Shown in pieces: positions 1 through 63,135 of a stretch of 63,135 nucleotides of DNA. A model generated the notes under the pieces. It was given only the letters and a program-made list of their open reading frames with translations. It did no database searches and was not told where the DNA came from. This DNA comes from Alphaproteobacteria bacterium (GTDB lineage Bacteria; Pseudomonadota; Alphaproteobacteria; Sphingomonadales; Kordiimonadaceae), in assembly GCA_021774735.1 (NCBI GenBank), contig JAJFIS010000018.1, positions 1 through 63,135 on the forward strand, read 5' to 3'. The translations under genes were made by a program, and so were the position numbers. Within the stretch, counting starts at the first letter, position 1; each line of letters starts with the position of its first letter.

Positions 1-2
1 AC

Positions 3-93
3 CCGCTTCGACGCGAAAACCCTGATCCTCACCTTCCAGTCGCCCCTAACGGGGCTCCTTCCAGGTGAGGATCAGGGCAAATAACAGAAGCGG
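3..93. repeat. Three-tier long hairpin of unknown role
   Basis: Three nested inverted repeats share one axis. The outer arms are CCGCTTC (3-9) and GAAGCGG (87-93). A perfect 15-bp middle stem pairs 20-34 with 63-77, and an inner GCCCC/GGGGC stem (42-46, 51-55) closes a TAAC loop. No T-run follows on either side, so it is not a standard intrinsic terminator. It could be a cruciform, an RNA leader structure, a palindromic mobile remnant or an intergenic repeat. No second copy was noticed in the window. Confidence 0.6.
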
Positions 94-337
94 ACAATTG
101 ATATGGTACATAAACCGGTCAATTCAGAATGTTATCGACAGCGCCTTGCTTATATTCAATCAGAAAATCAAGTCCTGTCTGACAGTTTATTGCGAAATGT
201 TTACGCCGTATATACGATTAATCCTATAAAAAGAACCCCTCACCGCATTGCATCTGGCGCTATCCACCCTATTTGGTGCTATAGATATAAAGAATAAACG
301 TAAAATATAAAAAAATAACGACACGAGGATAAAGACC
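94..337. other. AT-rich leader upstream of the ABC exporter, no convincing gene
   Basis: A 64-codon reading frame at 103-297 has no good ribosome site and a composition unlike the neighbouring proteins, so it is not called. A possible sigma-70 promoter is TTGCGA (190-195), 17 nt, TACGAT (213-218), directed toward the ABC genes. The ribosome site for the first gene is the GAGG at about 324-327. Confidence 0.35.
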
Positions 338-1072
338 ATGAGCCAAGCCCCCATCATTAGCTTGCAGCATATTTCCCTAACTTTGGAAAGTGGTGCAGGT
401 CCTGTCAATATCATCCGCGATCTATCCTTGACCATCAATCGCGGCGAGGTCATCGGTATTGTTGGCCCAAGTGGCTCGGGCAAATCATCGCTGATGAGCC
501 TGATGACCGGCTTAGAGCAGGTCACATCCGGTGATATTATCGTCGATGGTTTGGCGCTGAAAAACTGTAATGAAGACGCCCTCGCCCGCCACCGGCTGGC
601 GCGCATTGGCATCGTGATGCAGGCCTTCCACCTGATCCCCACCATGACGGCACTTGAAAATGTCGCCGTACCGCTGGAGCTAGCCGGTGTCAATGACGCT
701 TTTGACCGGGCGACAAAGGAATTAGAGGCCGTTGGCCTTGCCCACCGGATGGAGCATTACCCTGCCCAGCTTTCAGGCGGTGAACAACAGCGCGTGGCTT
801 TGGCGCGGGCAATAGCCCCCGAACCCGCCATTCTTTTCGGCGATGAACCGACGGGCAATCTCGACTTTAAAACCGGCAGTGCCATCATCGACCTTATTTT
901 TGATCTGCAAAAAAAGCGCGGCAGTACTTTGGTTATCGTTACCCACGACCCAAGCCTTGCGGACCGCTGCGACCGGGTTGTTAGCATGCAAGACGGTCGT
1001 ATCGTTGATGATACGGGTGACACCAGCCTTGTCGGCGTTAAAGTTCCCATGCCTGAAAGCACAAGAGCATGA
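338..1072 (+). CDS. ABC transporter ATP-binding protein, YbbA/LolD type
   Basis: This is a 244-residue ATPase subunit of a MacB/LolCDE-class exporter. Visible motifs are Walker A GPSGSGKSS at 43-51, the ABC signature LSGGEQQRVALARA in the middle, Walker B AILFGDEPTGNLD and the H-loop VIVTHD near the C-terminus. Its stop overlaps the start of the permease gene by 4 nt (ATGA), so the two are translationally coupled and presumably form one transporter in the inner membrane. The E. coli YbbA-YbbP pair is the closest arrangement I recognise. The substrate is not known for this family; a lipid or hydrophobic compound is an inference from the fold. The ATG at 338 follows GAGG. Confidence 0.92.
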   Translation: MSQAPIISLQHISLTLESGAGPVNIIRDLSLTINRGEVIGIVGPSGSGKSSLMSLMTGLEQVTSGDIIVDGLALKNCNEDALARHRLARIGIVMQAFHLIPTMTALENVAVPLELAGVNDAFDRATKELEAVGLAHRMEHYPAQLSGGEQQRVALARAIAPEPAILFGDEPTGNLDFKTGSAIIDLIFDLQKKRGSTLVIVTHDPSLADRCDRVVSMQDGRIVDDTGDTSLVGVKVPMPESTRA

Positions 1073-3600
1073 TCAGCCGTACATCCCTAACGCCTGTATG
1101 GCTGCGTTTTGCGGTGCGCGAGCTGCGCGGCGGCTTAGCGGGCTTCCGCATTTTCATGGCCTGCTTAATATTGGGCGTTATGGCGCTCGCCGCTGTTGGT
1201 TCGCTAACCCAAGCGATTGAAAAAGGTATGGCCGACCAAGGCCAAACCATTTTGGGCGGCGATATTGAGGTCAGTATTTTTCAGCGTGAAGCCACCCTAG
1301 AGCAGCAAGAATATCTGGCGAGCTTCGGCGAACTGTCAACGTCCGCGCGCCTGCGTACTATGGCCCGGGCAGCATCAGGCGAAAACAGCCTCGTTGAGCT
1401 CCGCGCTGTTGATAGCGCATACCCACTTTATGGTGCCCTTAACACCATACCAAACGGCGACCATGCATCGCTATTTGATAAACGCGGCGGAAGTTACGGC
1501 ACTGCGGTTGACCCTCTGCTCGCTGACCGCTTAGGCCTGAAGCTTGGTGACACCCTGCTCCTCGGCAAATTAACATTTGATATCCGCGCCTTGATCGACA
1601 GTGAACCCGACAAAGCCAATCAAGGTTTTCAGCTTGGCCCAACTGTGCTCATCACCCATTCAGCACTGGCGGAAACCGGACTTGTTACCCTTGGTAGTTT
1701 GCTCACCCATAGCTATAAACTCAAAATCCCCGCTGAGCTGAATTTGGACGCGACCGAGACAGCTATTAAAGACAATTACCCCGATGAGACATGGCGCATC
1801 CGCAATCGCAACAATAGTGCGGCTGGTATGCGGCGCTTCATTGACCGCATGGGCATGTTCTTAACGCTCGTCGGCTTAACCGCGCTTGTGGTCGGCGGGC
1901 TCGGGGTTGGCAATGCTGTTACAGGCTATATGGACCGCAAGACCAAAACTATCGCTACACTGAAGATACTCGGTGCTGAAGGCAGCATCATTTTTAAGGT
2001 CTATTTCGCTCAGATCATGCTGATCGGGCTCATAGCCATTATCATTGGCCTCATATCAGGGGCCTTCCTGCCCAGCATTATGGCGGGGTTCTTGCCCGAT
2101 ACCCTGCCGATTAAGCCTGAAGATGGCCTTTACCCCAAGGCACTGATGTTAGCGGCCGCATACGGCCTGCTGATAACCGTTGCCTTTACCGCATGGCCAC
2201 TTGGCAAAGCGCGGGACCTGCCGCCCGTGCGCTTGTTCCGGGATTTGGTGGCACCAGAGAGCCGCCGTCCGCGTCTATTATATCTGATGCTTATTATGGG
2301 TGCCGCAGGCAGTGTTGCCATGCTGGCGGTTGGCCTGTCGGGCAATATCCCCTTAAGTGCTGGCTTTATGATTGGTGCATCTGGAACGCTGGTATTGTTG
2401 AAACTCACCAGCTGGATGGTGCAAAAAACCGCCTCCAAACTACCGCGCTCAAAAAACCCGCTTCGGCGCATGGCGATCGCTAATTTGCACCGTCCGGGAG
2501 CCGCGACCAGTTCCGTCGTTATATCGCTCGGGCTTGGGCTTACGTTATTTGCCACACTTGCGCTGATTGAAGGTAACTTAGAGAGCCAATTGCAAGACAG
2601 CGTGCCCAGTGAAGCGCCGGCCTTTTTTTTCCTCGATATTCAACCCCATGAGCGCGACGGTTTCAGCGCAATGGCAAATGGCCTTGATGGGGTCAGCGAT
2701 TATATCAATGTGCCCAGCTTGCGTGGTCGCATTCTTAAACTAAACAATGTTGATGCCAAGGACGTGGAAGCCCATCCCGATTTCCGCTGGATCCTGCGCG
2801 GTGACCGGGGTTTGAGCTATGCCAATGAATTGCCCAAGGGTAGCCGTGTTGTGGACGGCAATTGGTGGCCCGATGATTATAGCGGACCTCCTGAGATATC
2901 CTTTGGTCAAAAAGAAGCCGAAGGATTGGGCCTGGGCATTGGTGACACCATCACCATGAGCGTCTTGGGCCGTGAAATTACCGCCACCATCCGCTCCCTG
3001 CGCGAAATTGAATGGGGCAGCATGGGCTTTAATTTTGTAATATTATTCGACCCAAATACGCTCAAGGCCGCGCCGCATACCTATATGGCGACGCTGAAGG
3101 CCGCTGATAAAGCCGAAGAAACCGCTCACCGTACGCTAACCCGCGCCTATCCCGGTGTTACGGCAGTGCGGATGAAAGAGGTGCTGGACAGCGTTAATGT
3201 TATGCTGACCCAAATTGGCGCGGCTGTGCGGGCAACTGCTGTGGTTGCCATCATCGCCGGTGTTTTTGTGCTGGCGGGGGCCATTGCTGCGGGCTTTAGG
3301 CAGCGATTGTACGAGTCTGTAATTATGAAAGTTGTCGGTGCTGTCCGCAGTCAAATCATGCGGGCTTATATTCTTGAATATCTTTTCCTTGGCCTCATCA
3401 CCGCCGCCATCGCCCTTGGTCTTGGCACCCTAGCTGGCTGGGCAGTTGTTGATCTGGTCATGGACATGGAGTTTCACCTATTACCCGTGCCAATGGCCAT
3501 AACCGTGGTCGTTAGCCTGTTTGTAACCTTGCTATTTGGTATGGCTAGCAGCCTAAAAGCATTGGCCGTGCGGCCCAACGAGGTGCTCAGGGTCGAATAA
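1069..3600 (+). CDS. ABC transporter permease, FtsX/YbbP family
   Basis: This 843-residue integral membrane protein partners the preceding ATPase. After a cytosolic start and a first membrane segment (about residues 25-45) comes a long extracytoplasmic MacB-like periplasmic region. A first FtsX core of several membrane helices follows (about 260-400), then further helices, a second periplasmic region, and a last FtsX block of about four helices near 715-840. The double FtsX layout and the length near 800 match the YbbP group rather than LolC/E. It overlaps the ATPase gene by 4 nt. The substrate cannot be told from sequence. Confidence 0.9.
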   Translation: MISRTSLTPVWLRFAVRELRGGLAGFRIFMACLILGVMALAAVGSLTQAIEKGMADQGQTILGGDIEVSIFQREATLEQQEYLASFGELSTSARLRTMARAASGENSLVELRAVDSAYPLYGALNTIPNGDHASLFDKRGGSYGTAVDPLLADRLGLKLGDTLLLGKLTFDIRALIDSEPDKANQGFQLGPTVLITHSALAETGLVTLGSLLTHSYKLKIPAELNLDATETAIKDNYPDETWRIRNRNNSAAGMRRFIDRMGMFLTLVGLTALVVGGLGVGNAVTGYMDRKTKTIATLKILGAEGSIIFKVYFAQIMLIGLIAIIIGLISGAFLPSIMAGFLPDTLPIKPEDGLYPKALMLAAAYGLLITVAFTAWPLGKARDLPPVRLFRDLVAPESRRPRLLYLMLIMGAAGSVAMLAVGLSGNIPLSAGFMIGASGTLVLLKLTSWMVQKTASKLPRSKNPLRRMAIANLHRPGAATSSVVISLGLGLTLFATLALIEGNLESQLQDSVPSEAPAFFFLDIQPHERDGFSAMANGLDGVSDYINVPSLRGRILKLNNVDAKDVEAHPDFRWILRGDRGLSYANELPKGSRVVDGNWWPDDYSGPPEISFGQKEAEGLGLGIGDTITMSVLGREITATIRSLREIEWGSMGFNFVILFDPNTLKAAPHTYMATLKAADKAEETAHRTLTRAYPGVTAVRMKEVLDSVNVMLTQIGAAVRATAVVAIIAGVFVLAGAIAAGFRQRLYESVIMKVVGAVRSQIMRAYILEYLFLGLITAAIALGLGTLAGWAVVDLVMDMEFHLLPVPMAITVVVSLFVTLLFGMASSLKALAVRPNEVLRVE

Positions 3601-3707
3601 AGCCATCACAAATATGCGATACCATATTGTAATATTGCGCTTTAGGCCCCATATTGGAGCCAAGACTAACGATTTTATAAGAGAATAACACCCAAGGGGA
3701 AAGACAC

Positions 3708-4424
3708 ATGGTTCAACGCTATGACACACAGTATGGTGCCGCTGCTGGCACCGATACCAGAGAATTTGATGCGGGCCTGCGGGCCTATATGCTCAAGGTC
3801 TATAACTATATGGCCTCCGGCGTCCTGCTGACCGGCATTGTGGCGCTTTATGCCAGTCAATCTGATGCCTTAATGAATATTTTATTTGGTTCGCCGCTTG
3901 CTTATGTAATTATGTTTGCGCCTTTCGCCTTTGTTCTGGTGATGAGCTTAGGCATCAACAAAATGTCCTCTAGCGCTCTGCAAATGATCTTTTGGGCCTT
4001 TGCTGCGACCATGGGACTATCTCTCGCTTCAATATTTATCGTTTATACTGGCGAAAGCATTGCCAGAACATTCTTCATCACCTCCGGCATGTTCGGCGCG
4101 CTGAGCCTTTATGGTTACACGACCAAGAAAAGCCTGAGCGGATGGGGAACTTTCCTCTTTATGGGTCTCATCGGGCTTATTATCGCCAGTGTGGTGAATA
4201 TGTTCCTCGGCTCCAGCATGATGAGCTTCATCATCAGCGTTGGTGGCGTTTTGGTCTTTGCTGGTCTAACCGCTTATGATACGCAGAAGATCAAGGAAAT
4301 GTATGCCTATACTACTACCGGTGAATCAGTGGCAAAGTCCGCAATTATGGGGGCATTAAACCTTTATCTTGATTTTATCAATCTGTTCATGTTCTTGCTG
4401 CATTTCCTCGGCAACCGCGAATAA
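3708..4424 (+). CDS. Bax inhibitor-1 / YccA family membrane protein
   Basis: This 238-residue protein has about seven closely spaced hydrophobic segments and a charged N-terminus, as in the TMBIM/BI-1 family. Typical family traits are the LRAYMLKVYNYMASGVLLTG start of the core and the late LTAYDTQKIK segment, where the conserved Asp lies. Family members act as pH-sensitive calcium leak channels or as regulators of membrane proteases such as FtsH; which applies here is unknown. The start has a strong ribosome site (AAGGGGAAAG). The gene is monocistronic, with a strong terminator immediately downstream. Confidence 0.9.
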   Translation: MVQRYDTQYGAAAGTDTREFDAGLRAYMLKVYNYMASGVLLTGIVALYASQSDALMNILFGSPLAYVIMFAPFAFVLVMSLGINKMSSSALQMIFWAFAATMGLSLASIFIVYTGESIARTFFITSGMFGALSLYGYTTKKSLSGWGTFLFMGLIGLIIASVVNMFLGSSMMSFIISVGGVLVFAGLTAYDTQKIKEMYAYTTTGESVAKSAIMGALNLYLDFINLFMFLLHFLGNRE

Positions 4425-4452
4425 TCTAGCTTTAAAGCTACAAACAAACACG

Positions 4453-4483
4453 AAAGCCCGGGCATAAAACCCCGGGCTTTTTT
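4453..4483 (+). terminator. Rho-independent terminator after the BI-1-like gene
   Basis: A perfect 10-bp stem AAAGCCCGGG (4453-4462) pairs with CCCGGGCTTT (4471-4480) around an 8-nt loop and is followed by a T-run. Confidence 0.92.
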
Positions 4484-4496
4484 ATGGTCTATAACT

Positions 4497-4511
4497 CGGC
4501 AATGTCTGCCG
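4497..4511. promoter_or_regulatory. Possible enhancer-binding palindrome for the sigma-54 promoter
   Basis: CGGCA-N5-TGCCG is a perfect 15-bp dyad about 80 bp upstream of the sigma-54 element at 4586. This is a usual distance for an enhancer-binding activator of the NtrC class. A third half-site, TTGCCG, lies at 4519-4524. The position and symmetry are seen directly; the function is inferred. Confidence 0.4.
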
Positions 4512-4585
4512 TCCCTTTTTGCCGGGTTCCCCCTAAATGACCCTCCAAATGGTTGAGTTCTGCAGAAATTCAGCCCCTTCAAAGC

Positions 4586-4601
4586 TGGCACAACCTTTGC
4601 A
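4586..4601 (+). promoter_or_regulatory. Sigma-54 (RpoN) -24/-12 promoter
   Basis: TGGCAC-AACCT-TTGCA has the canonical -24 TGGCAC, exact five-base spacing and -12 TTGC. It faces the small gene whose start is at 4638, with a predicted transcription start near 4611. The match to the RpoN consensus is essentially complete. Confidence 0.75.
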
Positions 4602-4637
4602 AAGTTAATTTAAATAGTAGCCTTGAGAGGACGTTTG

Positions 4638-4859
4638 ATGCAGCCCGTTGAATTTGAAAAAGATGTATATTTTGGCATCGTCGCCGAAAATCTAACCAAA
4701 AATTTTGGTGACAAAGCACTTAGCTATGCGCATGAAGCCTTGCGAAAAATGAAGGTTCTGGGCGACGATGAAGGTTTTGATCTGTGGCTGGAGATTGAAC
4801 GCCACCTAACCAATTTAGCCATCAATGACGCTGGCCCAACACCACAAACCATTCACTAA
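4638..4859 (+). CDS. Small hypothetical protein under a sigma-54 promoter
   Basis: This is a 73-residue soluble protein. It is predicted to be mainly helical, with an acidic/amphipathic core (HEALRKMKVLGDDEGFDLW) and no signal peptide or membrane segment. I do not recognise a named family; short helical proteins of this style occur in many Alphaproteobacteria. The ATG at 4638 is preferred over an in-frame TTG at 4623 because GAGAGGA lies just upstream of the ATG at the right distance. It is transcribed alone: a sigma-54 element sits 37 nt upstream of the start and a weak terminator lies downstream. RpoN control suggests a role tied to nitrogen status, motility or another RpoN regulon, which is inference only. 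Confidence 0.7.
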   Translation: MQPVEFEKDVYFGIVAENLTKNFGDKALSYAHEALRKMKVLGDDEGFDLWLEIERHLTNLAINDAGPTPQTIH

Positions 4860-4928
4860 CACGCGGGATCATGCTGGCACCCACCGGCCTCGCTTGTATC
4901 CGGGACATCACCCATGGCCCCGGAACCT

Positions 4929-4977
4929 AACCCGCCTCCAGATTTGCTTAATGCATCTCAGGGGCGGGTTTATCTTT
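4929..4977 (+). terminator. Probable terminator after the small sigma-54 gene
   Basis: AACCCGCC (4929-4936) pairs with GGCGGGTT (4963-4970). The 26-nt loop can fold into a smaller AGAT/ATCT hairpin. A T-rich tract (TTTATCTTT) follows. Confidence 0.5.
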
Positions 4978-5053
4978 AACTCTATATTTCTATTAACCAG
5001 ACGTTGATTATTTTAGTATTTAATGAAAACATATTGAATAAGAGAGTAAGAAT

Positions 5054-5308
5054 TTGATCGTTATGGATAGATCGACATTTAGACTTGATACATCAGGCCT
5101 GCTTTGCCCTATGCCTGTACTGAAAGCACGGCGGAAGCTTGCAGAAATGGAACCGGGACAATCATTGCAAGTGATCGCCACCGATCCATCCAGCCTGCAT
5201 GATATGCCCGCTTATTGCAGCATGGCAGGCCACAGCCTGTTAATGGCGGAAGAAAAAGACAACAGTTATATTTTTGAAATAGTCTGTGGCGATCAAGCTA
5301 ATAAATAA
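5054..5308 (+). CDS. TusA/SirA-like sulfurtransferase
   Basis: This is an 84-residue TusA-fold protein. The family passes persulfide sulfur between donors and acceptors in tRNA thiolation, molybdopterin synthesis or sulfur oxidation. The N-terminal LDTSGLLCPMPVLKARR carries the active-site Cys18 in a CPxP motif, followed by the beta-alpha-beta segment LQVIATDPSS. A TTG at 5054 has AGAG about 7 nt upstream; an in-frame ATG at 5063 is the alternative start. It converges on the TSUP/TIGR02186 pair, and sulfur-related neighbours fit a role in sulfur handling rather than only tRNA modification. Confidence 0.88.
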   Translation: MIVMDRSTFRLDTSGLLCPMPVLKARRKLAEMEPGQSLQVIATDPSSLHDMPAYCSMAGHSLLMAEEKDNSYIFEIVCGDQANK

Positions 5309-5333
5309 GTAATTTGAACCATACTTAATCAGC

Positions 5334-6089
5334 CTATTTTTTGCCCGCCAAACCCGCAAGCCACCCAGCACCAAAGGCAATGAACACCGCCGTAAGCCCA
5401 TAAAAAAACGGCCAATTGTTCGCATAGTCATAAACCGCGCGCTCAAAACCCGCTTTATCCACATCCAAAACCAAGTTTGATTTGGCTACCGGCTCACCAC
5501 CCTGAAAAACAATCGCTTCAATGGTAAATTCGCCGATCGGCGTGTTGGCTGGTAGCGATATATTGGTGCGGAAAAGACCCTCACCAACTATCTCAACTCC
5601 TGTCGGGTTTAACTGAAACAGTTGTTCATTCAACCTGCGGCGCAGGAAGCCCGCACGGAAATTACTTAACTCTATAGCTTCTATGGTCGGATCATCGGCC
5701 TTAAAGACAAGGGCATCGAACCCCACTCCGGCTAATGTCATCTGCTTTGCCCTTGCTATATCCCCCAAAGGCCGGGTCGCCGAGATAACATAATAACCCG
5801 GAATATCATGGAATTTCACTGCATCCCTATTGATCCAAATGCCTGCAGTTTTGGCCTTGCGCCGCACCGTTACATGTTGCCTTGGTCCCATCACCAACAC
5901 CACAACGTCATAAGGGGCATTGCTATCGGGCAAATCACTATCCTTAACGGCGCCAAACAAAACAAGCTCAGCGCCGTTAAACTGATAACGGATTTCCACT
6001 TTGCGATCGGATAGGTCCGTCACGGTCGCCGAAAGGGGTAAAACCAGCACAATTAGGGCCAGCAACGATATGAGATAACGCAAGACCAT
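5334..6089 (-). CDS. TIGR02186 family membrane-anchored protein
   Basis: This 251-residue protein has an N-terminal signal or anchor (VLRYLISLLALIVLVLPLSA), a beta-rich extracytoplasmic region and a C-terminal membrane helix ending in AGWLAGLAGKK. It belongs to the conserved alphaproteobacterial family found beside TauE/SafE-type exporters; its biochemical role is unknown. The ATG at 6089 shares its A with the stop of the upstream exporter gene (TGATG), so translation is coupled. The reading frame extends upstream to 6161, but that part would lack the signal peptide at its start and lies inside the exporter gene. Confidence 0.85.
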   Translation of the reverse strand: MVLRYLISLLALIVLVLPLSATVTDLSDRKVEIRYQFNGAELVLFGAVKDSDLPDSNAPYDVVVLVMGPRQHVTVRRKAKTAGIWINRDAVKFHDIPGYYVISATRPLGDIARAKQMTLAGVGFDALVFKADDPTIEAIELSNFRAGFLRRRLNEQLFQLNPTGVEIVGEGLFRTNISLPANTPIGEFTIEAIVFQGGEPVAKSNLVLDVDKAGFERAVYDYANNWPFFYGLTAVFIAFGAGWLAGLAGKK

Positions 6090-7015
6090 CAATGCTCCCC
6101 TAGGCCAACCGAATATAGTTCGGCCGGTTCGATGACAAGATCTACGCCCATTTTCATACATACGAGCAACACCATCAAAGCCAGTAATGCCCGCAACTGT
6201 TCGCCCTTCATTTTTAAGCCCACCCGAGCGCCAATTTGCGCACCTACCACCGCGCCAACCAACAACAACACCGCAAGCAGAATATCTACCGTTTGGGTGT
6301 TAACGCTGTGAAATATGGTGGTGAGCGCCGTAACAAATATAATTTGAAATAGGCTGGTGCCAACAACCACATTGGTTGGCATACCCAGCAGATAGATCAT
6401 CGCGGGCACCATAACAAAGCCACCACCAACCCCCATAATGGCAGCAAGTACGCCCACCAGCATACCAATAGCGAGCGGCAGAAGCGCAGAAATATAAAGC
6501 CTTGATTTACGAAAACGCATTTTAAAAGGCAACTTATGCTTCCAAGAGGCAATGCCGTCTTTACGGCGGCGGGGCGGCGGAGCGTAGCCCTTTTTGGCAT
6601 TAATCATCGCTTTGACGCTTTCATAAAACATCAAACCACCCACCGAACCTAAGAACAAAACATAGGCTAGCGAAATCATCAGATCCACCTGGCCTTGCGC
6701 CTTCAGAATTGTAAATATCTGCGCGCCGAAGAAGGAACCAACCGCACCGCCTGCGATCAGAACGAGGCCCATTTTTACGTCAACACCCTGCCTGCGCCAG
6801 TGGGCAAGGGCACCAGAAACGGAAGCCGCTGTAATTTCATTCGATTCTGTAGCCACGGCCACCGCAGGGGGAACGCCGATAAAAATAAGCAACGGGGTCA
6901 TCAGAAAACCACCGCCGACCCCAAACATACCGGACAGAAAACCAACAATAGCCCCCATACCAATAACGAAAAAAATATTCATCGATTGTTCGGCAATGGG
7001 TAAGTACAGCGACAT
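6089..7015 (-). CDS. TSUP family sulfite/organosulfonate exporter TauE/SafE
   Basis: This 308-residue inner-membrane permease has two similar halves, each with the family glycine-rich motif (GFLSGMFGVGGGFLMTPLL near 25-43 and GVLAAIMGVGGGFVMVPAM near 190-210). There are about eight hydrophobic segments and a basic cytosolic linker in the middle. The TSUP family exports sulfite, sulfoacetate or related anions. It is the first gene of a two-gene unit with the TIGR02186 protein. A second possible start is Met12. An inverted repeat GTCAC-TATT-GTGAC (7058-7071) upstream may bind a regulator. Confidence 0.9.
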   Translation of the reverse strand: MSLYLPIAEQSMNIFFVIGMGAIVGFLSGMFGVGGGFLMTPLLIFIGVPPAVAVATESNEITAASVSGALAHWRRQGVDVKMGLVLIAGGAVGSFFGAQIFTILKAQGQVDLMISLAYVLFLGSVGGLMFYESVKAMINAKKGYAPPPRRRKDGIASWKHKLPFKMRFRKSRLYISALLPLAIGMLVGVLAAIMGVGGGFVMVPAMIYLLGMPTNVVVGTSLFQIIFVTALTTIFHSVNTQTVDILLAVLLLVGAVVGAQIGARVGLKMKGEQLRALLALMVLLVCMKMGVDLVIEPAELYSVGLGEH

Positions 7016-7299
7016 AGGTCGGATATTCTCACTAAAAGGTCTGATACAGTATGGAATGTCACTATTGTGACCATCCCACTATGCCTATTTCTATAGGATT
7101 GCCGCGTAATTTACAATCCTTTGCTGCTTGAATATTTCTAAGCGAATCGGCAGCTTCAATTGGAACCTATTAAGGGTAATCTTGGCTGTGAATTTCCGTC
7201 ATACTTGGGCAATTTGAGGTCTTTGCGTAATATTATTTCTCAAACCTAAGATTCATTGTTCTCATCTTTGCTTTCTGTCGTCTTTAATGCACAAAGAAG
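7016..7299. other. Divergent intergenic region between the TSUP exporter and MerR genes
   Basis: About 330 AT-rich bases (up to 7350) separate two divergent units. Besides the 7058-7071 inverted repeat near the exporter side and the MerR operator at 7300-7321, I see no gene, tRNA or terminator. Confidence 0.5.
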
Positions 7300-7321
7300 T
7301 TGACGTTAACGTAAACGTCAA
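7300..7321. promoter_or_regulatory. Palindromic operator, probably of the adjacent MerR regulator
   Basis: TTGACGTT (7300-7307) and AACGTCAA (7314-7321) form a perfect 8-bp inverted repeat with a 6-bp spacer that itself contains AACGT. The first six bases can serve as a -35 box with an A-rich -10 about 17 nt later. This layout and the ACGT-centred sequence resemble operators of LiuR-type MerR regulators of branched-chain and fatty acid catabolism. Confidence 0.65.
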
Positions 7322-7350
7322 TTAAAAATGAAGACAATTGGAGAGCAAGA

Positions 7351-7845
7351 ATGCCGCCAGATACGGCCCTGAAAAAAACATATACAATCGCTGACTTAGC
7401 AAATGAGTTTGGTGTAACCGCCCGTACGCTGCGTCATTATGAAGATCAAGGCTTGCTCAGCCCTGAACGTCAAGGCCAAAACCGTATCTATAGCGCTGGC
7501 GACCGCGCCAAAATTGGCTGGATCCTGCGCGGTAAGCGCGTTGGCTTCTCGCTCGCTGAAATTTCAGAAATGTTAGAGCTTTATGACCTAGGCGATGGTC
7601 GCACCAAACAGCGCCAAGTCACGCTGGAAAAATGCAGCACCCAAATCAAAGCCCTAAAGGCCCAACGCGACGATATCAACGCTACAATCTATGAGCTTCA
7701 AGGGTTTCATGACCTGCTTAGCAATATCAGTTATTGCCGAGAGAATGGCCATTGGATCAATCGAAAAAGCGGCGACACCTATCGCCCAACCGAAGATGAT
7801 GAAGCCACATTATTCGAGCGCTTGACCATCAGACTGAATACATAA
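7351..7845 (+). CDS. MerR family transcriptional regulator, LiuR-like
   Basis: This 164-residue regulator has an N-terminal winged helix (TIADLANEFGVTARTLRHYEDQGLL, residues 11-35), a second helix region through RIYSAGDRAKIGWILRGKRVGFSLAEI, and a coiled coil (about 85-120) that would form the dimer. No metal-binding Cys cluster is obvious, which argues against a metal sensor. It heads an acyl-CoA oxidation operon, 9 nt before the acyl-CoA dehydrogenase gene, and a palindromic operator lies 29 nt upstream. Autoregulation and control of the downstream genes by an acyl-CoA or related effector are inferred from this context. Confidence 0.88.
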   Translation: MPPDTALKKTYTIADLANEFGVTARTLRHYEDQGLLSPERQGQNRIYSAGDRAKIGWILRGKRVGFSLAEISEMLELYDLGDGRTKQRQVTLEKCSTQIKALKAQRDDINATIYELQGFHDLLSNISYCRENGHWINRKSGDTYRPTEDDEATLFERLTIRLNT

Positions 7846-7854
7846 GGAAAAAGA

Positions 7855-9645
7855 ATGCCTATCTACAAAGCCCCCGTTCGTGACATCATGTTTGTATTGG
7901 ATGAGGTTTTAAACCTGCCTGAAGTTGACCTGCCCGGCTATAGCGAAGCCACGCCAGACCTGCTGCAAGCGATTTTGGATGAAGCCGCAAAATTTGCTGA
8001 AAATGAGCTGTTACCCATCAACCAGATCGGTGATCAACAGGGCTGCACTCGGCACGCTGATGGGGCCGTCACCACCCCCGATGGTTTCAAGGAAGCTTAC
8101 CAAAAATACATTGAGGGTGGCTGGATGGGCATTGCCGCCAGCAAAGAGTTTGGCGGCCAGGGCATGCCCCGCCCCATCGGCATGGTAATGGAGGAAATCA
8201 CCAGCTCTGCCAACCACAGCTGGACCATGTACCCCGGGCTGACCCACGGCGCGGCTGCCGCGATAAAAATTGATGGCACAGACGCTCAGAAACAGAAATA
8301 CCTCCCTAAAATGACCTCCGGTCAATGGACCGGCACGATGAACCTGACCGAGGCCCACTGCGGCACCGATCTTGGCATGTTGCGGACCAAAGCGGAACCC
8401 CAAGCCGATGGCACTTATAAAGTCACCGGCACCAAAATTTTCATCTCCTCCGGCGAGCATGATCTGAGTGAAAATATTATCCATTTGGTTCTGGCTCGCC
8501 TGCCTGACGCGCCGATGGGCACCAAAGGCATTTCACTTTTCATCGTGCCAAAATATATCATTGATGAAAAGGGAGAGAGCGGCGAGCGCAACGGCGTTAT
8601 CTGTGGCTCGCTCGAAGAAAAAATGGGTATTCACGCTAATGCCACCTGCGTAATGAATTTTGACGGCGCTACTGGCTATCTGCTCGGTGAGGAAAACAAA
8701 GGCCTCAATAGCATGTTCATCATGATGAATGGTGCACGTCTCGGTACAGGGGTTCAAGGGTTAAGCCACAGCGAATTTGCTTACCAGAACGCCGCTGCAT
8801 ACGCCAATGACCGCCTGCAAGGCCGCTCATTAACTGGGCCTAAAAATGCCGACGGTCCCGCTGACCCTATCATCGTACACCCCGATGTTCGCCGCATGTT
8901 GATGGATTGCCGCAGTTTCAACGAATCCGCCCGTCTACTCACCGGTTGGGCGTCCATATTGGTCGACAAATCCCTAATCGGTGAAAGTGCCGAAATCCGC
9001 CAAGGTGCCGAAGATATTTTGGGGCTTTTAACCCCCATCGTCAAAGGCATCTTTACCGATATGGGCTTTGAAAATGCAGTGAAAGCCCAGCAAGTATTTG
9101 GTGGCCACGGCTATATTAAAGAATGGGGCATGGAACAATGCGTACGCGATGCCCGGATTGCCCAAATCTATGAAGGTACCAACGGCATTCAAGCGCTGGA
9201 TTTGGTTGGCCGCAAACTGCCTGCGAACGGTGGTCGTGGTATCCAGACCTATTTCAAAATTGTCCAAGACCTGATCAACGAGACCAAAGACAATGACGAG
9301 CTGAAAGCCTATACTGACAATCTGCAAAAAGGCCTCGGCCGCTTACAGTCTGCCAGCATGTGGTTGATGCAAAATGCCATGGCAAACCGCGACAATGCTG
9401 GTTCAGCGTCCTACGCTTATATGCACCTTATGGGCCGCGTGGTGCTGGGCCATATGTGGCTCTGGATGGGCAAAACTTGCACTGATACGCTCGCCGCTGG
9501 CACTAGTGACGAAGATTTTTACAAGAACAAGCTTCTCACTGGACGGTATTTTATGAATTTCCGCCTGCCAGAAACAGGCACCCTTTTAAAACAGATCGAA
9601 GCTGGATCTGAAGATATGATGGCACTAGCCGCCGATGACTTTTAA
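7855..9645 (+). CDS. Acyl-CoA dehydrogenase, FadE5-like long form
   Basis: This 596-residue flavoprotein would catalyse the first step of fatty acid beta-oxidation, making trans-2-enoyl-CoA from acyl-CoA with FAD. The length near 600 and the extra C-terminal domain place it with the long acyl-CoA dehydrogenases. The central FAD-binding MNLTEAHCGTDLGMLRTKA stretch is present, and QIYEGTNGIQALDLVGRKL contains the expected catalytic Glu. It follows the MerR gene directly, with AAGGAAAAAGA before the ATG, and is followed by thiolase and a FadJ-like enzyme, giving a near-complete cycle. Confidence 0.95.
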   Translation: MPIYKAPVRDIMFVLDEVLNLPEVDLPGYSEATPDLLQAILDEAAKFAENELLPINQIGDQQGCTRHADGAVTTPDGFKEAYQKYIEGGWMGIAASKEFGGQGMPRPIGMVMEEITSSANHSWTMYPGLTHGAAAAIKIDGTDAQKQKYLPKMTSGQWTGTMNLTEAHCGTDLGMLRTKAEPQADGTYKVTGTKIFISSGEHDLSENIIHLVLARLPDAPMGTKGISLFIVPKYIIDEKGESGERNGVICGSLEEKMGIHANATCVMNFDGATGYLLGEENKGLNSMFIMMNGARLGTGVQGLSHSEFAYQNAAAYANDRLQGRSLTGPKNADGPADPIIVHPDVRRMLMDCRSFNESARLLTGWASILVDKSLIGESAEIRQGAEDILGLLTPIVKGIFTDMGFENAVKAQQVFGGHGYIKEWGMEQCVRDARIAQIYEGTNGIQALDLVGRKLPANGGRGIQTYFKIVQDLINETKDNDELKAYTDNLQKGLGRLQSASMWLMQNAMANRDNAGSASYAYMHLMGRVVLGHMWLWMGKTCTDTLAAGTSDEDFYKNKLLTGRYFMNFRLPETGTLLKQIEAGSEDMMALAADDF

Positions 9646-9693
9646 AGCCGACGCCTTTTAACTGGCGCTTTTTAATAGAATAGGAACAAAAAT

Positions 9694-10899
9694 ATGACCG
9701 AAGCCTATATATATGACGCAGTACGGACCCCACGGGGTCGTGGCCGCAAAGATGGCAGCCTGCACGAAATCACCCCCATTCAGCTTGCTAGCCAAATGTT
9801 AGGGGCTATCCGCGACCGCAACGACTTGGATACATCCCACGTTGAAGATGTTGTCCTTGGCTGTGTAGCCCCCGTGGGCGAACAAGGCGCGGATATCGCC
9901 CGCGTTGCCGCCATTAATGCTGGCTTTGCTGAAACAACAGCGGGCGTTCAAGTGAACCGCTTTTGCGCCTCGGGCTTAGAAGCCACCAACATGGCAGCGG
10001 CACAGGTTATGTCCGGCCAAAGTGACCTTTCCATCGGCGGCGGTGTTGAGAGCATGTCCCGCGTGCCTATGGGCAGCGACGGCGGTGCTTGGCCGGTTGA
10101 CCCGGACGTTGCTTGGAACAGCTATTTCGTCCCACAAGGCATATCAGCGGACCTTATCGCCACCAAATACGGCCATAGCCGCGACGATGTGGATGCTTAT
10201 GCGGTCGAGAGCCAGCGCCGTGCAAAAGCCGCTTACGATGACAACCGTTTTAAAAGCTCCATTATACCCGTCAAAGATATCATCGGCATGACAGCCCTTG
10301 ACCACGACGAATATATGCGCCCTGAAACTACTATGCAAAGTTTGGGGGCGTTGAAGCCAAGCTTTGTCGAGCAAGGTGCCTTTGGTTTCGACAGTGTCGC
10401 CATCCAGCGCTACCCGGAAATTGAAAAGATCAATCACGTTCACCATGCAGGCAACAGTTCGGGCATCGTTGATGGCTCGGCGGCCATTCTTGTTGGTAAC
10501 AAAGAAATCGGGGAACGCTTGGGGCTCAAGCCCCGCGCCCGCATTCGCTCTTTTGCCTCGGTCGGGTCAGAGCCAACAATCATGCTGACCGGGCCAAGCT
10601 TCGCGGCTGAAAAAGCCTTGAAACGCGCGGGCATGAGCAAAGCTGACATCGATGTGTGGGAGCTGAATGAAGCTTTTGCTTCCGTAGTGCTGCGTTTCAT
10701 GGAAGCGCTCGACATTGACCACAGCGACATCAATGTGAACGGCGGCGCTATCGCCATGGGCCACCCACTTGGGGCCACGGGCGCGATGATTTTGGGCACG
10801 GTTCTTGATGAGCTTGAGCGCAGCGGAAAATCAACCGCGCTTGCCACCCTATGTATTGGTGCCGGAATGGGCACAGCCACCATTATTGAGCGCGTATAA
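9694..10899 (+). CDS. Acetyl-CoA C-acyltransferase (thiolase)
   Basis: This 401-residue thiolase cleaves 3-ketoacyl-CoA to acetyl-CoA and a shortened acyl-CoA. The nucleophilic Cys lies in VNRFCASGLEA (about residue 89). The second catalytic set follows as NEAFA, GGAIAMGHPLGATGA and CIGAGMG near the C-terminus. The context as third gene of the operon fits a degradative FadA/FadI role rather than biosynthetic PhaA. A short imperfect hairpin (9643-9672) sits between it and the dehydrogenase gene and could tune expression. The ribosome site is TAGGA, 8 nt before the ATG. Confidence 0.95.
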   Translation: MTEAYIYDAVRTPRGRGRKDGSLHEITPIQLASQMLGAIRDRNDLDTSHVEDVVLGCVAPVGEQGADIARVAAINAGFAETTAGVQVNRFCASGLEATNMAAAQVMSGQSDLSIGGGVESMSRVPMGSDGGAWPVDPDVAWNSYFVPQGISADLIATKYGHSRDDVDAYAVESQRRAKAAYDDNRFKSSIIPVKDIIGMTALDHDEYMRPETTMQSLGALKPSFVEQGAFGFDSVAIQRYPEIEKINHVHHAGNSSGIVDGSAAILVGNKEIGERLGLKPRARIRSFASVGSEPTIMLTGPSFAAEKALKRAGMSKADIDVWELNEAFASVVLRFMEALDIDHSDINVNGGAIAMGHPLGATGAMILGTVLDELERSGKSTALATLCIGAGMGTATIIERV

Positions 10900-10919
10900 A
10901 GCTGCAAAGGAATTTCACT

Positions 10920-13133
10920 ATGACTACATCTATCCGCTATGAAGTAGACGCTGACGGCATTGCGCTTCTTACCATTGATCTACCGAACGCCAACATGAAT
11001 GTGTTCAACGCCCAGCTTATTGACGACCTTGAGACCTGTGTTGACCGGATTCTAGCTGATGACGCCGTTAAAGGCGCAGTTATCACCTCGGGCAAACCGG
11101 CTTTTCTCGCAGGCGCTGATCTGTCTATGCTCGGTTCCATGTCCGCGTCTGACGCACCTGCTTCACTAGAAGACCAGTTTGAGGCAGCTTTTAGGCTCAA
11201 TAAAATATTACGCAAGATCGAATCTGGTGGCATCCCCGCCAAAACATTGATGAAGTCCGGTACCAAGCCTTTTGCGGCAGCGGTTAACGGCCTAGCGCTC
11301 GGCGGCGGGTTCGAGCTTGTTCTCGCCTGTCACCACCGCATTCTGTCAGATGCTAAAGGCGTTATCCTTGGCTTCCCTGAAGTGCAGGTTGGCCTGCTGC
11401 CCGGTGCTGGCGGCACCCAGCGCTTGCCGCGCCTTATCGGTATTCAAGCTGCGGCGCAGCCCCTGATGACCGGTCAAAACTTCCAGCCCCAAATGGCGCT
11501 GGGCCTTGGCATCGTGCAAGAGATTGCTCCGGCTGACGAGGTTATCGCCAAAGCCAAAGCATGGGTTGCCAGCATTCCAAGTGCGCTGGCTCCGTGGGAC
11601 AAAAAAGGCTTTAAATACCCCGGCGGTGCGGGTGCTATGGACCCACGTTCTGTGCAAACTTTCATCGGCGGCAACGCGATGGCGCAAAAGCAAACATGGC
11701 ATAATTACCCTGCGGTTCAGGCGATCCTTAGCGCTGTTTATGAAGGCTCGATCGTTCCTTTTGATACCGCGCTCAAGATTGAAACCAAATATTTCATGAA
11801 ATTATTGTCTGGCCCCGTTGCGGGCAACATGATCCGCACGCTCTTCATCAACAAGCAAGCGGTGGAAAAAGGCTCGCTTCGCCCCAAGGGCATTGAGCGC
11901 AAAAAGGTCAAAAAACTGGGCATGTTGGGCGCAGGCCTAATGGGCGCGGGCATTGCTTATGTGTCTGCTAAAGTGGGCATGGATGTGGTGCTGCTCGACC
12001 GCGATATAGACGCCGCTGAGAAGGGTAAAGACTACAGCCGCAACTTGGTCAAAAAAGGCGTGTCTCGCGGTAAAGTAAGCGCGGAAAAAGGCGATGCCTT
12101 GCTAGAGCGCATTACAGCGACCGCTGATTACGCTGACCTGGCTGAATGTGACCTGATCATTGAAGCCGTGTTTGAGGATCAAGCCTTAAAAGCTGATGTT
12201 ACCGCCAAAACAGAGGCTGTTATCGGCGAAAATGTTGTTTTCGGATCGAACACATCCACGCTGCCTATTAGCGGTCTGGCGAAAGCATCCAAGCGACCTC
12301 ACCAATATATTGGTATCCATTTCTTCAGCCCGGTTGATAAAATGCCGCTTGTGGAAATTATCATGGGTGCAGAAACTGATGATGCAACGCTTGCCTTGGC
12401 GCTGGACTATGTTAGCCAGATCAAGAAAACCCCGATTGTGGTTAATGACAGCCGTGGCTTCTTCACCAGCCGCACCTTTGGCACCTACGTTCAAGAAGGG
12501 TACGCCATGGTGCAAGAAGGCATTAACCCAGCGCTTATCGAAAATGCTGGCCGTATGGTTGGTATGCCAGTGGGGCCGCTGGCTGTCGGCGATGAAGTGG
12601 CGATTGATCTGTCCTATAAGGTTGGTATGGCGACCCAAAAAGCTTTGGGCGACGCTTATATCAAATCACCCGCTGATGACTTTGTTACCAAAATGGTCAT
12701 GGAGCTCGAGCGCTTTGGGCGCAAAAACGGCAAAGGCGCTTACGACTATCCTGAAGGCGGCAAGAAACGCTTGTGGCCGGGCCTCGGTGATCATTTCCCC
12801 CTAGCTGAAAACCAGCCGGACGTGGAAGAAGTTAAAACCCGCATGATCGTCCGCCAAGCGGTGGAAGCCGCGCGTTGCTTTGAAGAAAAAGTATTGATCG
12901 ATGCTTCATCAGGCGACGTAGGGGCCATCTTCGGCATCGGCTTTCCGCCCTATACCGGTGGTCCTTTCAGCTATATCGACACCATGGGCGTGGCAGAGTT
13001 TGTCGCTCTGGCGGACCGCTTAGCCCAAGATTATGGTGCCCGCTTCACGCCGCCGCAAATGCTGCGCGATATGGCAGCATCAGGTGAAACTTTCTATGAA
13101 GCTGGCCACCCGCAAGGGCGCAAAGCCGCTTGA
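10920..13133 (+). CDS. Bifunctional enoyl-CoA hydratase / 3-hydroxyacyl-CoA dehydrogenase (FadJ/FadB-like)
   Basis: This 737-residue fusion enzyme performs the middle two steps of beta-oxidation. The N-terminal crotonase domain (about 1-200) has the oxyanion and catalytic segments [13 protein letters not shown] and [20 protein letters not shown]. The NAD-binding dehydrogenase domain starts at about 333 with [20 protein letters not shown], followed by [18 protein letters not shown] with its catalytic His and two C-terminal 3HCDH domains. It lies 20 nt after thiolase, so the two likely form the FadA/FadB-type complex. A second, shorter paralogue is at 55002. Confidence 0.95.
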
Positions 13134-13159
13134 GCCAAGAGCACTTTGAGGAACAGGAG

Positions 13160-13188
13160 GGGTCGCGTTTCATCGCGGCCCTTTTTTT
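13160..13188 (+). terminator. Terminator of the acyl-CoA oxidation operon
   Basis: GGGTCGCG (13160-13167) pairs with CGCGGCCC (13174-13181), with one G-T pair and a 6-nt loop, and seven T follow. Confidence 0.9.
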
Positions 13189-13300
13189 ATGCCTTCATAC
13201 CCTTCAAAAACTCGTGAAATATTCACCTACAGCGAAGCAACACTTCACCCTTTCCTCGTTCACTGATATGGTCTTGATGGAATATAAAAGGAAGCCACAC

Positions 13301-14131
13301 ATGCCCTATAAAACCCTATCCCTAACCATGCATGGCGCAGTTGCCCATGTGGCGCTGAACCGACCTAAAGCCCTGAACGCTTTCAACATGGAAATGTTTT
13401 TCGAGATGAAAGCCTGCTTTGAAGCTTTAAGCGATGATGCATCGGTGCGGGCGGTGGTGCTGTCGGGCAATGGCCGTTTCTTCACGGCGGGTTTAGACCT
13501 GAAAGAAGCGGCTGCGGGGATATTATCGGCGGGCAGTGACGCAGACCTTGGCCGCCAGCGCGAGCAATTTCGCCGCCATGTTTTAGACCTGCAAAGCTGC
13601 CAGACCGCCATCGATGAATGCCGGGTGCCGGTGATAGCCGCCGTTCACAGTGGCTGCCTAGGCGCGGGGGTTGATATTGTTACCGCCTGCGACATTCGCA
13701 TTATGAGCGCGGACGCCTATTTCACCATTCAGGAAATTAACGTCGGTATCGTCGCTGACATTGGCACGCTCCAGCGCATTCCGCACCTTCTGCCGCTCGG
13801 TACGATCAAAGATATGGCCTACACGGGGCGCAAGATGCTGGCGGAAGAGGCCCTGCGCCTAGGCTTTGTTGCCAGCGTGGAAACTGACCAAGAGGCGACG
13901 ATTACCGCAGCACTAGCCAAAGCCCATGAGATAGCCAGCAAGAGCCCGCTGGCAATTGCCGGTGTTAAACAAGTGATCAACGCCCAGCGCGATAAAAGCA
14001 TCCATGACGGGCTAGACTATGTTGCTACCTGGAACGCGGGCATGCTGCAAGGCAATGATGTTATGACGGCGGTAAAAGCGGTGATGAGCAAACAAGAAGC
14101 CCTATTCGATGATCTGCTGAGTGACAATTAA
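13301..14131 (+). CDS. Delta(3,5)-delta(2,4)-dienoyl-CoA isomerase, crotonase family
   Basis: This 276-residue crotonase-fold enzyme is likely to isomerise 3,5-dienoyl-CoA to 2,4-dienoyl-CoA during oxidation of unsaturated fatty acids. The three acidic residues that define the mammalian ECH1 enzyme are matched in identity and spacing: Asp125 in GAGVDIVTACDIR, Glu145 in TIQEINVG and Asp153 in VADIGTLQR. The ATG at 13301 has AAAGGAAG upstream. The same frame is open back to 13130, but that extension runs across the preceding operon's terminator and is not credible as coding. It has its own transcription start after the terminator. Confidence 0.88.
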   Translation: MPYKTLSLTMHGAVAHVALNRPKALNAFNMEMFFEMKACFEALSDDASVRAVVLSGNGRFFTAGLDLKEAAAGILSAGSDADLGRQREQFRRHVLDLQSCQTAIDECRVPVIAAVHSGCLGAGVDIVTACDIRIMSADAYFTIQEINVGIVADIGTLQRIPHLLPLGTIKDMAYTGRKMLAEEALRLGFVASVETDQEATITAALAKAHEIASKSPLAIAGVKQVINAQRDKSIHDGLDYVATWNAGMLQGNDVMTAVKAVMSKQEALFDDLLSDN

Positions 14132-14156
14132 AAATACTAAAGTTAATGGGGGCATA

Positions 14157-14798
14157 ATGCCAATTAGCGTTAAAATATGCGGGCTGAAAACGAGCGCCCA
14201 TGCAGCAGCGGCAGCGAATGCTGGGGCCGATATGCTCGGTTTTGTTTTTTTTCCGCCCAGCCCGCGTAATTTGACCATAAATGACGCGGCAGCATTAGAG
14301 CCCCAATTACCCATGGGTCCAACCCGGGTTGGGGTGTTTGTGGGGGCGGGTGATGCTTTGATAGCGGGCGCGGTAAAAGCCCTGAAGCTTGATGCGTTGC
14401 AGCTGCACGGGCAGGAAAGCCTAGCCCGGGTAAAAGCCATTAAAGCCAAATTTGGCCTAAAAATTATTAAGGCCATCAGCATCGAAAATGCCACTGATTT
14501 TGAGGATATCGAAGACTTCACCCCGCACGTGGATATGTTCCTCTTTGACGCTAAACCTCCCAAAGGGGCAGCGCTGCCCGGCGGCAATGCCATTAGTTTC
14601 TCTTGGGGCTTGATGCAGCATTACAGCCTAGATGTCCCGTGGTTACTGGCAGGTGGCCTGAGCCTTGAAAACCTTGACCAAGCCATAGCTGAAAGTGGCG
14701 CAAAGGCCGTTGATATCTCCTCCGGCGTTGAAAAAAAGTCCGGCGAAAAGGATATAGGCCTGATTGAGGCTTTTCTTGAGCGCGCTAAAATGCTCTAA
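14157..14798 (+). CDS. trpF: Phosphoribosylanthranilate isomerase
   Basis: This 213-residue (beta/alpha)8 enzyme catalyses the third step of tryptophan synthesis from anthranilate, the Amadori rearrangement to Cd[11 protein letters not shown] at the N-terminus carries the catalytic Cys. [20 protein letters not shown] with the catalytic Asp, and [11 protein letters not shown] with the phosphate-binding region are all present. The ATG at 14157, after a run of G, gives the usual family length; the in-frame start at 14121 would overlap the upstream gene and add an atypical tail. It lies 7 nt ahead of trpB. Confidence 0.95.
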
Positions 14799-14805
14799 GG
14801 ACCCC

Positions 14806-16026
14806 ATGATGAAAGACACACCAAACAGCTTTAGCCATATGCCGGATGAACGGGGCCACTTTGGTGCTTACGGCGGCCGCTATGTCGCCGAAACCTTAAT
14901 GCCCTTGGTCAAAGCTGTGGAAGCTGCCTATAAAAAGGCCATCGTCGACCCCGCCTATATCGCAGAATTTGACAGCCTGAACCGCCATTATATTGGTCGG
15001 CCCAGCCCGCTTTACTATGCTGAGCGTTTGACCGAGCACTTAGCCGGCGCAAAAATATACTTTAAGCGTGAAGAGCTGAACCACACCGGCGCCCACAAGA
15101 TCAATCATGCCATTGGCCAAGTTTTGCTAGCCAAGCGGATGGGCAAGACCCGCGTAATAGCTGAAACCGGCGCCGGGCAACACGGCGTTGCCACCGCCAC
15201 GGTCGCGGCACGTTTCGGCCTGAAATGCACGGTGTTCATGGGCGAAGTTGATATGGCCCGCCAGAAACCCAATGTGTTCCGCATGAAGCTTTTGGGCGCT
15301 GAGGTGCAACCCGTCACCAGCGGTTCTGCTACCCTGAAGGACGCGATGAATGATGCCCTGCGCGACTGGGTCACCAATGTCCATGATACTTTTTATATCA
15401 TTGGCACCGTCGCTGGCCCGCACCCTTACCCGATGATGGTGCGTGACTTTCAAAGCATCATTGGCCGCGAGACCCGTGAACAGATAATGGACATGGAAGG
15501 TCGCCTGCCGGACCGCTTGGTCGCCTGTGTTGGTGGTGGCTCAAACGCCATTGGGCTATTTCATCCTTTTCTTGATGACACGCACATCATCTGCGACGCG
15601 GTGGAAGCTGCTGGCCACGGGCTTGACACTGACAAGCATGCTTGCAGCATTGCCGGTGGCCGTCCTGGCGTTCTGCACGGTAATAAAACCTATCTGTTGC
15701 AAGATGCTGACGGTCAAATCACCGAGGCTCACTCGATCTCAGCTGGTCTCGACTATCCCGGCATAGGGCCTGAGCATGTCTGGCTGCACGAGCAAGGCCG
15801 GGTTAATTATGTATCCGCCACCGACCAAGAAGCCTTGAACGCTTTTCAGCTCTGCTGTGAACTAGAAGGTATTATCCCAGCGCTTGAGAGCAGCCACGCT
15901 ATCGCTCACTTGATCCGCATTGCGCCGGACCTGCCGAAGGATCATTTGATCGTGCTGAACCTATCGGGGCGCGGCGACAAAGACATCTTCACCGTCGCGG
16001 ATGCGCTCGGGGAGGAAATAGGCTGA
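14806..16026 (+). CDS. trpB: Tryptophan synthase beta subunit
   Basis: This 406-residue PLP enzyme condenses indole with serine. [16 protein letters not shown] holds the PLP lysine, GGGSNAIG is the phosphate-binding loop, and the N-terminal [17 protein letters not shown] is family-typical. Starts at 14806 and 14809 are both possible after AAGGA; an upstream extension to 14764 overlaps trpF and lacks conservation. Its stop shares one base with the trpA start (TGATG), a coupling that suits the alpha2-beta2 complex. Confidence 0.97.
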
Positions 16027-16847
16027 TGAACCGGATTGATGCATGCTTTGCCCGCCTGAAAGCCGACAAGCGCAAAGCACTTGTGACCTATATTCAAGCG
16101 GGTGACCCAACCCAAGACTTCTGCACTGAATTGCTCATGGGGCTACCCACAGCTGGCGCTGATATTATCGAACTTGGCATGCCATTTTCGGACCCATCTG
16201 CTGATGGCCCCGCGATCGACAAAGCGGCTCAGCGCGCCATAAAAGGCGGGGCGCCCATGGTCCGCACGCTCGAGATGGTACAAAAATTCCGGGCTCAACA
16301 CTCAGAAATCCCTGTTGTGCTGATGGGGTATTTTAACCCTATCATGGCTTACGGTGTAGACCGTTTCTGCGCGGATGCCGCTAGCGCCGGTGTTGACGGC
16401 CTGATCATTGTTGACCTGCCGCCCGAAGAAGATTCGGAATTAAAAATACCCGCCGCAAAGTCTGGCATTCACTTCATTCGCCTTGCTACCCCGACCAGCG
16501 ATGACAAGCGCTTGCCGGTGGTCCTGAACGGAGCATCTGGCTTCGTTTATTATGTGGCGGTGGCGGGCATAACCGGCGGAAAGTCAGCCACAACAGCGGA
16601 TACCGGCGCAGCGGTTAAGCGAATAAAGGCCTTAAGTGATCTGCCTGTTGCGGTGGGTTTTGGCATTAAAACGCCAGGCCAAGCTGAGGACGTGGCATGC
16701 GTGGCAGACGCTGCAGTTGTCGGCAGTGCCATCATCGATCATATAGCCACTGGCCTTGACGAAAATGGCATGCCAGAAGCTGGCCTGAGTGAAAAAGTGC
16801 TCAAATTTGTTAGCCAATTAGCGGAGGGCGTCAGAGCCGCTGACTAG
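16026..16847 (+). CDS. trpA: Tryptophan synthase alpha subunit
   Basis: This 273-residue TIM-barrel subunit releases indole from indole-3-glycerol phosphate and channels it to TrpB. DIIELGMPFSDPSADGPAID contains both catalytic acids (Glu and Asp). GITGGKSA and AVGFGIKTP form the phosphate-binding loops. It starts with an ATG overlapping the trpB stop. No trpE, G, D or C genes are in the window, so the pathway is split in this genome, as in many Alphaproteobacteria. Confidence 0.97.
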   Translation: MNRIDACFARLKADKRKALVTYIQAGDPTQDFCTELLMGLPTAGADIIELGMPFSDPSADGPAIDKAAQRAIKGGAPMVRTLEMVQKFRAQHSEIPVVLMGYFNPIMAYGVDRFCADAASAGVDGLIIVDLPPEEDSELKIPAAKSGIHFIRLATPTSDDKRLPVVLNGASGFVYYVAVAGITGGKSATTADTGAAVKRIKALSDLPVAVGFGIKTPGQAEDVACVADAAVVGSAIIDHIATGLDENGMPEAGLSEKVLKFVSQLAEGVRAAD

Positions 16848-16922
16848 TCGTGGCTGGACATTTCTATCACTTTACCCATATATAGCATAAGCATCTGATA
16901 TCAATGAAGAAAGGTCAGAGCA

Positions 16923-17798
16923 ATGAATTGGCTCAATAATTATGTAAAGCCCAAGCTCCAGAAAATGGTGCGCAGCCGCGAAACACCAGACAATCTCTGG
17001 CATAAGTGCAAAAGCTGTAACCAGATGATTTACTTAAAAGAATTCGCGGCAAACGCCTATGTCTGTAGCCACTGTGGCCACCATGACCGCATGCCACCGA
17101 AGGACCGGATGGACCTGATCTTTGATCGTCACCAATATGAACTTATTGAGATGCCCAAGACCAAGGATGACCCGCTAAAGTTTCGCGATACCAAGAAATA
17201 TACCGAGCGCCTTAAAATTGCCCGGGCAAAATCAGGCAATGATGATGCTGTGCTCACCGCCGTTGGCAAGATCGAAGGTAATGAAGCTGTCGTTCTCGTA
17301 CAAAATTTCTTCTTCATGGGCGGCTCTATGGGTACCGCAGTTGGCGATGGTATCGTAACCGCCGCCCGCAAAGCGGTGGAGCTGAACGCACCATTCATTT
17401 TGTTTTCAGCGGCTGGCGGTGCCCGCATGCAGGAAGGTATTTTATCCCTGATGCAAATGCCGCGCACCACCATCGCGGTTGATATGCTGCGTGATGCTGG
17501 CTTGCCGTATATTGTTGTGCTGACCGACCCAACAACCGGCGGAGTAACTGCAAGCTATGCGATGCTTGGTGACATACAAATTGCTGAACCCGGTGCCCTT
17601 ATTGGCTTTGCGGGACAGCGGGTGATTGAACAAACTATCCGCGAGAAACTGCCCGAGGGGTTCCAGCGCGCTGAATATTTGCTGGAACATGGCATGGTCG
17701 ATATGGTCACCCCACGGACTGAGCTTAAAGAGACGCTCGGCAGGGTTATAGGTATGCTGATGAGCGGCAAAGTGGCTCCAACACAAGCGGCGGAATGA
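16923..17798 (+). CDS. accD: Acetyl-CoA carboxylase carboxyltransferase subunit beta
   Basis: This 291-residue subunit transfers carboxybiotin CO2 to acetyl-CoA, the first step of fatty acid synthesis, in complex with AccA. The N-terminal zinc finger is visible as [10 protein letters not shown] and [11 protein letters not shown] (four Cys). A crotonase-like carboxyltransferase domain follows with [12 protein letters not shown] and [11 protein letters not shown]. It lies 75 nt downstream of trpA and 7 nt upstream of folC, the standard alphaproteobacterial order. Confidence 0.97.
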
Positions 17799-17805
17799 AT
17801 AACAA

Positions 17806-19131
17806 GTGACCAATGAAGCTTCCCTTGCTGCCAGCGATGAAATTTTAGCGCGGCTCGCTGCCCTGCATCCAAAATCCATCGACCTATCGCTGGGCCGACT
17901 GATGCGATTGCTTAAATCACTCGGCAATCCGCATAAAAAATTGCCCCCGGTAATTCATATCGCTGGTACCAATGGCAAAGGGTCCACCACTGCCACCATC
18001 AGGGCAATTGCCGAGGCCGCTGGCCACCGTGTGCATGTTTACACAAGCCCGCATTTGGTGCGCTTTAATGAACGCATTCGTTTGGCAGGAAGATTAATAG
18101 ACGGCGAACATTTAACGCAGCTTTTACTGGAAGTTGAAGCAGCCAACGCGGGTGAGGCAATCACCTTTTTCGAAGTAACCACCGCCGCTGCCCTGCTGGC
18201 TTTCTCACAGATACCGGCGGACTTATGTTTGCTTGAGGTTGGACTTGGAGGGCGCTTGGACGCCACCAATGTTATAGACGACCCCATCGCCACCATCATC
18301 ACCCCTGTTAGCTTTGACCACCAACAGTTTTTGGGGGATAGCATAGAGCTTATCGCCGCTGAAAAAGCTGGTATCCTCAAAAAAGGCATTCCGGTTGTCA
18401 TCGGTTCACAGCTGGGCGCTGCCCGTCAAATTATTATGCGGAAAGTCCGTGATATTGGTGCCAAAGCATACGCTTTTGACAAAGACTGGTCGGTCAAGCA
18501 AGAAGGCGATGTGATGGTCTATGAGGATAAACGCACCACATTAAAACTGCCGTCACCCATCCTGCCCGGTAACCATCAAATCATGAATGCCGGTATGGCC
18601 ATCGCGGCGCTCCGCTCACAGTCAAAACTTGCTATACCCAGTGCGGCTATCAAAGCGGGCCTTGGTTGGGTGCGCTGGCCCGCACGTTTGCAAGACTTGG
18701 CGGGTTCCCCCTTACATGCTTTGCTGCCAGATGGATCACAGCTATGGTTAGATGGTGGCCATAACCCGGCGGCGGCTGGAGTTCTGCGTAGCTTTCTGGT
18801 TGCCAATGTTGACCAAGAAACCCCCGTTAAACTGGTGCTGGCCATGATGGGGCCAAAAGACGCTGCCGGCTTTATTCGCCCCCTTGCCAACCTGCTGGAT
18901 GAAGTTATCGCGGTGCCTATTCCCGGCGAAGAGGGTGCCGCAGACCCGGGCTTTCTTGCCGCCACTGCCAGTGACATCGGCTTGCGCGGTGTTGTTGCGG
19001 CTACTATCTCGGCGGCGCTTGACCGCATCAAACTTGAAGCCGACCCTAAGCGTCCGCCTTTCGTGTTGATAGGTGGGTCCCTTTATTTAGCCGGAAATGC
19101 TCTGCGGGCAGCTGGCATTTTACCCGACTAA
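17806..19131 (+). CDS. folC: Folylpolyglutamate synthase / dihydrofolate synthase
   Basis: This 441-residue Mur-ligase-fold enzyme adds glutamate to dihydropteroate and to folates. The P-loop HIAGTNGKGSTTATI is near residue 50, followed by FFEVTTAAAL and VGLGGRLDATNV with the ATP/Mg site, and a C-terminal LDGGHNPAAA motif that binds substrate. Translation appears to begin with GTG at 17806, because no better ATG precedes the conserved N-terminus. It ends in a hairpin shared with the convergent trxA gene. Confidence 0.95.
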   Translation: MTNEASLAASDEILARLAALHPKSIDLSLGRLMRLLKSLGNPHKKLPPVIHIAGTNGKGSTTATIRAIAEAAGHRVHVYTSPHLVRFNERIRLAGRLIDGEHLTQLLLEVEAANAGEAITFFEVTTAAALLAFSQIPADLCLLEVGLGGRLDATNVIDDPIATIITPVSFDHQQFLGDSIELIAAEKAGILKKGIPVVIGSQLGAARQIIMRKVRDIGAKAYAFDKDWSVKQEGDVMVYEDKRTTLKLPSPILPGNHQIMNAGMAIAALRSQSKLAIPSAAIKAGLGWVRWPARLQDLAGSPLHALLPDGSQLWLDGGHNPAAAGVLRSFLVANVDQETPVKLVLAMMGPKDAAGFIRPLANLLDEVIAVPIPGEEGAADPGFLAATASDIGLRGVVAATISAALDRIKLEADPKRPPFVLIGGSLYLAGNALRAAGILPD

Positions 19132-19139
19132 GCAACAAA

Positions 19140-19165
19140 AAAGCGCCACCAAAAGGCAGCGCTTT
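19140..19165. terminator. Bidirectional terminator between folC and trxA
   Basis: AAAGCGC (19140-19146) pairs with GCGCTTT (19159-19165). Read on the minus strand the stem is followed by TTTTTTG-rich sequence, a good terminator for trxA. The plus-strand tail is weaker. Confidence 0.8.
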
Positions 19166-19187
19166 GTATTTCTTGCCGCAGCTCAGT

Positions 19188-19505
19188 TTAAATGCTGCTG
19201 TCTACCCATGCAGAAAGCTGCGCCTTAGGCTTAGCCCCCATGGTGGTCGCAACTGCCTCACCGCCCTTGAATATCAACAAGGTTGGGATCGAGCGCACAC
19301 CAAAACTGGTTGGGGTCTCAGGGTTGTCATCAATATTCATTTTGGCGATAACGATATCATCGCGCTCGGCTGAAATTTCCTCTAATACCGGACCAATCAT
19401 CTTACAGGGTCCACACCATTCAGCCCAAAAGTCCAACAGGACAGGCTTGTCATTATTTAAAACTTCGGCTTCAAAGTTTTCATCAGTTACTTGGATAATT
19501 GCCAT
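19188..19505 (-). CDS. trxA: Thioredoxin
   Basis: This 105-residue cytosolic disulfide reductase has the active site WCGPC at Cys31/Cys34, the buried Asp25 in LLDFWAEW, and the cis-Pro segment RSIPTLLIFK. Length and motifs match Trx1. It lies 139 nt downstream of addA, a spacing that leaves room for its own promoter, and ends in the shared terminator with folC. Confidence 0.97.
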   Translation of the reverse strand: MAIIQVTDENFEAEVLNNDKPVLLDFWAEWCGPCKMIGPVLEEISAERDDIVIAKMNIDDNPETPTSFGVRSIPTLLIFKGGEAVATTMGAKPKAQLSAWVDSSI

Positions 19506-19644
19506 GGGTCATTCTTTCTACTTATCACATTTATCTATAATATTTTGCTTGATCTTAACGTAAGTAGAGAGCCCGTCAGGGTCAAGGACCAAGGGTCAAA
19601 AGAATTTCTGAGGCTGATCATAAGGTAAAGTATGAATGCCGACG

Positions 19645-22600
19645 TTAGTGATAGCCATATTGGTCTAAGCTGGTGTCTGGCAGCGCCATTAAGGTCGCCG
19701 TGTCCGTCCAAAGCAGTGCTGACCGTATCCGGTGGTCAGGATATATTTGGCTAAGCACGGCGCGGTACAGGGCCATTTGGCGCAAATAAGCAGCATCAAC
19801 CTTGCCGACATCCGATGGCGGCGGACGATTCGTTTTATAGTCCACCACCAAAATTTCATTGTCACTCACACAAAGCCTGTCAATTTGACCGCTAATGACC
19901 GCGTCCCCAACCCGGCCCGTAATACTAACCTCAGCCTGGCTGCCCGGTGCGAACAAGGGGGCAAAGTTTTTATCGCCTAATATAGCCACTACTTCTTGCC
20001 ATATCTGCTCGGTTTCATCGGCGCTTAGCGATAGGCCAGTTTGCGATAAATACTTCAGGGCGCGCTTCTCTCGGTCGCTCAGGGCCACATCCGGCAGCCA
20101 TTGCAACAAGCTGTGGATGAGAAGCCCACGCCCATAGCGAATTTTATCATGGCTATGTTTCAAGGGACTGACCCCAAGAATTTCTTTGTCCAGCGGTTTA
20201 GACGGCGCTAAGGGTCGCGGCGGGTTTGGCTCTTCAGGCAAGTCTGCACTCAGCCAAGAGGGCAGTTCAAGTGTATCTTCACCAAATTCTTTAACCGTCG
20301 CCTCGGCCAGCACTGGCCGGGACTGCATCACCTCATAGCGGTATTTCGCCTCGGCAAGCTGGCTATACTCGGGCATGCGCTCGAAGCCTTGTTTGATCAA
20401 ATTATACCAGCAGTTTTCGCTAGTTTTATTTTTGGTCTCCCAGCCACAAACATAAAGCCGGTCCTCCGCCCGCGTCATCGCCACATAAAGAAGGCGCCGA
20501 TATTCAGCTTCAATCCGTGCCAGCTTATCGGCCTTAGCGTTATTGGTCGCGTCAATGGGATAGTCGGACAGGCCCCAAACCAACAAGGGCGCGTCTCCAC
20601 TTCCCCCGTCTAATTGGTGCAAACGATCCCGGTTTCTGTCTACCCTGACGCTATCGGGCAGATAAACTATCGGGGCCTGCAAGCCCTTGGCGCTATGAAC
20701 GGTAAGAACCCGAACCTTGTCACCTGCCGCTTCCAAGTCGCGCTTAATATCAAGATTGGAGCGCTCTATTTGGGCCAAAAACGCTTGCAGAGAAGCGACA
20801 TTATCTTTTTCAAAAGCGATGGCCTCCCCCAAAAAGGCGTCCAAAACATCGGCAATTTCATTCCCCAAGCGCCCTGCAAGCTTTTGTCGCCCGTGCATTT
20901 TTCCCAAAATATGACTGAAAAACTCGAAGGGCTGCATATAGTCGGCAATTTGCAATATCTGATGGGTAAAATCCCAAGCTTCGCTATAATTTGGCTCAGC
21001 TCTTCTCGCGGACAGGGCTTCATAGAGCGTGCCAGAGCGACCGTGGGCAAGCTCAAACAGGCTTTCTTCATCCATGGAAATAAAGGGGCTCTTTAGCAGT
21101 TCCGCGAGGGCTAAATCATCGCCCGTTTGCAAGACAAAATGCCCAAGGCAAATAAGGTCCATCACCGGCAATTCTTCGGCCAGCTTCATCCGGTCCCGCC
21201 CTGCTACAGCCACACCGCGTGACTTTAAGGCACGCTCTAAGAACTCGACAAAGTCAGACCGCCTTTGCACCAAAATCATAATGTCGCCCGGCAAAATAGC
21301 GCGGCCCCGGGCGGTCAAAAGCTCCTTCGCGTCGATCATCTCGGCGATATGGTCTGCTATCTCGTCGGCCAAGCGCATGGCAGCATCTTCGCCGCGCTCT
21401 TGCACCAAGGGTGGTTCCCACGGGGCATAAGATGGCTTCACTCCCGGGCTTTGCAGGGGCCATATTTCCACCAATCCCCCGGCGCCCGAGCGGCTATATT
21501 CATGCTGTACGTCTTCCAAGTCACTTGTTAGGCCTTTGCAGGCAGCACCGTCTTTGTGGAAAGTGGCATCAACCAGATCTAGCACGGCCTTGCCCGAGCG
21601 GAAGGAAAGGTTGAGCGGTATTTTTTCAGCAGGCGCACCTATTTTTGCTGCTCCGGTGAATATTTCATCCCGAGCATCGGTGAAGCAAGTAGGGTCCGAC
21701 CCCTGAAAGCTAAAAATGGATTGCTTGGCATCCCCGACCGCGAAAACCGTGCGTAGTTTTTCCACGTCACCACTGAAAAACTCATGGGCCAGCGTTTTAA
21801 TAACCGTCCACTGGGCGTCATTGGTGTCTTGTGCTTCATCGACCAAAATATGGTCAATGTTTGTGTCGAGCTTAAACAGCACCCACGGTGCCACCATGTC
21901 GCCCGCCAACAGTTTAACAGTATGGTTGATCATGTCATCGAAATCTAATTTACCGCTGATGCGTTTGGTGGTGCTGTAATGCCTTGTCTGCGCCAGTGCC
22001 AGCGCCATTAAAGCACTGGTTGCCTCGGCCACTTGGGCTCTAGCGATCAAATCCACCGCAACCATCATTTCTTCCTGCAGGGCCAACAATTTGTCTTTAG
22101 TGCCCGGCGCGCCCTTTTCCACCGCTTTGGTCGCCAGCGAGCTTGGTTGTTTAGGTGCGTGCTTTTGGGTGAAAAAGATGCCCTTCAGCGCTCTAAAATG
22201 CCCTGCGCCCGCATCATCACCCGCTGCGGTGAAATCGAGCAATGTCTGGCCGCGCTCATGGTCTTTTGCGCTGCCAAATTGCTGCAAAGCCAAACCGCTT
22301 TGGCGCATGTTATCACCGGCGCGTTGTAAGTTTCTAAGCGATGTCACCAGTGCTTTATCGCTGGTCATGCCCTCCGGCAAGTTAAGCCGCTGCCATAGGG
22401 CCACGGCCATTTGCCCTTCACTGCGGTAATAGTTCACAGCTTTGGACAGGTTACTGCGCTGAAAATCAAGCTCGCTCACCAATTCGTCAAAAGTGCCCTC
22501 CGTCACCTTTGTTGCGACTTTAACAAGGGCGGAGCGCAAGCCCTCATGGCCCAATGATTGCTTGCCCGCGGGCCTGCTATCATCCAGCATTAAATCCCGA

Positions 22601-23076
22601 GCGCGGCGCATCAGAGATTTTGCCGCAGTTTCGTCCAAGGCTTCAAAACCCGGCTCCAAAGCTGCCTCAAGCGGAAACCGCCCGAGCAAGGATTGGCAAA
22701 AGCTGTGGAAGGTCAAAATCTGCAAGCCACCGGGCAATTCCAAAACTTCTGCAAATAATTGCCGAGCTTTTTTAAGGCCGCCTTCATCTAGCTTTTCACC
22801 GGTGCGGCGCAGAACTTCTTCTCGCAAATCCTGATCGTTCAAGCGCACCCAAGTGCCCAGCTCTTTGAAAATGCGCGTTTTCATTTCCGCCGCCGCCGCT
22901 TTGGTGAAGGTCAAACAAAGCAAGCTGCCCGGGCTTGAGCCCGTTAGCATCAAGCGCAATACCCGCGCCGTTAAAACATGGGTCTTGCCGGTGCCCGCAC
23001 TGGCCCCAACCCATGCGGTTAGGTCGGGCATCGTTGCCCGGGCTTGCAGTTTAGTCATCTCGGGTTTAGCTGTCAT
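19645..23076 (-). CDS. addA: Double-strand break repair helicase AddA
   Basis: This 1143-residue helicase-nuclease is the partner of AddB in processing double-strand ends for RecA, taking the place of RecBCD. Visible are Walker A GASAGTGKT at 24-32, motif II HILVDEAQDTNDAQW, the late UvrD motif VLTVHSAKGLQAPIVYLPD, and a C-terminal RecB-like nuclease with ILVVDYKTNRPPP. The gene overlaps the end of addB by 11 nt. Alphaproteobacterial AddA proteins are of this length. Confidence 0.96.
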   Translation of the reverse strand: MTAKPEMTKLQARATMPDLTAWVGASAGTGKTHVLTARVLRLMLTGSSPGSLLCLTFTKAAAAEMKTRIFKELGTWVRLNDQDLREEVLRRTGEKLDEGGLKKARQLFAEVLELPGGLQILTFHSFCQSLLGRFPLEAALEPGFEALDETAAKSLMRRARDLMLDDSRPAGKQSLGHEGLRSALVKVATKVTEGTFDELVSELDFQRSNLSKAVNYYRSEGQMAVALWQRLNLPEGMTSDKALVTSLRNLQRAGDNMRQSGLALQQFGSAKDHERGQTLLDFTAAGDDAGAGHFRALKGIFFTQKHAPKQPSSLATKAVEKGAPGTKDKLLALQEEMMVAVDLIARAQVAEATSALMALALAQTRHYSTTKRISGKLDFDDMINHTVKLLAGDMVAPWVLFKLDTNIDHILVDEAQDTNDAQWTVIKTLAHEFFSGDVEKLRTVFAVGDAKQSIFSFQGSDPTCFTDARDEIFTGAAKIGAPAEKIPLNLSFRSGKAVLDLVDATFHKDGAACKGLTSDLEDVQHEYSRSGAGGLVEIWPLQSPGVKPSYAPWEPPLVQERGEDAAMRLADEIADHIAEMIDAKELLTARGRAILPGDIMILVQRRSDFVEFLERALKSRGVAVAGRDRMKLAEELPVMDLICLGHFVLQTGDDLALAELLKSPFISMDEESLFELAHGRSGTLYEALSARRAEPNYSEAWDFTHQILQIADYMQPFEFFSHILGKMHGRQKLAGRLGNEIADVLDAFLGEAIAFEKDNVASLQAFLAQIERSNLDIKRDLEAAGDKVRVLTVHSAKGLQAPIVYLPDSVRVDRNRDRLHQLDGGSGDAPLLVWGLSDYPIDATNNAKADKLARIEAEYRRLLYVAMTRAEDRLYVCGWETKNKTSENCWYNLIKQGFERMPEYSQLAEAKYRYEVMQSRPVLAEATVKEFGEDTLELPSWLSADLPEEPNPPRPLAPSKPLDKEILGVSPLKHSHDKIRYGRGLLIHSLLQWLPDVALSDREKRALKYLSQTGLSLSADETEQIWQEVVAILGDKNFAPLFAPGSQAEVSITGRVGDAVISGQIDRLCVSDNEILVVDYKTNRPPPSDVGKVDAAYLRQMALYRAVLSQIYPDHRIRSALLWTDTATLMALPDTSLDQYGYH

Positions 23077-26000
23077 TGCTGTCCCCTTTACTTACCAAAT
23101 TGATATCATCATTGTCCCACGGAATATTTTGCCATTCTTTCACCCGGGCTAACTGGTTATAGTCGCCGTAACCCGTGTGGGCTGGCCTCGGGTTGGAAAG
23201 ATAGGGGGTCTCAGGCTGATTAAACTGCGTGATAAGCTCCGTTAAGCCGCTAATAGCCTCTTCAATAACGGTCGAAACATCCACAGGCTTTATTGGCTCA
23301 GAGCGCTTGGCGACCTCATTACCGCCTGATAGTTTCCAAAAGACCAAAGCCTCAACCATCCCCGCGTCAAGGTCCTCAAAAGCACCCGCTTCAGCTAACC
23401 AGCCTTCCAGCGGCAACTGGGGGGCAAAGCCCGCTTTCATCTGGGGCATTTTCGGTGGTTCGCCGGTTTTATAATCGATAATTTCATAAGCATCGCTGGC
23501 AATATTGCGGTCAATGCGGTCCGCCGTGGCAGACAAGGTAAAGTCAGTGCCCGGCAGCACCGCGCGGGCCTTCGCTTCGATCCCATCGGGGCTAAACTTG
23601 CCGTCTCGTGCCTCCAAATGACCAATGAACCATCCGGCGATGGCTTCAAAGCGAGGCCACCAAAAAGCATAAACCGCGGGCTCGTTGATGATGTCAGCAA
23701 ATACACGCCTGCCGATGGCCAAAAGCCGCGCTTTACCAACGGAGCCTTTTTGGCTGCCCTCCTCAATTAAAAACAGCTCTAACGCCTTGTGGATTAAAGT
23801 GCCCTTTTGCGCCGCACTAGGTTGGTCGTCCACGGGATCTAATTTCCTAAGACCCAAAATATGCCTTGCATAGAGGCCGTACGGGTCCTTCATCCAGGCT
23901 TCGACCTGGGTTACTGATAGTTTTGTCGGTCTTGCATGAACCGGTGGTTTTGCCCTTGGTGGCTTAACGGGTTTAGGGGACGCTTGCCAATCAGCGAGGG
24001 TTGACCAATTTAAATATCGTTCCGCGCTCGGCGGCAATTTGCCAATCGCCGCTTCCAGCCTGAAAAGCCAACGGCTGGCCACTGTCGGACTACCGTCAAC
24101 CTTTGCGCTGCGGGTTAAAATAACCTCAGGCGCTGATGCGGCTTGGATAAAGTCATGGGCAGATTGCCCGACCCTTTGCTCATGGTCTGGCAAGCCAAAA
24201 GCCGCGCGCATAGGCCGGTTCATCCAAGGGTCCACCGCGCTTTCTGGTGGCCATGTACCTTCATTCAAACCACCAAGGATCATCAAGTCCGCCCGTTGCA
24301 TCCGGGCTTCCAGCGGCCCCCAAATATGCAGCCGTGGGTGCTGACCCCATGTAGGCCGCACCGTGGCACCCACCAGTAAAGCATCAAAAAAGGCGGGATA
24401 TTCACTTGGGCCCAGCGAGGCAAAGTCAGCGGCGTTAGATAAGAGATTACGCAGGAAATCTGCCAGCGTCCTACCATCGTCTCCGCGCCATAAATGCTCG
24501 GAACTGGTTAGGCTTTCTGCGACCGCGATATGGGCTTCAAGCAATGCTTTAAAGCTATTTTCGCCTGCACTAAACAGCTTCTCTAAAGGCTCTAGGGTGT
24601 CGATGATTGCGCCTATATGTTTTGCTGCAGATTTAGAAAATTTTCCTTCTTTCTGTCTCTGCCCAATCAATTCCCTTAAGGGCGATGACCCGGGTGGTGG
24701 TTTTGACCCCCGCAGTAATTTACGGTCCAATGTCCTAACGCTTGCTAGATAAGCTGCTCGGTCCCCCGCCTTTATCAGTGGATGCTGCATCAAGGCCAGC
24801 AGAGCAACGGGGGCAAATTTTTGCTCCACAGCAGTTACAATCAACCGTAATAAGCGGGCAGGCGGCGTGCCTGATAGCGGCACACCAGCGGAATCGTCCA
24901 GAGCAATATCAAACTGGCCAAGAGCAGCTTGCACATAGCGGCCCAATTGCCTGTCTGCGGTTACCAGAGCCGCCGTTTTATGGGGTGTTTCCAAACATTC
25001 GCGCATCATCATGGCAATGGAGGCAGCCTCAGCGCGGCGCCCCGGGGCAACAAGCATCTGAAGCCCTTGATAGCCGCTCATTATCGCTTCTTGGTCCAGT
25101 TCATTACTGCCCCAGATGTCGCTTACGCTCGCCGGAACCACCGCGTGAGAAAAGAGCTTAACGCGTTCTTGCAAGGCTGTCTGGCTGTCTGGATTATCAT
25201 CATTACTATCCTGCAAGATATTTATGTCACTGCGGCTCAAGTTAAAGTCTTGCAATAATTGCTTCAATGTCCATTGCGGATGGCTGGGAGCAACAGCTTG
25301 CCATCCTGCGTCGTCCATATCTGTATCCAAACCCGGCAAGATAACCAAACCGTCCTTCATCCCCGCAACCACTTGCAATAGCCTGCGCGTGGCGGGCATC
25401 GAACCGGTCGAGCCAGCAGCAATAACCCGACCTTTAGGTGGCCTTTCTCGCCACAGTCCCGCCATTGCATCTAAGCTGCGCCGCCTATGTTCAGCTGGGT
25501 TTGTCTGGCCCAAAGTCACTAGTATTTTAGGCCATTCTTCGGTGATGATTTTCAAGAAATTCAATGTCACTTGCCAGTGATCAGCAAACTCTTCGGCGAC
25601 TAGGTTTTCCAGTGCACCGTAAGCCACCTCAGCGCTTTCGCACTGGTCCATAAACCGCGCAAGCGCAGCCGCAAGTCGCCATGCCTGCGCCCGGGAGAGT
25701 TTATCACCTTTGGTGTGCAAGCCCCAGCGGCTTACCAAATTAGACAGCATGGCTTGCCGCTTCATAGCGTCTATAGCTGGTGGCAGTTGATCAGTGCTCT
25801 CCGAAATATCTAGCTCCAGCCCTTGCAAGGCTAGCTCTTCCATATCCACATCACCAATGGGCCGCATCAAAGGTAAAACCGTCGCAGCCCCTTTTGTTTG
25901 CCGCAGGAAAGCTTCCCGCAGGGCCCGAACTGCTCGCCGATTTGGCACCAATATTGTATCTTGTAAAAGCCCGGCAGGGTCGGCTTTATGGGCCGCAATA

Positions 26001-26089
26001 ATATGGGAAGCAACCGTATCGACAAAGGATAAATGCGGTGGCACCGTCGCGACCTTTAGGCTGGTAGTGGCCGGGTCCATGTTCATCAC
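23066..26089 (-). CDS. addB: Double-strand break repair protein AddB
   Basis: This 1007-residue AddB subunit has an inactivated helicase fold in its first half, expected to read Chi-like sequences, and a C-terminal PD-(D/E)XK nuclease with YEIIDYKTGEPPKMP. The N-terminal Walker-type motif of Bacillus AddB is not visible, as is usual for the alphaproteobacterial type. It starts with GTG at 26089, overlapping the upstream fused kinase/transferase gene by 4 nt (GTGA); an ATG at 26086 is an alternative. It is operonic with addA. Confidence 0.94.
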   Translation of the reverse strand: MMNMDPATTSLKVATVPPHLSFVDTVASHIIAAHKADPAGLLQDTILVPNRRAVRALREAFLRQTKGAATVLPLMRPIGDVDMEELALQGLELDISESTDQLPPAIDAMKRQAMLSNLVSRWGLHTKGDKLSRAQAWRLAAALARFMDQCESAEVAYGALENLVAEEFADHWQVTLNFLKIITEEWPKILVTLGQTNPAEHRRRSLDAMAGLWRERPPKGRVIAAGSTGSMPATRRLLQVVAGMKDGLVILPGLDTDMDDAGWQAVAPSHPQWTLKQLLQDFNLSRSDINILQDSNDDNPDSQTALQERVKLFSHAVVPASVSDIWGSNELDQEAIMSGYQGLQMLVAPGRRAEAASIAMMMRECLETPHKTAALVTADRQLGRYVQAALGQFDIALDDSAGVPLSGTPPARLLRLIVTAVEQKFAPVALLALMQHPLIKAGDRAAYLASVRTLDRKLLRGSKPPPGSSPLRELIGQRQKEGKFSKSAAKHIGAIIDTLEPLEKLFSAGENSFKALLEAHIAVAESLTSSEHLWRGDDGRTLADFLRNLLSNAADFASLGPSEYPAFFDALLVGATVRPTWGQHPRLHIWGPLEARMQRADLMILGGLNEGTWPPESAVDPWMNRPMRAAFGLPDHEQRVGQSAHDFIQAASAPEVILTRSAKVDGSPTVASRWLFRLEAAIGKLPPSAERYLNWSTLADWQASPKPVKPPRAKPPVHARPTKLSVTQVEAWMKDPYGLYARHILGLRKLDPVDDQPSAAQKGTLIHKALELFLIEEGSQKGSVGKARLLAIGRRVFADIINEPAVYAFWWPRFEAIAGWFIGHLEARDGKFSPDGIEAKARAVLPGTDFTLSATADRIDRNIASDAYEIIDYKTGEPPKMPQMKAGFAPQLPLEGWLAEAGAFEDLDAGMVEALVFWKLSGGNEVAKRSEPIKPVDVSTVIEEAISGLTELITQFNQPETPYLSNPRPAHTGYGDYNQLARVKEWQNIPWDNDDINLVSKGDSNDS

Positions 26090-27849
26090 CTATGCCCCAA
26101 ATTCGTCAATATTCTTTCCGCTTCAACAACCGCTTCTGGTGTGCCCACATGCAGCCAGATGCCATCATGAATAAGGCCGTATAGCCTGCCAGCTTTAGCG
26201 GCATCCCGGAAATGACGACGGCGTGACCAACTTGCGATGGGATAGTGCCTTAAAGCTTCCCGGCGGATCATTTGTACGGCACCAAAAACATAAGGGGCAT
26301 TGGGTCTATCGCCGCGCGGCGTTACCCGGCCTTTTTCATCCATGTAAAAATCGCCAACACCGTCATAGCCCACGGCCTTTTCCACTGGCACTAACAATAA
26401 TAGCCCATCCATTGTTATGGGGTCAAAAGCCATCTGGAGACGCTTTATTGTGGAGCCACTTGGCCCATCGACCCATATGATATCGCTATTGATGGCAAGA
26501 AAGCTCTCATCCAAAAGACCCAAAGCTTTGCGAACACCCCCACCGGTTTCCAGCAGTTCCGCGCGCTCGTCAGAAACATAGATATCGGGTCCGCCGGGTC
26601 TATGGGAGATATGCTGCTCTATCTGATCCGCCAGATGGTGAACATTGACCACAGCAGCTTCAATCCCCGCTTTGGCTAGATGATCCAGTGCTCGGTCAAG
26701 CATGTTGCGCCCGGCCACTTCAACCAAGGGCTTGGGCAATGTTGCGGACATATCCCCCATGCGGGTGCCCTTGCCGGCGGCCAATAACATGGCACCCGCG
26801 CTCATTTCTTCACTGGCGCGCGTAAAGCAGTCCCGCATTTCTCCGCTGTCTGGTACCAAGTTTCGCATATCTTCGGGTATCCAGCGCTCCAACCAACTTT
26901 TAAGCGGGGCCATGGATGGACTGTCTAAACAGCGCTCGATATAGCCCCAAACCCGTGGCATCATCGCTAAATAGTCCGCGCGGCCATCACGCAGCCACAG
27001 GCGGGCAAAGACCCCCAGTATTTTAAAGTTTCGCTGGGCATTCATCCGGTCATAATCATCCATAAAGTCTGCGAGGTCTAGGGCCCCACCGCCTTGAATG
27101 AAACGATCAATCATCGAACTTTCCAACGCCTTTGACACATCCCTGCGGGCATCCTGCAAAAGCGACACAAGGTCATAAGCAGGATGACCCTTGAGCGCGT
27201 CTTGATAGTCGAGCAAGCCGACCTTTTCATCACCTGACCGCGCCGGTAACCACAGCAAATTTTCCGCGTGATAATCCCTGAGCACAGGCACCATTGGCCT
27301 AATGTCCATTTGGTCAATTATGGCCAACGCCACTTGCTTAAACTCTCGCTGAGCTGCGATAAGCGCGCTGCCAGATAACATACCCGGTAGCCACCAAACA
27401 CTAAATTGCAGCATTTCTTGTGCTAATACCGGGGCATTATAAGCCGCTAATCTGTGATTAAAACTTGCCCTGTCATGCACAAGCTTAAGCAAAATTTCCA
27501 CCGCTGCTGTATATAATTCCTCTTCCATATGACCGGCGTTTTGGAGAACGCTTTTATAAAGACCATCACCCAGATCTTCCAGCAATATCAAACCGAGGTC
27601 TATATCCTGCGCAAGAATAGTTGGAGCGCTTAAACCCATCGACTTTAAGGCGGCAGTAACATCCAAAAAGGGACGAATATCTTGCGGCGGCGGGGCATCC
27701 ATCAAGATCGCTTTACCCTTGCCCCTTGCTAGTCGCGTATACACCCTAGGTGATGCATCCCCCACGAGTTTGGTTATGCCTGCATTGGCCCAGCCATTTT
27801 GACCCAGAAAATTTTGAATTTTCTCACTGCGCGGCGCTTCCCCCATCAT
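26086..27849 (-). CDS. Fused sugar kinase (AmgK-like) and nucleotidyltransferase (MurU-like)
   Basis: This 587-residue protein joins two enzymes usually encoded separately. Residues 1 to about 340 form an aminoglycoside-phosphotransferase-fold kinase, with the catalytic loop LRDYHAENLLWLP and the metal site GLLDYQDAL. Residues 349-587 form a sugar-1-phosphate nucleotidyltransferase with LLAAGKGTRMGDMSATLPKP and FLAINSDIIWVDGP. In Pseudomonas, AmgK and MurU turn recycled MurNAc into UDP-MurNAc, bypassing fosfomycin-sensitive MurA. An internal ATG at 26805 has only a weak ribosome site, so a single protein is likely. The start is uncertain: GTG at 27858, ATG at 27849 (overlapping the tsaE stop) or ATG at 27846. 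The join should be checked for a sequencing error. Confidence 0.85.
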   Translation of the reverse strand: MMGEAPRSEKIQNFLGQNGWANAGITKLVGDASPRVYTRLARGKGKAILMDAPPPQDIRPFLDVTAALKSMGLSAPTILAQDIDLGLILLEDLGDGLYKSVLQNAGHMEEELYTAAVEILLKLVHDRASFNHRLAAYNAPVLAQEMLQFSVWWLPGMLSGSALIAAQREFKQVALAIIDQMDIRPMVPVLRDYHAENLLWLPARSGDEKVGLLDYQDALKGHPAYDLVSLLQDARRDVSKALESSMIDRFIQGGGALDLADFMDDYDRMNAQRNFKILGVFARLWLRDGRADYLAMMPRVWGYIERCLDSPSMAPLKSWLERWIPEDMRNLVPDSGEMRDCFTRASEEMSAGAMLLAAGKGTRMGDMSATLPKPLVEVAGRNMLDRALDHLAKAGIEAAVVNVHHLADQIEQHISHRPGGPDIYVSDERAELLETGGGVRKALGLLDESFLAINSDIIWVDGPSGSTIKRLQMAFDPITMDGLLLLVPVEKAVGYDGVGDFYMDEKGRVTPRGDRPNAPYVFGAVQMIRREALRHYPIASWSRRRHFRDAAKAGRLYGLIHDGIWLHVGTPEAVVEAERILTNLGHR

Positions 27850-28367
27850 TGCCCCCACATATCAAATACATCCGCCAATTCAGGACGTTCTGGTGGTATA
27901 GTGACGATAAGTTTTCGGTAATTTTCTAAATTTTCATCAAGTTCGGGCATGATTTCCATAGCAATATCAAGGGCGTTGACCAGCCACGATTGCGGCAGTT
28001 TTTCAGGCCACTCAATTAAAGTCACCGCCGTAAAACGCCCCTCTTCCAGCCCAAGCTCAAATAGCTCTGAGCTGTCCGAGAGACGGTACAGGTCACCGTG
28101 ATGAATGCGTAAGCCCTTTGGGGTGTCATATTCTTGCAGTAAGGTGAAGGTAGGGCTGGGTACTTCCGTATTTTGGTTGCCCATCATGGATCTTATAATG
28201 GCTCTAGACAGCGCACTTTTACCCGCACCAAGATCACCACGCAAAGTAATGAGGTCACCCGCTTTCAAGTGAACGGCTAGCTTTGCCGCCAGCTTTTCCA
28301 TTTCGCTTAAGGATGACAGCAGCAGCTCTATATTCGAGATCACGCCCAATGCGTTCGAGCCCACCAT
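27846..28367 (-). CDS. tsaE: tRNA threonylcarbamoyladenosine biosynthesis ATPase TsaE
   Basis: This 173-residue P-loop ATPase is needed with TsaB, TsaC and TsaD for t6A37 formation in ANN-decoding tRNAs. Walker A is GDLGAGKS at 44-51, followed by EVPSPTFTLLQEYD and HGDLYRL, which are family hallmarks, and LIEWPEKLP. The start overlaps the stop of the DivL-like gene by one base (TAATG), and the end overlaps the next gene, so the region is one operon. Confidence 0.95.
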   Translation of the reverse strand: MVGSNALGVISNIELLLSSLSEMEKLAAKLAVHLKAGDLITLRGDLGAGKSALSRAIIRSMMGNQNTEVPSPTFTLLQEYDTPKGLRIHHGDLYRLSDSSELFELGLEEGRFTAVTLIEWPEKLPQSWLVNALDIAMEIMPELDENLENYRKLIVTIPPERPELADVFDMWGQ

Positions 28368-30766
28368 TACTGCGAAGACCCAGCTATAGCCATATGGTTG
28401 CGCGGTAATTTACATTCTATACAGAGGCCAGAATCGGTATTAATCATAAAGCCGACGCTGCCATTATGCAGCTCTACAAAACTACGCACTAAGGCAAGGT
28501 CAAGCCCCAGACCGCTACGGGGTCCAAGGTTTTTACCTAATTGGAAAGCCGCCTCAACTTCTTCAAATTCTGAAATTTCTAGGCTTGTTTCAACACAGCT
28601 TACTGAAAATTCTAGGAAATCATTTTCTACCGCTGACACTTTGAAACTAAGGTCACTATCACCGTGGGCAAGACGTAATGTTGAGACCACTAAATTATAA
28701 AGGGCCTGTTCGATTAACCTGAGATCACCTTCCATATTACCGAGGTTCTCTTCTAATATTATGGTAATATTTGACCGCCAACGCCGAGAGCGTGACATAA
28801 CATCCCTCAATACTTTCTGGGCCATCTCTGCCACATCAAATTCGTCAAATTCAAGCTCCATCTCTCCAGCTTCAATCACCGCAAGGTTCAAAACGTCAGC
28901 CACCATTTCATTCAGTTCACCGGCGGCAATCAAGATAGTGTCGACATAATCATCTTGGCGTTCGTTCAATTTGCCAACAAATTCCCTTTTTAGCATTTCA
29001 GCAAACCCAATGATGCTATTGAGAGGCGTGCGAAGCTCATAGGACACATTTGTGATAAATTCTGACTTAACGCGGTCAGCAGCCTCAAGGGCTTCATTGC
29101 GCTCCCTAAGCGCTATCTCCATTCTAACCGAATCCGTTACATCATTTTGCGACACCAGCATGGCGCCATCGGGTAGTGGCACCACGGCATAATCAATATA
29201 TTTTCCGTCTGATCTTTTTATGCGCCCAGCATCAGGCTTATGGGTTGCGAGAAGCCCCAAAAAATGCTTGGACATTATTTTCTTCTGATCTGGACTATCT
29301 ACATAATGAACAGCTTTTTCCAGAATATCCGCCATATGAGGCATGCTGTCCAAATAAGCATTTTCAAAGCCCAAAAATTCAGCGAATAATGGATTATAAA
29401 GCCTTAAGCAGCCGTCACTACCAAAAACCGAAATGGCTTCATGCAATTTATCTAATGTTTCGCTCTGAACTGCTGCGAGTGTATTATAGGAACGCTCCAA
29501 GGATAAATGATCGGTAACATCTTCAAATAATAATAATACCCCACCAAGTGGATGGGGCTGGGTGACCAGCCTATGGGCTGAACCGTCAGGCAAATGCCAC
29601 ATTTCTTCGACCGGTTCGAGCACTTCCGTATAGCGAGACAGGGTCTTATTTTTCCATGCTTGGAAATCTGCAAATTCTGGGATGCGCCGGTGTGCGTGCA
29701 TCTGGTCAAAAAGTTCACTATGGGAAGGTTCACTGGCTAACCAACTTTCTTCCATGCAAGATAATTTCACAAAAGCGCTATTGAAAAATTTCAACCGCTT
29801 ATCCGGGCCAAAAATTGCTACAGGTGAATGCAGTCGGTTTAGAGTTTCCGCTTGCGCATCTAACACCCGGGAAAGCTCCGCCAGTGCTTCTTCTTCTCCT
29901 GTTACATCTACGGCAACACCCAAGGTCGCAGTCCGGTCTGGCAGGCGTAAAATGGTTACGGACAAAGCCCGCCTTTGCCCTTGGATAACACCAAAATGCC
30001 GTTCTCGTTTGGCGCGTCCGGTAAGCAAAACATGTTGCGCTGATTCTGACGGGGTTCGGGTTAAGATATTATCAAATAATTCAATCTGGTCACGAATGAC
30101 TTGTTCTTCGCTTTCGCAGTCAACAGCCGATACATAGGCTGCATTCACCCGAACCAGCTTCAGCTCATCACTGCGCTCCCACACAGGCATGGGCAATGTA
30201 TCAAAGGTAGTCCTCAGTTCTTCCACATGTTTTTCAATGGCATAGCTAGCAGTCCGGGCGCTGCCAACATGGGGATCTTTCAAGTCAGGCACTGTTTCAA
30301 GCCATATCACGCCTACCGGCCATTCGCTATCTTGGCCTCCAAGGGGTTTAATATCCATCTGCACCTGTGCACGTTTGCCGCCAAAGTTCAAAAAGGCAGA
30401 CATATCCATTAATTTACCAGCGAGTAATGCGCTGTGCAGATCTTCGGCGAGCATCCTAGGCAAACCATAAGCTTCGGTACCGATTAACTCTTCTAATGTT
30501 GCACGGCTGTTGCTAATGCCCAGCATGGCTAAAGCTTCGCTATCTGCCTGTATGCGGCCATTACGCCATAACCAGATAGGACGGCGGCGATCTATTTTCA
30601 GTGTTTCTTGCAAGAAGTGCTGACCGGCTTCTAATCGACGCACCTTATTAGATGATTGACCTGCGCGGGCAAGCGCATAGAGCGCAAGCAATAGCCACGA
30701 CAAAAATACGAGCCCAAGCGACCCAACAAAAAGAGGGTTGGATAAAGTTAAATTGTCCGCAGCCAC
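28367..30766 (-). CDS. divL: DivL-like atypical sensor kinase with Tyr in place of the phospho-His
   Basis: This 799-residue protein has one N-terminal membrane helix (about 11-33), several PAS-like domains (roughly 45-550), a dimerisation/phosphoacceptor helix and a kinase-like ATPase domain. In the H-box FITNVSYELRTPLNS the phosphoacceptor His is replaced by Tyr576. The N-box is also altered (YNLVVSTLRLA instead of the usual N-x-x-x-N-A), while the G2 box GLGLDLALVRSFVELHNG is kept. The same substitution defines Caulobacter DivL, which controls CckA-CtrA signalling and the cell cycle and is membrane-bound with PAS domains. Linkage to tsaE is typical. The name rests on architecture and the Tyr, not on an alignment. 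Confidence 0.82.
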   Translation of the reverse strand: MAADNLTLSNPLFVGSLGLVFLSWLLLALYALARAGQSSNKVRRLEAGQHFLQETLKIDRRRPIWLWRNGRIQADSEALAMLGISNSRATLEELIGTEAYGLPRMLAEDLHSALLAGKLMDMSAFLNFGGKRAQVQMDIKPLGGQDSEWPVGVIWLETVPDLKDPHVGSARTASYAIEKHVEELRTTFDTLPMPVWERSDELKLVRVNAAYVSAVDCESEEQVIRDQIELFDNILTRTPSESAQHVLLTGRAKRERHFGVIQGQRRALSVTILRLPDRTATLGVAVDVTGEEEALAELSRVLDAQAETLNRLHSPVAIFGPDKRLKFFNSAFVKLSCMEESWLASEPSHSELFDQMHAHRRIPEFADFQAWKNKTLSRYTEVLEPVEEMWHLPDGSAHRLVTQPHPLGGVLLLFEDVTDHLSLERSYNTLAAVQSETLDKLHEAISVFGSDGCLRLYNPLFAEFLGFENAYLDSMPHMADILEKAVHYVDSPDQKKIMSKHFLGLLATHKPDAGRIKRSDGKYIDYAVVPLPDGAMLVSQNDVTDSVRMEIALRERNEALEAADRVKSEFITNVSYELRTPLNSIIGFAEMLKREFVGKLNERQDDYVDTILIAAGELNEMVADVLNLAVIEAGEMELEFDEFDVAEMAQKVLRDVMSRSRRWRSNITIILEENLGNMEGDLRLIEQALYNLVVSTLRLAHGDSDLSFKVSAVENDFLEFSVSCVETSLEISEFEEVEAAFQLGKNLGPRSGLGLDLALVRSFVELHNGSVGFMINTDSGLCIECKLPRNHMAIAGSSQ

Positions 30767-30948
30767 CTCCCCTGATCAAGTTTTAAGCCATAGGGTACCT
30801 TGATAACAGTATGTCACACAAGCGCATAGCTTTGCTCGCCGCTATTTTTAAGACAGTTCTAAACATAATACTATGGGCATTAATGGCTGCCCTGTAGCTT
30901 TAGCAAAGAAGTTACATGAAATTATGGATATTAGGGCCTCCTAAATAG

Positions 30949-30978
30949 AAAAGCCGACACTGAATTAGTATCGGCTTT
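30949..30978 (-). terminator. Terminator after metK
   Basis: AAAGCCGA (30950-30957) pairs with TCGGCTTT (30971-30978), and an inner ACT/AGT pair extends the stem. The minus-strand tail is T-rich. It separates the ahcY-metK unit from the DivL-like gene. Confidence 0.8.
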
Positions 30979-31008
30979 CGTTTATTTAGCTCAAGGCCAA
31001 GTAGGCAA

Positions 31009-32172
31009 TTAGGCCAATTCACGCTTCAAAGCATCAACCAAATCCAGTTTTTCCCACGAAAAACCACCGTCAGATTCTGGTGCGCGCCCAAAGTGACCAT
31101 AGGCCGCAGTTCGGGCATAAATTGGTTTATTCAGGCCTAGATGGTTACGAATGCCACGCGGGCTAAGATCCATCAATTCTTGCAGCAGCTTAGATACGCG
31201 TTCTGGGTCAACTTCAACATTTCCCCACAGGTCAACATAAACCGAAAGAGGCTTGGCAACGCCGATAGCATAGGCTAGCTGGATTGTGCAATTTGAGCTA
31301 ATGCCCGCTGCGACAACATTTTTAGCCAAATAACGAGAAGCATAGGCCGCTGAGCGATCAACCTTGGTGGGGTCTTTACCAGAAAAAGCACCGCCACCAT
31401 GGGGGGCTGCACCGCCGTAAGTGTCGACAATTATCTTACGGCCAGTTAAACCAGCGTCACCGTCAGGGCCGCCAATAATAAATTGCCCCGTGGGATTAAC
31501 ATAAAACTCTTCTTCTGGGCAGACCCAATCTTCGGGTAAAACCTCCGTAACAACACCGCGTACCAATTCGCGTAACTCAGCTTGGCTGGCTTGTGCCGCA
31601 TGTTGCGTGGACACCACCACGCTGGTAACGCCAACAGGTCGGCCTGCGCGGTATTGCATCGTAACTTGACTTTTGCTGTCTGGCTCGAGAATGGAATTAG
31701 CATCAGCGTGGCGAACATCCGCAAGCTTACGCAAAATTTCATGGCTGTAAGCAATAGGTGCTGGCATGAGGCTTTCGGTTTCATCGGACGCATAACCAAA
31801 CATGATGCCTTGGTCACCAGCGCCCTCTTCCTTGTTATCACCCGCATCAACACCCATAGCAATATCAGCTGACTGTGCATGGAGATAATTTTGGAAGTCG
31901 GACTTTTCCCAGTGGAAACCTTCTTGCTCATAACCGATGTCTTTTACGGCATTGCGTGCAGCTGCTTCGATATCATCAGCGGTAACCGAAGCTGGTCCAC
32001 GCACTTCACCCGCGACAATAATGCGGTTAGTGGTAACCATGGTCTCAGCGGCTACCCTAGCTTCAGGGTCAGCCGCCAAATACAGATCAACAATTTCATC
32101 TGAGATGCGATCGGCAACCTTATCGGGATGCCCTTCAGACACAGATTCACTGGTAAATAAATACTCGGACAT
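31009..32172 (-). CDS. metK: S-adenosylmethionine synthetase
   Basis: This 387-residue enzyme makes SAM from methionine and ATP. The N-terminal [20 protein letters not shown], the hexapeptide-like [12 protein letters not shown] and [25 protein letters not shown] are diagnostic. It lies 21 nt downstream of ahcY in the same direction, so SAM synthesis and SAH removal are expressed together. I found no SAM or SAH riboswitch in the leader of this operon. Confidence 0.98.
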
Positions 32173-32193
32173 AAATTAATCCTCAATTGCCAA

Positions 32194-33480
32194 TTAATAA
32201 CGATAATGTTCAGGCTTAAACGGGCCTGCAACAGGAACGTTTATATAGTCAGCTTGCTTTTGCGACAAAGTTGTGAGCTTCACCCCTAATTTGCCAAGGT
32301 GAAGTGCTGCAACTTTTTCATCTAAATGTTTCGGCAGGACAAAAACTTCCTTGCCGTAATTTGCTGAATTTTCCCAAAGGTCAATTTGAGCGAGCACTTG
32401 ATTGGTAAAGGACGCTGACATCACAAAGGAAGGATGACCCGTGGCACAACCAAGGTTAACTAACCGGCCTTTAGCAAGAATGATCAAGCGCTTACCGCTT
32501 GGAAAAATAACTTCGTCCACTTGTGGTTTCACTTCTTCCCAGACAAAGTTCTCTAGGGCAGCAATTTGAATTTCACTGTCAAAGTGACCAATATTACAAA
32601 CAATGGCCCGGTCCTTCATGGCATGCATATGGTCAATGGTGATAATATCAACATTGCCCGTTGTGGTGACAAATATATCGGCTATAGGTGCCGCGTGGTC
32701 CATGGTTACCACTTCATATCCCTGCATGGCGGCTTGCAGCGCACAAATGGGATCAATTTCTGTCACCATCACCCGGGCGCCTTGGCTGCGCAGGCTTTCA
32801 GCGGAGCCCTTGCCCACATCACCGTAACCCGCAACAACACATATTTTACCCGCAACCATAACATCTGTCGCCCGTTTGATGCCATCAACAAGGCTTTCAC
32901 GGCAGCCATATAGATTATCAAACTTTGACTTTGTAACGCTATCATTCACATTAATAGCAGGAACAAGAAGCGTTCCATCCCGTGCCATTTCAACAAGGCG
33001 CAAAACGCCCGTTGTGGTCTCTTCTGATATGCCTTTGCAGGATGCCATCAATTCAGGGTAATCACGGTGCATGATGCCGGTGAGATCGCCGCCGTCATCA
33101 AGAAGGATGTTGGTTTCCCAGCCATCAGGGCCTTTGATAGTTTGGTGAATACACCATTCAGATTCTTCTTCGGTTTGACCTTTCCATGCAAAAACCGGAA
33201 TGCCTGAGGTGGCCATAGCGGCGGCAGCTTGATCTTGGGTTGAGAAAATATTGCAGGATGACCAACGCACTTCCGCACCCAGTGCCGTCAGTGTTTCAAT
33301 CAAGACAGCGGTTTGAATGGTCATATGTAAACAACCGGCAATCCGCGCACCTTTCAGCGGCTGCTTATCACCAAATTCATCGCGCAATGCCATAAGACCC
33401 GGCATTTCAGTTTCTGCGATGTTAATTTCTTTGCGGCCCCAATCAGCAAGGCTTATATCTGCTACTTTATAATCGACCAT
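32194..33480 (-). CDS. ahcY: Adenosylhomocysteinase
   Basis: This 428-residue NAD-dependent enzyme hydrolyses S-adenosylhomocysteine to adenosine and homocysteine, relieving inhibition of methyltransferases. The NAD-binding [20 protein letters not shown], the LNLG-like [16 protein letters not shown] and the C-terminal PFKPEHYRY (family ending) are all present. It is the first gene of the ahcY-metK unit. A ribosome site (AGGAG) precedes the ATG, and 111 nt separate it from the HPr gene. Confidence 0.98.
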
Positions 33481-33591
33481 AATTTTATCTCCTGAATTAC
33501 ACTTTCACGCACCATATGACCACGCTATTTGCCGGTCTTATAGCAACCTAAAGTCAAAAGATAAAGAAATCCTTATATAAGAAAAATTATT

Positions 33592-33867
33592 TTATTTTTC
33601 TTCGCCGAATTTATCTGTAACCAGTGCAATGAGAGCTGTAATGGCAGCATCCGCATCGGCTCCTTCGGCTTTAATGGTGATTGTATCATGGCACGCGGCA
33701 GCCAGTAGCATAAGGCCCATTATGGATGTTCCAACAACATCAGCTCCGTCCTTTGAGACAGTGATGATGGCATCAAAGGTGGCGGCTAGCTTCACAAAAC
33801 GGGCGCTGGCACGGGCGTGCAACCCCTTGATATTAACAATTTTTACCTGTTGCATGTTTGCCGTCAC
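33592..33867 (-). CDS. HPr phosphocarrier protein of the regulatory PTS
   Basis: This 91-residue HPr has the phosphorylated His17 in KGLHARASARFVK and the regulatory Ser48 in TSIMGLMLLA, the site acted on by HprK. It starts with GTG at 33867, overlapping the EIIA stop (GTGA); an ATG at 33855 is an alternative. Enzyme I is not in the window. With EIIA and HprK, this is the alphaproteobacterial PTS that regulates rather than transports sugars. Confidence 0.93.
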   Translation of the reverse strand: MTANMQQVKIVNIKGLHARASARFVKLAATFDAIITVSKDGADVVGTSIMGLMLLAAACHDTITIKAEGADADAAITALIALVTDKFGEEK

Positions 33868-34262
33868 GAACTCAAGACTTTTGACGCCACATTTATATAT
33901 TTGCGACCTGCCTCTTGGGCTGCTTCAACGGCTTCATCAAGCGACACTTCTCCACGGATAGAGGCTAAACGGATCAGCATTGGCAAATTTATGCCCGCGA
34001 TTACCTCAATCTTGTCTTTCTCTAGCATAGAAATCGACAGATTTGATGGTGTACCACCAAACATATCAGTAAGCAGAATCACTCCAGCACCGCTATTGAC
34101 TTGCGTGACTGCCGCCATAATCTCTTCCCGGCGCAGTTCCATATCATCATCGGGGCCAATGCAAATAGCACGAATATCTTGCTGAGCCCCGACAACATGT
34201 TCGGTCGCTGCAACAAATTCCTCTGCCAGCCTACCATGTGTTACAAGAACCATTCCAATCAT
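33864..34262 (-). CDS. PTS EIIA component, mannose-family fold
   Basis: This 132-residue EIIA-Man-like domain is expected to be phosphorylated by HPr at His9 (VLVTHGRLAEEF). The LLTDMFGGTPSNLS segment is the family core. No membrane EIIC/EIID genes are nearby, so it likely acts as a regulatory phosphate acceptor (often called PtsM/EIIA-Man in Alphaproteobacteria). It lies 30 nt downstream of rapZ and overlaps the HPr gene. Confidence 0.92.
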   Translation of the reverse strand: MIGMVLVTHGRLAEEFVAATEHVVGAQQDIRAICIGPDDDMELRREEIMAAVTQVNSGAGVILLTDMFGGTPSNLSISMLEKDKIEVIAGINLPMLIRLASIRGEVSLDEAVEAAQEAGRKYINVASKVLSS

Positions 34263-34292
34263 TATCTGACCCGCCTCATCATCTCAATTGTT

Positions 34293-35174
34293 TCAATTAC
34301 CATGGTCTTCAGGGAGGTCCCTGTGATCAATATTGACCTGAACAGCGGCATTTGCCAACTGTTTTGCCAATCTTTCTGCTAACATTACTGAGCGATGTTT
34401 ACCGCCTGTGCAACCAAAAGCAATGGTTAAATAACTTCGGTCATCGGCTTTATAGCGCTCGATTAAAAAACCCACCAAATCATCAAGCCTTTTGGTAAAG
34501 CCTGTAAATTGCTCATCCGCTTGTACATAAGTCGCCACTTCGGTATTTTTTCCCGTCTTTGGTTTTAACTCTGGCACATAATGCGGATTGCGCAAAAAAC
34601 GTACATCAAACATTAAGTCCGCATCGCGCGGGACCCCACGGGCAAAGCCAAATGACATTACGGTCACCCGCAGACTACTCGTCTCACTATTTTCAAATCG
34701 CTTGGCCAAACGCAGCCGTGTTTCATGGCCCGAGAGAGTGGTCGTATCAAAAATACTGTCGGCCTCTATCCTAACACCCGCGAGTAATTCACGCTCCCTC
34801 ACAATACCATCACTGGCGGGGCGGTCTTCGGCCAACGGGTGCTTTCGTCTTGTTTCGGCGTAACGGCGTGTCAGCGTATCATTGGAACATTCAAAAAATA
34901 GCACGGTCACTTCAACATCTGGGTTGCGTTTCAGCAAAGCGATGGATTCTGAAAATCTTTGCGGCGAGAACTGTCTTGTCCTGCTATCAACGCCAATAAC
35001 AATGGGGATGGTGCCACTGGACTGTTCAAACCCAACAAGGGGTTGGATCAAAGGCAAGGGAACATTATCAATTGCCTCAAATCCCATATCTTCAAATGCA
35101 TCAAGCGCGGTTGACTTACCTGCTCCCGACATGCCTGTCACAATAACCACTTGTTGTTTTTTAGCCATCCTCAC
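34293..35174 (-). CDS. rapZ: RNase adapter RapZ, P-loop nucleotide-binding protein
   Basis: This 293-residue protein has Walker A GMSGAGKST at 14-22 followed by FEAIDNVP, and a C-terminal domain ending with FGCTGGKHRSVMLAERLA, the family hallmark. In E. coli RapZ directs RNase E to the sRNA GlmZ to set glucosamine-6-phosphate levels; in Alphaproteobacteria its targets are less clear. It overlaps hprK by 4 nt with a GTG start; an in-frame ATG follows at codon 3. Confidence 0.95.
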   Translation of the reverse strand: MRMAKKQQVVIVTGMSGAGKSTALDAFEDMGFEAIDNVPLPLIQPLVGFEQSSGTIPIVIGVDSRTRQFSPQRFSESIALLKRNPDVEVTVLFFECSNDTLTRRYAETRRKHPLAEDRPASDGIVRERELLAGVRIEADSIFDTTTLSGHETRLRLAKRFENSETSSLRVTVMSFGFARGVPRDADLMFDVRFLRNPHYVPELKPKTGKNTEVATYVQADEQFTGFTKRLDDLVGFLIERYKADDRSYLTIAFGCTGGKHRSVMLAERLAKQLANAAVQVNIDHRDLPEDHGN

Positions 35175-35614
35175 TCATTTCCAATTGAGACAGGAACACC
35201 TATCTGCGCAGCCTGAACAATATACTCAACTTTTATCGGCGTCGAAGCTTGCTCAGCACATAGGGAATATTTTGGCACATCAACCCCTAAAATAGTATCA
35301 ACACTATCGTCTGGCATCCGCTCTACTGCATCATTATTCACCAAATTGACTGCCGCCACGATAGCTACATCATCAACGAACCCTTGGGGGACCAAGCCAA
35401 CGCCGCGCATTTCCATCATTCCTGCGAGGGGTGCTGGTGCTTTCGCAAAAAGATGGCCGCCATGGGCGGTCACATCGGTGTAGTCATCTGCAATTAACGT
35501 AGCGCCACGGTCAATGAGCCGGAGCGCAAGGTCGCTTTTGCCCATCCCCGATGCCCCCGTTAAAAGAACGCCATATCCACCTATTGAAATTGCTGTTGCG
35601 TGAAGTCTTTGCAT
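35171..35614 (-). CDS. hprK: HPr kinase/phosphorylase, short alphaproteobacterial form
   Basis: At 147 residues it is about half the length of Firmicutes HprK and consists of the C-terminal kinase domain only. Walker A is GASGMGKS at 20-27, followed by ADDYTDV with the catalytic acid and EMRGVG, the HprK signature. This shortening is normal in Alphaproteobacteria. It would phosphorylate HPr Ser48. The gene lies between chvG and rapZ in an unbroken minus-strand run. Confidence 0.94.
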   Translation of the reverse strand: MQRLHATAISIGGYGVLLTGASGMGKSDLALRLIDRGATLIADDYTDVTAHGGHLFAKAPAPLAGMMEMRGVGLVPQGFVDDVAIVAAVNLVNNDAVERMPDDSVDTILGVDVPKYSLCAEQASTPIKVEYIVQAAQIGVPVSIGNE

Positions 35615-35663
35615 ATATCTACAGTGGCGAAACTGGTGGCCGGGGTCAAGCAGTGGTTTGCGC

Positions 35664-37352
35664 TTAAGCCTTTACGGGCAACCGAACGGCAAAACGAGCG
35701 CCAAGTATCTTTTTTGCGTCAGATGGGTCCGGCAAATTACGCGCACTGATTAAGCCGCCATGGGCCTCAACAATTTGCTTGGAAATGGCGAGCCCCAAGC
35801 CAGAATGATTACCGAAGCTTTCGCTTTCAGGCCGCTCTGAATAGAAGCGCTCAAATATATTTGTCTCAGCACCCTCTGGCATCCCCGGGCCTTCATCATC
35901 CACCCGCACCACAATCAATGGCCCTAAGTTCTCACATGAAATGGTGATGGTTTTATCCTTAGGTGTGAAGCTGATCGCATTATCGATTAAGTTACGCCAC
36001 ACCTGTGAAAGTCGGGCCTCAATCCCCGGAACGATAAACGGGCCGACTAAACCCGGCTTAAATACTACTTTCGCTCTGTCTTTCTTTTTCGTCACATCAT
36101 ATGCGTCTACCAAGGTGGTCAACATAGCCACAAGGTCTATTTCGGTCATATGCCCGCGCGACAGTTCTGCATCTAAGCGTGATGCATCAGATATATCTGT
36201 TATTAGCCGGTCCAAACGCTTTACATCATCATCAAGTATTGCCAGCAGCTTTTCCCGAATTTCAGGCTTATTGGTCATGCGAATGGTCTCAAGCGCGCTA
36301 CGCATGCTGGACAGCGGGTTTTTCAGCTCATGGGCTACATCAGCCGCAAAACTTTCAATAGCATCAATCTGGTGATAAAGAGCCCGGGTCATCGCCCCAA
36401 GCGCTCGTGACAGGTCCCCGATCTCATCATTGCGCTCGGCAAATTCAGGGATGCGTTCTTCCCGGCCAATACCACGCCTGACCCGCTCAGAAGCTCTAGC
36501 AAGGATACGGATAGGTAAAACAACCGTGCGGGCAAGAAATACAGAAAGAAATGTTGTGACCGCCATGATGGTCGCGAATACTTTCAATATGGATATTTGT
36601 TCATCGCGGACGATGCGGTCAATGTCCTCGGTATCTGTTGTTAATAAAAAAGCTCCCAAAACTCGGCGGAAACGTTGCACTGGTACTGCCACATTTATAA
36701 CAAGGGTATTTTCATCAAGGCGGCGCACCTGAACGGAAGGGGACCCTTCTAAAGCTGCCATAACTTCAAGATAATCTTCTGCACGTTGTCCGGGGCGCTC
36801 CTGATATTTTGGAACATCCGTCTGACCCGACCATATGTCTAGAAAATTATAAAGCAAAGCCATTAAACGTTTGCCAATTTTTGCCTCATCACCAGGGGCT
36901 GGCAGCGGCTCCGAATATAGGTTTCCCGTGCCGCCAAGCAGGCGACTGTCCACTAGCAAGCGACCTGATACAGCAAAAAGGCGGGCTCTATTTTGCGTCG
37001 GTCCAACCAATCTGGAAATGATTTGTTGTGCCGGGGCCTGATCCACTTCAATGGCCTCAGGGCCCGAGGAAGCTGCCTCACCGAGAGCCCCTGAAATAAT
37101 TTCTGCTTCGATCATCAAGGCATCGATGCGGTTTTTCATTAAGTTTTCGCGGAATTGGTTCAAATAAAGAACCCCGCCAACAAGCATGACCAAAGCCATA
37201 AAATTAATGGCTAAAATACGAATTGTTAGCGGTGAAACTAGACGGTGATACTGGTCCTGCTCAGGCAATGAGATATCATCTTCCTCATGCACTTGAGCAG
37301 AGGGGGCATCGCTCTTTGGTTGGTCATCCTTATCAGGCACCGGCGCATCCAT
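35664..37352 (-). CDS. chvG: Sensor histidine kinase ChvG/ExoS type
   Basis: This 562-residue membrane kinase has a cytosolic acidic N-terminus, a first membrane helix (about 45-65), a periplasmic sensor region, a second helix (about 255-275), HAMP, and a HisKA domain with phospho-His341 in DVAHELKNPLSSMRSA. The ATPase domain carries NLIDNAISFTP, VDDEGPGMPE and GNHSGLGLAISKQ. ChvG senses acid or envelope stress and is held in check by ExoR in rhizobia; no exoR is in this window. It sits 20 nt after chvI. Confidence 0.93.
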   Translation of the reverse strand: MDAPVPDKDDQPKSDAPSAQVHEEDDISLPEQDQYHRLVSPLTIRILAINFMALVMLVGGVLYLNQFRENLMKNRIDALMIEAEIISGALGEAASSGPEAIEVDQAPAQQIISRLVGPTQNRARLFAVSGRLLVDSRLLGGTGNLYSEPLPAPGDEAKIGKRLMALLYNFLDIWSGQTDVPKYQERPGQRAEDYLEVMAALEGSPSVQVRRLDENTLVINVAVPVQRFRRVLGAFLLTTDTEDIDRIVRDEQISILKVFATIMAVTTFLSVFLARTVVLPIRILARASERVRRGIGREERIPEFAERNDEIGDLSRALGAMTRALYHQIDAIESFAADVAHELKNPLSSMRSALETIRMTNKPEIREKLLAILDDDVKRLDRLITDISDASRLDAELSRGHMTEIDLVAMLTTLVDAYDVTKKKDRAKVVFKPGLVGPFIVPGIEARLSQVWRNLIDNAISFTPKDKTITISCENLGPLIVVRVDDEGPGMPEGAETNIFERFYSERPESESFGNHSGLGLAISKQIVEAHGGLISARNLPDPSDAKKILGARFAVRLPVKA

Positions 37353-37372
37353 CCTTTAATCTGGCCAAAGGG

Positions 37373-38083
37373 TCAGCTCTCACGGAAACGATAGCCTACT
37401 CCGTACAGGGTCTCAATAGAGGCAAATTCCTTATCAACAATGCGAAATTTTTTACGCAGCCGCTTAATGTGGCTATCGATCGTGCGATCATCCACATATA
37501 TGTCATCAGAATAGGCGGTATCCATCAGTTGGTCGCGGCTTTTCACATGGCCGGGATGCTGGGCAAGAGTTTGCAATATTAAAAATTCCGTTACCGTTAG
37601 GGTTACTTCAAGGCCATCCCACAAGACCGTATGACGAAGCAGGTCTAAGTTTAATCTGCCGCGCTCCATTACTTGATCTTCATCCGGCTCAGCGTCTGGC
37701 TCAACTGGGGCGGCCCTAACTTCCATACGCCGAAGTAACGAGCGAATGCGCTCAATCAATAAGCGCTGAGAAAAAGGTTTGCCAATATAGTCATCTGCTC
37801 CCATTCGCAGGCCCAAGAGCTCGTCAATTTCCTCATCTTTTGAAGTCAGAAATATTACCGGCATATCGGTAATTTCACGCAAGCGACGCAGCAGCTCCAT
37901 ACCGTCCATCCGGGGCATCTTAATATCCAACACCGCTAGGTCCGCTGGATTGGCCTTTAAGGCATCATAAGCTTTCTGGCCGTCTGGATATGTCCGCACC
38001 CGGAAACCTTCCGATTCCAGCGCAATGGTAACAGAAGTGAGAATATTGCGATCATCATCCACTAGTGCAATCGTTGCTGTCAT
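37373..38083 (-). CDS. chvI: Response regulator ChvI, OmpR family
   Basis: This 236-residue regulator has a receiver domain with acidic pocket DDD at 9-11, phospho-Asp53 in [13 protein letters not shown] and the KP signature in [11 protein letters not shown] winged-helix DNA-binding domain ends in [15 protein letters not shown] and GVGYRF. It is transcribed first in the chvI-chvG-hprK-rapZ-EIIA-HPr run and divergently from pckA. In Agrobacterium, ChvG/ChvI activates pckA at low pH; the same control is plausible here. Confidence 0.95.
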
Positions 38084-38460
38084 AAAAAACCCCTATTTTC
38101 TGCTGCGCCTTATTGATAGCGCATAAATTTTGTTAAGTATCTGGCCTAAGAATCAGTATCTCTGAATGAACCTTAGCCTGAGCTTAACGACCTATGCGAC
38201 CAAAAAAAGGCAAGTCCGTGTCGGGAAAAGGGCGAAATTTTAGTCAAATTACTCCATAGAGCTTCCCCGTTCTGCTATTTTTAACGATTAGACGGAAACT
38301 GTTTTCAGATTCTGGTTGCTTTTGAGGGTAGTTTCCGCAAGTTTAGCGCCAAATCAGGGTCATGATTCGGAATTAGCCTTCGCATGGAAATGGGCGGGTG
38401 CTGTCTCCCCATATCAGCGCCCAATAGTTATCTATTAATATTTAAGCTTGGGAAAGTAAC
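38084..38460. promoter_or_regulatory. Divergent chvI-pckA promoter region
   Basis: This 377-nt non-coding stretch holds both promoters. It contains an 8-bp inverted repeat CGGAAACT (38293-38300) / AGTTTCCG (38330-38337) and an imperfect GC-rich hairpin (about 38392-38431) in the pckA leader. No gene, tRNA or terminator is seen. ChvI binding here is suggested only by the known regulation in relatives. Confidence 0.5.
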
Positions 38461-40062
38461 TTGCAAACCTTTGGCACAGACATCAGCAGCAATGGCCTAG
38501 ACACTTTAGGCATCACTGACACTGGCAATCAATATTGGAACCTAACCACCGAAGCGCTATATGAAGAAGCCATTAAGCGCAGCGAAGGACAAATGGCCGC
38601 TGGCGGTCCGCTTGTTGTTAATACGGGCAAACATACGGGCCGCTCCGCCAACGATAAATTTACCGTCCGCGATGGAACCTCTGAGGATACCGTTTGGTGG
38701 GGCGATGTAAACCGCCCAATGACACCCGAGCAATTTGATATATTGCATGATGCCTTCCTTGCCCATGCCGCAGGAAAAGACCTATTTGTGCAGGACCTAT
38801 GGGGCGGCGCTGACCCCACCCACCGTTTGGCTGTCCGCACCATCGGTGAACTAGCGTGGCACAGCCTTTTTTGCAAAACCATGTTGATTGATGCTACCCC
38901 GGCTGAACGTGCTGCATTTGACCCTGAATTTACCATTTTTAATCTGCCTAGTTTCCGCGCTGACCCCGCGACCATGGGCTGCCGCAGTGAAACCGTCATT
39001 GCCGTGAATTTCACCAAAAAAATAGTGCTTATCGGCGGTACAGAATATGCGGGTGAGAATAAAAAATCTGTTTTCTCTATTCTTAATTATCTACTACCTG
39101 CCAAAGGCATTATGCCGATGCATTGTTCTGCCAATATTGGTCCAGACGGTGATGTCGCCATCTTCTTTGGCCTTAGTGGCACAGGCAAAACAACCCTTTC
39201 TGCTGACAGCAGCCGCACCCTCATCGGCGATGATGAACATGGCTGGTCAGACGACAGTGTCTTTAATTTTGAGGGTGGTTGTTACGCCAAAATGATCCGC
39301 CTAAGCGAAGAAGCGGAACCTGAAATTTATGCCACCACTCGCCGTTTTGGTACGGTGTTGGAAAATGTAGTGATGAATGACGCGCGGGAACTTGACCTTG
39401 ATGATAGTAGCCTCGCGGAGAATACGCGCGGTGCCTACCCAATTGAATTTATCCCTAATGCCAGCGAAGATAATCGCGGCGGCAAGCCCACCAATATTAT
39501 TATGCTTACCGCTGATGCTTTTGGGGTGTTGCCTCCCATATCGCGCCTGACCCCCGAGCAAGCTATGTATCATTTCTTGTCGGGTTATACTGCCAAAGTC
39601 GCGGGCACCGAGATCGGCATAAAGGAACCACAAGCTACATTTTCATCCTGTTTTGGTGCGCCTTTCATGCCCCGTCATCCCAGTGTTTACGGCGACCTGC
39701 TCCGCAAGAAAATTGCAGAAACCGGTGTCAATTGCTGGCTGGTTAACACCGGCTGGACCGGCGGTGAATATGGCACAGGCAACCGCATGCCGATCAAAGC
39801 AACCCGGGCCTTGCTCCACGCCGCACTGGATGGCAGCTTAAACAATGCACCCATGCGCATCGACAGCAATTTTGGTTTCGAAGTGCCAGAAGAAGTTACC
39901 GGTGTTGATAGCAAAATACTAAACCCGCGCGACACATGGGCCGACAAAGCCGCCTATGATGCTAAGGCCAAAAACCTGGCAGAGCGCTTTGTCAAAAATT
40001 TTGCTATTTTTGAAAGCCATGTAGACGACGCCGTAAAAGCCGCCGCACCAAAAGTTGAGTGA
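38461..40062 (+). CDS. pckA: Phosphoenolpyruvate carboxykinase (ATP)
   Basis: This 533-residue enzyme converts oxaloacetate to PEP with ATP, the entry to gluconeogenesis. The kinase-1a P-loop [13 protein letters not shown] is at about 240, preceded by MHCSANIG, and followed by the metal-binding [11 protein letters not shown] and RGAYPIEFI. It appears to start with TTG at 38461, preceded by GGAAAG; no in-frame ATG lies near the conserved N-terminus. It is divergent from chvI. Confidence 0.97.
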
Positions 40063-40140
40063 AGAAATTGGCTCCCCGCCGCATAAAAAGATTAAACAGG
40101 CTTTCCAAATTAACAACTTTTCTATATTAAACTGCTTCTT

Positions 40141-40668
40141 ATGAGTATGGACCCATCACTGAAGAGCTTCGGCTTCCCCCGCTGGGGTGGATACGGCAAA
40201 GACACCGATACGGTTTCTGTACGCACATGCGACTTTCGCGGTTGCATGAATAAGGCTGACTTTCCAGCACCCAAATCACCGCAATCAAGTGAGCGGTGGC
40301 ATTTTTGCCAAACCCACGCGGCTGAATATAATCGCAACTGGAATTTCTTTGAAGGCATGACCGATGATGAAGCCAAGCGTTATGAAAAAGAAGAAAGCCG
40401 TACATCAGAAGGTTTCACCCGTGCGGGCACTTATGATTGGGGCGGTGCTACGGACGCCGACGGCCTAAGCCGAACGGAGCGCGCTGCCTTTAACACGCTT
40501 GAGCTGGAGCCCGATGCCACACAGGCCGAAATAAAAAGTCAATTTCGCAAGCTCGCCAAAAAATACCACCCAGACCGGGCGGGCGATGACCCCACGGCTA
40601 TCGAGAGCTTTCAAGCGGTCCAAATGGCCTATGATTTGCTTAAAGTAAAAGAAGCAACCTCTTTTTAA
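40141..40668 (+). CDS. J-domain (DnaJ-like) protein
   Basis: This 175-residue protein has a C-terminal J domain (about 110-170) with FRKLAKKYHPDRAGDD, including the HPD tripeptide that stimulates DnaK. The N-terminal region contains Cys and His residues (TCDFRGCMNKADFP, WHFCQTHAAEYN) that look like a possible small metal-binding module. This layout is common in small alphaproteobacterial J proteins next to pckA or cobS. The partner substrate is unknown. Confidence 0.9.
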   Translation: MSMDPSLKSFGFPRWGGYGKDTDTVSVRTCDFRGCMNKADFPAPKSPQSSERWHFCQTHAAEYNRNWNFFEGMTDDEAKRYEKEESRTSEGFTRAGTYDWGGATDADGLSRTERAAFNTLELEPDATQAEIKSQFRKLAKKYHPDRAGDDPTAIESFQAVQMAYDLLKVKEATSF

Positions 40669-40787
40669 GCCCTCTTTCCCCTCGCAAAAATGTCACTGGT
40701 CAACCGCTGCCTTGCTCGTTAGTATACCATTGTTGAACGGGCTGGGGCCCGAGGGAATAATAGTATAATAAATTAGGGAGTGGGATT

Positions 40788-42236
40788 ATGGCTGGAGCTG
40801 GTCAAGTTCAGTGGTCATCAAGAATGGCATTTATGTTTGCTGCTGTTGGCAGCGCAGTGGGACTGGGAAATATTTGGCGTTTTCCGTATGTTGCGGGGGA
40901 AAATGGCGGCAGTGCCTTTATCCTGCTTTACATCGGTTTCGTCTTTATGATCGGCTTACCGGTGCTTATCGCAGAACTTAGCATCGGCCGTCGTAGCGGT
41001 AAAAGCCCGATCGCATCTCTTGGGGCTATAGCGAAAGAATCAAAGGTTAACAAACGCTGGAATCTGCTCGGCCATCTGGGCACCTTTGGTGGTGGCTTGG
41101 GCCTGCTTTCCTTCTACAGCGTCATCGCCGGTTGGGTTATGTCTTACATCATCCAAGGCGCAAGCGGTGCCTTTGTCGGCATCGATGCTGAAGGTGCACT
41201 CGCTGAAATGGATACTTTCACAGGCAGTGCAGGCACCATGACTTTCTGGCATTTCCTCTTCACCGCGATCACCGTGATTATTGTCGGTAAGGGTATCAAA
41301 GGCGGCTTAGAGAAGGCGGTAACCTACCTGATGCCGATGTTGTTCCTGATCTTGTTACTGTTACTTGGCTACTCGCTCGCCACTGGTGACATGGAAAAAA
41401 CGACCGAATTTTTATTCACGCCGGACTTTTCTAAAATTAACGGTGAAGTAGCGCTGCAGGCGCTCGGTCAGGCTTTCTTTAGCCTCTCTGTTACTGTGGG
41501 TACCATGCTGGCATACGGTGCTTATCTGCCGAAAGACATCAGCATTCACAAGTCTGCCACTTTAATCGCGACCGCAGACACGCTGGTAGCACTGCTCGCG
41601 GGTCTTGCCATCTTCCCGCTTGTATTTGCATACGGCCTAGCGCCCGACAGTGGCCCAAGCCTGATTTTTAAAACACTGCCAATTGCCTTTGGTCAGATGC
41701 CCGGCGGGTCCTTCATTGCGACCATGTTCTTCGTACTTCTCACCATCGCGGCGATCACATCCTCGATCTCACTGCTTGAGCCAACGGTCGCTTACTTTGA
41801 AGAGAAGTTTAACATGACCCGCTGGCGGGCGGCGCTCATCGGCGGCGGTACAGCTTTCATCGTCGGTTTGATGACCGTTTACAGCAGCAACGATGCCAAA
41901 GAGTTCTTGCCTCTCGCCTTCATGGGGCTTGAAACCATCGGCACCAAGGTTGCAAATGGCGGTGAAATTATGTTGGGTATCACCTATGCAACTGGTGACA
42001 TTATGCCTGCTAAACTCGCAACAATGGGTAATGTAATAGACTTCGGCGTATCTAGCATTGTTATGCCCTTTGGTGGCTTCTTGCTTGCCATATTTGTTGG
42101 CTGGTTTGTCAGCCGCGACAGCATGCGCGATGAAATGGGCTTGCCGGAAGGTGGCGTATTTGAAATATGGCATGTGTTGATCAAGTTCGTTTGCCCAATA
42201 GCCCTCGCTTGGGTGTTGGTCATGGGTTTGATGTAA
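40788..42236 (+). CDS. Sodium-dependent neurotransmitter/amino acid transporter (NSS/SNF family)
   Basis: This 482-residue inner-membrane symporter has about 12 hydrophobic segments. The first helix with GSAVGLGNIWRFPYVAGENGG is the NSS hallmark, where the unwound helix binds Na+ and substrate. Bacterial members such as LeuT and MhsT take up amino acids; the substrate here is not predictable. A TATAAT (40764-40769) lies just upstream, and a strong terminator follows. Confidence 0.95.
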   Translation: MAGAGQVQWSSRMAFMFAAVGSAVGLGNIWRFPYVAGENGGSAFILLYIGFVFMIGLPVLIAELSIGRRSGKSPIASLGAIAKESKVNKRWNLLGHLGTFGGGLGLLSFYSVIAGWVMSYIIQGASGAFVGIDAEGALAEMDTFTGSAGTMTFWHFLFTAITVIIVGKGIKGGLEKAVTYLMPMLFLILLLLLGYSLATGDMEKTTEFLFTPDFSKINGEVALQALGQAFFSLSVTVGTMLAYGAYLPKDISIHKSATLIATADTLVALLAGLAIFPLVFAYGLAPDSGPSLIFKTLPIAFGQMPGGSFIATMFFVLLTIAAITSSISLLEPTVAYFEEKFNMTRWRAALIGGGTAFIVGLMTVYSSNDAKEFLPLAFMGLETIGTKVANGGEIMLGITYATGDIMPAKLATMGNVIDFGVSSIVMPFGGFLLAIFVGWFVSRDSMRDEMGLPEGGVFEIWHVLIKFVCPIALAWVLVMGLM

Positions 42237-42261
42237 ACTAGCAAACTGACTTAACAAACAC

Positions 42262-42299
42262 GAAAAGGGCTGGTCCATACAATTGGGCTGGCCCTTTTC
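42262..42299. terminator. Bidirectional terminator between NSS transporter and serine hydrolase
   Basis: GAAAAGGGC (42262-42270) pairs with GCCCTTTTC (42291-42299), with further CCA/TGG pairs inside. The A- and T-rich ends allow termination from both sides. Confidence 0.85.
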
Positions 42300-42302
42300 A
42301 AT

Positions 42303-43493
42303 TCATACTTTTTTCAAGTATAAAGACAAAATCTTCACCAGTTCATTAGTGAAACTAATATAACCACGCCAGCCCTTCATATTAGTCATCACCGCCAAAG
42401 TAATATCCTGTTCAGGAATATATATGACGATGGTAGAAGCGCCCGGCTGCTGCCCAGAATGACCATATCGATAGCTCCCCTCACTAGGGAAAATCATCAC
42501 TCCATAACCATAATGCCCTTTTGATGGTATTGCGTCACGCCAGCTACTTTTATTCCGCAATGTTTCGCCTACATCATAGGGCGTCGTCATCAATGTAACA
42601 TTTTGTAGCGATACAAGACGTCCATCATTGAAGGTGAGCACAAAACGCGCTAAGTCCCCTGCAGTAGACAAATGTCCACCTGCTGGCAGATTGCCGCTCG
42701 TATCCCGCATATCGGCCCGGCGCAATTTCTTGCCTTTCATGGCACGGTAAACTGCGGCACGGTTGGGCACGATCGCCCATGCATCGTCTTCCGTAATTGA
42801 CGCCATTGCTGATGGTGTGAACACCAATTCCTGTAGTAGGTCTTGATATAACTTCCCCGATGCCCCTTCGAGAATGCACCCTATCAATCGAAAACCATGA
42901 GAGGAATAAGACCAGTCAGTTCCAGGCTGAAACAGCAACGGGTCGTTCTTAAAACCTTCAAGGGGCATTTTTCTATCTGTAAAACGCCTGTAAAGCCCCA
43001 GTATAGTGGCATTTCGTTCATGCTTAATCAGGCCTCTTTGATTTTCATCCACCGCATGTTCAAGCAATTCATCAAAATTTTTATAGTGTCTAATGCCCGA
43101 CGTATGCGTCAATATTTGGCGCGTTGATATTGAGAATTTCTTTTTAGGATAATTCGAGCAATAATTCTGCACATCAGCATCGAGGTCAATTAGGCCCTGT
43201 TCGGATAATTTCATTGTTACCGCTGCTGTCATCCACTTTGATATGGATGCCGTGCGATACAGTGTACCCTTCGTGGCCAATACTCGGTTTTCCAAATCAG
43301 CATAACCAGTGGCATCATCAAAGATAATTTTTCCATTATGGCCTATAGCAATCTGAAGTGAGGGTAGTCCGTTATTTTTAACATGCCTTTTCATGGCCCC
43401 TGTAACTGCTGAACGCCATTCATCCGCACCGGAAACAGCGACAGAATATAAGCCGCTCACAAACATTGATACTGTCAATAGTAATAATTTCAT
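42303..43493 (-). CDS. Serine hydrolase, beta-lactamase class C / penicillin-binding-like
   Basis: This 396-residue exported protein starts with a signal peptide (MKLLLLTVSMFVSGLYSVAVS). The catalytic SxxK is in RTASISKWMTA, the YxS/N-type tyrosine in DWSYSSHGF, and a late HSGQQPG takes the KTG-like place. It could be an esterase, peptidase or beta-lactamase-like enzyme; no substrate can be assigned. The ATG at 43493 has GAGAGG upstream; a frame extension to 43538 would hide the signal peptide. Its base composition is more AT-rich than the core genes, so it may be an accessory gene. Confidence 0.88.
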   Translation of the reverse strand: MKLLLLTVSMFVSGLYSVAVSGADEWRSAVTGAMKRHVKNNGLPSLQIAIGHNGKIIFDDATGYADLENRVLATKGTLYRTASISKWMTAAVTMKLSEQGLIDLDADVQNYCSNYPKKKFSISTRQILTHTSGIRHYKNFDELLEHAVDENQRGLIKHERNATILGLYRRFTDRKMPLEGFKNDPLLFQPGTDWSYSSHGFRLIGCILEGASGKLYQDLLQELVFTPSAMASITEDDAWAIVPNRAAVYRAMKGKKLRRADMRDTSGNLPAGGHLSTAGDLARFVLTFNDGRLVSLQNVTLMTTPYDVGETLRNKSSWRDAIPSKGHYGYGVMIFPSEGSYRYGHSGQQPGASTIVIYIPEQDITLAVMTNMKGWRGYISFTNELVKILSLYLKKV

Positions 43494-43711
43494 TTTGCAT
43501 TTCCTCTCAAATAATTCAGTAATGTTATATTGTATCAATTATATGTCAATCAAAACTCTTTTCTTCACTCACACGGCAAGAACGCCACATCAAATTTCAC
43601 TATGATGGTGCAGCCGTAAGAGAGTATTTTGAGTATGGTGCCGGAACTTGGCAGGCAACCACCTAAGAAGATGGTAGCTTTCCAGCGCCTTTACCGCTAT
43701 AAGCCGCGCCC

Positions 43712-45112
43712 ATGAATGAAAAGACAGAAATAGATGCAGACGTAAATACAGAAATAAAAACTGGCAAAGTTGGCTTCGTGTCGCTTGGTTGCCCCAAAGC
43801 CTTGGTGGACAGCGAACGCATCCTGACCAAATTGCGCAGCGACGGCTATGAAATATCGCCCGATTACGCTGGGGCTGATGTGGTGGTGGTCAACACCTGC
43901 GGCTTTATCGATAGCGCCAAGGAAGAAAGCTTGGATGCCATCAAGGAAGCCATGGTCGAAAATGGCCGGGTTATTGTCACCGGCTGCTTAGGCGTCGAAG
44001 AGAAAGCCATCCGCGAAGTAGCACCGAACGTTTTGGCTATATCCGGCCCGCACCAATATGAAACCGTGGTGGCCCAAGTGCATGACGCCGCGCCGATTGC
44101 CCATAACCCGCATAGGGACCTGACACCGCCGGAGGGCATTAAGCTAACCCCGCGCCATTTTGCCTATATCAAAATATCTGAGGGCTGCAATCACGCTTGC
44201 AAATTTTGTATCATTCCTTCCTTCCGTGGCCCCTTAAAAAGCCGCCCAGTGCGCGCGGTACTGCGGGAAGCGGAAAAGCTCGTCGAAGCCGGCACGCAGG
44301 AACTGCTGATCATCAGCCAAGACACCAGCGCTTATGGTCTTGATCTGAAGCATGCACCCGAGACGATCAAAAAGGGCAGCTGGAAAGGCCGCGAGGTCCG
44401 CGCCCATATGACCGACCTATCGGATGCGCTGGGTGATCTGGGTGTTTGGGTGCGGCTGCATTATGTCTATCCCTACCCCCATGTTGACGCCGTTATTCCG
44501 CTGATGGCCGAGGGTAAAATTTTGCCCTATCTCGATATTCCTTTCCAGCATGCCAGCCCCAAAGTGTTGAAGGCGATGAAACGCCCTGCCAACGAGCATA
44601 AAGTGCTGGAGCGCATCAAGCGCTGGCGCGAAATTGTGCCCGAGCTGGTCATTCGCTCGACCTTCATTGTCGGCTTCCCCGGCGAGACAGAAGAAGACTT
44701 TACCTACCTTCTAGACTGGCTAGCAGAGGCCCGCTTGGACCGGGTTGGCGCTTTCAAATATGAAGCCGTGGCCGGTGCCGCCGCCAACGACCTGCCCGAC
44801 CAAGTGCCGGAAGACATCAAGCAAGAGCGTTACGCACGTTTCATGGAAGTTAGCCAGCGCATCTCAGCCGAGAAGCTCACCGAGCGTATAGGGCTGGAAA
44901 TGGCCGTTATTATTGATCACGTCACGGAGGAAGGCGCCGTGGGCCGAACCTACGCTGATGCGCCCGAGATCGACGGCAAAGTATATCTGGAAAGTGCCTC
45001 TTACCTCAGCCCCGGCGAAATGGTCATGGCGCTCATCACCGCGTCTGACGCTTATGACCTCCACGGCGAAGTGCTGTTGGAGGGTGATAGTGATGATGAC
45101 TGGGACTGGTGA
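43712..45112 (+). CDS. rimO: Ribosomal protein S12 methylthiotransferase RimO
   Basis: This 466-residue radical-SAM enzyme adds a methylthio group to Asp of ribosomal protein S12. The N-terminal cluster domain with [14 protein letters not shown], the radical-SAM motif [22 protein letters not shown] and a C-terminal TRAM domain are seen. The CPKALVDSE segment favours RimO over MiaB. The upstream ribosome site is weak. It ends in a run of Asp and Trp (DSDDDWDW). Confidence 0.95.
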
Positions 45113-45194
45113 GTAACATGTCTTCCGCCATAATTTAAACTTTATGGTTTCATATAAAACACTCCTGCTATAGTCTAATGCTCTGGGGGATGTG

Positions 45195-47021
45195 ATGCTC
45201 AAGAATATTTTTACCGTGACAATTTGCCTGCTAACCATTGGTTTTATCAGCCACGCACAGGCTGAAGATCAACCCCAACTCGCCCTGAATAAGCATAATA
45301 TTTGCCCCCTTTACCTGCAAGAGCACACAAGGCAATTTTACAGCATCTCGGCGATAAATTATAAGGCCGCGCTACAAAGTATATATGCCGCTGAATTAAA
45401 AAACACCGCTGATAACAGCTCAAAAACCACAGAAATTACCTTTAGTGAACCGCTCAATATTGAAGGGGCTAATTGGCTGCGCTGGACCATTATCCCGGGC
45501 TTTAAGCATGATGCCACTTTGGAAGGTCTCGCCACAGCGGTCGTAGCGCGTGGCTCCTATTCGCCGTCACCCGACGCGGCGCTGTTGATTGAGCTTTATA
45601 CTATCGGCGAGCGCGGCCCCTACTTTCAAATAAGATTAGCAAACAAGGCTACAGTAGACCCCCTCATTCAAGACGCTGTGACAAACACCAAAGGGGCAGT
45701 TGATATATATAGGCTGAGGGGCACCAAGCTTCTGCCCAATGAAAATAACCTCTTCGAACATAACGGCGAGATATTTTTCATCGATAAAAATAACGCCTTG
45801 AAGCAAATAAACCCAAATGGCACTGTTCAAACAAGATGCAAATTGAAAAAGCCAAAAGTTCTCAAAACGATGCAATCCACCGCCTACGCAGAGATTGTAA
45901 ACCGCTCCATAATGACGGAGCCAATAACGCATGGTCATATGCCTTATGGAACAAGTGGGTCCGGTCTATTTAAAGTTAAAAATCCTTTTGACCGCGCCCT
46001 GACAAGACCATGGGCCCTGCCCGTGAACAAGGACGGCAGCTGCAGGGGAAGTGAGGACATTTGTGTACGGAAGCAATATATTGACACTATCCTGCATAGG
46101 TTCAGCCAAACTGATAGTTGGAGCGCACGCGAATTAGCGACCCTGCGCAACCATATGCGCGGTGCTGCCTATGATTTTCAACGATATTTCATGGATAGAT
46201 ATGGCTATGATGAAACATATGCCGCTGCCCTCGGTGACTATACCACCTACGAACTTCTAGAGAAAATTTTTCGGCGTTACCGCTATAGCGGCTATAAATA
46301 CGATGACACTTTGACCAATCTAAACTCAACTTATGTGCTCGATGATTTGCCAAGAAAAACAAATGCCGCAATAGCGACACTCCTCAAGCATAAGAACAGC
46401 TACAATAAAACGCCCCTCATGTTGGCGGCACATTTCAATGATTATACTATAGTGGACTTCCTCATAAAACAGGGTGTAGCCGTTAATGCTGTCACCAAAA
46501 ATGTTCCAGGAGCTTTGTACAATGGCTTTCAACGCATTAACCGCTCAGCGCTGACCTATGCTGCGGAAAACGCTGCGCTTGAGGTAATTAAGCTGCTGGT
46601 CGATGCCGGTGCTGATCTCGCCTTGAAGGATAGTGAGGGCAATGACCTTAGCTATTATCTTTTGAAAAACCCGCGTGAGAATGTGCGCGCTCTTGCTGAG
46701 AATCTGGCTGGGTTGCGCGACCAAGAAAAATCTAAAATTCAGCCAAGTTTTGACTGTGGTACGGCGACAACACGATATGATATGGCGATTTGCAACAGTC
46801 GGGGGCTGTCTTTATATGACCGTGAGCTCGGTGCGCATTACACAAAATTACTTGAAAATTTGCAGCTGCCTTACTTAAGAGACACCCAAAGACAATGGCT
46901 GAAACAGATCCGGAAATCATGTGGCCAAGATCCGCGTGACCATATTGTTTCTTGTTTCAAGAAAAAATACCGCGCCCGCATCCGCTTTTTCGAAAACTTA
47001 CTTGCCGCTCAAAAGCCCTAA
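45195..47021 (+). CDS. Exported ankyrin-repeat protein with C-terminal LprI-like domain
   Basis: This 608-residue protein has a signal peptide (MLKNIFTVTICLLTIGFISHAQA) and a long N-terminal region without a recognised domain. It continues with two ankyrin repeats (KTPLMLAAHFNDYTIVDFLI and SALTYAAENAALEVIKLLVD, about 400-490) and a C-terminal LprI/DUF1311 domain with its paired cysteines (SFDCGTATTRYDMAICNSRG, about 515-600). LprI domains inhibit lysozyme in mycobacteria. The ATG at 45195 after GGGGA is preferred over GTG at 45192. The end of the gene overlaps one copy of a 33-bp direct repeat. Secretion or periplasmic location is inferred. Confidence 0.75.
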   Translation: MLKNIFTVTICLLTIGFISHAQAEDQPQLALNKHNICPLYLQEHTRQFYSISAINYKAALQSIYAAELKNTADNSSKTTEITFSEPLNIEGANWLRWTIIPGFKHDATLEGLATAVVARGSYSPSPDAALLIELYTIGERGPYFQIRLANKATVDPLIQDAVTNTKGAVDIYRLRGTKLLPNENNLFEHNGEIFFIDKNNALKQINPNGTVQTRCKLKKPKVLKTMQSTAYAEIVNRSIMTEPITHGHMPYGTSGSGLFKVKNPFDRALTRPWALPVNKDGSCRGSEDICVRKQYIDTILHRFSQTDSWSARELATLRNHMRGAAYDFQRYFMDRYGYDETYAAALGDYTTYELLEKIFRRYRYSGYKYDDTLTNLNSTYVLDDLPRKTNAAIATLLKHKNSYNKTPLMLAAHFNDYTIVDFLIKQGVAVNAVTKNVPGALYNGFQRINRSALTYAAENAALEVIKLLVDAGADLALKDSEGNDLSYYLLKNPRENVRALAENLAGLRDQEKSKIQPSFDCGTATTRYDMAICNSRGLSLYDRELGAHYTKLLENLQLPYLRDTQRQWLKQIRKSCGQDPRDHIVSCFKKKYRARIRFFENLLAAQKP

Positions 47022-47038
47022 CCAAACTCTTGCGCCCC
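47006..47038 (+). repeat. 33-bp direct repeat, left copy
   Basis: It starts CGCTCAAAAGCCCTAACC and covers the stop codon of the ankyrin/LprI gene. It differs at one base (G at 47034, A in the other copy) from 49270-49302. Confidence 0.9.
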
Positions 47039-47098
47039 AACCTACTCTCCTACGGTCGAAGGGGATTTATTTTGACATAAGCATAATATAAACTAATC

Positions 47099-47575
47099 AT
47101 GAAATTCATGGATTGGTATGGTTTCATTAAAACGCTGCATATTATCAGCGCCACTGTTCTCTTTGGAACAGGGATGGGCACTGCTTTCTTTATGTTCCGC
47201 TCCCATTTCACTGACAATGTGCATGAGAAGCTATATGCCGCAAAAAACACCGTGCTGGCCGACTATCTGTTCACGCTTCCATCGGGCATAATTCAACCAT
47301 TATCTGGCGCCTGGCTTATATGGTATGTCGGATACGACCTCATGGAGTTTTGGCTCCTCCTGACCTATTTTCTCTATATCTTAGCCGGATTATGTTGGCT
47401 CCCTGTGGTTTGGATACAGATAAAGCTCAAACGCATTTTGATCGAATGCAGCAACGCAGGCACCGACATACCTGATCGCTACTACAGGTTATTCAAAATA
47501 TGGTTTCTTCTCGGCTGGCCCGCCTTCATAGCCCTTATGGCTGTGTTCTATTTGATGGTGACAAAACCGATATGA
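47099..47575 (+). CDS. DUF2269-type small membrane protein
   Basis: This 158-residue protein has four hydrophobic segments, starting with WYGFIKTLHIISATVLFGTGMGTAFF, and resembles the DUF2269 family of unknown function. Its stop overlaps the next gene's start (ATGA), so it is the first member of a three-gene coupled unit. The ATG at 47099 lacks a strong ribosome site; an internal ATG at 47108 is possible. Confidence 0.75.
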   Translation: MKFMDWYGFIKTLHIISATVLFGTGMGTAFFMFRSHFTDNVHEKLYAAKNTVLADYLFTLPSGIIQPLSGAWLIWYVGYDLMEFWLLLTYFLYILAGLCWLPVVWIQIKLKRILIECSNAGTDIPDRYYRLFKIWFLLGWPAFIALMAVFYLMVTKPI

Positions 47576-48180
47576 CGGAAGACCCGACATTCAAGCACAT
47601 TTTTGGCAAAGACTGGGATAACCTTCCCCCTGTAATGCACCAACATTATGCAAATCGGCCCTTCAGCAATGATCTGAACCTGTGCCACGGGCGAATGACC
47701 ATCAAAAGCGCCTTCTTCCTTCGGCTGCTTTCGCCCCTGTTTAAAGTGTTCGGTGGAATACCAACAAAAAATGCGAACGATGTACCCGTCACCGTTCGCT
47801 TTGAAAGTAACGAGCGAGACGCCACTTTTCATTTTGTTCGTACTTTTAATTTCCCTAGCGAGAAACCCTATGTTTTCCACTCATACATGGTTGGGCTGAT
47901 GGGTAATAATGTGGTCGAAATTATGAAATACCGGCTATGTTGGCGATCAAAATTCTCGTGGGAATCCGACAAGGTTATTCTTGCCCATAATGGATTTAGC
48001 TTAAACCTCTTTGGCAAATTCATCCCTCTGCCAATCACTTGGGTCATCGGGCACATTCATGCAGAGGAAGAAGCCATCAGTGACACTCGCTTCAAAATGT
48101 TCGTCGAGATAAATCACTGGTTATTTGGTAAAATCTATGAATATAGCGGTGAATTTGAGATGGAAAATACCCGTGCTTAA
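47572..48180 (+). CDS. DUF4166 family protein
   Basis: This 202-residue soluble protein resembles the DUF4166 family (FKHIFGKDWDNLPPVMHQHYANRPFSNDL near the N-terminus). In other bacteria this domain is often fused to, or placed next to, saccharopine-dehydrogenase-like oxidoreductases, which matches the next gene here. The biochemical role is unknown. The ATG at 47572 overlaps the preceding stop by 4 nt. Confidence 0.75.
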   Translation: MTEDPTFKHIFGKDWDNLPPVMHQHYANRPFSNDLNLCHGRMTIKSAFFLRLLSPLFKVFGGIPTKNANDVPVTVRFESNERDATFHFVRTFNFPSEKPYVFHSYMVGLMGNNVVEIMKYRLCWRSKFSWESDKVILAHNGFSLNLFGKFIPLPITWVIGHIHAEEEAISDTRFKMFVEINHWLFGKIYEYSGEFEMENTRA

Positions 48181-49285
48181 AAGGGTTCTCATCATCGGTG
48201 GCTACGGTAATTTTGGCAGTTTCATCGCTCAAAAACTAGCTGAAAACCACCATATTCAATTGATCATCTCTGGGCGGTCACTCGATAAGGCTTCAAAACT
48301 ATGCACCTCCCTTAAAGCCCCCAACCCACCTTTGCCCTATAGATTAGATATATCAGATGGACTGCGGGAAGCGCTTGCTGAAATAAAACCCGATATAGTC
48401 ATCCATACTTCTGGACCGTTTCAGGGCCAAGATGCCTTTGTCGCCAAAGCCTGTATCAACTTTGGCTGTCATTATATCGACCTAGCCGACGGCAGAGAGT
48501 TTGTGAGTAACATTTCAAAGCTGAATAATTCTGCAAGAGACAAAGGCCTGCTCATCGTTAGCGGCGCCAGTTCTGTGCCTTGTCTATCATCCTGCTTATT
48601 GGATCATTACCAAAATCAATTTGCTGAACTTGAGACGGTAGAATATGCGATCACCACCGCCCATAAAACCAATCGTGGCCTCGCGACTACTGAGGCCGTT
48701 TTATCCTATGCCGGTGCCCCGTTTGACACTCTAATTGACGGTAAACAGCAAGCTACCTACGGCTGGCAGAGCCTTCACCGTCATAATTTCAAAGGCCTTG
48801 GAAAACGATTTCTGGGCAACTGTGATATTCCTGATCTTGCCCTATTCCCAGAGCGCTACCCTAGCCTCAAAACACAACGGTTTTACGCAGGGCTTGAAAT
48901 CCCCTTCATTCATATTGGTCTGTGGGGCCTTTCATGGCTGAGGCGGTTGAAACTTTTGCCGCCGCTGAATAAAATGGCCGCCTTCTTGCTAAAAACGTCC
49001 TTTATGTTTGATCGCTTCGGCAGTGACACAAGTGCCTTTTACATGAAAATGTCAGGGACTGGCGAAAATAATATTAGCAAGCAAATCACCTTCAACTTAA
49101 CCGCTCGCTCAGGTGACGGTCCCTTCATTCCCTGCATGCCAGCTATCCTGCTTGCTGCAAAACTCGCCCATGAAGAAACGCCCGGAATTGGCGCGATGCC
49201 ATGTATTGGCTTGATAACGCTTGAAGAGTATCTAACGGCTCTAGAGCCTCTGGATATCTCATGGTCCGACGCTCAAAAGCCCTAA
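48173..49285 (+). CDS. Saccharopine dehydrogenase-like NAD(P)-binding oxidoreductase
   Basis: This 370-residue protein starts with a Rossmann fold, VLIIGGYGNFGSFIAQKLA, followed by IIHTSGPFQGQDAFVAKACI and YIDLADGREF, as in the saccharopine dehydrogenase-like NADP-binding family. A true lysine-pathway role is unlikely. GTG at 48173, inside the end of the DUF4166 gene and 8 nt after GAGATGGA, puts the nucleotide fold at the N-terminus; upstream ATGs at 48125 and 48137 would add unlikely residues. Its last codons lie in the right copy of the 33-bp repeat. Confidence 0.82.
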   Translation: MLKRVLIIGGYGNFGSFIAQKLAENHHIQLIISGRSLDKASKLCTSLKAPNPPLPYRLDISDGLREALAEIKPDIVIHTSGPFQGQDAFVAKACINFGCHYIDLADGREFVSNISKLNNSARDKGLLIVSGASSVPCLSSCLLDHYQNQFAELETVEYAITTAHKTNRGLATTEAVLSYAGAPFDTLIDGKQQATYGWQSLHRHNFKGLGKRFLGNCDIPDLALFPERYPSLKTQRFYAGLEIPFIHIGLWGLSWLRRLKLLPPLNKMAAFLLKTSFMFDRFGSDTSAFYMKMSGTGENNISKQITFNLTARSGDGPFIPCMPAILLAAKLAHEETPGIGAMPCIGLITLEEYLTALEPLDISWSDAQKP

Positions 49286-49302
49286 CCAAACTCTTGCACC
49301 CC
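49270..49302 (+). repeat. 33-bp direct repeat, right copy
   Basis: It matches 47006-47038 at 32 of 33 positions and again spans a gene stop, so both proteins end in Ala-Gln-Lys-Pro. It lies just upstream of the FMN riboswitch. Confidence 0.9.
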
Positions 49303-49356
49303 GCCCGAACAATAGCTAACATGGCTTGTCCCCGATTGGCGGGGGCAAAGATAGCT

Positions 49357-49522
49357 TGTACTCAGGGCAGGGTGAAATTCCTGACCGGCGGTATCTTTCA
49401 AGCCATATGCTTAGGCATATACGCTATGAGAGCAGCCCGCGAGCGCCCACCAAACCATCGGTGGGGTCAGCAGATCTGGTGAGACGCCAGAGCCGACGGT
49501 ATAGTCCGGATGAGAGAGTGGA
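49357..49522 (+). ncRNA. FMN riboswitch (RFN element)
   Basis: Conserved RFN blocks occur in order: AGGGCAGGGTGAAATTCC, GACCGGCGGT, AGCCCGCGAGCGC, GGTCAGCAGATCTGGTGA and GCCGACGGTATAGTCCGGATG. It controls the ribB gene at 49657. The 130-nt expression platform has no T-run. Instead TCCTG (49626-49630) can pair with CAGGA (49644-49648), hiding the ribosome site, which suggests translational control by FMN. Confidence 0.93.
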
Positions 49523-49656
49523 AGCAGCATAGCTATGGCACCATTTATCTGGTGGCATTTGTCTCATGCTTAACCCCCATGGCTTTTCGGGCAACCGGAT
49601 GCTGTGGCCTCGTTATTGCCCTGATTCCTGCTGCTGTTATAAACAGGAGATAAACA

Positions 49657-50325
49657 GTGAATCAGACCCATCCAACCCCCCTTACGCTTGATGCTTTTGG
49701 TGACCCGCATGACCGGGTTGCCGCTGCCATCAACAGCTTAAAAGCTGGCGGGGGCATCCTAGTATTAGACGATGAAAACCGCGAAAATGAAGGCGATATA
49801 ATTTTCGCCGCTGACACCCTAACAACTGCCCAAATGGCGCTGCTTATCCGTGAAGGCACGGGCATTGTTTGCCTTTCCTTGCCGGACGCCAAACTACGCA
49901 CTTTAGATTTGCCCCAAATGGTGCAGGTAAATAGCTCGAGCATGGGCACCGCTTTTACCGTATCGATTGAGGCCAAAATCGGCGTGACAACGGGCGTTTC
50001 TGCCAGTGACCGGGTCACGACGATTAAAGCGGCGATTGCGGAAAATTGTCAGCCAGGTGATTTGGCGCGTCCGGGGCATATATTCCCACTACGCGCCCAC
50101 CCCGGCGGGCTTGCTTGCAGGGCCGGTCACACGGAAGCCTCATTAGATCTGGTGACAAAGGCCGGTCATTCCCCGGCGGCGGTGCTGTGCGAGCTGACCA
50201 ATGTTGATGGCAGCATGGCACGGCTAAAGGAAGTGCTGATATTTGCCCGTAACCACGGCTTTGCCCCGGTGACGATCAAAGATATTCTCGAGGTGCAAAA
50301 TAGCAGTGCTGCCAGTGCCGCTTAA
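49657..50325 (+). CDS. ribB: 3,4-dihydroxy-2-butanone 4-phosphate synthase
   Basis: This 222-residue enzyme makes the four-carbon precursor of riboflavin from ribulose 5-phosphate. [13 protein letters not shown] is the metal and substrate motif, followed by [11 protein letters not shown] and [10 protein letters not shown], with the catalytic Glu in HTEASLDL. It is a single-domain RibB, without the GTP cyclohydrolase II half. The GTG start at 49657 has CAGGAGA 7 nt upstream, within a sequestering hairpin of the FMN riboswitch. Its 3' end overlaps the convergent NTF2-like gene by 4 nt. Confidence 0.97.
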
Positions 50326-50822
50326 TTGCCGCCCATATAATCACCGCGATCGGCAGAGCCCATCTGCCGGTCCATCAACATCAGCCATTTGCCGTCTTTC
50401 TTGACGAACAAGGCCTCAAAATGTTGATAAAAATCCGTGCGTTTCATGGTTTCATTATCGACCTGAAAATAATAAAATATACCCGTTTGGTGGGCTGTCA
50501 TTTTGCCTATGTTAGTCTTGATGACTTTATAGCCAACGCTGGCGCTTATCTTACCGGCTTTGGTGTCAACAAAACCCTGTTTAAAATTTGCCAGCGCTTT
50601 TGACATGGGAATGGTTTTCCCTACCTCGTCCATTACCAATACGGCATCGCTGTGATAAAGAGCGCTGTAACCAGCGAAGTCGCCTTCAGCGATTGTGCGA
50701 CCGGATTCCCGCCAATAGGCTTTTAGCTCCGTGAGGGTCTCCGCGTCATCCGCCACCGCCGGGATTGGTGCTGACAATCCAAACAAGATAAAGACCAAGC
50801 TCAATTTTAAAATATATCTCAC
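50322..50822 (-). CDS. Exported NTF2/SnoaL-like protein
   Basis: This 166-residue protein has a signal peptide ([24 protein letters not shown]) and a cone-shaped NTF2-like domain ([36 protein letters not shown]). Members of the DUF4440/SnoaL group are diverse; no function can be assigned. The GTG at 50822 with GGAGGG 8 nt upstream is better than the frame start at 50867. It converges with ribB. Confidence 0.78.
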
Positions 50823-50868
50823 GCTATATTCCCTCCGTAATATAAACTGCACCAGTGTATAAAACACT

Positions 50869-52107
50869 TTACGTCACTGCGTCGCGCACGGCAAACTCTG
50901 GGTCCTTATAGGTCTCTTCCTGCAGTATGCCCTTAAGGCATTGTACCGCGTCCCAGACATCAGCAAAGCCGACATAAAGCGGGGTGAAGCCAAAGCGGAT
51001 ATGATCGGGCGCGCGGAAGTCGCCAATAACGCCCGCATGTATAAGCGCCTTCATAACCTCATAACCATGAGAATGGCGAAAGCTAACATGGCTGCCACGC
51101 ACATCCATATCCCGAAGCCCCACAAGGCTAAGGCCGTAACCTGCACAGTCCCGCTCCACCAGTTCAATGAACAACTTACAGAGGGCTACCGACTTAGCCC
51201 TAAGCGCTTTCATGCTGGTGCGATCAAATATTTTCAAGCTTTCGTCGAGCGCCGCCATTCCAATTATCCCCGGCGTACCACATAAAAATTGATCAACACC
51301 AGAAGCGGCCTCATAGGCATCGATAAAATCAAAGGGTCGCTTATGACCGTGCCAGCCGGATAGGGGCTGTACAGCTACCCCGTGGTGTCGCTTAGCCACA
51401 TAAACGAACGCAGGCGCTCCGGGGCCACCGTTGAGATATTTATAGCCGCAGCCGACGGCGAAATCAGCTTTTGCATCACCCAGATTAACTTCAACCGCAC
51501 CGGCTGAATGAGACAGGTCCCAAATCGCCAGCGCCCCCACCGCATGCGCGGCCTTGGTCATGGCTTTCATATCAAACATTTCCGCCGTAACATAATGCAC
51601 ATGCGTTAGCACAATAGCAGCGGTGTTGTCGTCAATAGCACCAGCGATTTCACCGCGCGGCAAGATGATAAGCTCTAAGTTAGGCAGTAGCGAAGTTAAG
51701 CCCTCCAGCATATATAAATCGGTTGGGAAATTGCCGGGCTCAGAAATTATTTTATGTCGCCCAGAGCGCATACGGGCCGCTGCTGCAACCACCTTGAACA
51801 GGTTCACCGATGTGCTATCGGTCGCGACAACTTCATCCGCGTCCGCGCCGATGAGCGCTGCAATCCGCGCACCAACGGTTTTGGGCAGGTTCATCCAACC
51901 AGCGCTATTCCAGCTTTTAACCAGATCCCTGCCCCATTCGGCTGACACCACATTGCTGACCCGTTCTCCTGTCGCAAAAGGCAAAGCACCAAGCGAATTA
52001 CCGTCCAGGTAAATCACTCCCTCGGGCAGATCAAATGCCGCCCTTAAAGGAGCAAGTTCATCAAGATTGTCGAGGGCTGATGCCTGCCTGCGCGTTTCAA
52101 TAGTCAT
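50869..52107 (-). CDS. kynU: Kynureninase
   Basis: This 412-residue PLP enzyme cleaves kynurenine to anthranilate and alanine. YLDGNSLGALP is family-typical, and the PLP lysine is in CGYKYLNGGPGAPAFVYV. The C-terminal SHVSFRHSHGYEVMKALI segment fits. No kynA or kynB homologue is nearby. It could feed anthranilate to tryptophan synthesis or start degradation. Confidence 0.95.
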   Translation of the reverse strand: MTIETRRQASALDNLDELAPLRAAFDLPEGVIYLDGNSLGALPFATGERVSNVVSAEWGRDLVKSWNSAGWMNLPKTVGARIAALIGADADEVVATDSTSVNLFKVVAAAARMRSGRHKIISEPGNFPTDLYMLEGLTSLLPNLELIILPRGEIAGAIDDNTAAIVLTHVHYVTAEMFDMKAMTKAAHAVGALAIWDLSHSAGAVEVNLGDAKADFAVGCGYKYLNGGPGAPAFVYVAKRHHGVAVQPLSGWHGHKRPFDFIDAYEAASGVDQFLCGTPGIIGMAALDESLKIFDRTSMKALRAKSVALCKLFIELVERDCAGYGLSLVGLRDMDVRGSHVSFRHSHGYEVMKALIHAGVIGDFRAPDHIRFGFTPLYVGFADVWDAVQCLKGILQEETYKDPEFAVRDAVT

Positions 52108-52129
52108 AAATATTAAGCCTTATCAATCT

Positions 52130-53659
52130 TCATTCTTGGGTTAGCAAATAGGCCGCTAATGCTTTTCGATCATCGGCTGAGAGGGTAAACTTTGGCATGG
52201 TGGCGGGCGGTGAGGCAAGTAACTCAGACAGTGTCTCGACGCTGAAGCGTTCTTTGATATTATCAAGCTTTTTAGCGGCTGGCTTCTCTGCTCCTTCTAT
52301 GGTTTCGTGGCAGGCGGCGCATCCATTGTCGGCGTAAAGCCGTGCGCCGAGCGCTACCTGTGTCGCCAAATCTGCCGTGGATAAGCTTTCAAGGCCTGTT
52401 TTGTGTGCCTCAGCAGGTTGCGCGTTTGCGGCAACCATCTGCCCCGCGCGGCCAACTTTATAAATGGTGGCGGCATAGTCATCGGCGATATAAATAGCAC
52501 CGTCCGGGCCTTGCACCACATCTGCCGGGCGCCCTATCACATCGCCGTCTTTCTCGAACCCTGTGAGGAAGTCTCTTTGAGTGACAGCGCCATCACCAGC
52601 TAAATGCAGGGAAACAACCTTATAACCTGCGAGCGTAGAGCGGTTCCAACTGCCATGCAGGGCCACGAGGGCCGCACCCTCATATCCTTCTGGCTCTAAC
52701 CCCGCGAGCAGAAACCGTATGCCAAGCGGAGCGCGGTGAGCACCAAAGCCATGGGTTAAGCCCGTGGAGGCCGCGACTTTATCCAAATTATCTACGCCGT
52801 AATCCGGATCAACGACCTTGTCATCATAGGCATAGGGCCAGCCATAATCTTTGCCTTGCTCAATCATATTTAGCTCGCAGTGGGGGGTGTCATCGCCCAG
52901 CCAGTCGCGGCCATTATCGGTGGCAAAAAGATTGCCTGAACCCGGTTGCCAGTCAAAACCAACGCTGTTGCGCAGGCCGGTGGCATATATTTGAACGTCG
53001 TCGCCATCCGCTGTCATTTGCACCATGGTTGCACGGAGCGCATCTTCTTCAATACAAACATTGCAGCTGGAACCGATAGATACATAGAGCATACCGTCTG
53101 GGCCAAATTCAATGGTGCGTGTGAAGTGTCCGCCCCCTTGCGGCAGACCATCAAAAATTAGTTCTTGCGGACCCGTAATAGCGCCAGCCTCACTGTCAAA
53201 AGCATAACGGATAATGCGGCCAGTTTCCGCAACATATAAATAGCCCCCATGAAGGGCGATGCCGTGGGGGGCGTTTAAGCCTTCCAGTAAAGTTATTTGG
53301 CCGTCGCTAGCGCCGTCACCGTCCCGGTCTGCCTTTATAAGGACAACCTTGCCCGGCCGCATGGAGCTAACCACCATATCGCCTGCTTGGGTAAATTTCA
53401 TCACTCTTGGATGCTGCATACGGGCAAAAATACCAACGTTGAAACCCTCAGGCACCGTGAAATGATCGCCAATAGTGGCCTCCGTTGGGGGTGCAATTTG
53501 ATCTCCCGTCATAAATGCTATGATGGGACCACGAACGGGCAGAAAATAAACCAAAACCGCCAAAGCTACTGCCAATAAAATGAGCCCGCCGAAGAAGTAT
53601 TTTAAAAGTTTTTTCAACAAAATAAGATCCTTATTTAACCTGTTCTCTCTTAGTATCAT
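52130..53659 (-). CDS. PQQ-dependent sugar dehydrogenase-like domain fused to cytochrome c
   Basis: This 509-residue protein has an N-terminal membrane anchor (about 20-43), a six-bladed beta-propeller like soluble glucose/sorbosone dehydrogenase (GLRNSVGFDWQPGSGNLFATDNGRDWLGDD), and a C-terminal cytochrome c with heme motif CAACH at about 430. Electrons from sugar or alcohol oxidation in the periplasm could pass to the fused heme. The substrate is not predictable. The ATG at 53659 overlaps the stop of the FAD reductase gene by 4 nt, an unexpected pairing. Confidence 0.87.
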   Translation of the reverse strand: MILRENRLNKDLILLKKLLKYFFGGLILLAVALAVLVYFLPVRGPIIAFMTGDQIAPPTEATIGDHFTVPEGFNVGIFARMQHPRVMKFTQAGDMVVSSMRPGKVVLIKADRDGDGASDGQITLLEGLNAPHGIALHGGYLYVAETGRIIRYAFDSEAGAITGPQELIFDGLPQGGGHFTRTIEFGPDGMLYVSIGSSCNVCIEEDALRATMVQMTADGDDVQIYATGLRNSVGFDWQPGSGNLFATDNGRDWLGDDTPHCELNMIEQGKDYGWPYAYDDKVVDPDYGVDNLDKVAASTGLTHGFGAHRAPLGIRFLLAGLEPEGYEGAALVALHGSWNRSTLAGYKVVSLHLAGDGAVTQRDFLTGFEKDGDVIGRPADVVQGPDGAIYIADDYAATIYKVGRAGQMVAANAQPAEAHKTGLESLSTADLATQVALGARLYADNGCAACHETIEGAEKPAAKKLDNIKERFSVETLSELLASPPATMPKFTLSADDRKALAAYLLTQE

Positions 53660-54867
53660 AGAAAGCTTTTCAACGGCACATCACTGTTTATAGCCTGTTC
53701 AACCTCAGGGGATATGCCCGCGGCTATCAGCTTACGCGCTGCCATATGGTCCGCAGCAGAGGCAATACTGTCCACGGCGATCAACTTATCTGCTCTATAA
53801 TATAAAACAGAAAAGTGACCACTTGACTTATTTCCACGGACAAAAGCTTGGTCAAAGCCCGCCGAAAAACCCGCCATTTGCAGCTTGATGTCATATTGAT
53901 CAGACCAGAACCACGGTACTGTGTTATAATGTGCATCTTCGCCCATAATAATCGCGGCCACCAGTTTGGCTTGGTCCACGGCATTTTGCACCGATTCTAA
54001 ACGTGCTCGGCCCCCGGCAAAAACATTCGGGTGATTGCAGCATTCGCCAATGGCAAAAATATCTTTGTCACTTGTTCGGCATTGGTCATCAACGACAATG
54101 CCATTGTCCACGGCAAGGCCTGCGCCTTCCGCCAAAATGGTTTCAGGAATAATACCAACGCCGATGAAAACCATGTCCACAAAGACATTATCACTCCCAT
54201 CAACCGAAACTATCAGGCTATCCTGACTGGGCTGTATGGCTGTGACACCCGCATTCAGCTGAATTTTGACGCCGTGGGCCCGGTGCAAATCTTGATAGTA
54301 ACTTGAAAGTTCAGCCGCCAAGACCCGCTCCATCACTCTCATTTGAGCTTCAAAGACAATAACATCCTTACCCATGCTTCGCAGCACAGCCGCACATTCA
54401 AGACCAATAAAACCACCGCCAATAATCGCTATTTTTTCTGCTTTATTTAGGCCCTTCTGTGCCTGCTTGGTGTCATCAATAGTGCGTAGATAATGCACTC
54501 TCGGGTCATCTGTCCCGGACAAATTAAGCCGACGCACCTTGGAACCGGTTGCCAATATAAGCCGGTCATACTTTATGATTTCCCCGCTCTGAAGGGTCAC
54601 TTTTTTCAAACTCGGGTCAATAGCTGTCACCCGGGATGATAGACGCAGAGAAATATCTTTCTTCTCGTAGAAACTCTCAGGACGCAAATAGAGCCTTTCC
54701 TCGGCTATTTTACCAGCCAAGAATGCCTTCGATAGAGGTGGCCGCTGATAAGGCACGTGGGCTTCTTCGCCGATAAGGGTTATCTCCCCCTCATAGCCAG
54801 ACCGCCGAAGCGCATCAACTACACTGCCACCAGCGTGGCCAGCGCCTATAACGACAATATGAGACAA
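53656..54867 (-). CDS. FAD-dependent NAD(P)H ferredoxin/rubredoxin reductase family
   Basis: This 403-residue flavoprotein of the ferredoxin/rubredoxin reductase type has an N-terminal FAD-binding IVVIGAGHAGGSVVDALR, then YQRPPLSKAF, a second NAD-binding KIAIIGGGFIGLECAAVLR and the C-terminal FAD contact DKDIFAIGECCNHPN. No ferredoxin or P450 gene is adjacent. It overlaps the dehydrogenase/cytochrome gene and is divergent from the second FadJ-like gene. Confidence 0.9.
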   Translation of the reverse strand: MSHIVVIGAGHAGGSVVDALRRSGYEGEITLIGEEAHVPYQRPPLSKAFLAGKIAEERLYLRPESFYEKKDISLRLSSRVTAIDPSLKKVTLQSGEIIKYDRLILATGSKVRRLNLSGTDDPRVHYLRTIDDTKQAQKGLNKAEKIAIIGGGFIGLECAAVLRSMGKDVIVFEAQMRVMERVLAAELSSYYQDLHRAHGVKIQLNAGVTAIQPSQDSLIVSVDGSDNVFVDMVFIGVGIIPETILAEGAGLAVDNGIVVDDQCRTSDKDIFAIGECCNHPNVFAGGRARLESVQNAVDQAKLVAAIIMGEDAHYNTVPWFWSDQYDIKLQMAGFSAGFDQAFVRGNKSSGHFSVLYYRADKLIAVDSIASAADHMAARKLIAAGISPEVEQAINSDVPLKSFL

Positions 54868-55001
54868 GAAAATCTCCAGATTGGTTCATGGATATTATTA
54901 TCTATCAGAATAGGTTTTTGCCGCAAGCGTTCAATTGCTTTTATTGGCTTTGACCCTTTTTGCTGCTAGTTTCAGCCCTAAGCAAATATAGGAGTTTCCC
55001 C

Positions 55002-57071
55002 ATGAGTGTCGTCAGTACCGAAATGCTTGGCAATATTGCCGTTATTACCGTTGATAATCCGCCTGTTAATGCCCTGTCACAAGCTGTGCGGGCGGGCATT
55101 ATGGAAGCCATCGACGCGGTGAACGGCGACGATAATATTAGTGTAGCAATACTGACCTGTAGCGGGCGCACCTTCATTGCTGGGGCCGATATTACCGAAT
55201 TTGGCAAACCCCCTCAGGCACCGGGTCTGGGTGATGTCGTCGCCCATATTGAGGCCAGCGAAAAGCCTGTGATTGCCGCCATCCACGGTACCGCACTTGG
55301 CGGCGGTTTAGAAGTGGCACTGGGCTGTCATTACCGGGTTGGACAAACGAAATCAAAAGCTGGCTTGCCCGAGGTTGCCCTTGGCCTGTTACCCGGCGCG
55401 GGCGGTACCCAGCGTCTGCCGCGCCTAGTTGGTGCAAATGCAGCGCTTGATATGATAACCACAGGCCGCCATGTGGGGGCCGCTGCCGCGCAAGAGCTAG
55501 GCCTGTATGATATTATCGCCGACGACCATATGGGTGCCGCTATGACACTGGCGGGTGAGGTCACTAGCGATGATTTAGCCGGTCGCCGCCTATCCACCCA
55601 AGCAGCCGCTGCATTTGACCAAGATATATTTGATAGCTACCGCAGCACGCTTGCCAAGCGTCGCCGGGGCTTTATGGCACCGCAACACTGTATTACAGCG
55701 GTTGAGACTGGCTGCACAATGGAGTTTGGTGCAGGCATGGAGCGAGAGCGCGAACTGTTCATGGAGCTGATGACATCGGACCAGAGCAAGGCCCAGCGTC
55801 ATTTATTCTTTGCTGAGCGCACCTGCGGCAAAATTCCGGGGCTAGACCGATCCACCGAGAAGCGTAACATCAAAAATGTCGGCATCATCGGTGGCGGCAC
55901 CATGGGCGGTGGTATCGCCATGAGCTTCGCCGCCGCTGGCTTTAAGGTTACCCTGCTCGAGATTAATGAGGCCGCCCTTGCCAAAGGCATAGAGCGCATC
56001 CGCAGCAACTATGCCGTTTCGGTGAAGCGCGGCAAGCTGACCGACGACCAAGTTATCGGCATTATGGCCAATATAACCGGCACCACAGATTATGAGGACT
56101 TCGGCGACGCCGATATGGTCATTGAAGCGGTCTTTGAAAAGATGGAGGTTAAAAAACCTGTATTTGAAGCGCTCGACCGCGTCTGCAAACCCGGGGCGAT
56201 TTTAGCCAGCAATACGTCATACTTAGATATCGACCAAATAGCCTCCTTCACCAAGCGGCCATCAGATGTGCTGGGCATGCATTTCTTTAGCCCTGCCAAT
56301 ATTATGCGCTTGCTGGAGATCGTTCGCGGGGCTGAAACCGCGCCCGACGTATTGGCAACCGCCGTCGCTATTGCCAAAAAAATTGGCAAGGTCGGTGTGG
56401 TGTCAGGTGTCTGTCCCGGCTTCATTGGTAACCGCATGTTTAGCGCTTACCAGTTCCAAGTTGGTACCCTTATGCTAGAAGGTGCCAGCCCATCGCAGAT
56501 CGACCGGGCGCTTTATGGCTTTGGTATGGCGATGGGGCCTTGCGCAGTTTCTGACCTTGCCGGACTGGATATTGGTTACTTTAACCGCAACTCCGGTAAT
56601 TTAGACGCTGAAGCCCGCAGGCCATTTCTGGTCCATGACCGCTTGGTCGAAATGGACCGCTTGGGGCAAAAGTCTGGCGCTGGCATTTATGATTACCCGG
56701 ATGGTGCCCGCATCGGGGTAGAAAACCCAATGGTGCTTAAGCTGATAAAAACTGTTGCTGCTGAACAAGATATCACTCAAAAGGACATATCAGACGAGGA
56801 AATCATCAATCGCTGTATGCTGGCTATGTTTAACACCGGCTCCCACATTATGGATGAAAATATCGCCTATCGCAGCAGCGACATTGATGTGGTTTATGTC
56901 AATGGTTATGGCTTCCCACGCTTCGTAGGCGGGCCTATGTGCTGGGCCAATATGCGCGGCTTAGACCGGACCCTAAATGATATTGAGGCAATGGCATCGG
57001 CACAGGGTGAGCGCTGGTGGAAGGTTGCACCATTACTTCGTGAAGCAGTAGAAAAATCTACATCACTTTAA
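55002..57071 (+). CDS. Enoyl-CoA hydratase / 3-hydroxyacyl-CoA dehydrogenase fusion (second FadJ-like)
   Basis: This 689-residue bifunctional enzyme has an N-terminal crotonase domain with ALGGGLEVALGCHYRVG and [20 protein letters not shown], and a dehydrogenase domain with NVGIIGGGTMGGGIAMSFAAAGF, GMHFFSPANIMRLLEIV and two C-terminal 3HCDH segments. Organisation and length are like peroxisomal multifunctional enzyme 1. The ATG at 55002 follows AGGAG; the frame opens at 54960 without a ribosome site. It differs in sequence from the paralogue at 10920 and has no thiolase or acyl-CoA dehydrogenase nearby, so it may act on other acyl chains. Confidence 0.93.
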   Translation: MSVVSTEMLGNIAVITVDNPPVNALSQAVRAGIMEAIDAVNGDDNISVAILTCSGRTFIAGADITEFGKPPQAPGLGDVVAHIEASEKPVIAAIHGTALGGGLEVALGCHYRVGQTKSKAGLPEVALGLLPGAGGTQRLPRLVGANAALDMITTGRHVGAAAAQELGLYDIIADDHMGAAMTLAGEVTSDDLAGRRLSTQAAAAFDQDIFDSYRSTLAKRRRGFMAPQHCITAVETGCTMEFGAGMERERELFMELMTSDQSKAQRHLFFAERTCGKIPGLDRSTEKRNIKNVGIIGGGTMGGGIAMSFAAAGFKVTLLEINEAALAKGIERIRSNYAVSVKRGKLTDDQVIGIMANITGTTDYEDFGDADMVIEAVFEKMEVKKPVFEALDRVCKPGAILASNTSYLDIDQIASFTKRPSDVLGMHFFSPANIMRLLEIVRGAETAPDVLATAVAIAKKIGKVGVVSGVCPGFIGNRMFSAYQFQVGTLMLEGASPSQIDRALYGFGMAMGPCAVSDLAGLDIGYFNRNSGNLDAEARRPFLVHDRLVEMDRLGQKSGAGIYDYPDGARIGVENPMVLKLIKTVAAEQDITQKDISDEEIINRCMLAMFNTGSHIMDENIAYRSSDIDVVYVNGYGFPRFVGGPMCWANMRGLDRTLNDIEAMASAQGERWWKVAPLLREAVEKSTSL

Positions 57072-57159
57072 AAGGGTCTAACATAATTCGAGGTCCATTT
57101 GAGAGCCGTATCAACAACCATGATCTAACTTGCTTTTTATTATCATTTTCATATGAATG

Positions 57160-57177
57160 CTTGACCTTTTGGTCAAG
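57160..57177. promoter_or_regulatory. Palindromic operator candidate of the MarR gene
   Basis: CTTGACC-TTTT-GGTCAAG is a perfect 18-bp dyad. Its TTGACC can be a -35 box, with TACTCT (57183-57188) 16 nt later as -10. Autoregulation by the downstream MarR protein is the simplest reading. Confidence 0.6.
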
Positions 57178-57239
57178 AAGGCTACTCTGAATGGAGAAAT
57201 TGATGGGGAATTACCAATAAAAGCGGGAAGGTTTAATCC

Positions 57240-57707
57240 ATGCTGTCAGCCCCTAGAGATCCTGATTTTCAAATAGATAATTTTCCATTGTTTAATTTGC
57301 TCTGCACGGCTTCGGCCTATTCAGAAGAGATGTCGTCTGCCATAAAGCAGCTTGACCTTGACCAATCCCATTGGCGCATTTTGATGCTGCTTGCTGATAA
57401 AAGTCCCAGCAGTGTGAGTGAACTTGCTAGTCGGTCGGTAACCAAAATGTCCACTGTCACCCGTATCATCTTGCGGATGGTTGACTGTGGGTTAGTTACC
57501 CGTTCTGTTCGGCCAAATGACCGCCGGGTCACAATGGTGCATTTGACCCAAAGTGCTGAACAAAAACTGGATAGACTACAAAGGGTTGCGGACCGAATAT
57601 ACAATCGCGCTATGAACGGCATGAGCTTACAAGCAGCAGAACAGCTAACCGATAGCCTAAAGCATATTCGCCATAATCTATCCCAGTCCCAATATTTAGA
57701 TAGTTAA
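57240..57707 (+). CDS. MarR family transcriptional regulator
   Basis: This 155-residue dimeric winged-helix regulator has LDQSHWRILMLLADKSPSSVSELA (recognition region begins), TKMSTVTRIILRMVDCGLVTRSVRPNDRRVTMVHLT (wing) and a C-terminal dimer helix. MarR proteins respond to phenolic or other small ligands, often acyl-CoA or aryl-CoA in degradation clusters. It follows the second FadJ-like gene with an 18-bp palindrome between, which fits autoregulation. Confidence 0.9.
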   Translation: MLSAPRDPDFQIDNFPLFNLLCTASAYSEEMSSAIKQLDLDQSHWRILMLLADKSPSSVSELASRSVTKMSTVTRIILRMVDCGLVTRSVRPNDRRVTMVHLTQSAEQKLDRLQRVADRIYNRAMNGMSLQAAEQLTDSLKHIRHNLSQSQYLDS

Positions 57708-57728
57708 ACTATTTTGGTCTCAACGGCT

Positions 57729-58280
57729 TTAGTTTAACGCTAGTTCAGCCTCAATCGCGGCCATAATACTTGGGTCGCGGGGTTTAGTTGTCGTCGGGAA
57801 AAAGGTAACCGCTTTACCGTCAGCTGAAATAAGATATTTATGGAAATTCCACTTTGGGATACTCTCTGCGCCCAACTTGGTCTCTAACCACTTATACAGC
57901 GGGTGAGCCTCATCGCCGATAACATGGTATTTATCCGTCAGTGGAAAGTTGACGCCGTAATTCACTTCGCAGAATTGTTTGATCTTGCCAGAATCGTCAA
58001 ATTCTTGGCCCCTAAAGTCTCCTGAGGGCACACCAACAATGATAAGACCTTTTTCGCGATGACTTTCCCATAGAGCCTGCAGACCCTCATATTGCGGCGT
58101 GAAACCACATTTGCTGGCGGTATTAACCAAAAGAACAGGATGGCCGGCAAAGTCTGCCATGGACATTTCTGTCCCATCGATGGAAGTAAAGTTAAAATCA
58201 TGGACGCTTTCATCGCCTGCAAAGGCCAAAAATTGCACTCCGAAAAAAGCTGCTGCCACTATCAATGTTTTTTTCAACAC
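57729..58280 (-). CDS. Glutathione peroxidase-family protein, exported
   Basis: This 183-residue peroxidase has a signal-like N-terminus (KKTLIVAAAFFGVQFLAFA), the peroxidatic Cys58 in NTASKCGFTPQYEGL, and KWNFHKYLI with the Trp and Asn of the catalytic set. The segment equivalent to FPCNQFxxQE reads VPSGDFRGQE, so the usual Gln is Asp and the Cys is Ser. A further Cys in IKQFCEVNYGV may act as resolving residue. The GTG at 58280 has AGGAG 7 nt upstream. Confidence 0.88.
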   Translation of the reverse strand: MLKKTLIVAAAFFGVQFLAFAGDESVHDFNFTSIDGTEMSMADFAGHPVLLVNTASKCGFTPQYEGLQALWESHREKGLIIVGVPSGDFRGQEFDDSGKIKQFCEVNYGVNFPLTDKYHVIGDEAHPLYKWLETKLGAESIPKWNFHKYLISADGKAVTFFPTTTKPRDPSIMAAIEAELALN

Positions 58281-58456
58281 TATCTTTCTCCTAATTCCAA
58301 ATGAAACCTCGTGTCTAACCAAGCCAGTTTAATGCATATTAATATTAATTACCACCAATTGCACCATCACATCTAATTGAGGTTTGCGGCGATTAAACCC
58401 GTAAAACTATTATATTCAGATTGCCCCTTAGCTATTACGAAGCTACTGTCAGGGCC

Positions 58457-59926
58457 ATGCCAAAGAAAAAAATGAAAAAGTTTGACTGCGAAATTGCTAT
58501 TCTTGGCTCTGGTTTTTCCGGCCTTGGGGCGGCAATGGCGCTTGAAAAACGCGGCATATCCGACTTTATAATCTTTGAAAAGGCCGCTAAAATTGGCGGT
58601 ACATGGCGGGAAAATATCTATCCCGGCGCGGCCTGTGATGTGCGCTCGATCATGTATAGCTATAGCTATGCCATGAACCCAAATTGGTCGCGGGCTTTCT
58701 CGCCCGGATATGAGATCCAAGCCTACGTCGAAGATGTCGCAGAGAGCCATGGTCTTATGGGCCGGGTGCGCTGTAACTACGGCGTCAGCGCGCTCAAATG
58801 GGAAGAGGGTGGCTGGACGGTAACCACCGAAGCAGGTGACATCTTGCGTGCCCGCTTTATCATCAGTGCGCTTGGGCCCTTGCATGTGCCTGTTAGGCCT
58901 GACATTAAAGGCTTCGCTGACTTCAAAGGCACCATGATGCATTCCGCTGAATGGCAAACGGATTATGATGTTACGGACAAGAAAATTGTCGTTATAGGCA
59001 GTGCGGCCAGTGCGGTTCAAATAGTGCCAGAAATTGCCAAGAAAGCCGCACATGTTAACGTCATGCAACGCAGCGCCAATTGGATCGTACCCCGCGAGGA
59101 TAAAGTCTTTGCCCCTTGGCAGAAGAAACTGTTTAAACATCTGCCCTTCACACAGCGCCTCATTCGCTGGAAGTTTTACCTATTTTCTGACCTGCGCTTC
59201 AGTGCTTTTCGCGGCGAACATAAATGGCTCAACCGTATCATGAAGCGCATGATTACCCGCAATATGGAAAAACGCATTGACGACCCTGAACTGCGCAAAA
59301 AAATCATTCCGGATTATGCTATTGGCTGCAAACGCATTTTGCTGTCGGATAATTACCTTGAAACGCTCAACCGCAACAATGTCAGCCTCAACACCGATGG
59401 CATCGACCATATTAATGCAAGCGGCATAAGCACTAAAAGCGGCGCGCAAATTGACGCTGATCTGATCGTGCTCGCCACTGGCTTTGACCCCACCCGCATG
59501 CTCGGCAATATTAAAGTTACCGGTTTGGGTGGTGTGCGCCTTGAGGATCAATGGGCAGATAAAATTCAGGCCTACCGCACCGTTCATGTGGCTAATATGC
59601 CCAATTTCCTGATGATGGTCGGCCCCAATAGCGGCCTCGGCCACCTCAGCATTATTTTCATGATCGAACAACAAGCGACCTATATCGCTAAGCTTATCGC
59701 CCAGATGAAAAAACGTGATTTAAAGACGGTATCAGTCAGCAGGTCGGTGGAAGATAGCTATAATATGGAACTGCAAGAGGCCCTGAAAACCACCATCTGG
59801 CACAGCGGCTGCCATAGCTGGTACCAAGACAAAAACGGCCACATCTTCTCGCTTTGGCCCCACCGCACGACAACATACTGGTGGCATCTAAAAATCGCCA
59901 AAATGGACGCGTTGGATTTTGAGTGA
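58457..59926 (+). CDS. Flavin-containing monooxygenase, Baeyer-Villiger type
   Basis: This 489-residue FAD/NADPH enzyme carries the N-terminal Rossmann motif AILGSGFSGLGAAMALEKRG, then IGGTWRENIYPGAACDV, the Baeyer-Villiger fingerprint FKGTMMHSAEW (FxGxxxHxxxW), and a second nucleotide fold IVVIGSAASAVQIVPEIAK. It would oxidise a ketone to an ester, but the substrate is unknown. The ATG at 58457 or the in-frame ATG at 58472 are both plausible; an upstream TTG at 58421 is less likely. Confidence 0.9.
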   Translation: MPKKKMKKFDCEIAILGSGFSGLGAAMALEKRGISDFIIFEKAAKIGGTWRENIYPGAACDVRSIMYSYSYAMNPNWSRAFSPGYEIQAYVEDVAESHGLMGRVRCNYGVSALKWEEGGWTVTTEAGDILRARFIISALGPLHVPVRPDIKGFADFKGTMMHSAEWQTDYDVTDKKIVVIGSAASAVQIVPEIAKKAAHVNVMQRSANWIVPREDKVFAPWQKKLFKHLPFTQRLIRWKFYLFSDLRFSAFRGEHKWLNRIMKRMITRNMEKRIDDPELRKKIIPDYAIGCKRILLSDNYLETLNRNNVSLNTDGIDHINASGISTKSGAQIDADLIVLATGFDPTRMLGNIKVTGLGGVRLEDQWADKIQAYRTVHVANMPNFLMMVGPNSGLGHLSIIFMIEQQATYIAKLIAQMKKRDLKTVSVSRSVEDSYNMELQEALKTTIWHSGCHSWYQDKNGHIFSLWPHRTTTYWWHLKIAKMDALDFE

Positions 59927-59992
59927 TTGGTTGAGCTTGCATCGCCAGTTTTACTCTAATACACTGTCCCATATATATCAGGGGGTGTATTT

Positions 59993-62980
59993 ATGGCTTT
60001 CCGCTATCTTATTTCATGTTTTACTGTTGTATGTTTAATAGGGGTTTCTTCTATTCATGCGGACGAAAAAATCGCTAACCCTAGACTGATCTCACAAGAA
60101 CCCTTTTCAAGGTCTGACACTCCTAAAAAATTTGATTTACCGCTGAAAGCCATGGACATTGATATTAATGTCGCGGGTCAGGTTGTTGAAACCACGATAA
60201 CGCTGACTTTCTTTAACCCTGAGAGAGATGAGCTAGAGGGCCAAATTCAACTTCAAATGCCACAAGGGTCGATTGTTAGTGGATATGCCCTAGATATTAA
60301 TGGTGCATTACGTGACGCCGTCATCGTTGAAGGTGAAACAGCTCAAATGGTTTATGAGGACATTAAAAGGCGTGGCGTAGACCCCGGTCTCGCAACGCTA
60401 ATAAGGCCTGATCTTTTTAATAACCTAGTATACCCCCTGCCCGCAGAGACGACACGCTCCATCCGCATTAAGTTTATAAGCCGCGTTAAACAAAGGAAAA
60501 ATTTCACCATTCCCTTTCATCTGAACGAGCCTGTGGAAGATATAACAATAAAGGCCAATTTTCAGGGTCATAGAAGCAAGCCTAGCCTTTCAATTGATGC
60601 GCACGAAATTACTATGAAAGGACCGAAGAAGGGCCTTTATTCAGCCGCAACATCACTAAAAAATACCCGGATTGAAAATGGTATTAAACTAAATCTCACC
60701 AAGCCCCGAAAATCTAGTTCCCTCTACCAGCATTCGAATGGAACACGGTATTTTGAAATTTTTGAACGGCTTCCAAAAACAAAGTCTAGGAAAATAAAAA
60801 AAACTAAAAATATGCGACTTTATTACGATGCATCATGGTCGCGTCAGCATACCAATAAAGCAGCCGAAGTAGCATTGATAAATGATGTAATTCACGAGTT
60901 GAAACCAACGCAGATTGAGCTAATAAGTCTGGGAGGCAAAAGTGACAGGCACTCGCTTGTCTTGAACAAAAAGAGCAATGATCTGCTTAAAAGTGTGAAT
61001 TCATGGTTAGATGACGTGACCTTTACAAATAACTCAAAATTAGAAAACGCTTTTGCAAATGACAATGCACCAGCCGATATATGCCTGCTTTTCACCGATG
61101 CAAATTATAAATTTGAAGCATCAAATATTACTCTACCCAATTGTCAGCTCCATGTAATTTCTTCCACCAGCAACACCAATCGCTTATATGGCTTATGGCT
61201 CGCGGAAGAAGGCGGCGGTGCCTTTCATTATTTGACACAAGACAATCAAGCCGAAATTACGAGCGCCATTCAACGCCCAAGCTATCAGCTTCGTACAATT
61301 CATATCGCTGGTGGAGAGGCTGATAATATTGCATCCATGAACACTAAGGATGGATACCAACATATCATCGGCACATTAAGCGGAAAATATGCCACTGTTA
61401 CACTTGGTTATGGAGCTGGGCACCGCGCTACCCAACATAAACGCTATCGTTTCGGCACCCAAAAACCCTTAAATTTCGATGGAATAGCCCCCCTATGGGC
61501 CGCCAAAAAAATAGATCGCGCCCGTATCGCGCCAAGAATAGACTATGATGAAATAGTTAAGTTAAGCCAAAAAGAGGGAGTGCTTACTCCTGAAACTGCA
61601 TTTCTTGTCCTTGAAGAATATGAAGATTATATTGATTTTAATATCCGCCCTCCTGAAACTGAACCAGAGCTTCGCAAAGAGTATGACAATGCGTTATTGG
61701 AATATTCTGAAGAAATAGCCGAAGCAAGAACAGACTATATTGAAACCATACAATCTGATTGGGATGCGCTTGTAGAATGGCATAATACGCCAAAATCAGT
61801 TTTCCACGAGCGAGCCGAGAGAAGAAAACAGGCACGGCTGGAACGAGAGCGGCGATGGGCAGAAGAAAGAGCTCGCCATCAAAACGACCCATCAAGCCAA
61901 AGCCACACATATGACGAAGATGAATTTGAAGAAATGGTTGTTACTGGTTCACGCATTACTCATAGCGATCTGCCTAACCGACCTCAAACCATTATTAAAC
62001 CCTGGACACCTGATCGACCTTATCTACGAATATTAAAAGAAACACCTATAACGAACTGGCCTCTTAAACTATTGGCTCTTCAGGTCGAATATGGAGATAA
62101 TTCCATTTTCTACTTCGACGTGGCCAATTTCTTGATGCAAGAAAACCAACAACCACTCGCTGTGAGCTTTGTTTTAAATGTTCTAGAGTTGGATGCATTA
62201 GATTCAATAACACTCCTGCAACTCGCCGAGACATTAGTTGATTATGGGGCAACCTATATTGCCTTGCCACTATTTGATCGTGTGATTGCTCAAGCACCTA
62301 AGAACTTGAAACATCCTCATAGAAAATATGCCTTAGCCCATATGCGTATCGCAGAACGCGCTAAAGACAAGGCCACCAAAATAAAGCACTACAAAAAGGC
62401 GCTGGATATCCTGTCGACTTTAATTGTGAAGCCTATGGGCCATTATAATGAGGGCGATGGAACTGAGATTGCTATGCTGGTAGAAGCTAATAATATAATT
62501 TCAAAGCTTAACGATTTAGGGCAATCCGTCCCTTCTTTTAAACAGTCCCTCATTCATAATATGGATGCTGATATAAGACTGGTTTTAGACTGGAATACAG
62601 CAGCCACAGACATGGACATTTGGGTCATCGAGCCTTCAGGGGAAAAGGCATATTATGGCAATAAGCAAACAAATATCGGCGGCCAAATGTCTAACGACAT
62701 TACAAGTGGTTATGGCCCAGAGTTTTATCTTCTAAAGTCCGCCCCTACGGGTACTTGGAAAATCTATGTCGACTATTTTGGCTCTGATATAATCAGGGCA
62801 AACGGCCCTGTTTCTATTACCGCATGGGTTTGCATCAACTATGGTCGTGTAAATGAAAAATGCGATAAAGCCTATACCGAGCTAACAGATGATGAGCAAG
62901 AAGAGTATTTTATTGCCACCGTTACGTTTGAAGCCCCTGATAATGTAGCAACCACTGAGAGTGCTTCGCCACAACAGTAA
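59993..62980 (+). CDS. Exported VIT / vWA / DUF2135 domain protein
   Basis: This 995-residue protein has a signal peptide (about 1-23), a VIT domain (about 45-175), and a von Willebrand A domain with MIDAS DASWS at 279-283. A charged middle region follows, then TPR-like helices (about 700-835) and a C-terminal DUF2135 domain starting near 860 (LVLDWNTAATDMDIWVIEPSG). In the middle, EEMVVTGSRI (646-655) resembles the start of TonB-dependent receptor plugs. DNA is AT-richer than in neighbouring genes. Related VIT/vWA proteins occur on bacterial surfaces; function unknown. Confidence 0.82.
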   Translation: MAFRYLISCFTVVCLIGVSSIHADEKIANPRLISQEPFSRSDTPKKFDLPLKAMDIDINVAGQVVETTITLTFFNPERDELEGQIQLQMPQGSIVSGYALDINGALRDAVIVEGETAQMVYEDIKRRGVDPGLATLIRPDLFNNLVYPLPAETTRSIRIKFISRVKQRKNFTIPFHLNEPVEDITIKANFQGHRSKPSLSIDAHEITMKGPKKGLYSAATSLKNTRIENGIKLNLTKPRKSSSLYQHSNGTRYFEIFERLPKTKSRKIKKTKNMRLYYDASWSRQHTNKAAEVALINDVIHELKPTQIELISLGGKSDRHSLVLNKKSNDLLKSVNSWLDDVTFTNNSKLENAFANDNAPADICLLFTDANYKFEASNITLPNCQLHVISSTSNTNRLYGLWLAEEGGGAFHYLTQDNQAEITSAIQRPSYQLRTIHIAGGEADNIASMNTKDGYQHIIGTLSGKYATVTLGYGAGHRATQHKRYRFGTQKPLNFDGIAPLWAAKKIDRARIAPRIDYDEIVKLSQKEGVLTPETAFLVLEEYEDYIDFNIRPPETEPELRKEYDNALLEYSEEIAEARTDYIETIQSDWDALVEWHNTPKSVFHERAERRKQARLERERRWAEERARHQNDPSSQSHTYDEDEFEEMVVTGSRITHSDLPNRPQTIIKPWTPDRPYLRILKETPITNWPLKLLALQVEYGDNSIFYFDVANFLMQENQQPLAVSFVLNVLELDALDSITLLQLAETLVDYGATYIALPLFDRVIAQAPKNLKHPHRKYALAHMRIAERAKDKATKIKHYKKALDILSTLIVKPMGHYNEGDGTEIAMLVEANNIISKLNDLGQSVPSFKQSLIHNMDADIRLVLDWNTAATDMDIWVIEPSGEKAYYGNKQTNIGGQMSNDITSGYGPEFYLLKSAPTGTWKIYVDYFGSDIIRANGPVSITAWVCINYGRVNEKCDKAYTELTDDEQEEYFIATVTFEAPDNVATTESASPQQ

Positions 62981-63010
62981 CAAGCCAATATACCATTACG
63001 CACAAGCAGA

Positions 63011-63040
63011 AAGCCCCTTCAGATTTCTCTGAAGGGGCTT
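63011..63040. terminator. Strong hairpin between the VIT gene and 5S rRNA
   Basis: A perfect 13-bp stem pairs 63011-63023 with 63028-63040 around the TTTC loop. It lies about 40 nt past the 3' end of the minus-strand 5S gene and likely ends both the rRNA operon and the VIT gene transcript, though the T-tracts are short. Confidence 0.7.
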
Positions 63041-63081
63041 CTTAATAGTTTGTGATGTGGATTTATATCAGTTTTTAGTAG

Positions 63082-63135
63082 ATCTGGCGGCGACCTACTC
63101 TTCCGCGCCTTAAGACGAAGTACCATCGGCGCAAC
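63082..63135 (-). rRNA. rrf: 5S ribosomal RNA, 3' part, cut by the window edge
   Basis: Read on the minus strand, the sequence contains GCGCCGATGGTACTTCGTCT and GAAGAGTAGGTCGCCGCCAG, the conserved 3' half of proteobacterial 5S rRNA. The 5' part lies outside the window. Since 5S is normally last in the rrn operon, 16S and 23S should lie to the right. The exact 3' end is estimated. Confidence 0.85.

Follow-up and report, generated by a model that had tools for sequence, protein, structure and literature searches.

The locus described here raises a twofold question. A lone small gene stands behind a near-perfect sigma-54 promoter and an enhancer-like palindrome: which cellular program would such a promoter serve, and what would the product contribute to it? 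In the original prediction, the arrangement was taken as the layout of a dedicated RpoN-controlled transcript. Throughout this text, the window refers to the entire 63,135-nucleotide stretch of DNA that was analyzed.

Features of the locus

The TGGCAC-N5-TTGCA site predicted at 4586 is present, reads TGGCACAACCTTTGCA in the sequence, and is of the sigma-54 -24/-12 type, with TGG at -24, GC at -12, and 10 bases between them (Table 1). The exact pattern occurs twice in the whole 2.78-Mb genome, and the same pattern written backwards does not occur there. The CGGCA-N5-TGCCG palindrome, which had been placed about 80 bp further upstream, reads CGGCAATGTCTGCCG; it is the sole exact copy within the window, and 74 bases separate it from TGGCAC. 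Translation confirmed the 73-residue open reading frame (ORF).

The gene had also been described as flanked by terminators, which holds in part. A hairpin lies on each side of the gene, and a six-T run at 4478-4483 overlaps the 3' arm of the first hairpin (4452-4481). On the other hand, the only strand on which the terminator scan places this first hairpin is the minus strand, and the second (4929-4970), with its poor U tract, is absent from the list produced by the scan. The same scan, which found 2 sites where 1.0 would be expected, reports the palindrome at 4497-4511 as terminator-like. The neighboring genes in the window are a Bax1-I family gene upstream and a TusA gene downstream.

Table 1. 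Positions of the features read at the locus, numbered from the first base of the window
Feature	Position	Strand	Basis or remark
Hairpin, probably an intrinsic terminator, 3' of the Bax1-I gene (3708-4424)	4452..4481	+	-19.5 kcal/mol, z -3.83
CGGCA-N5-TGCCG palindrome; probably an ftr-type enhancer site for FlbD	4497..4511		Motif and spacing as before flagellin and GGDEF sigma-54 sites; rival reading, terminator-like
TGCCGGG, possible second half-site adjoining the palindrome, weak alone	4520..4526		Relatives often have two or three sites
Sigma-54 -24/-12 promoter, TGGCACAACCTTTGCA	4586..4601	+	Site upstream of 43/43 homologs
Expected transcription start, placed at the customary spacing 3' of the -12 element	4611..4611	+	Promoter position
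GAGAGGA, ribosome-binding-site-like	4625..4631	+	Read from sequence
ORF of the 73-residue protein; three helices predicted (8-23, 25-41, 43-64), loose tail ending in -TIH	4638..4859	+	Translation, homologs, single-sequence model
Hairpin 3' of the small gene; may be a terminator, though its U tract is weak	4929..4970	+	-24.1 kcal/mol, z -4.30

Conservation of the promoter and palindrome

Homologs were collected by similarity to the single protein encoded at 4638-4859, giving a set of 43 copies (loci L004-L033 and L062-L074) in 43 of 59 genomes, the genome of origin included. The upstream DNA was read for all 43; a site had to contain TGG-N10-GC no more than 160 bases from the start codon and was scored at seven further positions. 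Every homolog has a site scoring at least 4/7, with 42 scoring at least 5, 37 at least 6, and 24 the full 7, while dinucleotide shuffles at the same thresholds (4, 5, 6, and 7) gave 1.87, 0.57, 0.085, and 0. At positions left free by the search, the C after TGG is found in 42/43 homologs and the two Ts before GC in 42/43 and 43/43. The weakest site, that of L065, scores 4/7 and lies far from the start. In addition, 32 of the 43 homologs have a GGCAA-N3-TTGCC-like palindrome scoring at least 9/10 in the 160 bases that precede the site (shuffles, 0.5; largest, 3).

The original prediction had hinged on the -24/-12 bases being conserved, and such a site precedes all 43 homologs. The sequence of the one locus goes no further than suggesting a promoter; conservation upstream of homologs across the relatives, by contrast, shows that the arrangement is real, beyond chance. 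A chance or decayed match, with transcription arising from an ordinary promoter or by read-through, would be consistent with the looser sigma-54-like sites (≤2 mismatches) in the window, which are not enriched (21 observed versus 30.9 in shuffles). This explanation is nevertheless highly improbable given the recurrence of the site in 43/43 homologs against about 2 expected at the loosest threshold. It is further opposed by the strong hairpin upstream and by the result for sigma-70-type sites, of which none was found at 4400-5100, where just 1.4 would be expected by chance. Conservation of both the promoter and the palindrome lends comparative support to the predicted layout of a dedicated RpoN-type transcript with a putative upstream activator palindrome.

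Relatives outside the order were sought by a class-wide profile search, which matched 12 of 385 genomes at an E value of 0.001 or better, weakly except for the genome of origin. That genome and G044, which was examined separately, were set aside, leaving 10 for analysis of the upstream site. Two of these (L139 and L141) have a sigma-54 site scoring 5/7 together with a palindrome scoring 9/10; no sigma-54 site of 4/7 or better was found for the other eight.

In several more distant families, the small gene adjoins bioD-, bioB-, or bioA-like genes (identified by eye). Because the small gene keeps its own promoter, we read this adjacency to biotin-synthesis genes as an inherited position. In L024, L032, L066, L069, and L071-L074, the small gene comes directly after a bioD-like gene, with a bioA-like gene next in one case (also by eye). 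The idea of an operon in L072-L074, with an extra gene between the promoter and the small gene, was rejected: the suspected ATG is in frame with the small gene and marks an N-terminal extension.

A promoter arrangement in common with flagellin genes, and its candidate activators

The 29 genomes of the family were scanned with two patterns, each consisting of a palindrome, a spacer, and a -24/-12 site. The first (GGCAANNNTTNCC, 80-108 bases, TGGCAYNNNNNTTGCW) gave 20 matches and 0 in a reversed control; the next gene was the small gene in 14 cases and a flagellin in 6. The second (GGCANNNNNTGCC, 50-80 bases, TGGCNNNNNNNTTGCW) gave 23 matches, with 2 in the reversed control, and the next gene was a GGDEF gene (12), a flagellin (5), the small gene (3), or another gene (3, probably by chance). 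Joined, the 43 matches correspond to 42 promoters, as one promoter (in G014) was found by both scans, and they precede the small gene 17 times, a flagellin 11 times, one GGDEF family 12 times, and other genes 3 times. The palindromes of the patterns were chosen after the relatives of the small gene had been seen, and the informative part of these counts is the appearance of flagellins and the GGDEF family. For the genome of origin, the identities of flagellin, GGDEF, FlbT, and FlaF were confirmed with Pfam, and FlaF and FlbT lie beside the flagellins there; in the relatives, flagellin and GGDEF genes were recognized by sequence likeness. Since the scans yield flagellins and this GGDEF family, the promoter type is that of late flagellar genes. 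The original prediction missed this context, namely, flagellin and GGDEF genes with the same palindrome-plus-promoter arrangement and an FlbD in the genome. Members of the GGDEF family (INPYVSKLA...FDSxGWQLI) with a flagellin-like promoter are L038 / L180:1866-2552, L149, L150, L155, L157-L160, L162-L165, and L168.

Within the genome of origin, the exact sequence CGGCAANNNNTGCC occurs 15 times and has a sigma-54 site of at least 5/7 within 350 bases in two cases, that of the small gene and that of one flagellin. The best palindrome scores are 9/10 and 10/10 for two flagellins, 9/10 for the small gene, and 8/10 for the GGDEF gene; at seven other sigma-54-like sites (L034-L037, L039, L040, and L042), they are at most 7/10. 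The flgK sigma-54 site has a palindrome of just 7/10, and the motif is therefore not fitted by every flagellar sigma-54 site of the genome. As a candidate activator site for an FlbD regulon, the palindrome is common to the flagellin promoters and lacking at flgK. Separately, several GGCAA..TGCC-like palindromes lie between a TAGCAC-N5-TTGCA site and the start of a 998-residue gene with an SBBP repeat and without a flagellar domain (L181; G000 C4:33000-39000).

The genome contains rpoN (E value of 2.5e-68) and eight full-length enhancer-binding proteins. Five of the eight were scanned against NCBIfam, which identified one as FlbD (NF050807) and one as PrsR, each above cut-off; NtrC, NtrX, and PspF are names given by eye to the unscanned three. 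FliG-like and FlhA-like ORFs, as judged by eye, lie near flbD. Of the eight, FlbD and PrsR were taken into a co-occurrence test. PrsR is over cut-off in 20/59 genomes but in only 12 of the 48 that bear the gene (within family f1, only in G000) and is therefore not the conserved activator of a PrsR regulon that includes the gene. The PrsR-type protein of the genome of origin (L076; G000 C42:68012-69337) is a PEP-CTERM response regulator and is over cut-off in 0 of the 28 other f1 genomes searched.

FlbD is over cut-off in 49/59 genomes. By the single-protein search, it is present in all 43 gene-bearing genomes, and the gene is absent from 10/10 genomes without FlbD. A more sensitive profile search of the remaining 16 genomes gave five accepted members, three in genomes with FlbD (G030, G035, and G055) and two in genomes without it (G046 and G048). 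Two further candidates were dropped before counting: L176 in G058, which has a FliG-like look, and L147 in G044 (E value of 6.2e-4), which is part of a 241-residue frame and has no sigma-54 site within 220 bases. The five accepted members were picked up by their protein profile and not by their promoters; nevertheless, a sigma-54 site of at least 5/7 precedes four of them, with weaker palindromes (9, 8, 8, and 7 of 10). The fifth, L172 in G030, has no recognizable -12 element.

Over the 59 genomes, the gene and FlbD are both present in 46, the gene only in 2, FlbD only in 3, and neither in 8 (Fisher P of 3e-6, with kinship ignored). If the weak G044 match is counted, the table becomes 46/3/3/7 (Fisher P of 3.6e-5). 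In family f1, both are present in 29/29 genomes, while in family f5, FlbD is absent from 6/6 and the gene is counted in none; outside f1 and f5, the table is 17/2/3/2 of 24 (Fisher P of 0.18). As the signal is carried mostly by these two families, the co-occurrence suggests agreement with FlbD without proving it. The two genomes with the gene only differ in quality. G046 is one contig and 100% complete; its family member (L174) is preceded by a 5/7 sigma-54 site with an 8/10 palindrome, and no FlbD was found over cut-off. Because it is a complete single contig, G046 stands as a real exception to the pairing. G048, likewise with a family member and no FlbD over cut-off, is 81% complete. Conversely, no family member was accepted in three genomes that have FlbD, namely, G041, G051, and G058 (the last 89% complete).

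These observations bear on whether the sigma-54 promoter might instead answer to another activator (L077, the LuxO-like L079, L080, NtrC, or PrsR), placing the gene in a different response. The genome encodes seven further full-length activators, G046 keeps the gene, its promoter, and an 8/10 palindrome with no FlbD over cut-off, and the weak co-occurrence outside f1 and f5 lowers our confidence in FlbD and raises it in such a rival. Against this stand the arrangement common to flagellins (11/43 scan matches) and one GGDEF family (12/43), the scores of 7/10 or less at the seven other sigma-54-like sites checked, and the limited occurrence of PrsR. On balance, we consider control by another activator improbable.

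We therefore favor, with a probability of roughly three in four, a reading of the locus as a single-gene flagellar unit, in which RpoN would act at -24/-12, FlbD at the palindrome, and a partner-binding three-helix product would be made with flagellin-stage timing. RNA polymerase with RpoN (sigma-54) would bind the -24/-12 site, and FlbD, a flagellar enhancer-binding protein, would bind the palindrome or palindromes some 75-90 bases upstream and drive promoter opening, most likely at the stage of flagellin synthesis. The transcript would run from near 4611 to the hairpin after the gene, and its product would act by binding a late flagellar partner. That FlbD is the activator, when the gene is expressed, and what its protein does are inferred; as read from sequence, the arrangement most likely belongs to a late flagellar gene transcribed with RpoN and activated by FlbD at ftr-type sites. 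Because its promoter shares the design of the flagellin promoters of this bacterium, the small gene probably belongs, as a part not yet described, to the program that builds the flagellum. The regulon itself is a known one (most likely the FlbD-sigma-54 flagellar regulon); the small gene would be new in it, and its protein family is undescribed. If this reading is true, the flagellar regulon of these bacteria has a conserved component that Pfam and NCBIfam do not name at cut-off, and its promoter links it to the flagellin stage. The palindrome-plus-promoter pattern would also allow candidate FlbD targets to be listed at little cost in genomes that lack annotation.

The small protein and comparison with known systems

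Of the 43 copies, 38 are 73-75 residues long, with start codons picked by script; these lengths depend on the chosen starts, and for L066 and L072-L074, the true start is probably an in-frame codon further upstream. Residues Y11, A16, L19, G24, A27, A34, D43, G46, W50, and H73 are invariant in a 20-row alignment. The C-terminal end is His preceded by a hydrophobic residue (FH, IH, LH, MH, VH, or YH) in 43/43 copies, and L137, L139, L144, and L146 among the ten class-wide relatives are also His-terminated. This end is kept despite a tail that is otherwise variable and, in the structure model, poorly ordered. Given the low confidence of the tail in the model, the conserved last residues may form a short linear motif.

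The single-sequence structure model (mean pLDDT of 72.7) predicts three helices; the product is small and probably cytoplasmic. The original description of a product with no known function agrees with our searches: no Pfam or NCBIfam family cut-off was reached, and the NCBIfam scan gave no match. A profile search of solved structures had a best E value of 0.26, and Foldseek gave no match at an E value of 0.001 or better in PDB and BFVD. VIA-align over 24 chains matched small helical proteins, including several designed ones, with Z scores reaching 6.9; known flagellar chaperones are absent from the rows compared, and the result says only that the model resembles a small helical bundle. The sole match of a single-protein scan of the genome contigs, L086, was rejected as spurious (TPR-type by eye, with a shared stretch of 21 residues).

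The nearest named family is DUF6961 (Pfam PF22284), which is alike in length and matches weakly over residues 20-61 of the small protein. The match (E value of 0.012, 16.2 bits) is below the 27-bit gathering cut-off for membership. Among the 20 aligned members, 10 match DUF6961 at an E value of 1 or better (best, 0.004). The distant relative L146, which lacks a sigma-54 site, is nearer to DUF6961 at 20.8 bits, still below threshold. No paper on DUF6961 was found in the literature searched.

The product most likely works by binding a partner, such as a late-flagellar assembly, export, or signaling protein, and not as an enzyme. Three more specific roles can be considered. We tentatively suggest, as something possible but short of probable, an undescribed family of late flagellar proteins in which a cytoplasmic adaptor of 73-75 residues, under FlbD and sigma-54 control, would dock by its C-terminal hydrophobic-His end on a flagellar or c-di-GMP partner, with a few distant relatives outside the order keeping the promoter type. 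A role as a chaperone in flagellin export or as a regulator of flagellin levels, by analogy with FlaF and FlbT, is unlikely: the promoter type shared with the flagellins, the predicted small helical fold, and the conserved end of the tail would suit it, while against it stand the FlaF and FlbT already present beside the flagellins and the three FlbD-bearing genomes (one being 89% complete) that yielded no accepted member. Also rather unlikely is a link, made together with the GGDEF protein, between late flagellar assembly and c-di-GMP signaling or a motile-sessile switch; what points to it is the shared promoter type, with the GGDEF family having the same arrangement in 12/43 scan matches.

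Among known systems, FlaF and FlbT are small proteins of the flagellin stage, and the likeness of the small protein to them lies in its size and its proposed stage. They are nevertheless separate genes in the same genome, and the Pfam matches of the 20 aligned members include neither of them. The joint presence of FlbD, FlbT, and FlaF is a sign of an alphaproteobacterium. For the enhancer element, the comparison is with the ftr elements bound by FlbD, whose consensus we take to resemble GGCA...TGCC, i.e., the palindrome of this locus. An ftr consensus was not found in the literature searched, including the FlbD passages of PMC12421884 and PMC10274813. In Caulobacter crescentus, as described in parts of PMC3930126 and PMC7064773, FlbD acts through ftr elements to activate sigma-54 flagellar genes, and flagellin genes are under its regulation. 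The locus resembles the FlbD/sigma-54 promoters described there in its -24/-12 site, in the presence of flbD among flagellar genes, in an enhancer element set apart from the promoter, and in flagellins that appear to be similarly controlled. It differs from the C. crescentus system in that the ftr-type element is a reading of sequence only and that the putative targets include a GGDEF gene and an undescribed small gene.
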